Under the pieces are notes generated by a model. The model did no database searches. It worked only from the letters and a program-made list of their open reading frames with translations, and was not told where the DNA came from. The position numbers and the translations under genes are program-made. Shown here piece after piece: positions 1-34,603 of a stretch of DNA of 34,603 bases; position 1 is the stretch's first letter; each line of letters opens with the position of its first letter. Source of the stretch: Longimicrobiales bacterium (GTDB lineage Bacteria > Gemmatimonadota > Gemmatimonadetes > Longimicrobiales > Gaopeijiaceae); the NCBI GenBank assembly GCA_028278645.1, contig JANQDZ010000061.1:1-34603 (forward strand). The letters run 5' to 3'.

Positions 1-19
1 CGGTCGCTTCAACAAGCAA

Positions 20-50
20 GATCCCGCGGCACCTTCGGTGCCGAGGGATC
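20..50 (-). terminator. hairpin just downstream of tRNA-Gly, probable terminator
   Basis: A long inverted repeat lies 5 bases beyond the 3' end of the tRNA. GATCCC pairs with GGGATC and CGGCACC pairs with GGTGCCG, separated by a single mismatch, with a 3-base loop (34-36). On the minus strand it is followed by TTGCTTGTTG, only a weak U-rich tail. It could end the tRNA transcript or serve as a 3' processing structure; the poor U-tract keeps this uncertain. Confidence 0.5.
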
Positions 51-55
51 TGCAA

Positions 56-128
56 AGCGGGCGACCGGATTCGAACCGGCGACCCTCAGCTTGGGAAGCT
101 GATGCTCTACCAACTGAGCTACGCCCGC
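56..128 (-). tRNA. tRNA-Gly (anticodon CCC)
   Basis: The minus strand folds into a complete cloverleaf of 73 bases. The acceptor stem is GCGGGCG/CGCCCGC with discriminator U. The D arm is GCTC-AGTTGGTA-GAGC. The anticodon stem TCAGC/GCTGA closes the loop TTCCCAA, giving anticodon CCC, which reads GGG glycine codons. The T arm carries the TTCGAAT loop. The 3' CCA is not encoded (the bases after the discriminator are TTT), so it must be added by a nucleotidyltransferase. The gene has its own promoter at 161-189 and a hairpin after it. Confidence 0.96.
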
Positions 129-134
129 GCCTAT

Positions 135-152
135 CCCCAAACCAGTTTGGGG
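135..152 (-). repeat. 18-base palindrome in the tRNA-Gly leader
   Basis: CCCCAAAC and GTTTGGGG are perfect arms around a 2-base centre. It lies between the tRNA promoter and the tRNA and ends 6 bases before the mature 5' end, so it would be part of the pre-tRNA leader removed by RNase P. It could be a leader hairpin or an operator for a dimeric regulator. The sequence alone does not decide. Confidence 0.5.
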
Positions 153-160
153 TGCCTTCA

Positions 161-189
161 AATGTATTCAGGGCCAGGCAGCCTCTCAA
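161..189 (-). promoter_or_regulatory. sigma70-type promoter for tRNA-Gly
   Basis: Reading the minus strand, TTGAGA (184-189) is separated by exactly 17 bases from TACATT (161-166), close to the TTGACA-17-TATAAT consensus. It lies about 33 bases upstream of the mature tRNA and is the only such match in the gap between the TPR gene and the tRNA. Confidence 0.6.
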
Positions 190-268
190 GACTACCCGGC
201 CCCGATTGACTCCAAACTTCTAAGGCCAGGTCAGGCGGTATTACCCGACGGACCCGGCGGTAGGGGAT

Positions 269-1708
269 CTACCCGCCCACGACCTCGTACATATATCCGG
301 TCACGGCCTGTGAAGAGGTGAAATCACCCATGAACTCAACGGAGCTGTCAACAGCCGGAATCTGGATCCGAATGTCCGTCGTCCCGAGCCCGCGCCCTTC
401 CACACCACCGAAGGTGAACCGGAGGGTAACCGTCTCACCGGGTTCGGCAGAGGTGTTCTTCAAGGACCCGGTCACTCGCGCGCCACCGGAAGGGCTTTGC
501 TCGAGCATGATGTTTTCGACCTCATATCCGATGGCCTGGTATTCGTTGAATACTCGGCTGGCTTCCTCATCATTCTCCAGCCCAGAGTGGGCTCGGGCCA
601 GCATGATCCAGGCTGGGCCGTTCAGAGGATCAACCTCCAGGAGATCCTGAGCGGCCGGAATCACGGCCTCCCAGTTCTCGGAGCCGTTGTGGGTCAGGGT
701 CAGGTTCAGCCGCGCATCCCTATTGAAGGGGTTCATTTCCGCAGCCCGGCTGAAGGCCACCGCAGCCCGCTCGTATTCCCCGATCCTGTATAGGCCAACT
801 CCGGCATTGGCGAAGTCGAATTCGGTCAGGCCGGGTCGGTTGAGGAGGTTGTTGTATAAGGCGTCCACCGAGTCTGTCATTTCCAACTCTGTGAGAACGC
901 TGGCCAAGCTCCCGATCAACGATGCATCATCGGGCGTCTCGGCGAGCATCTCGCCCAGTAGATCCGCCGCACTCTGATGATCCCCAGAGAGTTGATAGGC
1001 CTGGGCTAGCCCGTTCCGTGCGAAGCTCCAGTGCTCCGTCCAAAGGTCGGCTTGAGTGGTGTCCGCCAGGGCGGTCTCTCTCGTCTCTTCGAGTCGGGTG
1101 ATGGCATCCTCGTACGCACCGATCGCCTCCGCAGGTCGACCGAGGCGGGAGTAGAGGGAACCCGTCTGAAGAAGGGCTTCGTACCGGGCGGAGTAAAGGG
1201 CGTTCGCCGCCTCGAAGATCACCAGGGCGGCCTCGTAGTCCCCAGCATTCGAAGGAACGATGGCTTCGTTGTAGGCAGCTACCCAGGCCTGCTCTCTCCA
1301 CCGCTCCGTCTCCAGGATGTACCTGGGGTGAAGCTCCTCTGCTCTGTCGAAATCAGCCGCCGCTTCGCGGTAGTTCTTGAGCCCGACGTTGGCCTGGGCA
1401 GACAGGAAGAAGCACTTGGGGTTATCCACGTCCGTGCTCTTGCATTCGGTCGCTGCATCAAAAGCCTGGCCGTAGAGGCTCGCTTTCTCCGCTTCCGACT
1501 CCGCCCCCTGGGCCTGGTTCAAAAAATCCTCCGCAGAACGGGTGGAGTTGTTGTCCCGCGGGCGGATCCCTTCTTCCAGCGTTTCACCTTGTATCCCGGG
1601 CAGGCTGGGCATGGTGGCCGGAGACGTCCCCCCTCCTCCCCCAGCTGCACAGCCGGAGCTGGAAAGAAGAACGGCGGTCGCAAGGATGAGTCCGTGTCGG
1701 GCGTTCAT
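269..1708 (-). CDS. TPR-repeat lipoprotein, function unknown
   Basis: The 479-residue protein starts with a signal peptide and lipobox (LSSSGC, Cys at about residue 20) followed by a Gly-rich linker, so it should be an anchored lipoprotein. Roughly residues 60-400 are helical tetratricopeptide repeats, for example YREAAADFDRAEELHP and YERAAVAFSRAAEMNPF, a scaffold for protein contacts. The last 70 residues look like a beta-rich domain with alternating hydrophobics. TPR lipoproteins often serve in outer-membrane or secretion assemblies (such as BamD or PilF), but no specific family is recognised. The ATG has a strong ribosome site (GAGGAGG) and its own promoter at 1786-1814, so it is probably a separate transcript. 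A hairpin (256-277) covers the stop codon, without a clear U-tract. Confidence 0.85.
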   Translation of the reverse strand: MNARHGLILATAVLLSSSGCAAGGGGGTSPATMPSLPGIQGETLEEGIRPRDNNSTRSAEDFLNQAQGAESEAEKASLYGQAFDAATECKSTDVDNPKCFFLSAQANVGLKNYREAAADFDRAEELHPRYILETERWREQAWVAAYNEAIVPSNAGDYEAALVIFEAANALYSARYEALLQTGSLYSRLGRPAEAIGAYEDAITRLEETRETALADTTQADLWTEHWSFARNGLAQAYQLSGDHQSAADLLGEMLAETPDDASLIGSLASVLTELEMTDSVDALYNNLLNRPGLTEFDFANAGVGLYRIGEYERAAVAFSRAAEMNPFNRDARLNLTLTHNGSENWEAVIPAAQDLLEVDPLNGPAWIMLARAHSGLENDEEASRVFNEYQAIGYEVENIMLEQSPSGGARVTGSLKNTSAEPGETVTLRFTFGGVEGRGLGTTDIRIQIPAVDSSVEFMGDFTSSQAVTGYMYEVVGG

Positions 1709-1734
1709 CCCGATTTCCTCCTCTTACAGTGGTC

Positions 1735-1766
1735 AAAAGGGGCCCGGTTCGAGTGCCCGGAGCCCC
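1735..1766 (-). terminator. terminator-like hairpin in the leader of the TPR gene
   Basis: Arms at 1757-1766 and 1739-1747 form about nine pairs (GGGGCTC with GGGCCCC, then GG with CC across one bulged C), followed by TTTT on the minus strand. It lies after the promoter at 1786-1814 and before the TPR start codon. It could end uvrC readthrough, attenuate the TPR transcript, or both. The short U-tract makes its strength uncertain. Confidence 0.45.
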
Positions 1767-1785
1767 TGGGTTATCACAACCAAAT

Positions 1786-1814
1786 AATCTAGATCACCCC
1801 CTGAGGGACGTCAA
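1786..1814 (-). promoter_or_regulatory. sigma70-type promoter upstream of the TPR lipoprotein gene
   Basis: On the minus strand TTGACG (1809-1814) is followed after 17 bases by TAGATT (1786-1791). Both hexamers match the housekeeping consensus at most positions. It lies between the uvrC stop (1834) and the TPR start (1708), predicting a leader of about 70 bases. Confidence 0.65.
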
Positions 1815-1833
1815 ACCGGCACTTCCTACAATT

Positions 1834-3672
1834 CTACACCTTCAGGTACGTGAGGATTCGCACGGCTAACTCGGGTCCAATGCCCTGCAGACGGCCGATC
1901 TCCTCTGGAGAGGCTTTTCGGATGGCCGCGACCGATCCGAAGTGCTTGAGGAGAGCCTTTTGTCGGCTCGGCCCCACCCCTGGAATCTCCCCCAGTTGGC
2001 TGGTCAGGGTCCGCTTCGACCTGAGCTTCCGGTTGTAGGAGATAGCGAACCGATGGGCCTCGTCCCGGATCCTCTGGAGGAGGTGCAAGGCAGGATCTTT
2101 CCTGGACATCGTGAGGCTAGTGGCGCGTTTGGCCAGGAAGACCTCCTCCTCCTTTTTTGCCAGAGAAGCCACGGCCACTTGGGATAGGTCGAGCTCTTTC
2201 AGCGCCCCCAGCGCCGCATTCAGCTGTCCCTTTCCCCCGTCGATGACCACCAAGTCTGGAAGGACGTCTGATTCGTCCAGAGCCCTCCGGAAGTAGCGGC
2301 TTACGGTCTCCGCCATCGAGCGGTAGTCGTCGTTCCCCCAGTCCCCCCTGATCCTCATGTGCCGGTAGCCGGCCTTCTTGGGTGCTCCGTTCTCGAATAG
2401 GACCACGCTCCCCACTGTTTCCGACCCCTGGATGTGGGAGACATCGAAGCAAACCATGGTCCGGGGAACCACCTTGAGGTCGAGCCGATCCTGGAGCAGA
2501 AACAGGACCTCGTCGGCCCGGTCCCCTACGAACGCCAGGGCCGACACCCGATCCTCCAAGGCATTCTGGGCATTGGTCCCGCCGAGCTCCACCAACCGCC
2601 GTTTTTCCCCACGTTTCGGGACCAGGATCCGGACCCTCTTCCCCGCCCGATCTGTGAGGACTTCTTCCACGACGGCCCTATCCGGAAAGTCCAAGGGAAG
2701 GAGAACCTCTCTCGGGAGGTCGAGCGACCCCTCTTCCCCGCGGCCCAAGTAGTAGCGGGAGACGAACGCTGCGAGGAGTGCGCTATCCTCCTCGGGTCCA
2801 GCGTCGGTAAACCGAATCGTCTCCCTCCCCAACAGGAGGCCCCGGCGGATCCGGAGTGCCACGCCGGCGGCATGGTCTCCGTCCCGGGCCAAAGCCAGGA
2901 CGTCCTGGTCTTCTCCAAGGACCCTATGGACCCTCTGTTCCCGGGCGATGGTTTCCAGGCCCCGGCCAACGTCTCGAAGACGAGCCGCTTCCTCGAACCG
3001 AAGTTCTTCGGAAGCCCTCTGCATCTTCTCCTCCACCTCGTTTCGCAAGTCGTCCGTTTCGCCGTCGAGGATCCGGAGGATCTCCTGGATCATCCCCTGG
3101 TATTCCGCCTCGCTTTGGAGGCCCACGCACGGGGCCATGCATCGGCCGATGTGATAGTCCAAGCAAGGGCGGCCCGGGGCTTCGCGGGGAAGGTTGTACC
3201 GGCAGGAGCGCACCCAGTACAGCCGCTTGACGACTTCCAATGCCTGTCGGAGAGGTCCGACGGAAGTGAAGGGTCCGAAGTACCGGCTTCCGTCGTTTCG
3301 CACGTTCCTGGTGACGAACACACGAGGGAACGGCTCAGGGGTGGTCACTTTGATATAGGGATACTTCTTGTCGTCTCGGAGTTGGATGTTGAAGCGGGGG
3401 TGATGTTCCTTGATGAGGTTCGCTTCAAGGATTAGGGCCTCGGCCTCGGATCCCACAACAATCGTGTCGAGATCGACGATCCGCCGGACCAGTTCCTGTG
3501 TCTTAATGGACTGGCCGCTGTCCTTCCGGAAATAGCTCCGGACGCGGGGTCGCAGGGACTTGGCCTTCCCGACATAGAGCACTTCCCCCGAGTCCCCTTT
3601 GAATAGGTATACTCCGGGCCGCGCGGGAAGCCGGTTCAGAACCTCGTTGGTTATAGGCTGTAAATCAGACAT
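1834..3672 (-). CDS. uvrC: UvrABC excinuclease subunit C
   Basis: UvrC makes the dual incisions on either side of DNA lesions in nucleotide excision repair, working with UvrA and UvrB in the cytoplasm. The 612 residues carry the expected order of domains. An N-terminal GIY-YIG nuclease (about 15-95, with PGVYLF and LYVGKAKSLRPRVRSYF) makes the 3' cut. A UvrB-binding UVR motif lies near 205-240. The RNase H-like nuclease (VCFDVSHIQGSETVGS and DLVVIDGGKGQL) makes the 5' cut. Tandem helix-hairpin-helix motifs (EIPGVGPSRQKALLKHFGS, GIGPELAVRIL) end the protein. Length is normal for the family. It follows murJ after 13 bases and probably shares its transcript. No UvrA or UvrB is in the window. Confidence 0.97.
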   Translation of the reverse strand: MSDLQPITNEVLNRLPARPGVYLFKGDSGEVLYVGKAKSLRPRVRSYFRKDSGQSIKTQELVRRIVDLDTIVVGSEAEALILEANLIKEHHPRFNIQLRDDKKYPYIKVTTPEPFPRVFVTRNVRNDGSRYFGPFTSVGPLRQALEVVKRLYWVRSCRYNLPREAPGRPCLDYHIGRCMAPCVGLQSEAEYQGMIQEILRILDGETDDLRNEVEEKMQRASEELRFEEAARLRDVGRGLETIAREQRVHRVLGEDQDVLALARDGDHAAGVALRIRRGLLLGRETIRFTDAGPEEDSALLAAFVSRYYLGRGEEGSLDLPREVLLPLDFPDRAVVEEVLTDRAGKRVRILVPKRGEKRRLVELGGTNAQNALEDRVSALAFVGDRADEVLFLLQDRLDLKVVPRTMVCFDVSHIQGSETVGSVVLFENGAPKKAGYRHMRIRGDWGNDDYRSMAETVSRYFRRALDESDVLPDLVVIDGGKGQLNAALGALKELDLSQVAVASLAKKEEEVFLAKRATSLTMSRKDPALHLLQRIRDEAHRFAISYNRKLRSKRTLTSQLGEIPGVGPSRQKALLKHFGSVAAIRKASPEEIGRLQGIGPELAVRILTYLKV

Positions 3673-3685
3673 GGGGGCGAACCGG

Positions 3686-5329
3686 TCAGCTCCCTGAGGA
3701 GGTTCTTCTCCGGAACGGGGTTCCGACTCCCAGTAGGGAGGCCGCTCCGAGGTAGGCTACCCCAAAAACTGCTGCCGTTCCGATTGCTGCGGCGGGATTC
3801 ACCAGCGGAGATCCCTTCCCCAGGAGGCCCGGGAGGATTCCCGGCGCGGAAGAGGACCCCAGGAGCCCCTCGGCGCCGAAACCGCATGCTGCAGCCACAG
3901 CTCCCGCCACCAGGAAGCGGATCATCTTTCCCCTCCGGGGTCCGTGAGCTCCGATGTGCCCCTTCAGTTGCGTTCTTAGGACCAGGTACTCCACCCAGGC
4001 GCCGACGGTGGATCCACATGCTAGACCGACGGCCCCCAACCTGAGAGGTCCTACACCGAACTGGTCCATGGGAAACATGAGGGTCACGCCGATGCCGATG
4101 GAGAGGAACACCCGCACCAAAGAGATGATCGCCGGGGTCCTCGTGTCCCGCAGGGCGTAGAAGGTCGAGGTGAGGGCTCGGCTCGACGCAGATGCCGGAA
4201 GCCCCAGGGAGTAGGCCACCAGAACGGCATAGGTGGCGATGGTGGTGGCCGAGTCGAACACACCCCTCTCGAAGAGCCCGGCGATGATGACGTCACCCAG
4301 AATCAGGTAGGCCAGGGCCGAGGGGATCAGTAGGAAGGCCAGGCGTTCCAACGCCGTCTGGACCCGGGGCACCAGCACCCCTTGGATCTCTCCCCGATGC
4401 CGGGAAAGTTCCGGCAGCTCCGAAGCGGCGATGGCCATCCCGAAAAGAGAGACGGGAAGCAGGTAAAGGGTCTGGGCATACCCCAGGACTGCAGGGGCTC
4501 CCACCACCAGCATGTGGGCCAGGAACAGATCGATCCAACTGCTGACGTTCACCACGCCTCGAGCGGCTACAACAGGAAGGAAGTTCCGGATGGCTTCCCG
4601 GACCCCCTTCACCCGCCGGCCAAGGGAGAGGCGGAAATGGGTGAGAAGGGGAAGGACCCAGGGCGTCTGCACCAGGAGCTGGAGCACGCCGCCCACCAGA
4701 CCGCCCCAGGCCAGGGCCACGGCCATGTCGGCATCTCGGCCGAGCTGAGACCACCCAAGGTAGGTGCCCGCCCCCACCATGGCAGCAATGAGGGCGAGGT
4801 TCCAGGCCACGGGCGCTACGTAGGAGACAAAGAAACGCCGATGGCTGTTGAGGATTCCCAGGGCCCAGGCCGACACCACCAGAACCGCGGTCATGGGGAA
4901 GAGGATCTGGACGATGGTGACGGCCAGCTCCTGCATCCAGGGGTCCCACTCGTAGTAGATGAGCGGGATCAGCCAGGGGGCGAACAGGACGCCGAGGAAG
5001 GCCAGGCCGAAGGAAACGCTAGCGAGGATTCCCAGGCTGGCGCCGGCGAAACGACCGGCCTCCTCCTCCCGCCCCTCTTCCAGGAATTCCGCGTATACGG
5101 GAATCATGGAAGCGCTGAGGGTCCCTTCACCCAGGAGATTCTGGATGACGTAGGGGGTCCTGAGGGCCACCCTCCAGACATCGGCCACGGCTGACGCGCC
5201 GAAAAAATAGGCGAAGACCATCTCTCGCAGGAATCCGAAGATCCTGCTCAAGAAAATGCCCGCGCCAACCCAGATGGCTGCGCGGGCGCCGGGTCGGTGT
5301 CCGCCGTCGGCGTCAGTCCTCTTGGTCAC
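3686..5329 (-). CDS. murJ: lipid II flippase MurJ (MviN family)
   Basis: MurJ moves lipid II across the inner membrane for peptidoglycan synthesis. The protein is strongly hydrophobic throughout, with about 14 predicted membrane segments. The N-terminal signature (IFLSRIFGFLREMVFAYFFGAS) is typical of MurJ/MviN, including the conserved Arg residues of the central cavity. The GTG at 5329 is chosen because it starts just before the first helix and overlaps the upstream small ORF by only 17 bases; an ATG at 5377 would overlap by 65 bases. From the GTG the protein has 547 residues, normal for the family. It sits between the PspB-like gene and uvrC in a run of envelope genes. Confidence 0.95.
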   Translation of the reverse strand: MTKRTDADGGHRPGARAAIWVGAGIFLSRIFGFLREMVFAYFFGASAVADVWRVALRTPYVIQNLLGEGTLSASMIPVYAEFLEEGREEEAGRFAGASLGILASVSFGLAFLGVLFAPWLIPLIYYEWDPWMQELAVTIVQILFPMTAVLVVSAWALGILNSHRRFFVSYVAPVAWNLALIAAMVGAGTYLGWSQLGRDADMAVALAWGGLVGGVLQLLVQTPWVLPLLTHFRLSLGRRVKGVREAIRNFLPVVAARGVVNVSSWIDLFLAHMLVVGAPAVLGYAQTLYLLPVSLFGMAIAASELPELSRHRGEIQGVLVPRVQTALERLAFLLIPSALAYLILGDVIIAGLFERGVFDSATTIATYAVLVAYSLGLPASASSRALTSTFYALRDTRTPAIISLVRVFLSIGIGVTLMFPMDQFGVGPLRLGAVGLACGSTVGAWVEYLVLRTQLKGHIGAHGPRRGKMIRFLVAGAVAAACGFGAEGLLGSSSAPGILPGLLGKGSPLVNPAAAIGTAAVFGVAYLGAASLLGVGTPFRRRTSSGS

Positions 5330-5594
5330 CAGGTGGCAGGGCTCCTCCCCCTCCTGACCGGTCGTCCAGGAGTTCATGCAAGAAGCGGCTCTCCTCGTCC
5401 AGGCGGCCTAGCTCCTCAGCGAGGCGCTCCACCTCCCCTTCGAGGTACCCGAGGCGGTCAGCCATCAGGTCGTCAGGCTGTTCGAGGCTTCGCCGTTCGA
5501 GACGAGAGGCCAGAGCACGCCCGACCTGGGAGTCCAGGACGATGGCCAGAATCGGGATCAGGAGAGCCAGAAACAGAATAAAGGGCCAGAACAT
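5313..5594 (-). CDS. small membrane protein with PspB-like layout
   Basis: The 93-residue product has one N-terminal membrane helix (about residues 3-20, FWPFILFLALLIPILAIVL) followed by a charged coiled coil (about 42-78, RLGYLEGEVERLAEELGRLD) and a Gly/Pro-rich tail. This layout resembles PspB, the phage-shock inner-membrane sensor that works with PspC, but the similarity is in architecture and coiled-coil register rather than a firm family match. It starts 9 bases after the bshC stop and overlaps murJ by 17 bases, so it is very probably translated with them. Its amino-acid pattern is coherent over the whole length, supporting a real gene. The function is unknown; a membrane-stress or murJ-linked role is inference. 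Confidence 0.75.
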   Translation of the reverse strand: MFWPFILFLALLIPILAIVLDSQVGRALASRLERRSLEQPDDLMADRLGYLEGEVERLAEELGRLDEESRFLHELLDDRSGGGGALPPGDQED

Positions 5595-5603
5595 GCCGCC
5601 AAC

Positions 5604-7214
5604 TTAGGGAATATCCATGCCAAGATCCACAGCGAACTTCTCTGCCAGGGCCGGAATCAGGTTGGGCCCATACCTGGCGAGGTAATAAAACGGGTTTAAG
5701 CACCTTTCCTGAGGCTTCCCGAATGGGAAAAGGTGGCGTTGGGCTTTTTCCAGCTGTTCCAAGGCGATTTCGTTTTCCCTTTTCAGCGCCTGTAGGATCT
5801 TTCTTTCCGCCTCGTCGAAGGCCGCGAATGCTGCGTTCCTCGCGTGGCTGATTGGGCCTTTGAGGGTAGGGTCGATCTCCCTGACTGCCTTCGTAAGGGT
5901 CCCAGCGTTCTTGCCTACAATCCCCCGGATTTCTCCGAGGGCTCTTCGGACCTCGAGCGGGACTTCTTCCAGTGCGATTTCGGCCGCCAATTCGTGGTGA
6001 GGGCGAGCCAAGGATTCCGGCGTCCGATGGAACTTCGTGAGGACCTTGCCGATTTTCCCCTCAATCAGGGTGGCCGAGTGGCGGGGATGAACGACGGGCA
6101 TTTCGAAACCATGGGCTCGAAACAGGCCTTTGAGTTGACCGAAATAAGCCAACTCACCTGGGCCACCGACATAACTCACGGTAGGGAAAAGGGCACTTTC
6201 CACCACGGGCCTCAGGAGAACGTTGGGGCTCAGGATGGATGGGTCTTGGAGAGCCCTCGACCGTATTTCCCTGGCATCGATCAGCGTGCCGGCCCGATTC
6301 AGCCGGTAGCCGTTCCCGCCTCGATAAAGGCGATCCCGGCCAGCCTCTCCTTCAAAGAAGAGGTTCACCCCCCGATCAAGGATCGGGACCTGGATGTGAT
6401 ACCCTTCCATCTCCAGGTGGGAGGAGACCCTTGCCAGGAGAGCCTCGTGCTCCTCTGACTCTTCCATCTCCCGGAAGAGGATCGGAGCGGAGGCTTCTTT
6501 GAGTGCCGGATCGGCAGAGTCAACGAATGCGATGGGGAGTTCCCCCAGCAGTCCCCTCATCACCTCGGCAAACCCGCCTGGAAGGGTTTGCCCAGCGGGA
6601 TACGCGCCTCTGATTAGCTGGAAGGCCTCCGGACTGAAGTCCGTTTCAGGGAGGGCGGCGAGGAACTCCTCCACTACCTCCTCCATGCCATCCCGGACCG
6701 GGATCCTATGGAGGGAACGGTTCAGGGCCCCCTCCTGGTCCGGGACACTCACGGTCCTGAGGTCGTTCTGGACGTCCAGGAGGTGGGTGTGATTGGCCTC
6801 CTCCCAGTCGTGGTCCTCGGAAGCGATCCAGAACAAAGCCAGGACCGGTCTGTCCAACACGGGCTCCAAGGCCTCCGCGAGCCGAATAGCGGTGAGGGCT
6901 TTGTAGAGGCTGAAAAGGGGACCCAAAAAAAGACCGGGTTGTTGACCGGTGGTCACAAAGAGCCCGCCCTCCTCAACGAACCTTTCCAGGCGCTCCGACG
7001 CAGGGTCTGTATGGGCTTGGAGCATCGAAAGGGCGCGCTGACGGGCGTCCCGGTGGAATCGAGAATCCACCTCCCGAGCCTTTTCGAGGTAGGCGGCAGG
7101 GTCTCGGAAGCTGCCACCATAGAAGTGGCAAACATGGGGCTCCCCCCGGATGTAGTCCTGTACCAGGGGAGTCCCACTCGGAAAACCGGTCAAGATTTGG
7201 AGGTTCAGAACCAA
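5604..7214 (-). CDS. bshC: putative cysteine ligase BshC (bacillithiol synthesis)
   Basis: BshC is assigned to the last step of bacillithiol synthesis, adding cysteine to glucosaminyl-malate. The protein carries the family core (FVTTGQQPGLFLGPLFSLYKALTAIRLAE, then LALFWIASEDHDWEEANHTHLL) and a long C-terminal coiled coil (EAERKILQALKRENEIALEQL). The start is uncertain. The TTG at 7214 gives 536 residues, near the usual length of about 540, and leaves 29 bases after rlmH. A TTG at 7313 with a GAGGTG ribosome site would add 33 Arg-rich residues lying inside rlmH in another frame, and is less likely. BshA and BshB are not in the window, so the pathway cannot be confirmed here. Confidence 0.9.
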   Translation of the reverse strand: MVLNLQILTGFPSGTPLVQDYIRGEPHVCHFYGGSFRDPAAYLEKAREVDSRFHRDARQRALSMLQAHTDPASERLERFVEEGGLFVTTGQQPGLFLGPLFSLYKALTAIRLAEALEPVLDRPVLALFWIASEDHDWEEANHTHLLDVQNDLRTVSVPDQEGALNRSLHRIPVRDGMEEVVEEFLAALPETDFSPEAFQLIRGAYPAGQTLPGGFAEVMRGLLGELPIAFVDSADPALKEASAPILFREMEESEEHEALLARVSSHLEMEGYHIQVPILDRGVNLFFEGEAGRDRLYRGGNGYRLNRAGTLIDAREIRSRALQDPSILSPNVLLRPVVESALFPTVSYVGGPGELAYFGQLKGLFRAHGFEMPVVHPRHSATLIEGKIGKVLTKFHRTPESLARPHHELAAEIALEEVPLEVRRALGEIRGIVGKNAGTLTKAVREIDPTLKGPISHARNAAFAAFDEAERKILQALKRENEIALEQLEKAQRHLFPFGKPQERCLNPFYYLARYGPNLIPALAEKFAVDLGMDIP

Positions 7215-7243
7215 GTCCCTTTCCGAAGAATAACTGCGGGCCC

Positions 7244-7720
7244 TTACGGCCCTTTGTGGTATGGCTCGTTTCGGAGGATCGTCCCGGCCCGGTAGAGCTG
7301 CTCGGCGAGACAAAGCCGAGCCACCTCGTGGGGGAATGTCATGGACGAAAGGGCCAGCTTCAGGGTGGAGCGGTCGAGAATCCCCTGCCCCAACCCGAAG
7401 GCGCCCCCGATCACGAAGGAAAGTTCCCTTACTGATCGATTCGCCCGTTCTTCCATGAACCTGGCCAAGGCCCTTGATCCCATGGGTACCCCGCTACGGG
7501 TGAGAGCCACCACCTCCCCCCCCGAGGGCAGCCGGCTGAGGAGGCGTTCCTCCTCGGCTTTTTTGACCGCCTCATCAGATCCCTTCCGACCCTTCCCCAA
7601 CCCGTCCGGCACCTGGGTGACTTCCAGGCGCCAATATCGGGCAGCCCTTTTCTCATACTCCTCCACCGGCGCCCGCAGGTCACGTTTCACCTGCCCCACG
7701 CAGAGGATTTGGACCCTCAT
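7244..7720 (-). CDS. rlmH: 23S rRNA pseudouridine1915 N3-methyltransferase RlmH
   Basis: RlmH is a small SPOUT methyltransferase that uses S-adenosylmethionine to methylate pseudouridine 1915 in helix 69 of 23S rRNA in the assembled 70S ribosome. The 158 residues match the family in length and in its marks. The N-terminus is MRVQILCVGQVK. The SAM-binding knot contains FVIGGAFGLGQGI. The C-terminal signature is LSSMTFPHEVARLCLAEQLYRAGTILRNEPYHK. Its ATG overlaps the lpxK stop in an ATGA junction, so it is probably co-translated with the end of the lipid A operon. Confidence 0.97.
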   Translation of the reverse strand: MRVQILCVGQVKRDLRAPVEEYEKRAARYWRLEVTQVPDGLGKGRKGSDEAVKKAEEERLLSRLPSGGEVVALTRSGVPMGSRALARFMEERANRSVRELSFVIGGAFGLGQGILDRSTLKLALSSMTFPHEVARLCLAEQLYRAGTILRNEPYHKGP

Positions 7721-8814
7721 GTGTGTCCGGTCCCCGGCTTCAGAACTCCATTTACGTGAGCCCAGAGCTGCTCCTCGCCAGCCAGGAAATCCACCCGTAG
7801 ATGAAGGACCCTGAGGTCCGGGAGCTCGTCCCGGAACGCATGGAGCTTCACCGCGTCCTTTTCAGTGGTAACCAGGACCCGTCCCTGTCTCCGGTTTGAG
7901 ATCTCCACGACGTCGGCCCATGTGTAGTCGTGGTGGTCAGGGAACGCCAGCAGTTCCCCCTGCCGTCCTGTCGTCTCGGTGAGAATCCGGGAAAAACCGT
8001 CAGGTTCGCCGATACCGCACACCGCCAGGTAGTCTCCCTCTGGGGCCGCAGAAGCGTTCCCCGCCAGGTCCGTCCATCTTTTTGGGGAAAAGCAAACCTT
8101 TACCGGGGGTTCTCGCAGATAGGGGTCCAAAGCCATCTCAATCTCAAGGGCGGAATCGGTCCCCCCCTTCTGCGTAATGACCACGATCCCAGCTCGGGTA
8201 ATGGCCGAAAAATCCTCCCTGTAGGGTCCTCTCGGAAGGCGGACGACCCGCCCAGGGCTGCTCGACGCCACGAGGACGATGTCCAGGTCCCGGGCCAACC
8301 GCCGGTGTTGAAAACCGTCATCGAGAACCACCACCGTGGCGCCCTTCTTGGCGGCTTTCCAAGCTCCGTATGCACGGTCCTCTTGGGCCAACACCAGGCA
8401 GTCTGGATTCCACTGTCGATGCAGCACCATCTCGTCCTGCCCGTATCCCCGGGCCACCAGGGCAGGCCTTTGTCCTTTTGCCCTCAACTCCTGCACCAGC
8501 CAGGCCGAAAAGGGGGTTTTGCCACTTCCGCCCACAGTCAGGTTGCCCACCGAGATCACGGGAATCGGCGCCATCTGAAGGGGGAGGATCCCGCGATCAT
8601 AGAGCCGGTTTCTGAAACTGGCCCCGGCCTTGAACCCGTACTCCAGGGGCAGGGTCATCAGGCGCATCCAGCGGCCCCATCTCCCTCCGCCACCAGCCCA
8701 CCAATCCACGACCCATCGCCGAGCTCTTACCGAGCTGGGTTTCGACCCCCTGGCTTCGATTATGGGAGCCGGGTCCGACTCTCCTGGCCCGCTCGGGTGG
8801 TTACCCGTTGGCAT
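7717..8814 (-). CDS. lpxK: tetraacyldisaccharide 4'-kinase LpxK
   Basis: LpxK phosphorylates the 4' position of tetraacyldisaccharide-1-phosphate to make lipid IVA, on the inner face of the inner membrane. Residues 90-101 form the Walker A loop (GNLTVGGSGKTP), and the family motif DDGFQHRRLARDLDIVLV follows. The N-terminal region (about 33-75, WVVDWWAGGGGRWGRWM) should give membrane contact. The first 30 residues are a Pro-rich extension. The ATG at 8814 is supported by an ideal ribosome site (GGAGGAACTG), which lies inside the last codons of the upstream acyltransferase; the genes overlap by 14 bases. At 365 residues it is slightly longer than average because of the N-terminus. Confidence 0.96.
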   Translation of the reverse strand: MPTGNHPSGPGESDPAPIIEARGSKPSSVRARRWVVDWWAGGGGRWGRWMRLMTLPLEYGFKAGASFRNRLYDRGILPLQMAPIPVISVGNLTVGGSGKTPFSAWLVQELRAKGQRPALVARGYGQDEMVLHRQWNPDCLVLAQEDRAYGAWKAAKKGATVVVLDDGFQHRRLARDLDIVLVASSSPGRVVRLPRGPYREDFSAITRAGIVVITQKGGTDSALEIEMALDPYLREPPVKVCFSPKRWTDLAGNASAAPEGDYLAVCGIGEPDGFSRILTETTGRQGELLAFPDHHDYTWADVVEISNRRQGRVLVTTEKDAVKLHAFRDELPDLRVLHLRVDFLAGEEQLWAHVNGVLKPGTGHT

Positions 8815-9481
8815 TCAGTTCCTCCCGGATCGAGGCTTCAGCAGGGTCCAGCTCCAACGTGAACGCCTTGAGCTTCTCTTGGACCTGCCCAGCAATCGCC
8901 TTCAGGTCGGCCTCCGATGCGTCTCTCGGCACAAAAAAAGGGCTCCCATACCGAATCCGAAGGGCCGAGAACGGTTTCGGAATCATAAACCGGTCCCAGC
9001 TTTTCAGGTGCCAGGCTCGATCGGCTCCGAGACCTATAGGCACAATGGGCGCCCCCGTCAGTTGGGCTGCCACCAGCGCTCCCCACTTGAACTCCTGACG
9101 GGGCCCTTTGGGCCCGTCCGGGGTGAAAGCCAGATCCTTCCCGGCTTTTGCAGCCCGTAGGATCCCCTTAAGGCCCTTCACACCGCCCCGGGTGCTGGAT
9201 CCACGGGCGGTCCCGAATCCGTGCCTATGAATCACCTGAGCGATGTACTCACCGTCCTTGTGTTCACTTACGAGAACCACAATCCCTTCGTTGCGATGGT
9301 AGTGCACGAGGGAGAGGAGCTGACCGTGCCAAAAAACAAAGATGATGGGCTTACCCTGGCGGCGAAACTGTAAATAATTCTCCGTCCCCTCCCTGACACA
9401 TCGAACAAATGGGAAGTACGATCCAACCAGGCCCCAGCCCAGAAGACCGACCCCTTTCGCCCGAACCCCTTCCCAGTTCAC
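8801..9481 (-). CDS. DUF374 lysophospholipid/lipid A acyltransferase family protein
   Basis: The 226-residue protein belongs to the DUF374 branch of the acyltransferases. It shows FVFWHGQLLSLVHYHR (a catalytic His region), LVSEHKDGEYIAQVI, GSSTRGGVKGLKGILRAAKAGKDLAFTPDGPKGP and VPIGLGADRAWHLKSWDRF. Members include LpxJ, the secondary lipid A acyltransferase of Helicobacter and Campylobacter, which replaces LpxL/LpxM. Its place between lpxB and lpxK strongly suggests a late acylation of the lipid A precursor. It starts with GTG in a GTGA overlap with lpxB, with GGAGG eight bases upstream. No LpxL or LpxM homologue is in the window, so this may be the main late acyltransferase, an inference from context. 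Confidence 0.88.
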   Translation of the reverse strand: MNWEGVRAKGVGLLGWGLVGSYFPFVRCVREGTENYLQFRRQGKPIIFVFWHGQLLSLVHYHRNEGIVVLVSEHKDGEYIAQVIHRHGFGTARGSSTRGGVKGLKGILRAAKAGKDLAFTPDGPKGPRQEFKWGALVAAQLTGAPIVPIGLGADRAWHLKSWDRFMIPKPFSALRIRYGSPFFVPRDASEADLKAIAGQVQEKLKAFTLELDPAEASIREELNANG

Positions 9482-10641
9482 GGAGAAGCCTCCGATTGAG
9501 GAGTGGGGATCCCCTCCTCCCCTCGAAGAATCCCGGCCACCAAGTCCGCCACCCTCTCGGCGGCCCCCGGCGTCCCCAGGGCTCCCCTGACCCTCTTTAG
9601 CCCATCGGTCATGGCCTTCCGCTCAGGAGCGTCCGGAGACAGGAGCGGCAGCAGGAGGCCGGACAGGTATTCCGGGGTGGCGTCACCTTGGAGGACTTCA
9701 GGCACAACTCGTTCGCCGGCCACAAGATTGGCCAGGGCGATATGGGGCACCCTCACCAATCTTTTTGCCAGCAGGTAGGTCAGTGGATGAGTACGGTACA
9801 CCGTGACGAAAGGCACCCCAGCGAGAGCCGCTTGAAGGGTGGTTGTCCCTGACTTGACCAGAGCTGCGGTCGCCTGGCGAAGCAGAGCCTCCGCGTCGTC
9901 AACTACGACCACGCCTTCGGCATTCAGCCTCCCCCCGGGGATGGAGGGCGCCCGGGCTACGGCCAGCTGGGCGTCTGGACGGGCGTTCCTTACCCGGTTG
10001 CCGGTCTCCAAAAAGACCCGCCAATGCCTCTCCACTTCCTGGGTTCGGGAGCCTGGGAAAAGCGCCAGCGTCGGTCGATCCGGGTCCAAGCCGAGGTTGG
10101 TTGCCGTTTCGGCTGGATGCTCCCGGATGGCCTCATCATCCAGGAGCGGGTGACCCACGAAGGTTGATCGTCCACCGACGCCCTCAAAAAGGTCCTCCTC
10201 AAAGGGAAGGATCACGGCGATCTCTTCTGCATCTTCCGCTAGTTGGCGGGCTCTTCGGGCTTTCCAAGCCCAGACCTGGGGGGCGACATAATAAAGCACG
10301 GGGATGCCACACTTTTTGGCGTAGCGCGTCATCCTGAGGTTCAACCCTGGATAGTCGATGGGGAGGACTAAATCGATTGTCCCGGTATCCATGAGGTCTT
10401 TGAGGCGCTTCTCGAGCTTGCGGAAAAACGGAAGGTGTTTCAGGACCTCGACGAAACCCATGACCGCGAGTTGGTCCAAGCCCGCCAGGAGCTCCACCCC
10501 TGCAGCCGCCATCCGCTCGCCGCCCGACCCCACGAGGGATATTGAGGGCCAACGCCTCCGGAGAGCCCGGGCTACCTGTGCTCCATGGAGGTCCCCTGAA
10601 GCCTCTCCGGCCAGCATCAGGATGACCGGCCGGCCCGTCAT
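9478..10641 (-). CDS. lpxB: lipid-A-disaccharide synthase LpxB
   Basis: LpxB is a GT19 glycosyltransferase that joins lipid X to UDP-2,3-diacylglucosamine to form the beta-1',6 disaccharide of lipid A. The 387 residues show the family motifs: MLAGEASGDLHGA at the N-terminus, AVMGFVEVLKHLPF, DYPGLNLRM, YYVAPQVWAWKARRARQL, FVGHPLLD and LALFPGSRTQEVERHW. The ATG at 10641 is chosen because it has GGAG six bases upstream and starts directly before the conserved core. A further ATG at 10701 would add a low-complexity Ser-rich leader covering the small membrane ORF. The enzyme that makes lipid X (LpxH, LpxI or LpxG) is not in this cluster. Confidence 0.97.
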   Translation of the reverse strand: MTGRPVILMLAGEASGDLHGAQVARALRRRWPSISLVGSGGERMAAAGVELLAGLDQLAVMGFVEVLKHLPFFRKLEKRLKDLMDTGTIDLVLPIDYPGLNLRMTRYAKKCGIPVLYYVAPQVWAWKARRARQLAEDAEEIAVILPFEEDLFEGVGGRSTFVGHPLLDDEAIREHPAETATNLGLDPDRPTLALFPGSRTQEVERHWRVFLETGNRVRNARPDAQLAVARAPSIPGGRLNAEGVVVVDDAEALLRQATAALVKSGTTTLQAALAGVPFVTVYRTHPLTYLLAKRLVRVPHIALANLVAGERVVPEVLQGDATPEYLSGLLLPLLSPDAPERKAMTDGLKRVRGALGTPGAAERVADLVAGILRGEEGIPTPQSEASP

Positions 10642-10654
10642 TCCGTGCTCCAGG

Positions 10655-10789
10655 TCAGAATCGGTAGCTGAGGTACCACATGATGAGGACGACGAGGACA
10701 AAGAGGAGGGTCAGAGCCTTCGGAGTCCTCCCCTTCTGCGTGTCGATCCATTCCCGCTTGCGTTTACGCCTGATACGAATGAGCGACAT
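10655..10789 (-). CDS. 44-residue single-pass membrane protein, unknown
   Basis: A short reading frame lies between the oxidoreductase and lpxB. It begins MSLIRIRRKRKREWIDTQKG and ends with a hydrophobic helix (about 25-41, ALTLLFVLVVLIMWYLS) and the tail YRF. The strongly basic N-terminus followed by one helix predicts an inner-membrane protein with its N-terminus in the cytoplasm. The ATG overlaps the upstream gene by 26 bases, and AGAGGA lies about ten bases before it. The stop at 10655-10657 is 13 bases before the lpxB ATG, and the coding frame neatly fills what would otherwise be a gap in a tightly packed operon. No family is recognised. An lpx-related role is inferred only from position. 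Confidence 0.65.
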   Translation of the reverse strand: MSLIRIRRKRKREWIDTQKGRTPKALTLLFVLVVLIMWYLSYRF

Positions 10790-11777
10790 GGGATCGGATC
10801 CTCTCCTCGATGGAAAGAGTCACTGCAAGGGCTTCCCGGCCATCCCGACCGGACACGGCCGGGTCGCGAATTCCGAGACACGCATCCCGGAAAGCCTCCA
10901 ACTCACTTCTTAGCGGTTCGACCCTGGCCCCTTCGAGAGGAATCCGGTCGATGATTGCCGACATTCCATTCTCCGGGATGCCTCCGGGGAATTCAGCTTC
11001 TCCTGACAGGAAAGGCAGATCCTCCTTCAGGCGAAGGAACTCCCCTGTGCCATCAGCCAGGTTCAGGCTGAGATACCCGGATCTCTGGAAGATCCGGAGC
11101 TTCCGCATCTTTTCAAGTGATACCCGGCTGGCGGTCAAATTCGCCACAGCCCCGCCTCGAAAGGTCAGCCGGGCGTTGGCGATATCGACGTTAGGCGTGA
11201 GGACAGGCAGCCCCGCAGCGGCGATGTCCTCTATCGCATCTCCAACAAGGCCGCAGACCAAGTCGACGTCATGGATCATCAAGTCGAGTACGACGGCGAC
11301 ATCAGTGCTCCGAGGGACAAAAGGTGCGATCCGATGGGATTCGATGAAGAGAGGGCTCTCCAGGTAACTCTCAGCAGCCAGAATGGCCGGGTTGAACCGC
11401 TCCACGTGGCCGATCTGGACAAGCGCCCCCGATTCTTCTGAAGCGGTGAGGATACGGTCGGCGGCCTCCAAGGAGGGCGCCATGGGCTTCTCGATGAGCA
11501 CGTGGATTCCCCGCTCGAGAGCCGCCACCGCCACGGATTCGTGTTCGGTGGTGGGAACCGCGATGACGACTCCTTCGGCCTCTTCCAGCAGGGCGTCCAG
11601 GTCGGAGTGGGTCTTGATTTCCAGCTCTTTTGAGACTTCCCCAGCCCTTTCGGAGTTGATTTCGAAGGCGCCGACCATCGAGACCGATTCGACGTCTCGC
11701 AGGATCCGTGCGTGATGAAAGCCCAGGCTCCCCGTGCCCACCACACCCAGGCGAATGGTCCCGCCGTCTTGGCTCAT
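10764..11777 (-). CDS. Gfo/Idh/MocA-family oxidoreductase in the lpx operon (GnnA-like candidate)
   Basis: The 337-residue protein has an N-terminal Rossmann fold (RLGVVGTGSLGFHHARIL, GxGxxG), the EKP motif with the active-site Lys (VLIEKPMAPSLEAADRIL), IGHVERFNPAI, and a C-terminal Gfo/Idh domain with LDLMIHDVDLVCGL, where the conserved Asp/His pair lies. These enzymes oxidise sugar hydroxyls with NAD(P). Lying between lpxA and lpxB, it recalls GnnA, which oxidises UDP-GlcNAc at C3 so that GnnB can aminate it, giving amide-linked lipid A. No GnnB-like aminotransferase is in the window, so that role is only a candidate. The start shares one base with the lpxA stop (TGATG), implying coupling. 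Confidence 0.88.
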   Translation of the reverse strand: MSQDGGTIRLGVVGTGSLGFHHARILRDVESVSMVGAFEINSERAGEVSKELEIKTHSDLDALLEEAEGVVIAVPTTEHESVAVAALERGIHVLIEKPMAPSLEAADRILTASEESGALVQIGHVERFNPAILAAESYLESPLFIESHRIAPFVPRSTDVAVVLDLMIHDVDLVCGLVGDAIEDIAAAGLPVLTPNVDIANARLTFRGGAVANLTASRVSLEKMRKLRIFQRSGYLSLNLADGTGEFLRLKEDLPFLSGEAEFPGGIPENGMSAIIDRIPLEGARVEPLRSELEAFRDACLGIRDPAVSGRDGREALAVTLSIEERIRSHVAHSYQA

Positions 11778-12586
11778 CAGGTGGTCACACCCCTTTCGCT
11801 GGTGCGAATGAACGAGATGAACTGTCGAACTTCGGGGAAGTCCTCGGCTTCCGCTTCGGCCTGCTCCAGCCCCTGCGTCAGTGGGAGGCTGCTCTGGAAG
11901 ACCGCCCGGTAAGCCGTTTTTAGCGCTTGGCGGACCTCCTTGGAAAACCCTCTCCGATCCAAACCGATGCTGTTGAGGCCATAGAGTTTCATCGGGCTAC
12001 CGGCGGCCCGGGTATAGGGCGGCACATCCTGGGATGTTCGGGAGGCTCCACCCACGAAGGCATGAGCCCCGATCCTGACGAACTGATGGATCGCCGTGAG
12101 TCCGCCGATGATGGCCCAGTCTTCGATGAAGACGTGACCGGCCATGTTCACCGCATTGGAGATCACGACGTTGTTCCCGATCTGGCAATCGTGGGCAATG
12201 TGAGAGTACGCCATGAGAAGGCAATCGTCCCCCACTACGGTCTGTCGGAGGTCCGCGGTCCCTCGGTTGAGGGTGGCGTACTCCCTGACCACCGTTCGGT
12301 CCCCGACGATGAGGACGGTTTCCTCACCGCGAAACTTCAGGTCCTGAGGATCGGTTCCCAAAACCGCGCCCTGGTGGAGCTTGCACCCGGCCCCAATGGT
12401 TGTATCCCGTTCCACGAGGACGTGAGGCCCGATCTGTGTGCCGTCTCCAATTCGCACACGGGGGCCAATGATGGACCAAGGACCCACCACCACACCCTTT
12501 CCCAGATCAGCTCCCGGATCCACGATCGCCGACGGGTGAATCTCTACCTCGAGTGTCTGCCCGGTTTCCAGGTTCTGATCGCTCAT
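11777..12586 (-). CDS. lpxA: UDP-N-acetylglucosamine acyltransferase LpxA
   Basis: LpxA transfers a 3-hydroxyacyl chain from ACP to the 3-position of UDP-GlcNAc, the first step of lipid A synthesis. The N-terminal two thirds is a left-handed beta helix of hexapeptide repeats (IHPSAIVDPGADLGKGVVVGP onwards). The catalytic His is about residue 132 in MAYSHIAHDCQIGNN, equivalent to His125 of E. coli. QDVPPYTRAAGSP and IGLDRRGFS mark the start of the C-terminal helical domain. The ATG at 12586 overlaps the lpxC-fabZ stop (ATGA) and gives 269 residues; an upstream frame extension to 12664 would add 26 non-conserved residues inside fabZ. Acceptor preference (3-OH or 3-NH2) cannot be read with confidence and matters because of the neighbouring oxidoreductase. 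Confidence 0.97.
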   Translation of the reverse strand: MSDQNLETGQTLEVEIHPSAIVDPGADLGKGVVVGPWSIIGPRVRIGDGTQIGPHVLVERDTTIGAGCKLHQGAVLGTDPQDLKFRGEETVLIVGDRTVVREYATLNRGTADLRQTVVGDDCLLMAYSHIAHDCQIGNNVVISNAVNMAGHVFIEDWAIIGGLTAIHQFVRIGAHAFVGGASRTSQDVPPYTRAAGSPMKLYGLNSIGLDRRGFSKEVRQALKTAYRAVFQSSLPLTQGLEQAEAEAEDFPEVRQFISFIRTSERGVTT

Positions 12587-13869
12587 CGTTCGACGATCCG
12601 GGCCATGAGGTCCGCTTCGGCTACGATTTGGCCGTCCACTATCCCCCGTCCTCTCATTCTGCAAACGTGTCTTCTGAACTGGAGCATTTCCAACTCGAAC
12701 ACCAACTGGTCACCTGGAACGACTGGGCGTCGCCATTTCACGTTGTCCAGGGCCATGAAGTAAACCACGTAGTCCTCGGGCTTTTCCACGGCATCCATGA
12801 GGAGGAGCCCCCCCACCTGGCCCATGGCCTCGATGATCAAAACGCCCGGCATGATAGGGTGGCCGGGGAAATGTCCCTGGAAGAACGGTTCGTTGATGGT
12901 GACGTTCTTGATCCCGACGATGCGTTTCCCCGACTCGACCTCCACGATCCTGTCCACAAGGAGCATGGGAAAGCGGTGGGGCAGGTACTCCATGATTTTC
13001 TCGGCGTCCACAATGGGGGCGCCGGCACCCCTTGCTGCGGCCCTTTTGATGGCCCTGGCTAGGGCGACGTTTCCCTGATGACTTGGTCTCTCCGCCACGA
13101 TGTGAAGGTCTAGGCAGGCCCCCAGGAGGCTCAAGTCACCGACCATGTCCCCGACCTTGTGGCGGAGGAACTCGTCCGGGAACCGGAGGCCCTCGTTCAT
13201 GACCCCGTCTTCGTCCAGAACAACCGTGTTTTCCAACGACGCACCCAGGGCCAGCCCCCGGGCGTGAAGGGCGTCGGCGTCAGCCTTGAAGCCGAAGGTC
13301 CTTGCCGGAGCGATCTCTTGAGCGAAGGAGCTTTCGCCGAAGAAGAAAGTGCCGAACTGCCGTCCGATTCCGGGGTGATCGAATTCGATGGTCGATGAGA
13401 TCCGAAGTCCCTCTCCCGGTGCGGCGACGTAGAACTCTCCGGAGTCCAACTCCAGGGTGATGGGTTCCGGTATCTGAATCACCGGCCGTGGCGTCCCCTG
13501 GTCTTCCGCGCCTGCTTCCTCAAGGGCCTCCAGGTAGGGTTGAAACGACCCGTCGAGGATCGGAGGCTCTGGCCCGGAGAGCTCCAACACGGCGTTATCG
13601 ATCCCCTTTGCGGCTAGAGCTGCCAGGACGTGTTCGATGGTCTGGACCCGGACTTCACCCTCTCCGACGGAGGTCCCGAGGTCGGTGCCAGCCACATGGT
13701 CCAAGTCCACCGGTATCTCCGGCGCCCCTTCCAGGTCCGTCCTTTTGAACCGGATTCCATGATCTTCGGGCGCCGGCTGAAAAACCAGCGTCGCAGGGGT
13801 TCCGGAATGGACTCCTATCCCCTTGCGGGATACCGCCTGTTCTATCGTGTGTTGGTTGCCGTGGCTCAT
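12583..13869 (-). CDS. lpxC/fabZ: bifunctional LpxC (UDP-3-O-acyl-GlcNAc deacetylase) / FabZ (hydroxyacyl-ACP dehydratase)
   Basis: This 428-residue fusion joins the committed step of lipid A synthesis to the dehydratase of fatty acid elongation. Residues 1-278 are LpxC: zinc ligands His80 (TIEHVLAAL), His237 and Asp241 (FLRHKVGDMVGDL), and His264 (PSHQGNVALARA). Residues 285-428 are FabZ: PHRFPMLLVDRI, then GHFPGHPIMPGVLIIEAMGQ with His333 and Glu347 spaced 14 apart as in E. coli FabZ. Both active sites appear intact. The fusion is known from Bacteroidota and related FCB groups. Since LpxC and FabZ compete for hydroxyacyl supply, the fusion would hold the two activities at a fixed ratio. GAGG lies close to the ATG. 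It follows lpxD after 100 bases. Confidence 0.97.
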   Translation of the reverse strand: MSHGNQHTIEQAVSRKGIGVHSGTPATLVFQPAPEDHGIRFKRTDLEGAPEIPVDLDHVAGTDLGTSVGEGEVRVQTIEHVLAALAAKGIDNAVLELSGPEPPILDGSFQPYLEALEEAGAEDQGTPRPVIQIPEPITLELDSGEFYVAAPGEGLRISSTIEFDHPGIGRQFGTFFFGESSFAQEIAPARTFGFKADADALHARGLALGASLENTVVLDEDGVMNEGLRFPDEFLRHKVGDMVGDLSLLGACLDLHIVAERPSHQGNVALARAIKRAAARGAGAPIVDAEKIMEYLPHRFPMLLVDRIVEVESGKRIVGIKNVTINEPFFQGHFPGHPIMPGVLIIEAMGQVGGLLLMDAVEKPEDYVVYFMALDNVKWRRPVVPGDQLVFELEMLQFRRHVCRMRGRGIVDGQIVAEADLMARIVER

Positions 13870-13969
13870 CCGCCTCAGACCTGTGTATTTGACGCTACCC
13901 GGATGGGCTAGAAAATGGGTGTACAGCCTGGGTAATCTAACACAGCCTTGGGTTTTCTGGGACCTGGGC

Positions 13970-15043
13970 TTAACCTTCTCCCGAACCCTCCAAAGCGGCG
14001 AGCCTTTTTTCCAGTTCCCTGATCTTCTGAGCCGTCTCCGGGAGCTTGAACATCAGCCCCTGAGCACGGAGCGTCTCCCGGTGCTCCCGGGCCGGCGAAC
14101 CGGAGACAGTCATGCCGGAGGGGACGTCTCTAAGCACGGCAGATTTTGCTGCGACCCGAACGCCATCCCCGATCTGCAAGTGCCCCGTGAAGCCGGCCTG
14201 GCCACCCGTCATCACGCCGTTCCCGATCTCGGTAGAGCCGGACACACCTGTAAATGCGGCCATGAGAACTCCCCTCCCCACCTGAACGTTGTGGGCGATC
14301 TGCACCAGGTTGTCGAGCTTGGAATAACGGCCCACGGTAGTTTGGCCGATCGAGCCACGATCGATACAGGTGTTCGCGCCCACCTCCACATCGTCTTCCA
14401 GAACACACCCACCCACCTGCGGAACTTTCGCGACGCCTTCGCCATCAGGTACGTAGCCAAATCCGTCAGCTCCCACTCGGGCCCCGGCGTGGAGAATCAC
14501 TCGTGCCCCGAGCTTGGTCCCCGGATATAGAACTACATGTGGGTGGATTACCGAGTCCTCCCCCACCCTGGATCCGGCGCCCAAAACGGCATGACTCCCA
14601 ACCCTTGCTCGGTCCCCGAGGATGACCCCCCCTTCCAAAACCGCATAAGGCCCTATGGAAACCCCTTTCCCAAGATCCACGCCTTTCCCTAAGACGGCCG
14701 TTGGATGTATCCCGGGCTCGTGAGGCGGGGAGGGATAGAAATGAGAAAGGAGCTTCGGTAGGGCCCCGTGGGCGTCCTTGACCACGATTCGGCAGGGGTG
14801 TCCGTCGGCTGCCTCGGCCAGTTCTTCACCCACCAACAGTGCTTCGGCCTCAGTGTGACCGAGGTCCCTCAGGTACCTGCGCTGAGCCAAAAAGCCCAAC
14901 TCTTCGCCTTGGGCTTGGCTTAGGGGAGCGATCCCTCCCACGAGGACATCTGGGTTTCCTTCCACCCGTCCCCCGATCATCTCCGCCACCTGGGTGGCGG
15001 TAAGGAGGATAGCGTTTTCGGGACTTTCCTGGGTACCTCTCAT
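13970..15043 (-). CDS. lpxD: UDP-3-O-acylglucosamine N-acyltransferase LpxD
   Basis: LpxD adds the second hydroxyacyl chain, to the 2-amino group of UDP-3-O-acylglucosamine. The 357 residues have an N-terminal substrate-binding domain (TATQVAEMIGGRVEGNPDVLVGGIAPLSQAQGEELGFLA), a long left-handed beta helix of hexapeptide repeats (about 110-310), the catalytic His in LVQIAHNVQVG, and a C-terminal helix (LPETAQKIRELEKRLAALE) of the kind that forms a coiled coil in the trimer. The ATG has GGAGG five bases upstream. A strong terminator ends only 30 bases before the start codon, so expression must rely on readthrough or on a promoter inside the upstream ompH-like gene. Confidence 0.97.
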   Translation of the reverse strand: MRGTQESPENAILLTATQVAEMIGGRVEGNPDVLVGGIAPLSQAQGEELGFLAQRRYLRDLGHTEAEALLVGEELAEAADGHPCRIVVKDAHGALPKLLSHFYPSPPHEPGIHPTAVLGKGVDLGKGVSIGPYAVLEGGVILGDRARVGSHAVLGAGSRVGEDSVIHPHVVLYPGTKLGARVILHAGARVGADGFGYVPDGEGVAKVPQVGGCVLEDDVEVGANTCIDRGSIGQTTVGRYSKLDNLVQIAHNVQVGRGVLMAAFTGVSGSTEIGNGVMTGGQAGFTGHLQIGDGVRVAAKSAVLRDVPSGMTVSGSPAREHRETLRAQGLMFKLPETAQKIRELEKRLAALEGSGEG

Positions 15044-15072
15044 GAACCCTCCAACAGGGTAAAAACAACAAG

Positions 15073-15113
15073 AAAAAACCCACAGACCTCCCGAGGGAAG
15101 AAGGTCTGTGGGT
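15073..15113 (-). terminator. intrinsic terminator between ompH/skp and lpxD
   Basis: On the minus strand ACCCACAGACCT (15102-15113 read in reverse complement as the 5' arm) pairs perfectly over 12 bases with AGGTCTGTGGGT (15078-15089), with a 12-base loop, and is followed at once by a run of six T (15073-15078) and more T-rich sequence. It lies 28 bases after the ompH-like stop codon and 30 bases before the lpxD start. It is one of the two clearest intrinsic terminators in the window. Confidence 0.9.
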
Positions 15114-15141
15114 CCAAACCTATGGGCGCTTGCAGGGGCGT

Positions 15142-15690
15142 CTACCCTTGACCAGTGCCGCTATTCGCCTGGTTGTAAGCTGCCTGAAGCCTCCGAACCA
15201 CCTCTCCCGTTAGATCCAGAGCAGGATCGGCGGAGATAATGCCTTGGGCCGCCACATCGAAGATCATGGAATAGGCCCCCTCCGCCCGGATCTCTTCGAT
15301 AACGGCGGTGATCCGCTCCATCACCGGCTCCACCAGCTCAGCCTGCCTGACACTGGCTTGCTGCTCCAACTCGCTGATCCGCTGTTGGTACTGGGTTTGC
15401 TTGAGTCGGATTTCCTCTTCCCGATTCGCTTTGGCCTCATCCGAGAGCATAGCCTGTTGCTGCTCATACTGATCGATGAGGGTTTGGAGATCGGTACCCA
15501 TCTGCTGGACCTCGGCTTGATAGGTCGCCAAGGAGGCCTCGAACTGTTGTTGAGCCGTCCGTGCAGACGGATCCTGGTCCAGGATGGCTTGGGAATCGAT
15601 ATACCCGATCTTCACCGTGGCTTGGGCTTCAACAGACGAAGCCAGTGCCAAGCCAATAAGCACGGGTAAAAACACCTTCATCACACGCAT
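15142..15690 (-). CDS. skp: OmpH/Skp family periplasmic chaperone
   Basis: Skp holds unfolded outer-membrane proteins in the periplasm on their way to the BAM complex. The 182-residue product has a signal peptide (MRVMKVFLPVLIGLALASSVEA, cut after about residue 22), the family opening strand VKIGYIDSQAILDQDPSA, and long charged helices (about 45-150, QQFEASLATYQAEVQQMGTD and EEIRLKQTQYQQRISELEQQ) that form the tentacles of the trimer. It sits directly after bamA (60-base gap) and before lpxD, the same order as bamA-skp-lpxD in E. coli. The strong terminator after it partly separates it from the lpx genes. Confidence 0.93.
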   Translation of the reverse strand: MRVMKVFLPVLIGLALASSVEAQATVKIGYIDSQAILDQDPSARTAQQQFEASLATYQAEVQQMGTDLQTLIDQYEQQQAMLSDEAKANREEEIRLKQTQYQQRISELEQQASVRQAELVEPVMERITAVIEEIRAEGAYSMIFDVAAQGIISADPALDLTGEVVRRLQAAYNQANSGTGQG

Positions 15691-15750
15691 TGGATCTTCT
15701 CCAGTTTTTTGCCGGGGTCCCTGGCCTAACGCCAGCCCCCCAAGCCTTTT

Positions 15751-18183
15751 TTACATCCCGCCGCCCATCTTGAAGTGGAGCTGCCAGCCCGGATCCGTCT
15801 TGTCGAACCCGTAGGCATAATCCAGGCCGATGGGGCCAAAAGGCGTCACCAATTGAATACCGAAACCGGCTCCGCGGAAGAGGCTGGTGGGGTCCATGCT
15901 CCGAGCGTGGGACCAAACATTCCCTGCATCGAAGAACGATGACACAGAAAGGGCGTCGCTGACTCGGATCGCATATTCCACAGTTGTCGCCAGGAACGCG
16001 TTCCCTAGCCGGTTGACGTCGGCGATATCTCTCGACCTCTCTGGGAAATACCCCAAAGGCGTGATAGAGGTCTCGTCATACCCTCTGAGCTGCTCTCCAA
16101 ACTGGACGCCACCCATCCAGAATCGGTCGAAAGGGAAGTTGGTGACATCACCAAAAACTGCCCCGGCCCGAAGGTGGAGGCCCAGGCTCATTCGGATGGG
16201 TCGCCCACCCGAGTCGCCGCCGATTTGCCCGAATGGTACGTACCATGAGCCTTCGGCGAGATGGCGGGTGAAGTTTCCGTCGCCGCCCAGAATCCCGCCG
16301 TTGAACTCGGTGTTCCAACTTTGTCGGGATCCCACGGTCGGGAAGATGGGGTGGTCCAGGTTCATCCTGGTGACCCCCACCGAGAACTGGCTCTGGGTGC
16401 CCGGAGGAAGGCCGAACAACGACGTGTCATCGACGTTGTTGAACAACTTGTACTCGGTCCGGGCCAGAGAGTATCCAAAGAAGACCTGGGTCCGGATCGA
16501 CCACGGGACCGGCAACCCGACCCGGAGGGAGAACCCCTGCCTCTTTCTTTTACCCGAGGCGAACTGGAAGAATCGGTCTCTGGAGTTGAACAGAGAGATC
16601 GTGCCGCTCACCCTCGACTGGAACAATGCCGGGTCGGTGAAAGACAGGGTGAATGAGTTGATGTAGCGCCCGAAGTCCCAGCGGAGATGGCCCTGTTTGG
16701 CCTGACCGAAGAGGTTCGGCTGATCGTACCCGAGGAACCCCGACACCCCTGTTCCCCCGCCGACGGCGGTTCCGAAGTTGATGGACCCCGTTTGCCGTTC
16801 CTCCACGAAGAAGGTGATGTCCACATCCCCCGTTTCAGGATCGGGCTGGATATCCGGGAACGGCATGGGTGCCTCGAAGAACCCCAAGGACCCTATCATC
16901 TGGTAGCTTTGGAGGATGTCGTTTTGACTGTATACAGCTCCGGGTAGGGTGGCGATCCGCTCCCTGATGATCCGATCATGGGTGTATTCGTTTCCACTGA
17001 TCGTGATCGTGTTGATGTAGGCAGGGTTCAGCTCGGAGATTCGCCACCCCGCCCGCACGGCGGGGGTCTCACCCTCGGCCACGTCCAGCTTTTCTACCCA
17101 CGGCTGGATATCCGCGTACAGGTAGCCGTCGTTGTTGTAGGCTTCCCGTAGTTGCTGCTGAGCCTCGTCGAACCGCACCGCGTCGAAGTAGACCGTATCC
17201 TGAGCCCCACCGCCACCCAGGCCCAGGCTGGCCAGGAGGCCTCCACCCTGTTCCTGGAAATACCGTTCGATCTGTTCGGTTTCGAAGTGCCGGTTGCCCT
17301 CGACAACGAAGTCATCGAGGCGATACTGGGCTCCCTCCTCCACGGTCAGCTCCAACCGAGTCTTCCCGGTCTGGGGATCCACGATCAGGGTGTCTGAGAC
17401 CACGCGAAAGTCGAGATATCCCTTCGCCCGGTAGACGGATGGAATTGAGAACGCAAGGTCCTGGCCGTACTCGTCCGCGTCGTACGAGCCGTTCCGGAAC
17501 CAGAAAAAACCCTCCTTCTTGATGCTCATGGCGGCGCGGATCTCTTCCGCCGAGACGGCCTCGTTTCCGCTGATCTCCACTTCGGCGATGGTGATCCGGT
17601 TCCCCTCGGCGACATCGAGGAAGAGATGAATCATCCCGTCCTGGCCCTCGATGTCCTCCGTCCGCTCCTCGATCCGGGCGAACGGGATTCCTCGGTTCGC
17701 CAACTCGCTCCGAATGAAATCTTTCGCCAGGAGGAGCTTCGGGGGGGAGTAGGGGAAGTTGGTCTGCAGGCCCGAAGTATCCCTGACCGTCGATTCAGAA
17801 ACGTTCTCGAGGCCTGCGATGGTGATGCGCCCAATAACCGGCCGCTCTTCCACCTCAACGACAAGGGTCACCGGGTCTCCAACAGCGCCCTCCGCTCTCA
17901 CCGTGACGTCGGAGAACTGGCCGGTGGCGAATAGGGCCTTGATTCCGGCCTGGATGTCCCGGTAGGTAATCTCCGTTCCGGCCTGGATTCCCATTGTTCC
18001 GACGATCGTGGCCGTGGCCAAGCGGACGGCACCCTCCACGGCGATCGAATCCACCTGGACCAGGGGAACGGTGGCCTGTCCTTGAGTCTGCTGGGCTTCA
18101 GCGACTTCAGCTCCCCCGCCCGCCAACCCGACCAGTAGGAGAGCAAGAGTCGAGAGAAACGCTCCCGCTCCTGGCAGTCGCAT
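15751..18183 (-). CDS. bamA: outer membrane protein assembly factor BamA
   Basis: BamA is the central barrel that inserts beta-barrel proteins into the outer membrane. The ATG at 18183 is chosen because it has GAGGA seven bases upstream and opens a good signal peptide (MRLPGAGAFLSTLALLLVGLAGGGAEVAEAQ). A longer frame to 18261 would overlap clpC. The 810-residue product has POTRA domains over about residues 40-420 (VDSIAVEGAVRLATATIVGT, IGRITIAGLENVSESTVRD, ITIAEVEISGNEAVSAEEI) and a C-terminal 16-stranded Omp85 barrel with the substrate-insertion motif LRGYDE (in GEQLRGYDETSITPLG) and the closing GPIGLDYAYGFDKTDPGWQLHFKMG. It lies 52 bases after clpC and before the Skp-like gene. Confidence 0.97.
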   Translation of the reverse strand: MRLPGAGAFLSTLALLLVGLAGGGAEVAEAQQTQGQATVPLVQVDSIAVEGAVRLATATIVGTMGIQAGTEITYRDIQAGIKALFATGQFSDVTVRAEGAVGDPVTLVVEVEERPVIGRITIAGLENVSESTVRDTSGLQTNFPYSPPKLLLAKDFIRSELANRGIPFARIEERTEDIEGQDGMIHLFLDVAEGNRITIAEVEISGNEAVSAEEIRAAMSIKKEGFFWFRNGSYDADEYGQDLAFSIPSVYRAKGYLDFRVVSDTLIVDPQTGKTRLELTVEEGAQYRLDDFVVEGNRHFETEQIERYFQEQGGGLLASLGLGGGGAQDTVYFDAVRFDEAQQQLREAYNNDGYLYADIQPWVEKLDVAEGETPAVRAGWRISELNPAYINTITISGNEYTHDRIIRERIATLPGAVYSQNDILQSYQMIGSLGFFEAPMPFPDIQPDPETGDVDITFFVEERQTGSINFGTAVGGGTGVSGFLGYDQPNLFGQAKQGHLRWDFGRYINSFTLSFTDPALFQSRVSGTISLFNSRDRFFQFASGKRKRQGFSLRVGLPVPWSIRTQVFFGYSLARTEYKLFNNVDDTSLFGLPPGTQSQFSVGVTRMNLDHPIFPTVGSRQSWNTEFNGGILGGDGNFTRHLAEGSWYVPFGQIGGDSGGRPIRMSLGLHLRAGAVFGDVTNFPFDRFWMGGVQFGEQLRGYDETSITPLGYFPERSRDIADVNRLGNAFLATTVEYAIRVSDALSVSSFFDAGNVWSHARSMDPTSLFRGAGFGIQLVTPFGPIGLDYAYGFDKTDPGWQLHFKMGGGM

Positions 18184-18213
18184 AAGGCTGTCCTCTTCCC
18201 TTTTAGCTTTCAC

Positions 18214-18240
18214 CCTGACCTCGGCTTCAAGCCGATCAGG
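18214..18240 (+). terminator. hairpin at the clpC-bamA junction, terminator-like on the plus strand
   Basis: CCTGA pairs with TCAGG and TCGGC with GCCGA around a 5-base loop, with two bulged bases. On the plus strand the stem is followed by TTTTTGTTGG, the layout of an intrinsic terminator. On the minus strand, the coding direction, it is followed by GTGAAAG, with no U-tract. It overlaps the clpC stop codon. It could stop antisense transcription or simply mark the end of clpC. Confidence 0.4.
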
Positions 18241-20722
18241 TTTTTGTTGGTGACGCTGCACCGAGGGAGAGACCCTCCCCGCCGGCGTCCACGTCCACAG
18301 CGATTTCGTCTCCCGGATCGAACTCCGCCAGAAGGATCTTCTCCGAGAGGGGATCCTCCAGATACCTCTGAATGGCCCGCCTCAAAGGTCGGGCACCGAA
18401 CTTCTCATCAAATCCTTTTTCGACGAGGAAAGACACCGCCGCATCGGTCAGGCGTAGCGTCAGCTGTTCCTCTGCAAGTCGCTCTCTCACGTCCGAAAGG
18501 AGGATATGAACGATCTGTCCGATCTCCTCCTTCGTGAGAGGATGGAAGACGATCGTGTCATCTACCCGGTTCAGGAACTCCGGGTTGAATGCCCGCTCCA
18601 CCTCTTCCTTCACCTTGTCCCTGATGATCTCGTAATTCGACTTCGGATCCTGGCTGTGGAAGCCAAGACCTCCGCCCTTGGAAATCTCGCGAGCCCCCAG
18701 GTTGGACGTCATGATAAGGACGGTGTTCTTGAAATCAATGACCCGCCCGTAATTGTCTGTCAGGTGCCCCTCGTCCAGAACCTGAAGGAGGATGTTGAAC
18801 ACGTCCGGGTGGGCCTTTTCGATTTCGTCCAGGAGGACCACAGAATAGGGCCGTCTACGTACCGCCTTGGTGAGGGCCCCAGAATCCTCGTATCCCACAT
18901 AGCCTGGGGGCGCGCCGATGAGACGAGAGACGGAGAACTTCTCCATATACTCGCTCATGTCCACACGAATCAGGGCTTCCCGGTCGGCAAAAAGGAACTC
19001 CGCCAGGGCCCGCGCCAGTTCGGTCTTCCCGACCCCCGTGGGACCGCTGAAGATGAACGAGCCTATGGGCCGGCGGGGGTCTTTCAGTCCCGCTCGGCTG
19101 CGCCGAATCGCTCTGGAGATCGAGCCGATGGCATCGTCCTGCCCCACCACCCGCTTGTGCAACTCGTCCTCCATGTGAACCAGCCGATCCGTCTCTGCCT
19201 GCTGGAGCCGGGTCACGGGGATTCCCGTCCATCTACTCACGATGAACGCTACGTCTTCTTCGCCAATCTCCGGGCGATGCTCCCTCCGCTCTTCTTCCCA
19301 GGCGGCCTTCTTGCTCCGGATCTCTTCCTGGAGCTCCCTCTCGCTATCCCGTAGCTCGGCGGCCCGTTCGAAGTCCTGATCCCGGATGGCCTCTTCCTTC
19401 TTCTCGGCGATCTCCGACAACGCCTCCTCCAGGTCCCCGACTTCCGGCGGCGGTACCTGACTTGCAATCCTGGCTCTCGCCCCGGCTTCATCGATGACGT
19501 CGATGGCTTTGTCAGGAAGAAACCGGTCGGTTATGTAGCGGTCGGAGAGGCGGGCGGATTGGTCCAGCGACTCGTCGGGGATGGTGACGCGATGGTGGTC
19601 TTCGTAATGGGGCCTGAGGCCCTTGAGGATCTCCACCGTCTCATCCACCGTCGGCGGATCGACGATGACGGGTTGGAACCTGCGTTCCAGAGCCCCGTCC
19701 TTCTCGATGTACTTACGGTACTCGTTCAGCGTCGAGGCCCCTATGCACTGGAGCTCGCCCCTGGCCAAAGCGGGTTTCAGCATGTTCGAGGCGTCGATGG
19801 CTCCCTCAGCGGCCCCTGCCCCTACCAGGGTATGGAGCTCATCGATGAAGAGAACCACGTTTCGGTTTTGGGAAATCTCGTTCATCACTGCTTTCAGCCG
19901 CTCCTCGAACTGCCCTCTGTACTTGGTGCCGGCGATGACTGCCGCCATATCCAAGGCCAAGACCCTATGGTCTTTCAGGGCTTCGGTGACCTCCCCTCTG
20001 GAGATCAGTTGAGCGAGTCCTTCCACGATGGCGGTCTTCCCTACTCCGGGTTCTCCTATGAGCACCGGGTTGTTCTTCTTTCGACGACACAGAATCTCCA
20101 CTACCCTTTCGATCTCAGTATGCCGCCCAATGGTTGGATCGAGTTCTCCCTGGCCGGCCAGATTTGTCAGGTCCCGGCAGAAGTGATCGAGGGCTGGAGT
20201 CTTGGATTTTTTGTCGCCCTTGGTGCTCGGAGTGCTTGAACCAGGGACCGCTCCACCGATGCCGGCGGGCTCGGAAGGACCCACATCCGATCCCAGGATC
20301 TTCAGGGTTTCAGTCCTTGCTTCTTCCAGGGTCACCCCAAGGGAGTTCAATACCTGAGCCGCAATCCCCTTCTCCTCTCTCAGGAGGCCCAGGAGCAGGT
20401 GCTCCGTTCCCACGTAGGAGTGGCTCATCTCCCGTGCTTCGGCCATGGCGTATTCCAGGACCTTCTTGGCTCGGGAGGTATAGGGGAGTTCCCCTAACGC
20501 GATGGTGGCCTTTCCTTTGCGCACCGACTCCTCAACTCCCTCGTGAATCGCGTCGAGGTCCACGGTGAGCTTCATGAGGACTGCAGCCGCAACGCCCTCC
20601 CCTTCCCTGATCAGTCCGAGGAGGATGTGCTCCGTCCCGACGTAGTCGTGTTGGAGCCGGATGGCTTCCTCCCTGGCCATGGCCAGGACCTTTCTAACCC
20701 GGTCTGTGAAGTTGTAATTCAT
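18236..20722 (-). CDS. clpC: ATP-dependent Clp protease ATP-binding subunit ClpC
   Basis: ClpC is a two-ring AAA+ unfoldase that feeds proteins to ClpP and, where McsB is present, recognises phosphoarginine-tagged substrates through its N-domain. The 828 residues have two N-terminal Clp repeats (about 1-145), D1 Walker A GEPGVGKT (223-230) and Walker [10 protein letters not shown], a UVR-type middle domain (about 430-470, [20 protein letters not shown]) that distinguishes ClpC from ClpA and ClpB, and D2 Walker A GPTGVGKT (560-567). The LGF tripeptide (686-688) fits the ClpP-docking loop. The gene starts within the mcsB stop (ATGA), so adaptor kinase and unfoldase are translated together. ClpP itself is not in the window. 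Confidence 0.97.
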
Positions 20723-21831
20723 TGGCCTTCGGGATTGCTCTCTTCGTCAGAAGTAACAACCCCCTCCTTCGAAAGGATTCGGCGCACGAAACTGGCTCTG
20801 TGCGCGTCACATTCAGGAGGGGGAAGCTCTCGTCCCGCCGCCTGCTCCAGGTGAGCGGGCTGCGAGTAGATCATGATCTTGTTGAGGGTATATACTCGAA
20901 GATTGGGTAGAAGTTTCAGGCTGGACCCTAGTCGGACCCCGCTCAGCAAGTTGATCATCTCCTCGAAAGACAGGGACCGGGCATAGCGCAGTAACCCATA
21001 GGCGCGCCACACTTTATCCTCGGTTACCCCCGCGGCTTCCTTCAGGAGGACCTGCCGGGCCTGCTCTTCGTACTGGATGACCTGCCGGACGATCTGGTCC
21101 AGGTGGTCCACCAGGTCTTCCTCGGATTTCCCAAGGGTGGTCTGGTTGGAAACCTGGAAGAAGTTTCCCACCACTTCGGATCCCTCGCCGTAGAGCCCCC
21201 GGAAGGTGATTCCCACCTGATTCAGGCCTTTGAGGACTTGTCCGATCTCTTTGGTCAGAACCAGCCCCGGAAGGTGCATGAGGACCGAAGCTCGAAGGCC
21301 GGTTCCGACGTTGGTGGGGCAGCTGGTGAGGAAGCCGAACTCGTGGTGGTATGCCAGGGGCAGGTTCGCTCCGAGCTCCTCGTCCAAAGAGTCCACCAGA
21401 GTCCAGGCGTCCCGAAGACGGAGACCCGAGAGGAGGGATTGAAGCCTGAGGTGATCCTCCTCGTTGACCATGACGCTGAGCGGGTCCCGGGCAGAGAGGA
21501 GCACAGCGGCAGCCCGGTGGGGATCCCCCTTCTCTCCACCCATGAGATCCTCGGAGACGAGGCGCCTTTCCAGGAGGATCCGACGGGTCCGGGAGGCAAC
21601 CGACGAGAGCTCCCAAAGAGTAGCCCCTGCAAGCCGGTGCGACTTCTCAGTGACTCCCCGAACCTGGGAAAGGACGGCCTCTCGGTCGTTAATTCGAGCC
21701 CGGGGGCCGAAGGCGTGGCCTTGGAGATTCCGGGCGAGGCGGACTCGGGTGGAGAGCACGATCTCAGACGAAGGGCCGCTGGCGTCCAGCCAGCCCAGGC
21801 CAAAATCCGGGATCGAGTAGAGTTCGTCCAT
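20719..21831 (-). CDS. mcsB: protein-arginine kinase McsB
   Basis: McsB phosphorylates arginine residues in proteins, marking them for ClpCP. The 370 residues follow the phosphagen-kinase fold: IVLSTRVRLARNLQGHAF near the N-terminus, SVMVNEEDHLRLQSLLSGL holding the catalytic acidic residues, TSCPTNVGTGLRASVLMHLPGL, and a C-terminal domain (YARSLSFEEMINLLSGVRLG). CDAHRASFVRRIL near the end fits the conserved region around the phosphoarginine-binding RDxxRA site of the Bacillus enzyme, though the first Arg is replaced by Cys here. It lies 7 bases after mcsA and overlaps clpC by 4. McsB is best known from Firmicutes; here it sits among outer-membrane genes. Confidence 0.96.
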   Translation of the reverse strand: MDELYSIPDFGLGWLDASGPSSEIVLSTRVRLARNLQGHAFGPRARINDREAVLSQVRGVTEKSHRLAGATLWELSSVASRTRRILLERRLVSEDLMGGEKGDPHRAAAVLLSARDPLSVMVNEEDHLRLQSLLSGLRLRDAWTLVDSLDEELGANLPLAYHHEFGFLTSCPTNVGTGLRASVLMHLPGLVLTKEIGQVLKGLNQVGITFRGLYGEGSEVVGNFFQVSNQTTLGKSEEDLVDHLDQIVRQVIQYEEQARQVLLKEAAGVTEDKVWRAYGLLRYARSLSFEEMINLLSGVRLGSSLKLLPNLRVYTLNKIMIYSQPAHLEQAAGRELPPPECDAHRASFVRRILSKEGVVTSDEESNPEGQ

Positions 21832-21838
21832 TGGAAGG

Positions 21839-22372
21839 TCAGGATGCCGGTTCCAGGGTACGAATCTCGTCCCGGAGATCCGCGGCTCGCTCGAAATCTT
21901 CCGCCTCGACTGCTCTTGATAATTTCCGCCTCAAAGCAGCCAGCTTTTTCTCACGGTCCGATACGGTGGGATCAGGTGGGAGGTACACCTTCCCGACATG
22001 GTTGGTACCACCGTGAATGCGCCGAAGAAGACCCCGGAGGTATTCTTCGAAGGTGGGATAACATTGGGGGCAGCCGAGGCGGCCAGCCTCCCTGAAGTCC
22101 TTCGTGGAAAGGCCGCAAAAGGGACATGAGAGATCTGGATCAGGGCCACCTGAGACTGGAGAGTCCTCACCCCCCATCGTCGCCAGGAAATCGGCCAAGG
22201 GGAGGTTTGAAGGCGAGACCGGGATGCTGGTTTGGACTCCCTTTTCAGCGGCGCACTTTTCACAGAGGTGGGACGTAGAGGTTTCGTTGTTCACCACCTG
22301 AGTGAGATGCACCACGGCTCCGGGTTCCCCGCAGCCGTCGCACAGCTTTTCCGAGGGATCCTTACCCGCCAA
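21839..22372 (-). CDS. mcsA: McsA-type zinc-finger activator of McsB (UVR motif protein)
   Basis: McsA binds zinc and activates the arginine kinase McsB. The protein has four CxxC pairs: LCDGCGEPG, LCEKCAAEKG, CPFCGLS and CPQCYPTF, followed by a C-terminal UVR motif (about the last 40 residues, LRRKLSRAVEAEDFERAADLRDEIRTLE), the typical McsA order. The start is chosen at a TTG (22372) about nine bases after a strong AGGAGG that lies inside the lolD C-terminus. It gives 177 residues and starts just before the first Cys pair. A GTG at 22393 in the same frame has no ribosome site. The gene overlaps lolD by 11 bases, and mcsB follows after 7 bases. Confidence 0.93.
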   Translation of the reverse strand: MAGKDPSEKLCDGCGEPGAVVHLTQVVNNETSTSHLCEKCAAEKGVQTSIPVSPSNLPLADFLATMGGEDSPVSGGPDPDLSCPFCGLSTKDFREAGRLGCPQCYPTFEEYLRGLLRRIHGGTNHVGKVYLPPDPTVSDREKKLAALRRKLSRAVEAEDFERAADLRDEIRTLEPAS

Positions 22373-23138
22373 GCTCCTCCCCCTCCTTCTCACCCATATC
22401 GTGAATACCGCTGTTCACGTCGTTGTGAAGGGCGCCATCCCGAAGTTCCAGAATCCGGTCCGCCTGGTCGGCGAGATCAAGATTGTGTGTGACGAGGACC
22501 ATGGAGGTCCCGTTCTCCTCCCTCAGCCCGAACAACAACTCATGTAGATCTCGGCTCGTGGCCTCATCCAGATTCCCAGAGGGCTCATCGGCCAATAGTA
22601 CCAGCGGTTCGTTGGCCAGGGCCCGCGCCACCGCCACCCGCTGCTGCTCCCCTCCGGAGAGTTGGGTTGGGAGGTGGTCCTCCCGGCCCGCCACACCAAC
22701 CGACTCCAGCAGGGCTCGGGCCCGGTCCGAAGCTTGTTTCTCGCCCATTCCACCGATTCGGCACGGAAAAGCCACGTTCTCCAGGGCGGTGAAATCCCGC
22801 AGGAGATGGTGGAACTGGAAAACGAACCCGACGTGCCGGTTCCGTACCTCGGCACGGGCCTCCTGGTCCATATCAATAAAGCTCGTGCCCCCCACCAGAA
22901 CTTCTCCCGCGGTGGGGCGGTCGAGGGCCCCGAGAAGGTGAAGCAGAGTCGATTTGCCCACACCGCTTGCCCCAACGATGGCGACTACCTCTCCGGGGCC
23001 GACACGGAGGTCTACCCCCTGCAAAATCCGTAGTTCACTTCCATCCCCGGACATGAAGTGCTTCCGCAAGTCCTTGGCTTCCAGGGGGGCGGGTCCGCCC
23101 GAGACCGGATGGGGAGCTTGCGCCGTCGGACTATTCAT
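22362..23138 (-). CDS. lolD: lipoprotein-releasing ABC transporter ATP-binding protein LolD
   Basis: LolD powers extraction of outer-membrane lipoproteins from the inner membrane. The protein has Walker A GASGVGKST, a Q-loop (VFQFHHLLRDFTALENV), the ABC signature LSGGEQQRVAVARALA, Walker B LVLLADEPSGNLD and the H-loop VTHNLDLADQADRILEL. The QFHHLL/FTALENV wording is typical of the LolD/MacB branch. The ATG at 23138 overlaps the lolC/E stop by 8 bases and gives 258 residues; an upstream extension to 23216 would lie wholly inside the permease. A tail of about 25 residues after the H-loop region is slightly longer than in E. coli. Confidence in LolD rather than another MacB-like ATPase rests on the adjacent permease. 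Confidence 0.94.
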   Translation of the reverse strand: MNSPTAQAPHPVSGGPAPLEAKDLRKHFMSGDGSELRILQGVDLRVGPGEVVAIVGASGVGKSTLLHLLGALDRPTAGEVLVGGTSFIDMDQEARAEVRNRHVGFVFQFHHLLRDFTALENVAFPCRIGGMGEKQASDRARALLESVGVAGREDHLPTQLSGGEQQRVAVARALANEPLVLLADEPSGNLDEATSRDLHELLFGLREENGTSMVLVTHNLDLADQADRILELRDGALHNDVNSGIHDMGEKEGEELGG

Positions 23139-24375
23139 GTCGGATGGCCTCCACCGGTTCCAGGCGCGAGGCCTGGAGGGCCGGGTAGATGGTGGCGGCA
23201 AAAGCCACAGCGACACTGGCGACGAATATCAGGACCACGTCGAAGAGGTGGAGAGCTACGGGTAGCCGGTCCACGAAATACACATCGGGAGGGATTTTGA
23301 TGATCTCGTAGGTATCCAGAAGCCAGGAAAGGAAACATCCCAATGCCGTTCCCACGCTGGTCCCGATTAGACCGATCCAAACCCCCTGGAGCATGAAGAC
23401 ATGGAGGATCTTCTTGTTGGTCATTCCCATGGACTTCAGAATCCCGATTTCACGGGTCCGATCCACGACCACCATCACCAGGGTGCTGACGATGTTAAAT
23501 GCGGCGACCACTACGATCAGGAAGAGGATCACCCACATGGCCAGCTTTTCCAGGGCCAGCGCAGCGAAGAGGCTCTGGTTGGTCTTGGACCAGCTCTCCG
23601 GGTAGTAGGGGAAGCCCAGGGTTTCGTCGAGGTTTGCTTCCAGCTCCGAAGCCTGCCACGCATTCACGCCCCGGACTCCGATCCCGGAGATCTCGTCCGA
23701 ATCCAGGGCACCCATGATGTCCTGAACGTCTTCCAAGTGGGCGTACAAGTTGGCCAGGTCGTAGTCCCAAAGGCCGGTGGAGAACATTCCGGTGACCTCG
23801 AACTGCCGGATGATCGGGTAGAAGCCCCCCATCGGATTCGGTTGAAGGTTTTCGATGGACATCAGGACGAGGGTATCCCCCTCAAAAACGATCATCCTGT
23901 CAGCCAATCCCGAGCCCATGAGGAGGGGCGGGAGACCGGACTCCGTCTCGCCCAAAGGGAGCTCCCCGGATCGGATGCGCTCCTCGATCCCCGTGGCGGC
24001 CTCCCCAAGGGAGCTGACATCGACGCCGTAGAGGTCGGCGGCCTGGCCGTATTTCCCTCTGGCCAGGACGACCTTCGTCAGGGCGAAAGGCGTTGCAGTG
24101 ACTACGCCTTCCACTCCCCGGATCGTGTCCAGGACCGGACGCCAGTCACTCATCCTCAAGTTGTCGGAAGATTCCAGCACCAGGACATGGGGGTTTACTT
24201 CCAGGATCTTGTCCTGGAAATCCTCTTTGGCCCCCGTCATGACGGCGATGACCACGATGAGGGCTGTAACCCCCACCGTCACCCCTCCCAGGGAGATCCA
24301 GGTGATGAAGGAGAGGAATCGCCCGCCCCTCCGAGGGGCCAGGTATCGTCGCGCAACGTCCCAGGAAAGCCTCAT
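23131..24375 (-). CDS. lolC: lipoprotein-releasing ABC transporter permease LolC/LolE
   Basis: The 414-residue permease has the LolC/E layout: an N-terminal cytoplasmic start and helix (MRLSWDVARRYLAPRRGGRFLSFITWIS, then VTVGVTALIVVIAVMTGAKEDFQDKIL), a large periplasmic domain of about 230 residues, and three C-terminal helices of the FtsX-like domain (WVILFLIVVVAAFNIVSTLVMVVVDRTREIGILKSMGMTNKKI). The last phrase is the family coupling region. Only one permease is present, so the complex may use two copies (as LolF does) or a partner encoded elsewhere. GAGGA lies six bases before the ATG. It lies 28 bases after lysS and overlaps lolD. Confidence 0.93.
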   Translation of the reverse strand: MRLSWDVARRYLAPRRGGRFLSFITWISLGGVTVGVTALIVVIAVMTGAKEDFQDKILEVNPHVLVLESSDNLRMSDWRPVLDTIRGVEGVVTATPFALTKVVLARGKYGQAADLYGVDVSSLGEAATGIEERIRSGELPLGETESGLPPLLMGSGLADRMIVFEGDTLVLMSIENLQPNPMGGFYPIIRQFEVTGMFSTGLWDYDLANLYAHLEDVQDIMGALDSDEISGIGVRGVNAWQASELEANLDETLGFPYYPESWSKTNQSLFAALALEKLAMWVILFLIVVVAAFNIVSTLVMVVVDRTREIGILKSMGMTNKKILHVFMLQGVWIGLIGTSVGTALGCFLSWLLDTYEIIKIPPDVYFVDRLPVALHLFDVVLIFVASVAVAFAATIYPALQASRLEPVEAIRHE

Positions 24376-24403
24376 ATTGATCCTCGTCGGGCCCAGGCCC
24401 GTC

Positions 24404-25936
24404 TTACTCTTCGGTACGGAGTACCGGGAATAGGATCACGTCCCGGATGGATGCTTGGTCGGTGAGGAGCATGGCCAGGCGGTCTAATCCCATCCCCACC
24501 CCGCCGGTGGGTGGAAGGCCGAATTCCAGAGCCCGGATGTAGTCCTCGTCGACTTGATGGGCCTCATCGTCCCCCCTGGCTCTCAGGCCGGTGTGCTCTT
24601 CGAACCGAGCTCTTTGGTCGATGGGATCGTTCAGCTCCGAGAAAGCGTTGGCCATCTCCTGTCCGGCCACGAACAGCTCGAACCTCTCAGTCAGGTCTTC
24701 CTTGTCACGGTGTGCCTTCGCCAACGGGCTGAGCTCCCGTGGGTAGTCCAGGACAAAGGTCGGCTGTTGGAGGTTCACTTGGACCAGCGCTTCGAAGAGC
24801 CTGTCCAGGAGCTTGCCCCTTCCGGCGCCCTCTAATTCCGGTAGCCGGAGCCGCTCGGCCCGGTCTCTCAGATCCTCTTCTTCCAACTCCATTGGGTTTG
24901 TACCCATGGACTCGGCCAATGCTTCCACCAGGCTGATCCGTTTGAACGGCGGCTCGAACGAGATCTCCACGCCCTGGTAGGTAACGGTCCGGGAGCCCAG
25001 GACACGGTCAGCCACGTGGACCATGAGGCGCTCGACCTGATCCATCATGTCGTGGTAGTCGGCGAAGGCCTGGTAGAACTCCAGCATCGTGAACTCTGGA
25101 TTGTGAAACCGTGAAAGGCCCTCGTTTCGGAAGTCCTTCGCGATTTCATATACCCGGTCGAATCCACCGACAATGAGCCGTTTCAGGTAGAGTTCATCGG
25201 CGATCCTCAAGTACATCCTTCGGTCCAGCGCATTGTGCTTGGTCACAAAAGGCCGGGCCGTAGCTCCACCGTAGATGGGCTGGAGGGCCGGCGTCTCGAC
25301 CTCCAGGAACCCCTCTCCGTCCATGAACTCACGGACGGCCGCTACCATCCTGCTCCGGGCCCGAAACACCTCCCGAACCTCGGGATGGACCGCAAGGTCT
25401 GCGTACCTCTGCCGGTAGCGGGCCTCGATGTCGGCAAACCCGCTATGAACGATCTGCTCTCCTGTCTCCGGGTCTTCCTCGGTCTTTCCGAAGGGCAAGG
25501 GACGAAGCGATTTGGCAAGAAACTCCCACGTTACCGCCCGAACGGTCACCTCACCCGTACGAGTTCTGAACAGGGGCCCCTCCACACCGACCCAGTCACC
25601 CAGATCGACGAGCTCGAGAATTGTCTCGAAGGCTTCCTCACCCAAAGCGTCCTTTCGGAAATAGACCTGGATGGACCCTGATTCGTCCTCCAGGTGCCCA
25701 AATGCGGTCTTTCCGTGTCCCCTGAAGCTCTTCAGACGCCCAGCAACTTTCACCGAGGTCCCAAAGCCCTCTTCGTCTAAGGACCCCTTTTCCTCCTCGA
25801 CCTGATAGATCCCGATGGCTGCCTGTGCCATGTGGGTCCGGGAATAGCTGTAGGCGAAGGGTTGTATCCCTCGTTCCTTCAGGAGGTCGAGCTTCTCCCT
25901 CCGGACCGTCATTACCTGGTTGAGTTCTTCGGTCAT
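24404..25936 (-). CDS. lysS: lysine--tRNA ligase (class II)
   Basis: LysRS charges tRNA-Lys. The 510 residues have an OB-fold anticodon-binding domain (about 60-170, [32 protein letters not shown]) and a class II catalytic core: [19 protein letters not shown] with motif 1, motif 2 at [20 protein letters not shown], and motif 3 at [15 protein letters not shown]. The lysine-specific wording around [41 protein letters not shown] is intact. Length is normal. It starts 19 bases after the prfB stop, so both are very likely in one transcript, matching the prfB-lysS order seen in many bacteria, including E. coli. Confidence 0.98.
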
Positions 25937-25955
25937 GCTGCCGCCGTCGCTTCCG

Positions 25956-27066
25956 TCACTCGGTAGTTGTGGCTCCGAAGGCCTTTAGATAAGCCTCGAT
26001 GAACGAGTCGAGTTTCCCATCCATCACCCCGTGAACGTCCCCCACCTTCATCTCGGTACGGTGGTCGTTGACCATGGTGTAGGGGGCAAAAACGTAGGAC
26101 CGGATCTGATTGCCCCACCCGATGTCGGTCTTGGTTGCCTCCAAGGCTTCCTTCTCCTGCTCCTTCTCCCGCATCGCGTGTTCGTAGAGGGCGGCCCGGA
26201 GCATCTTCATGGCTGTGCTGCGGTTCTTGTGCTGGGACCGCTCCTGCTGGCATGCCACCACGATCCCGGTCGGTTCGTGCGTGATCCGGACAGCGGAATC
26301 GGTCTTGTTCACATGCTGGCCTCCGGCCCCCGAAGCCCGATAGGTGTCGATTCGGAGGTCGGCTTCTTCCACCTCGACTTCGATGTCCTCGTCGACTTCC
26401 GGGTAGACGAACACCGACGCGAAGGAAGTGTGCCGCCTCGACTGTGAGTCGAAAGGCGAGATCCGGACCAGTCTATGAACGCCCTTCTCCGCTTTTAGGT
26501 ACCCGTAGACGTGGTCGCCCTTGATCTCCAAGCTGGCGCTTTTTATTCCAGCTTCTTCGGCGGGTTGGAGGTCCAGAATTGTCACCGAAAACCCTCGCCG
26601 CTCGGCCCAGCGTGTGTACATCCTGAGGAGCATCTCGGCCCAGTCCTGGGATTCGAGACCACCAGCGCCAGGGTGGACCGTGAGGATTGCGTTCCGGTGG
26701 TCGTCGTCCCCCTGGAGCATCGTCTGGAACTCGAGTTCCTCCACGAGACCGTTGACCCTCTTCAGTTCCTGGACCCACTCGGTTTCCAACTCGTCGTCCG
26801 GTTCGACCTCGAGGAGTTCAGCCATCTCCGCCAGCTCATCCGCCTGGTCCGCCACTGCTTTCCAGGGCTCGACCCAGGCCTTCAGTTTGTTGGCTTTTTC
26901 GATGGTGCTGCGAGCGTTGTCTTGGTTGTCCCAGAAGGTCGGAGAGGCCATGGCTTCCTCCAGTTCCTGGAGTTCGGCCTCCCTATTGGAGATGTCAAAG
27001 ATACCCCCGGAGCTCGGAGATTCTGGCGTGGATCGCAGACAGCTTTTCCAACAACTCGTTGGTCAT
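25956..27066 (-). CDS. prfB: peptide chain release factor 2, with programmed +1 frameshift
   Basis: RF2 ends translation at UGA and UAA. The gene is read in two frames. An ATG at 27066 opens 23 codons (MTNELLEKLSAIHARISELR, then GYL) that end at an in-frame TGA (26995-26997). The site CGGGGGTATCTTTGAC carries the upstream Shine-Dalgarno-like GGGGG and the slippery CTT-TGA-C, as in E. coli. Skipping one base (26997) continues as DISNREAELQELEEAMASPTFWDNQ to the stop at 25956, giving 369 residues. The codon-recognition tripeptide SPF (about 203-205) and the catalytic GGQ (about 248-250) confirm RF2. No clear ribosome site precedes the ATG. A promoter and hairpin lie upstream; lysS follows. Confidence 0.97.
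26994..27009 (-). promoter_or_regulatory. prfB: prfB +1 programmed frameshift site
   Basis: The minus-strand sequence CGGGGGTATCTTTGAC combines an internal Shine-Dalgarno-like G-run, the Leu slippery codon CTT (26998-27000), a UGA stop (26995-26997) and C as the next base, the weakest termination context. Low RF2 slows reading of UGA and lets the ribosome shift to +1, so RF2 regulates its own synthesis. Confidence 0.96.
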
Positions 27067-27108
27067 TAATTGGGCCCGGGTGGTGGATGACGCGGGAAAC
27101 ATATACAA

Positions 27109-27136
27109 GAGGGGCCGCCCCGGCAGGCGACCCCTC
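27109..27136 (-). terminator. GC-rich hairpin in the prfB leader, terminator-like
   Basis: Arms GAGGGGTCGCC and GGCGGCCCCTC form 11 pairs (one G-U) around a 6-base loop. On the minus strand the stem is followed by TTGTATATGTTT, which is only partly U-rich. It lies between the promoter at 27151-27179 and the prfB ATG at 27066. It could end the zinc-ribbon gene transcript, act as an attenuator, or stabilise the leader. Confidence 0.5.
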
Positions 27137-27150
27137 CCAAATCTTCGGAA

Positions 27151-27179
27151 AATATACCCTCGGTTTCGGTGCTCATCAA
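27151..27179 (-). promoter_or_regulatory. sigma70-type promoter upstream of prfB
   Basis: On the minus strand TTGATG (27174-27179) and TATATT (27151-27156) are exactly 17 bases apart. This is the best promoter match in the 180-base gap before prfB and predicts a start near 27144, with a leader of about 78 bases that contains the hairpin. Confidence 0.65.
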
Positions 27180-27197
27180 CCGGGGAAACGCCTGTGC

Positions 27198-27226
27198 CCC
27201 CGGAACTTGAGTGGTTTCTTCCGGGG
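27198..27226 (-). repeat. inverted repeat downstream of the zinc-ribbon gene
   Basis: CCCCGGAA pairs with TTCCGGGG over 8 bases around a 13-base loop, 21 bases after the stop codon of the zinc-ribbon gene. There is no U-tract after it on the minus strand, so a terminator role is doubtful; it may protect the mRNA 3' end. Confidence 0.35.
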
Positions 27227-27246
27227 TCCGGACGCCGATGGAATGG

Positions 27247-27945
27247 TCAGAAGATCTTGTCCCCCTTTGCCAGGATCTCATTCAGGGCGTCATTGAAGAA
27301 GCTCGTGCTGTTCGCGACCTCATCCCCGACCTGTTCCACGTACTCGTTCCAGGACTTCTGGATTTCCTCCTCGAACTCCTCTTTCACACGTCCGGACTCG
27401 GTAGCGTCCTGATGCCGGTCGGGATTGTAGAGGATGATGTCAGACACCAGGACTCTGGCGAGCCGTTTCGCTTTGTCCATTGGGTCCCGTTTCCCGAACG
27501 AGGGAATCTCCGGAGGAACCTCTTCCAAGGCCTCTTCGACCTGGGCTACGGCTCCGGAAAGGGCATCGCTCATCTCCCCGAAATCCTCTTCCGGTTCTTC
27601 GTCTTTTTCCTCAGGGATTTCCGGTTCCGGGATGGCCGGTTCGTGGGTTTCCGGCTCCGGCGGACTTTCTGGTTCCATCGGAGCATCGGGCTCGGCTTCG
27701 ACTTCCTCCTCGAAACCGGCCTCAGGTTCGGCGCCAACTTCCTCTTCGACCTCGGGTTCCGGAGGCTGGGCCGGCTCTTCAGGCACCACGACCGTGGGCT
27801 CCGGAGGGGCCATCGCTTCCGGTTCCGGCTCGGCGATGAAGAACACTTCGCCACACTTGCTGCAGCGGGTGTTGATTCCGCCGGAAGGGATCTTCTTGGG
27901 ATCGACTGGGAAGATGGTCGTACAGCCTGGGCACTCGACGATCAT
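27247..27945 (-). CDS. MJ0042-type zinc-ribbon protein with acidic linker and conserved C-terminal domain
   Basis: The 232-residue protein starts with a zinc ribbon (ECPGCTTIFPVDPKKI and NTRCSKCGEVF, two CxxC pairs, residues 1-37) of the MJ0042 type. Residues about 38-125 are a disordered acidic stretch of Pro-Glu-Pro repeats. The C-terminal 105 residues are folded-looking and helical (MDKAKRLARVLVSDIILYNP, DRHQDATESGRVKEEFEEEI, QKSWNEYVEQVGDEVANSTS). The product is soluble, with no membrane segment. I do not recognise a function; similar ribbon-linker-domain proteins appear in Gemmatimonadota and myxobacteria. It follows the GGDEF gene after 55 bases, and a hairpin and the prfB promoter come after it. 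Possible roles in regulation or polarity are speculation. Confidence 0.85.
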   Translation of the reverse strand: MIVECPGCTTIFPVDPKKIPSGGINTRCSKCGEVFFIAEPEPEAMAPPEPTVVVPEEPAQPPEPEVEEEVGAEPEAGFEEEVEAEPDAPMEPESPPEPETHEPAIPEPEIPEEKDEEPEEDFGEMSDALSGAVAQVEEALEEVPPEIPSFGKRDPMDKAKRLARVLVSDIILYNPDRHQDATESGRVKEEFEEEIQKSWNEYVEQVGDEVANSTSFFNDALNEILAKGDKIF

Positions 27946-28000
27946 GGCTTTAATTCGCTAAGGGTGAGGTGTACGGTTCCGGTCTATGGGGCGGTGAGGA

Positions 28001-29017
28001 CTAGTCGGAACGTCTCGCCGCCACTTTGATGTCCTGGGCCCTGTTTTGAGGCGCGTTTTTTGGCTTGGTTCCTGTCAGTCCCCGGCGGTCTACAACGTAT
28101 ACAGATCCTGGGAGGGTCTTTGCATAGAGTTTCATTTCAGCCGCCAATTCGCTGACCTGGGCGGTATGGGAGAAACTCTGCGTGAGGTTCGTGACCACGC
28201 CGATCGAAAGAGTCATTAGTGGGATGCGGTGGACCGTGCCTCGTCGGTCCTTCCCAAGAAAGTACCCTGCTTTCCGATCTTCCTCGGTATACTGGTATGG
28301 AATCAGCTCATCGAACAGTTGGATCACTTCGTCACAACAAGCCTCAAGTCGGTCCAGGGGGACGTTGAAGATGAAATCGTCGCCCCCGATATGCCCGACG
28401 AACCCACCGGGGGCCAAAGACCTCACCACATCCCGGAGAATCCGGGAGGTGAGGTAGATGACCGAATCCCCGATGTTGTAGCCGTACCGGTCGTTGAATT
28501 CCTTGAAGTGATCGAGATCGGCATAACAAACCGCAAAGGGGTCGCCAGCCGTCATTCGCTCGGAGAAGTCCCTTTCGATTTGGGCGGTTCCCGGGAGTCG
28601 CGTGGTAGGGTGGACATTTACGTCCCTGCTGGCCCTCCGAAGGACCAATTCGAGTCGGAGAGATCGCTCTTCCTCCGAGACGAGATCGCTCACCACCTCG
28701 TCTGCCCCTGCTTGAAGGCCGGCGGCAGCCAACTCGCCCGGAGTTTCGCCACGGGTGGAAACCAGGACCACGGTCGGAACGATGGAGGTGAACGCGTCTG
28801 CCTTCACGGCCGAGCAGAGTTCAAGCACCAACTCCGGAGAATCGGAAGCGTCGAGAACGAGACAGGCTGGGAAAGACCTGTTGAGAAGGGCAAGAACGTC
28901 CTCTCGGGTATCGGCTAAGAGCAATTCCAGCCCGTGGGCTTCCCCGAACCGATGGATCAGAGCAGGTGGGTTTCGCCTCCCCGCCGCGAAATAGACCAGA
29001 GTGTTCCCTGAAGCCAT
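28001..29017 (-). CDS. receiver-like plus GGDEF-domain protein (divergent GGDDF)
   Basis: Residues 1-125 resemble a response-regulator receiver (ACLVLDASDSPELVLELCSA with Asp56 in the phosphoacceptor place, then PTVVLVSTRG), but the acidic pair normally after strand 1 is missing (LVYFAAGRR). Residues about 135-310 form a GGDEF domain with the substrate-binding signature CYADLDHFKEFNDRYGYNIGD and the active-site loop HIGGDDF (211-215), where the usual second acidic residue Glu is Asp. No RxxD inhibitory site is visible before the loop. It could be a weak diguanylate cyclase or a c-di-GMP/GTP sensor. The ATG has GGAGGAG just upstream. It lies 61 bases after rnr. The C-terminal tail is basic and probably disordered. 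Confidence 0.88.
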   Translation of the reverse strand: MASGNTLVYFAAGRRNPPALIHRFGEAHGLELLLADTREDVLALLNRSFPACLVLDASDSPELVLELCSAVKADAFTSIVPTVVLVSTRGETPGELAAAGLQAGADEVVSDLVSEEERSLRLELVLRRASRDVNVHPTTRLPGTAQIERDFSERMTAGDPFAVCYADLDHFKEFNDRYGYNIGDSVIYLTSRILRDVVRSLAPGGFVGHIGGDDFIFNVPLDRLEACCDEVIQLFDELIPYQYTEEDRKAGYFLGKDRRGTVHRIPLMTLSIGVVTNLTQSFSHTAQVSELAAEMKLYAKTLPGSVYVVDRRGLTGTKPKNAPQNRAQDIKVAARRSD

Positions 29018-29078
29018 ACTCCTCCGAAGGTCAGCGAGTGACTGGAATATTCACGTTAAACCTATTCGAGGCGGGGTG

Positions 29079-31205
29079 TCAAACCTCGTATTCGAGGGGC
29101 TCGGGGGCGAGTACGAAGTCGATCTTCCGCTCCAGTCGGTTCACCCTGCTCACCTGCACACGGAGGGGGTCGCCGAGGCGGAAACGGCGTCCGGTTCTCT
29201 CGCCCACCAGGGAGTACTCCTCTTCTCGAAGGAGGTAGTAGTCGTCCATGAGGGAATTGACGTGAACGAGGCCCTCTACGAAGTATTCGTCCAAGAGCAC
29301 AAAAAAGCCGAAGGCCGTGACCCCGCTCACAGTTCCGGTGAAGTCCTCCCCGATGTGTCGGTCCATGAACTCGGCCTTCTTTAGCGCGACGCTGTCTCGC
29401 TCGGCATCGGCTGCCAGTTCTTCCCTGAGCGACGAGCGCTCGGAGGCTTGAGCCAAAGCGTCGCCACCCCAGGATTCGGGGACGGGCTCTCCTCGAACGA
29501 GGGCCCTGATCACGACTCGGTGGAGGATTAGGTCGGGGTACCGGCGTATTGGAGAGGTGAAGTGTGCATAGGTCTCTGCACCCAACCCGAAGTGTCCCAG
29601 ATTTGTTGGTTGGTACCGGGCTCTGGCCATTGACCTGAGGATCACGGTGGAGACCAATGCGGCCTCCGGTCGCCCTTCCGCTCTATTCAGAACCTGCTGG
29701 AGGTCTTTTGCCCTAACGCCTTTTTTTCCAATGGGATGGCCGATCGTGTCAAGGAAGCGTCGGAGCTCCTCAAGCCGATCAGCGGCCGGGGGCTCATGGA
29801 TCCGGTATGGGATTGGAAGCTTCTTTCTGGCGGCTTCCCTGGCTACGGTTTCGTTGGCCAACAGCATGAAATCTTCAATGAGTCGATGGCTCTCCAACTG
29901 CGTCACTTTCTGGATATCTACCGGCGCCCCTTCAGGCCCGAGGATCACTCGAGCTTCGGGCAGGTCGAAGTCCAGGGATCCCCGTGCGACCCGCCTCTCT
30001 CGAAGGGATCGAGCCAGCTCGGCCAAGATCGCCAGGTCGCCATCGGTTCGCTCGTCGATATGGCCTTGCCCCGAGAGAACGTCCTGGACCTGATCATAGT
30101 CCAGTCTACGCCGGCTCCTGATCCGGGTTTGCTCGAACCGATGGGCCCGTACGCCACCGTTGGAGTCGAGGACCACAAAGAGCGACACCGCGGCTCGATC
30201 GACCTCGGGGCGTAGAGAGCAGAGATCGGATGAGAGGACATGGGGCAGCATGGGAACCACCCGGTCCACCAGATACACCGATGTGCCTCGCCGTAGGGCT
30301 TCTAGATCGAGGGGGCTTCCCTTCTCCACGTAATGGGAGACGTCGGCGATGTGGATGCCCACCTCCCAGGTTCCATCGGGCCGAGATTCGATGGACAGAG
30401 CGTCGTCATGGTCTTTTGCGTCGGAGGGATCGATCGTGAAGACATGGAGGGCCGTCCGGTCCACCCGGTCGTCACCCCATCCTTCACCGCTACGTTTTTC
30501 CACCACCTTTTGGGCGGCCCTCTCGACCTCGTCAGGGAATTCCAGTTCCAGGCCGTAGCCGAAGAGGATCGAAAGGACGTCGACCCCGGGTTCGGAGACG
30601 GGTCCCAACACCCGCTCGATCGATCCCATGGGATTGAGTTTCCTGTCCCCATAAGCGGAAATGCGGACCACGACCACGTCGCCGGATCGGGCTTCGGCCT
30701 CTTCCCCTGCCGGGATCAGGACGTCTCGGAAGAGACGGTCGTTCAACGGGCTCACATACCCGAATCGGCGGGCTACGCGGAACGTGCCCACCACGGTTGG
30801 GTGAGCCCGGTTCAGGACCTTGATGATCCTTCCCTTGGGGTTTCCGCCTTTTTGCCTTCCCTCAACCCTCGCGACGACCTGATCCCCGTCCATGGCCGAA
30901 TCCAATAGGGACCCGGGAACGTATACGTCCTTTCCCCCATCCTCCCGGACCACAAAGCCGTCCCCATCACGGGTGACCTGAAGGGTGCCAACCGTGAGGT
31001 TGATCTTCTCGGGGATGGCGTATCGTTGACCCTTTACACGGTATATCCTGCCCGCCCGTTCCAGCTCGCGCAGGAGGTTTCGGAACCCTCGGTAGCCCTC
31101 AGCGGGGACTTCCAGCGCCTTGGCCAGTTCCTTCGCTTTCAGAGGGCCTTTCCTGGACCGTTTTAGTGTATGGAGGATCTTCCGTTCAAGTTGGTCAGTG
31201 GCCAT
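29079..31205 (-). CDS. rnr: ribonuclease R
   Basis: RNase R is a processive 3'-5' exoribonuclease that degrades structured RNA. The product has an N-terminal helix-turn-helix (about residues 1-65, LERKILHTLKRSRKGPLKAKELA), two cold-shock OB domains, the RNB catalytic domain (HVFTIDPSDAKDHDDALSIE with the metal-binding Asp cluster, and GHFGLGAETYAHFTSPIRRYPDLILHR) and a C-terminal S1 domain (FTGTVSGVTAFGFFVLLDEYFVEGLVHVNSL). It lacks the Lys-rich tail of the E. coli enzyme. The ATG at 31205 (708 residues) overlaps the upstream gene by 11 bases; an in-frame start at 31232 would add nine residues. Neither has a strong ribosome site. Confidence 0.96.
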   Translation of the reverse strand: MATDQLERKILHTLKRSRKGPLKAKELAKALEVPAEGYRGFRNLLRELERAGRIYRVKGQRYAIPEKINLTVGTLQVTRDGDGFVVREDGGKDVYVPGSLLDSAMDGDQVVARVEGRQKGGNPKGRIIKVLNRAHPTVVGTFRVARRFGYVSPLNDRLFRDVLIPAGEEAEARSGDVVVVRISAYGDRKLNPMGSIERVLGPVSEPGVDVLSILFGYGLELEFPDEVERAAQKVVEKRSGEGWGDDRVDRTALHVFTIDPSDAKDHDDALSIESRPDGTWEVGIHIADVSHYVEKGSPLDLEALRRGTSVYLVDRVVPMLPHVLSSDLCSLRPEVDRAAVSLFVVLDSNGGVRAHRFEQTRIRSRRRLDYDQVQDVLSGQGHIDERTDGDLAILAELARSLRERRVARGSLDFDLPEARVILGPEGAPVDIQKVTQLESHRLIEDFMLLANETVAREAARKKLPIPYRIHEPPAADRLEELRRFLDTIGHPIGKKGVRAKDLQQVLNRAEGRPEAALVSTVILRSMARARYQPTNLGHFGLGAETYAHFTSPIRRYPDLILHRVVIRALVRGEPVPESWGGDALAQASERSSLREELAADAERDSVALKKAEFMDRHIGEDFTGTVSGVTAFGFFVLLDEYFVEGLVHVNSLMDDYYLLREEEYSLVGERTGRRFRLGDPLRVQVSRVNRLERKIDFVLAPEPLEYEV

Positions 31206-32196
31206 GGGAGAAGGGGCTCGGAAGGCGGACATGAAGGGCTAGGCTCTGGCGGTTGTACGGGCCGGGGAGAAGCAGGAGCTCCAGGCTCGGCTCGGTCTCC
31301 CCCGCGATGCCCAGTCTTCCTGAAACGAGGGCATCCACGGCCGCCAGGAGGTGGTTCGCAAGGATCATTCCAATCATCCTGGTGGAACTGCGCAGGGCCT
31401 CATCCGCCTCCTGGATCAAGGCCGCGTACTCCTCCTGGAGAAGGGCGTTGGCCCCCCAGTCCCAGGCGAGCTCGGGGGCGTAGGCCCGAGACAGATAGTA
31501 GCTGAATGCCCGTTGATAGGGTTCGGATCCAACGTCTACGGGGGTTTCGAGATCGCCGGGAAGATAAATCTCTCGGGCCAGGACCCACATGGATCCGTTA
31601 AAGGTCGTCGGATCTTCCTCGGGCTGGACCCCCGGGGCCAGGGGATCGGAATCGAACGCTCCGGACGATTGGAATTTGGTCATGGATTCGTAGTACTCCC
31701 AGCCGGCATCGGTTCTGGGCCCTGTGCTGACTCTTCGGGCGACGAACCAGGCCAGGTCCTTGTACTGATCCTCCAGCTTGTGCCCCTCCCGACGCCAGTC
31801 CAGGAGCTGGATCCAAGCCCAGGCCTCGATGGCGACGTACGCCGGCCAGCGGTCCTGCCCCAGATACCATTGGCCTGCCCCTGGCAGGATGGCGGAAAAA
31901 AGGAAGGCTCTTCCGGGCGTAGGGGCCCGATCCACGGCTGATTGTCCTAGGGTCGGGGGGGGATCTCCCGGATTGAACGTCCGGCAGAGTTCCCCGCTGG
32001 GGGCTATGAAGTACCTCTGCCGGCCCTCCACCTCCCCCCCCCGGCCCTGGTCACGGCGAAGCACGTCAGATCGTGCGTCCAGAAGAGGTAGTGGCTTCAA
32101 ACAGCCGGCGTCGGAGATCTGCCCAAGAGCCGGACGGCCAGAGCCCGAGGCCAGAAGGCCCCAGGTGAACACCAGGGCTAGGACCGACCATCGCAT
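31195..32196 (-). CDS. exported protein of unknown function (DUF5683-like segment)
   Basis: The 333-residue product has a signal peptide (MRWSVLALVFTWGLLASGSGRPALG) and then a Cys- and Pro-containing stretch. In the middle, FLFSAILPGAGQWYLGQDRWPAYVAIEAWAWIQLLDW resembles the PGaGQ-Y-G motif seen at the membrane-facing start of DUF5683-type proteins. Later residues are helical (YQRAFSYYLSRAYAPELAWDWGANALLQEEYAALIQEADEAL), ending in a hydrophobic stretch (MIGMILANHLLAAVDALVSG) and strands (SLELLLLPGPYNRQSLALHV). It follows the PorV-like gene after one base and overlaps rnr, so it belongs to the same transcript. An envelope role is likely; no specific function can be given. Confidence 0.82.
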   Translation of the reverse strand: MRWSVLALVFTWGLLASGSGRPALGQISDAGCLKPLPLLDARSDVLRRDQGRGGEVEGRQRYFIAPSGELCRTFNPGDPPPTLGQSAVDRAPTPGRAFLFSAILPGAGQWYLGQDRWPAYVAIEAWAWIQLLDWRREGHKLEDQYKDLAWFVARRVSTGPRTDAGWEYYESMTKFQSSGAFDSDPLAPGVQPEEDPTTFNGSMWVLAREIYLPGDLETPVDVGSEPYQRAFSYYLSRAYAPELAWDWGANALLQEEYAALIQEADEALRSSTRMIGMILANHLLAAVDALVSGRLGIAGETEPSLELLLLPGPYNRQSLALHVRLPSPFSHGH

Positions 32197-32197
32197 G

Positions 32198-33265
32198 TTA
32201 GAAAACTACGCCAAAGGAGATGTGAACTGGCTCCGACTCCCCTGTTAGCGATGAACCGGAGACCCTCTTGGCGACACCCAATTCGAACCGCTGGTACCGG
32301 AGTCCCAGCCCTACACTGGCACCCGCGGTCTGGCCTGACTGCTGTTGCCCGTATCCTGCCCGGAGGAAAAAGAGGTCGTCTTCACCTGCCAGGAATTCAG
32401 CCCCGAGGTAAAGAATGGGGTCACCCAGGTCCCGCCACCGGTCCTCCATCTCGGCGTTCACCCATAATTCTAATCCCTCCCGATCCGTAAAATGCCGCAA
32501 CCCCTCGTAGGAGACCGCGGCCCTCAACCTGGTCGGGAGAGGATCAGCTTGTTGAGCGTTGATGAGTTGGAGGCTGGGGCCAACATGCGCCAGGAGGACT
32601 CCCACCCTGAGGGGAATCTCAGGGATCGGGGCTCCTTGGATTCCTGCGTCCAGGGCGTACGTGGTTCCAGTCACTCCGGCATCGGTGCACTGACCTCTGC
32701 AGGTGATCCGAGACTGGAACACCTTAAAGTTCAGACCCGTGTCGAGGCGAGGTATTACCTGTAAGCCGAAGGACACCACCGCCAGGTGGTCGCGGAAGCT
32801 CACGGATCCCAGGACTGTCCCATCCTGACCACGTAGATCCTGGTCACCCAGGTCCAGGAGTTGGTACGAAACAGCGATAGCGCCCAACGGTTGTCGGGCG
32901 AGGATGAGAGAAAATCCAGTGGCTTCGCCGGCAAGGTGGTTCCCCCGATAGACCGAGAAGCTTCCGTCCTCCAAGCGGGCCAGCCCTGCTGGATTCCAGA
33001 AGACAGATTCCCTTCCAGCTGTGGCGGTGACGGCCCTGCCCATTCCGATCCCCCGTGCGCCGATGGGGAGAAGGAGGGTCAAAGCTCCTTCCGTCGAGCT
33101 CGGTTGGGCCGTGAAGATGCCGGCTGCGTAAGCACCCAGGCCTTCGGGAGGCTTTCCACCGGTCGAACCCTGGGCCTTCGCGGGGCAGACCCTGAGAAGG
33201 AACACGATCAGCCCCAGTCCAAAGGGGAAAAGGACGGTCCGTTGGAGAAGTCCGGTCACCTTCAC
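32198..33265 (-). CDS. PorV/PorQ-family outer-membrane beta-barrel protein
   Basis: The 355-residue product has a signal peptide (VTGLLQRTVLFPFGLGLIVFLLRVCPAKAQG) and the family opening GARGIGMGRAVTATAGRESVFWNPAGLARLEDG, in which GMG and WNPAGLA are typical of the PorV/UPF0164 group. The rest is alternating beta strands of a FadL-like barrel, ending in FGVVF with the terminal aromatic residue expected for BAM substrates. In Bacteroidota PorV is an outer-membrane shuttle for type IX secretion, but this broad family also occurs without that system, and no PorU or Spr proteins are here. It starts with GTG overlapping the era stop (GTGA) and has GGAGG before it. Confidence 0.87.
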   Translation of the reverse strand: MKVTGLLQRTVLFPFGLGLIVFLLRVCPAKAQGSTGGKPPEGLGAYAAGIFTAQPSSTEGALTLLLPIGARGIGMGRAVTATAGRESVFWNPAGLARLEDGSFSVYRGNHLAGEATGFSLILARQPLGAIAVSYQLLDLGDQDLRGQDGTVLGSVSFRDHLAVVSFGLQVIPRLDTGLNFKVFQSRITCRGQCTDAGVTGTTYALDAGIQGAPIPEIPLRVGVLLAHVGPSLQLINAQQADPLPTRLRAAVSYEGLRHFTDREGLELWVNAEMEDRWRDLGDPILYLGAEFLAGEDDLFFLRAGYGQQQSGQTAGASVGLGLRYQRFELGVAKRVSGSSLTGESEPVHISFGVVF

Positions 33266-34200
33266 GGACCCTCCTCAGGTACCGGGAAACCAAGCCTTTT
33301 CAAATCCGCTCTCTTTCTTCTCCAGTCAGGGAGGATTTTTACCCAGAGGTCAAGGTAAACCTTTCGGTCCAAGAACTCCTCGATCTTTTTTCTCGAACGG
33401 GTGCTGAGTTTCCTGATGGAAGCCCCCCCTTTTCCGATCAGGATCCCCTTCTGAGACTTCCGTTCCACAAACAAGTGGGCCTGAATGTATACGGGATCCT
33501 CGGCTTCCCGGAACTCCTCGATTTGGCAGAAAACCGAATACGGGATCTCCTGGTGGTATTCCTGGAAAACCGTTTCTCTGATCATCTCGGCCACGAAAAA
33601 CCGGACGGGGTCACTCGCGATGTCATCCGGGGGGTAGAGGAACGGGCCGACTGGTAGAATCTCCTCCAATCGGGCTTGGAGTTCCTCCACACCGGCGTTC
33701 TTCAAGGCACATATGAAGAACGGTTCACCCCCCAGCCCTTGTGACGCCCAGGCCGCCAGGTCCGGGTCCTCATCCCCTGCGACTAGGTCCATTTTGTTGA
33801 AGGCCACCAGGAGTGGGACAGGCGGTCGGTCTTCGAGGACTGAAAGGATGGGTCCGGCCTCGAGAGGTTCTTTTCCCTTTGAGGCGTCCACCACCAGCAG
33901 GAGAACGTCGGCTTCCTGGAGGGCCGTTCGAGCCGACGAGAGCATCGATCGCTGGAGGAGATCCCGGGCTTCGAGGAGCCCTGGAGTATCCAAGAAGATC
34001 ATCTGGGCTCGATCGGTGGTCAGGATTCCGGTGACCCGTTGCCAGGTTGTCTGTGCCTTAGGCGTGACGATAGACAACTGGTCGCCGATCAAGGCGTTCA
34101 TCAGGGTGGACTTCCCGGCGTTGGGTGGACCGATCAGGGTCACGTACCCAGTCCGAGTGTCCAATTCTTCGGGGGATCCTCCATGGGTCGGGATTGTCAT
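33262..34200 (-). CDS. era: GTPase Era
   Basis: Era is an essential GTPase that binds the 3' end of 16S rRNA and helps 30S subunit assembly. The 312 residues carry G1 GPPNAGKS (24-31), the switch region KAQTTWQRVTGILT, G3 DTPG, G4 NKMD and a G5-like CALKNAGVEEL (CAL in place of SAL). The C-terminal KH domain (about 220-300, ERKSQKGILIGKGGASIRKLSTRSRKKIEEFLDRKVYLDLWVKI) is intact with its GKGG loop. The ATG at 34200 is preferred because the GTPase core begins soon after; the longer frame starts with TTG at 34266. It is the first gene after the rRNA terminator, and its stop overlaps the PorV-like GTG. The 198-base gap before it shows no clear promoter. Confidence 0.97.
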   Translation of the reverse strand: MTIPTHGGSPEELDTRTGYVTLIGPPNAGKSTLMNALIGDQLSIVTPKAQTTWQRVTGILTTDRAQMIFLDTPGLLEARDLLQRSMLSSARTALQEADVLLLVVDASKGKEPLEAGPILSVLEDRPPVPLLVAFNKMDLVAGDEDPDLAAWASQGLGGEPFFICALKNAGVEELQARLEEILPVGPFLYPPDDIASDPVRFFVAEMIRETVFQEYHQEIPYSVFCQIEEFREAEDPVYIQAHLFVERKSQKGILIGKGGASIRKLSTRSRKKIEEFLDRKVYLDLWVKILPDWRRKRADLKRLGFPVPEEGP

Positions 34201-34398
34201 CCCGAGAAACTTCCCGTGGGCCGGGCCTTTTGGCAACGGGGGGTCGATTCTGCCCGGGCGTTCCAACCCTCCCTGCGGCTCCGACTACGACTCACAGGCG
34301 CACCGGGCTCCGAACGAACCGGCCATGGGCCGTCGCAGAGTCGCCTCGGCAGGGTCGGAGCTCCCGGGCAACCACACTGATGCCAGGTGATGGGCCCC

Positions 34399-34431
34399 AA
34401 AAAGACCCCCCTGCCATAGGACAGAGGGGCC
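34399..34431 (-). terminator. intrinsic terminator of the rRNA operon
   Basis: GGCCCCTCTG pairs with CAGGGGGGTC over 10 bases (two G-U pairs) around an 8-base loop and is followed by TTTTT on the minus strand. It starts 10 bases after the 3' end of 5S rRNA, as expected for the end of an rRNA operon. Confidence 0.9.
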
Positions 34432-34441
34432 TTCAGATGAA

Positions 34442-34556
34442 GCTGGCAGCGACGTACTCTCCCACCGGATAGACCAGCAGTACCATTCGCGCGGTGGGGC
34501 TTAACGGCCGTGTTCGGGATGGGAACGGGTGTGACCCCCACGCCATAGCCACCAGC
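34442..34556 (-). rRNA. rrf: 5S ribosomal RNA
   Basis: The minus strand holds a complete 5S rRNA of about 115 bases. Helix I pairs GCTGGTGGC (5') with GCTGCCAGC (3') over 9 bases. The conserved CCCATCCCGAACACGG of loops B/C and the GGTGGGAGAGTACGTCGCTGCC 3' region are present in order. It is followed by a terminator, and the 23S and 16S genes should lie beyond the right edge. The remaining bases (34557-34603) would be 23S-5S spacer. Confidence 0.97.
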
Positions 34557-34603
34557 ACCAGTCGGCTGCTGATCGTGGCGCCGGGCTTCGTTGGGCTTTG
34601 TCG

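Follow-up and report, generated by a model that had tools for sequence, protein, structure and literature searches.

A conserved terminator-like hairpin between skp and lpxD in a family of Gemmatimonadota

Between the genes skp and lpxD of a Longimicrobiales bacterium lies a hairpin followed by a T run that, compared across the host family (Gaopeijiaceae), is a real and conserved element. Its kind is already known, since terminators inside operons that fix the proportions of the gene products have been documented in other bacteria. On balance, we regard it as an intrinsic terminator within the operon, kept by selection and partly read through, that would separate clpC-bamA-skp from the lpx genes. 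Acting in this way, the hairpin probably sets the level of the lipid A machinery relative to that of the membrane-protein assembly machinery.

The hairpin and its gene setting

Within the window, the whole stretch of 34,603 nucleotides that was analysed, the hairpin is embedded in the following features:

9478–10701, minus strand: lpxB (Pfam LpxB)
11777–12664, minus strand: lpxA (Pfam Acetyltransf_11 and Hexapep)
12583–13869, minus strand: lpxC-fabZ fusion, one gene (Pfam LpxC and FabA-like)
13970–15043, minus strand: lpxD, the first gene past the hairpin (Pfam LpxD and Hexapep)
15047–15052, minus strand: GGAGGG, presumed lpxD ribosome-binding site (sequence and folding)
15073–15113, minus strand: intrinsic-terminator-like hairpin, stem plus T run (fold, window scan and family conservation)
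15142–15690, minus strand: skp/ompH, upstream of the hairpin (Pfam OmpH, E 1.5e-30)
15751–18261, minus strand: bamA (Pfam POTRA and Omp85)
18236–20722, minus strand: clpC (Pfam, ClpC-type ATPase)

The family loci yielded the order bamA-skp-lpxD-lpxC, a conserved cluster in which the genes flanking the hairpin run in the same direction. The start of bamA is overlapped by clpC in the window, and clpC stands upstream of bamA in all 70 family loci with enough sequence. On the minus strand at 18236–22393, a gene for a UVR-motif protein (McsA-like by position), one for a McsB-like kinase (Pfam) and clpC lead straight into bamA. Because mcsB and clpC lie upstream, we looked for a CtsR-type operator with a pattern taken from general knowledge; three matches in the window against 2.2 expected amount to nothing.

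Read on the minus strand, the first arm of the stem is ACCCACAGACCT (15113–15102) and the second AGGTCTGTGGGT (15089–15078), with a 12-nt loop between them; a T run ending at 15073 follows, and then CTTGTTGTTTTTACCC. Pairing is perfect over 12 bp and, with G-U pairs admitted, comprises 17 pairs (15115–15076) around a loop of 6. A preliminary description of this DNA had reported a perfect 12-bp stem with a T run between skp and lpxD, and the sequence bears this out at the positions given there. The skp gene ends at 15142 and the lpxD ATG lies at 15043; 28 nt separate the skp stop codon from the perfect stem and 29 nt the T run from the lpxD start, in agreement with the approximately 30 bases claimed between hairpin and lpxD. 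This distance is, as had also been stated, too short for an ordinary promoter. The lpxD ribosome site likewise lies behind the hairpin, although "directly" was slightly generous, GGAGGG being located about 20 nt downstream of the end of the T run. Folding predicts this presumed site to be partly paired with ACCCT directly upstream (15044–15060), a pairing that could possibly act as a second brake on lpxD translation.

Two hallmarks of intrinsic terminators were found, a stable GC-rich stem-loop (by window fold and scan) and a T-rich tract, TTTTTTCTTG, right after the stem and on that strand only. The segment 15040–15145 folds with −43.7 kcal/mol (z −3.4; 1 of 200 shuffles equally good), and the 12 stem pairs reach a mean probability of at least 0.99 in contexts of 166, 256 and 406 nt of window sequence. 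When the entire window was scanned, the hairpin came out as the strongest minus-strand terminator-like site (−27.7; strongest sites in five block-shuffled windows, −19.5 to −26.7). In form it is an intrinsic terminator, as the preliminary description held. The same minus-strand list includes sites after a 5S RNA (34431–34404) and after a tRNA (51–19). A further terminator-like hairpin, at 27136–27109 on the minus strand (−25.1 kcal/mol), is located between two genes. By itself, the energy of the hairpin exceeds chance only modestly, and terminator-like matches are not rare by count, with 13 found against 11.1 expected in 12 kb. Judged from the comparisons described below, it is conservation in relatives that sets the hairpin clearly above chance. 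A search allowing up to three mismatches at fixed loop length found a single copy in the 4.9-Mb assembly, and on this ground a mobile or repeated element was rejected.

Conservation of stem and tail

The cross-genome comparison proposed in the preliminary description covered 121 genomes of the family, 116 of which had an LpxD match; 7 of these were only weak matches and were left out. From the 110 LpxD loci in the family, a second paralogue (L110) and an incomplete gene on a contig edge (L111) were excluded to give 108, and 105 were counted after removal of 3 loci without skp in the stretch. The excluded paralogue (genome G059) is a more distant LpxD-like gene with an internal TAA, located away from bamA and skp. 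In another locus (L024, genome G112), one in-frame TAG occurs within the LpxD match.

By our presence rule, a strong hairpin occurs in the skp-lpxD gap of 55 of the 105 loci, and 25 of the 34 genera of the family have it in at least one member, its place being the same in many genera. The skp stop and the start of the hairpin are a median of 28 nt apart (15–45 nt in 48 of 55), its end and lpxD a median of 32 nt (less than 60 nt in 46 of 55); with the ribosome footprint sizes we assume, these distances are clear of a ribosome at skp or lpxD. The median stem energy of the 55 hairpins is −34.4 kcal/mol, and all three genomes of the window's genus combine the hairpin with a run of at least six T. 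The other 50 of the 105 loci lack a hairpin, and median gap length is 17 nt in hairpin-free versus 101 nt in hairpin-bearing loci. We compared the best hairpin of each gap of 60 nt or longer with 20 dinucleotide shuffles. It surpassed every one of them in 44 of 79 skp-lpxD gaps; the same test on control gaps of that length gave 5 of 85 for bamA-skp and 5 of 57 for lpxD-lpxC. Genus g3 was set to absent by hand: the script gave a hairpin in 6 of its 22 loci, of which five extend beyond the expected lpxD start and the one in G028 lies 9 nt past the stop, and none of the g3 gaps included in the shuffle test was better than its shuffles. The position of three of the 55 hairpins (G036, G045 and G046) is uncertain, and G036 and G045 have a terminator-like hairpin closer to lpxD.

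Sequences of the hairpin diverge, while the pairing is for the most part preserved. With the window's genus and its nearest neighbour taken together, changes affect both partners in 5 of 17 pairs and one partner in 3, with 8 pairs invariant and 2 broken in at least one sequence. Two-sided changes were also counted in g35 (3 of 17 pairs), g30 (2 of 18), g29 together with g10 (4 of 19, with breaks in 6) and g21 (6 of 13, with breaks in 4). When ten hairpins drawn from four genera were aligned together, the stems did not match up, leaving 5 pairs and no two-sided change; alignments of diverged groups are poor.

Over the 55 hairpins, T makes up a fraction of 0.53 of the 8 nt past the stem, 0.25 of the 8 nt ahead of it (where A accounts for 0.19) and 0.18 further on towards lpxD; the enrichment is limited to the 3′ side and its first ~8 positions. 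At least four T of eight follow the stem in 34 of the 55 hairpins and fewer than four in 21. As a yardstick of presumed terminators we used the tmRNA hairpins of the family (24 loci, after omission of 6 of 30 without a hairpin below −15), which show a T fraction of 0.48 and at least four T of eight in 13 of 24. Hairpins below −25 kcal/mol followed by at least four T of eight make up 20 of 59 in skp-lpxD gaps, versus 0 of 10 in bamA-skp and 0 of 15 in lpxD-lpxC gaps, with one less favourable end definition applied to all three. Because strong hairpins in the neighbouring gaps lack a T tail, we take the tail to distinguish a terminator from a simple hairpin, though the tracts are imperfect in many genera. 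The long T run in the window's genus predicts a strong rather than a leaky stop, which would be awkward if the lpx genes have no promoter of their own.

Outside the family, the sample comprised 80 loci of Gemmatimonadota belonging to nine further families, and in 8 of them the best hairpin surpassed all 20 shuffles. Six of these overrun the expected lpxD start as delimited by the script, including that of G167 (family f3), which has a terminator-like stem and a T run; one, in family f10, is located a long way upstream within a stretch of 649 nt, and that of G240 (f9) ends before lpxD. A similar stem in G238 (f9) is not beyond shuffles. Sampled members of f2, f4, f5, f6 and f7 showed none of this hairpin kind, and their gaps are mostly short. 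Since these five families have short gaps and nearly half of the family loci counted above lack the hairpin, it is not required for the gene order. On the LpxD tree, with G167, G238 and G240 labelled present by hand and G150 and family f10 unscored, hairpin presence in the family needs at least ten changes; by this scoring the hairpin is one that has been lost or gained repeatedly, and the tree gives no direction.

Readthrough and competing explanations

An internal terminator with readthrough is favoured because an ordinary promoter would not fit into the 29 nt after the T run and because the promoter scan of skp was empty in 55 loci. RNA polymerase arriving via clpC-bamA-skp would reach the hairpin and T tract just past skp, where part of it would halt and leave an mRNA ending after skp, and the remaining polymerase would read on into lpxD, lpxC-fabZ, lpxA and lpxB. 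As an outcome, the lipid A enzymes would be kept rarer than the assembly factor and the periplasmic chaperone. The sequences show the hairpin and where it lies, its conservation with preserved pairing, its T-rich tail and its lack in the neighbouring gaps; the three components of this proposal, namely termination at the hairpin, its partial nature and selection on the ratio, we infer. The setting of a bamA/skp to lpx ratio, suggested in the preliminary description, fits the conservation and is likewise an inference.

That description had left the lpx genes to depend on either readthrough or a promoter inside skp, and had called for a promoter search there. A weighted sigma-70 scan, built on an E. 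coli-type consensus that does not cover other sigma factors, was applied to the skp coding region of the 55 hairpin-bearing loci, and in none of them did a site rise above shuffles. In hairpin-free loci, 2 of 50 skp regions went beyond shuffles, and among hairpin-to-lpxD stretches of at least 60 nt 1 of 11 stood out. No AT-rich dip specific to hairpin-bearing skp regions was seen in the 55 loci, and tmRNA upstream regions, considered as a promoter guide, were too varied for a matrix. With no skp promoter signal in 55 loci, readthrough is the favoured branch of the earlier alternative, the consensus test being a weak one.

A near-complete terminator could instead end the bamA-skp transcript, with an lpx promoter inside skp or overlapping the hairpin. 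This possible but rather doubtful arrangement would account for the strong stem and long T run in the window's genus, and the lipid A genes need expression somehow; a consensus scan could overlook their promoter, yet the sigma-70 scan of skp, with its E. coli-type consensus, did no better than shuffles at 55 loci, and less than 60 nt lie between hairpin and lpxD in 46 of the 55. It is unlikely that the element merely guards the bamA-skp 3′ end as a stability or processing hairpin after cleavage of a common transcript, without termination. The stems are very stable (median −34.4 kcal/mol), poor T tracts in some genera would suit exonuclease protection, and such stems influence transcript stability too (passages of PMC9045158), but the T enrichment, confined to the first ~8 positions on the 3′ side, is on a par with that of tmRNA terminators.

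A more far-reaching proposal, a family-wide checkpoint with conditional readthrough in which the state of the envelope would decide whether stress-driven transcription of clpC-bamA-skp is withheld from or passed to the lipid A genes, we consider a long shot. The corresponding regulated attenuator, with readthrough varying with envelope state, is very improbable: the site splits an assembly and quality-control section, with clpC before bamA in 70 of 70 loci, from the lipid A section, but the window contains no competing antiterminator fold of the kind expected of an attenuator or riboswitch, the stem having a probability of about 0.99 in three contexts, no Rfam element matches at the hairpin site, and just 28 nt separate skp from the stem. 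The antitermination control envisaged in the preliminary description thus finds no support in the fold contexts of the window or in Rfam. An inverted repeat that arose by chance and has no function would agree with the abundance of terminator-like matches by count and with the five shuffled windows that come near in energy; its probability is negligible, as the hairpin is conserved at one junction and not at neighbouring gaps, and we rejected it on the cross-genus conservation and the neighbouring-gap controls.

Known counterparts and meaning

In Escherichia coli, the rplL-rpoB attenuator imposes a partial stop within an operon that makes the downstream products rarer. The element proposed here would similarly be a partial intra-operon stop lowering downstream products, but genes and sequence are unrelated, and our hairpin is known by comparison alone. 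The rif operon is described in part of PMC10931766. ABC-importer operons of Ruminiclostridium cellulolyticum contain internal intrinsic terminators for which Northern blots and a reporter gave the termination efficiency, and in Clostridia a long GC stem with a poor U tract after the gene for an abundant exported protein sets transcript ratios (both in passages of PMC9045158). As in the R. cellulolyticum terminators covered there, a single stem-loop lies between co-directional genes, the upstream one encoding a periplasmic or extracellular protein, the stem is long and GC-rich, the T tract is often below canonical and no extra antiterminator structure is present; in contrast to them, the element belongs to another phylum and other genes and comes from sequence comparison only (PMC9045158, same passages). 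In Salmonella, the small RNA CpxQ acts on skp-lpxD mRNA (part of PMC7821165). The hairpin would be another control step on that mRNA, but CpxQ is, in the same part of PMC7821165, a trans-acting RNA and not a terminator. We found no description of such an element in skp-lpxD or in Gemmatimonadota in the openly licensed papers that we searched.

The bamA-skp-lpx order is common to the sampled Gemmatimonadota, part of which appear to place a conserved stop signal within it, whereas other lineages join the genes directly. A natural comparison is thereby available, with independent changes on the tree, that could show whether cells tune the proportion between outer-membrane protein assembly and lipid A synthesis at the level of transcription.
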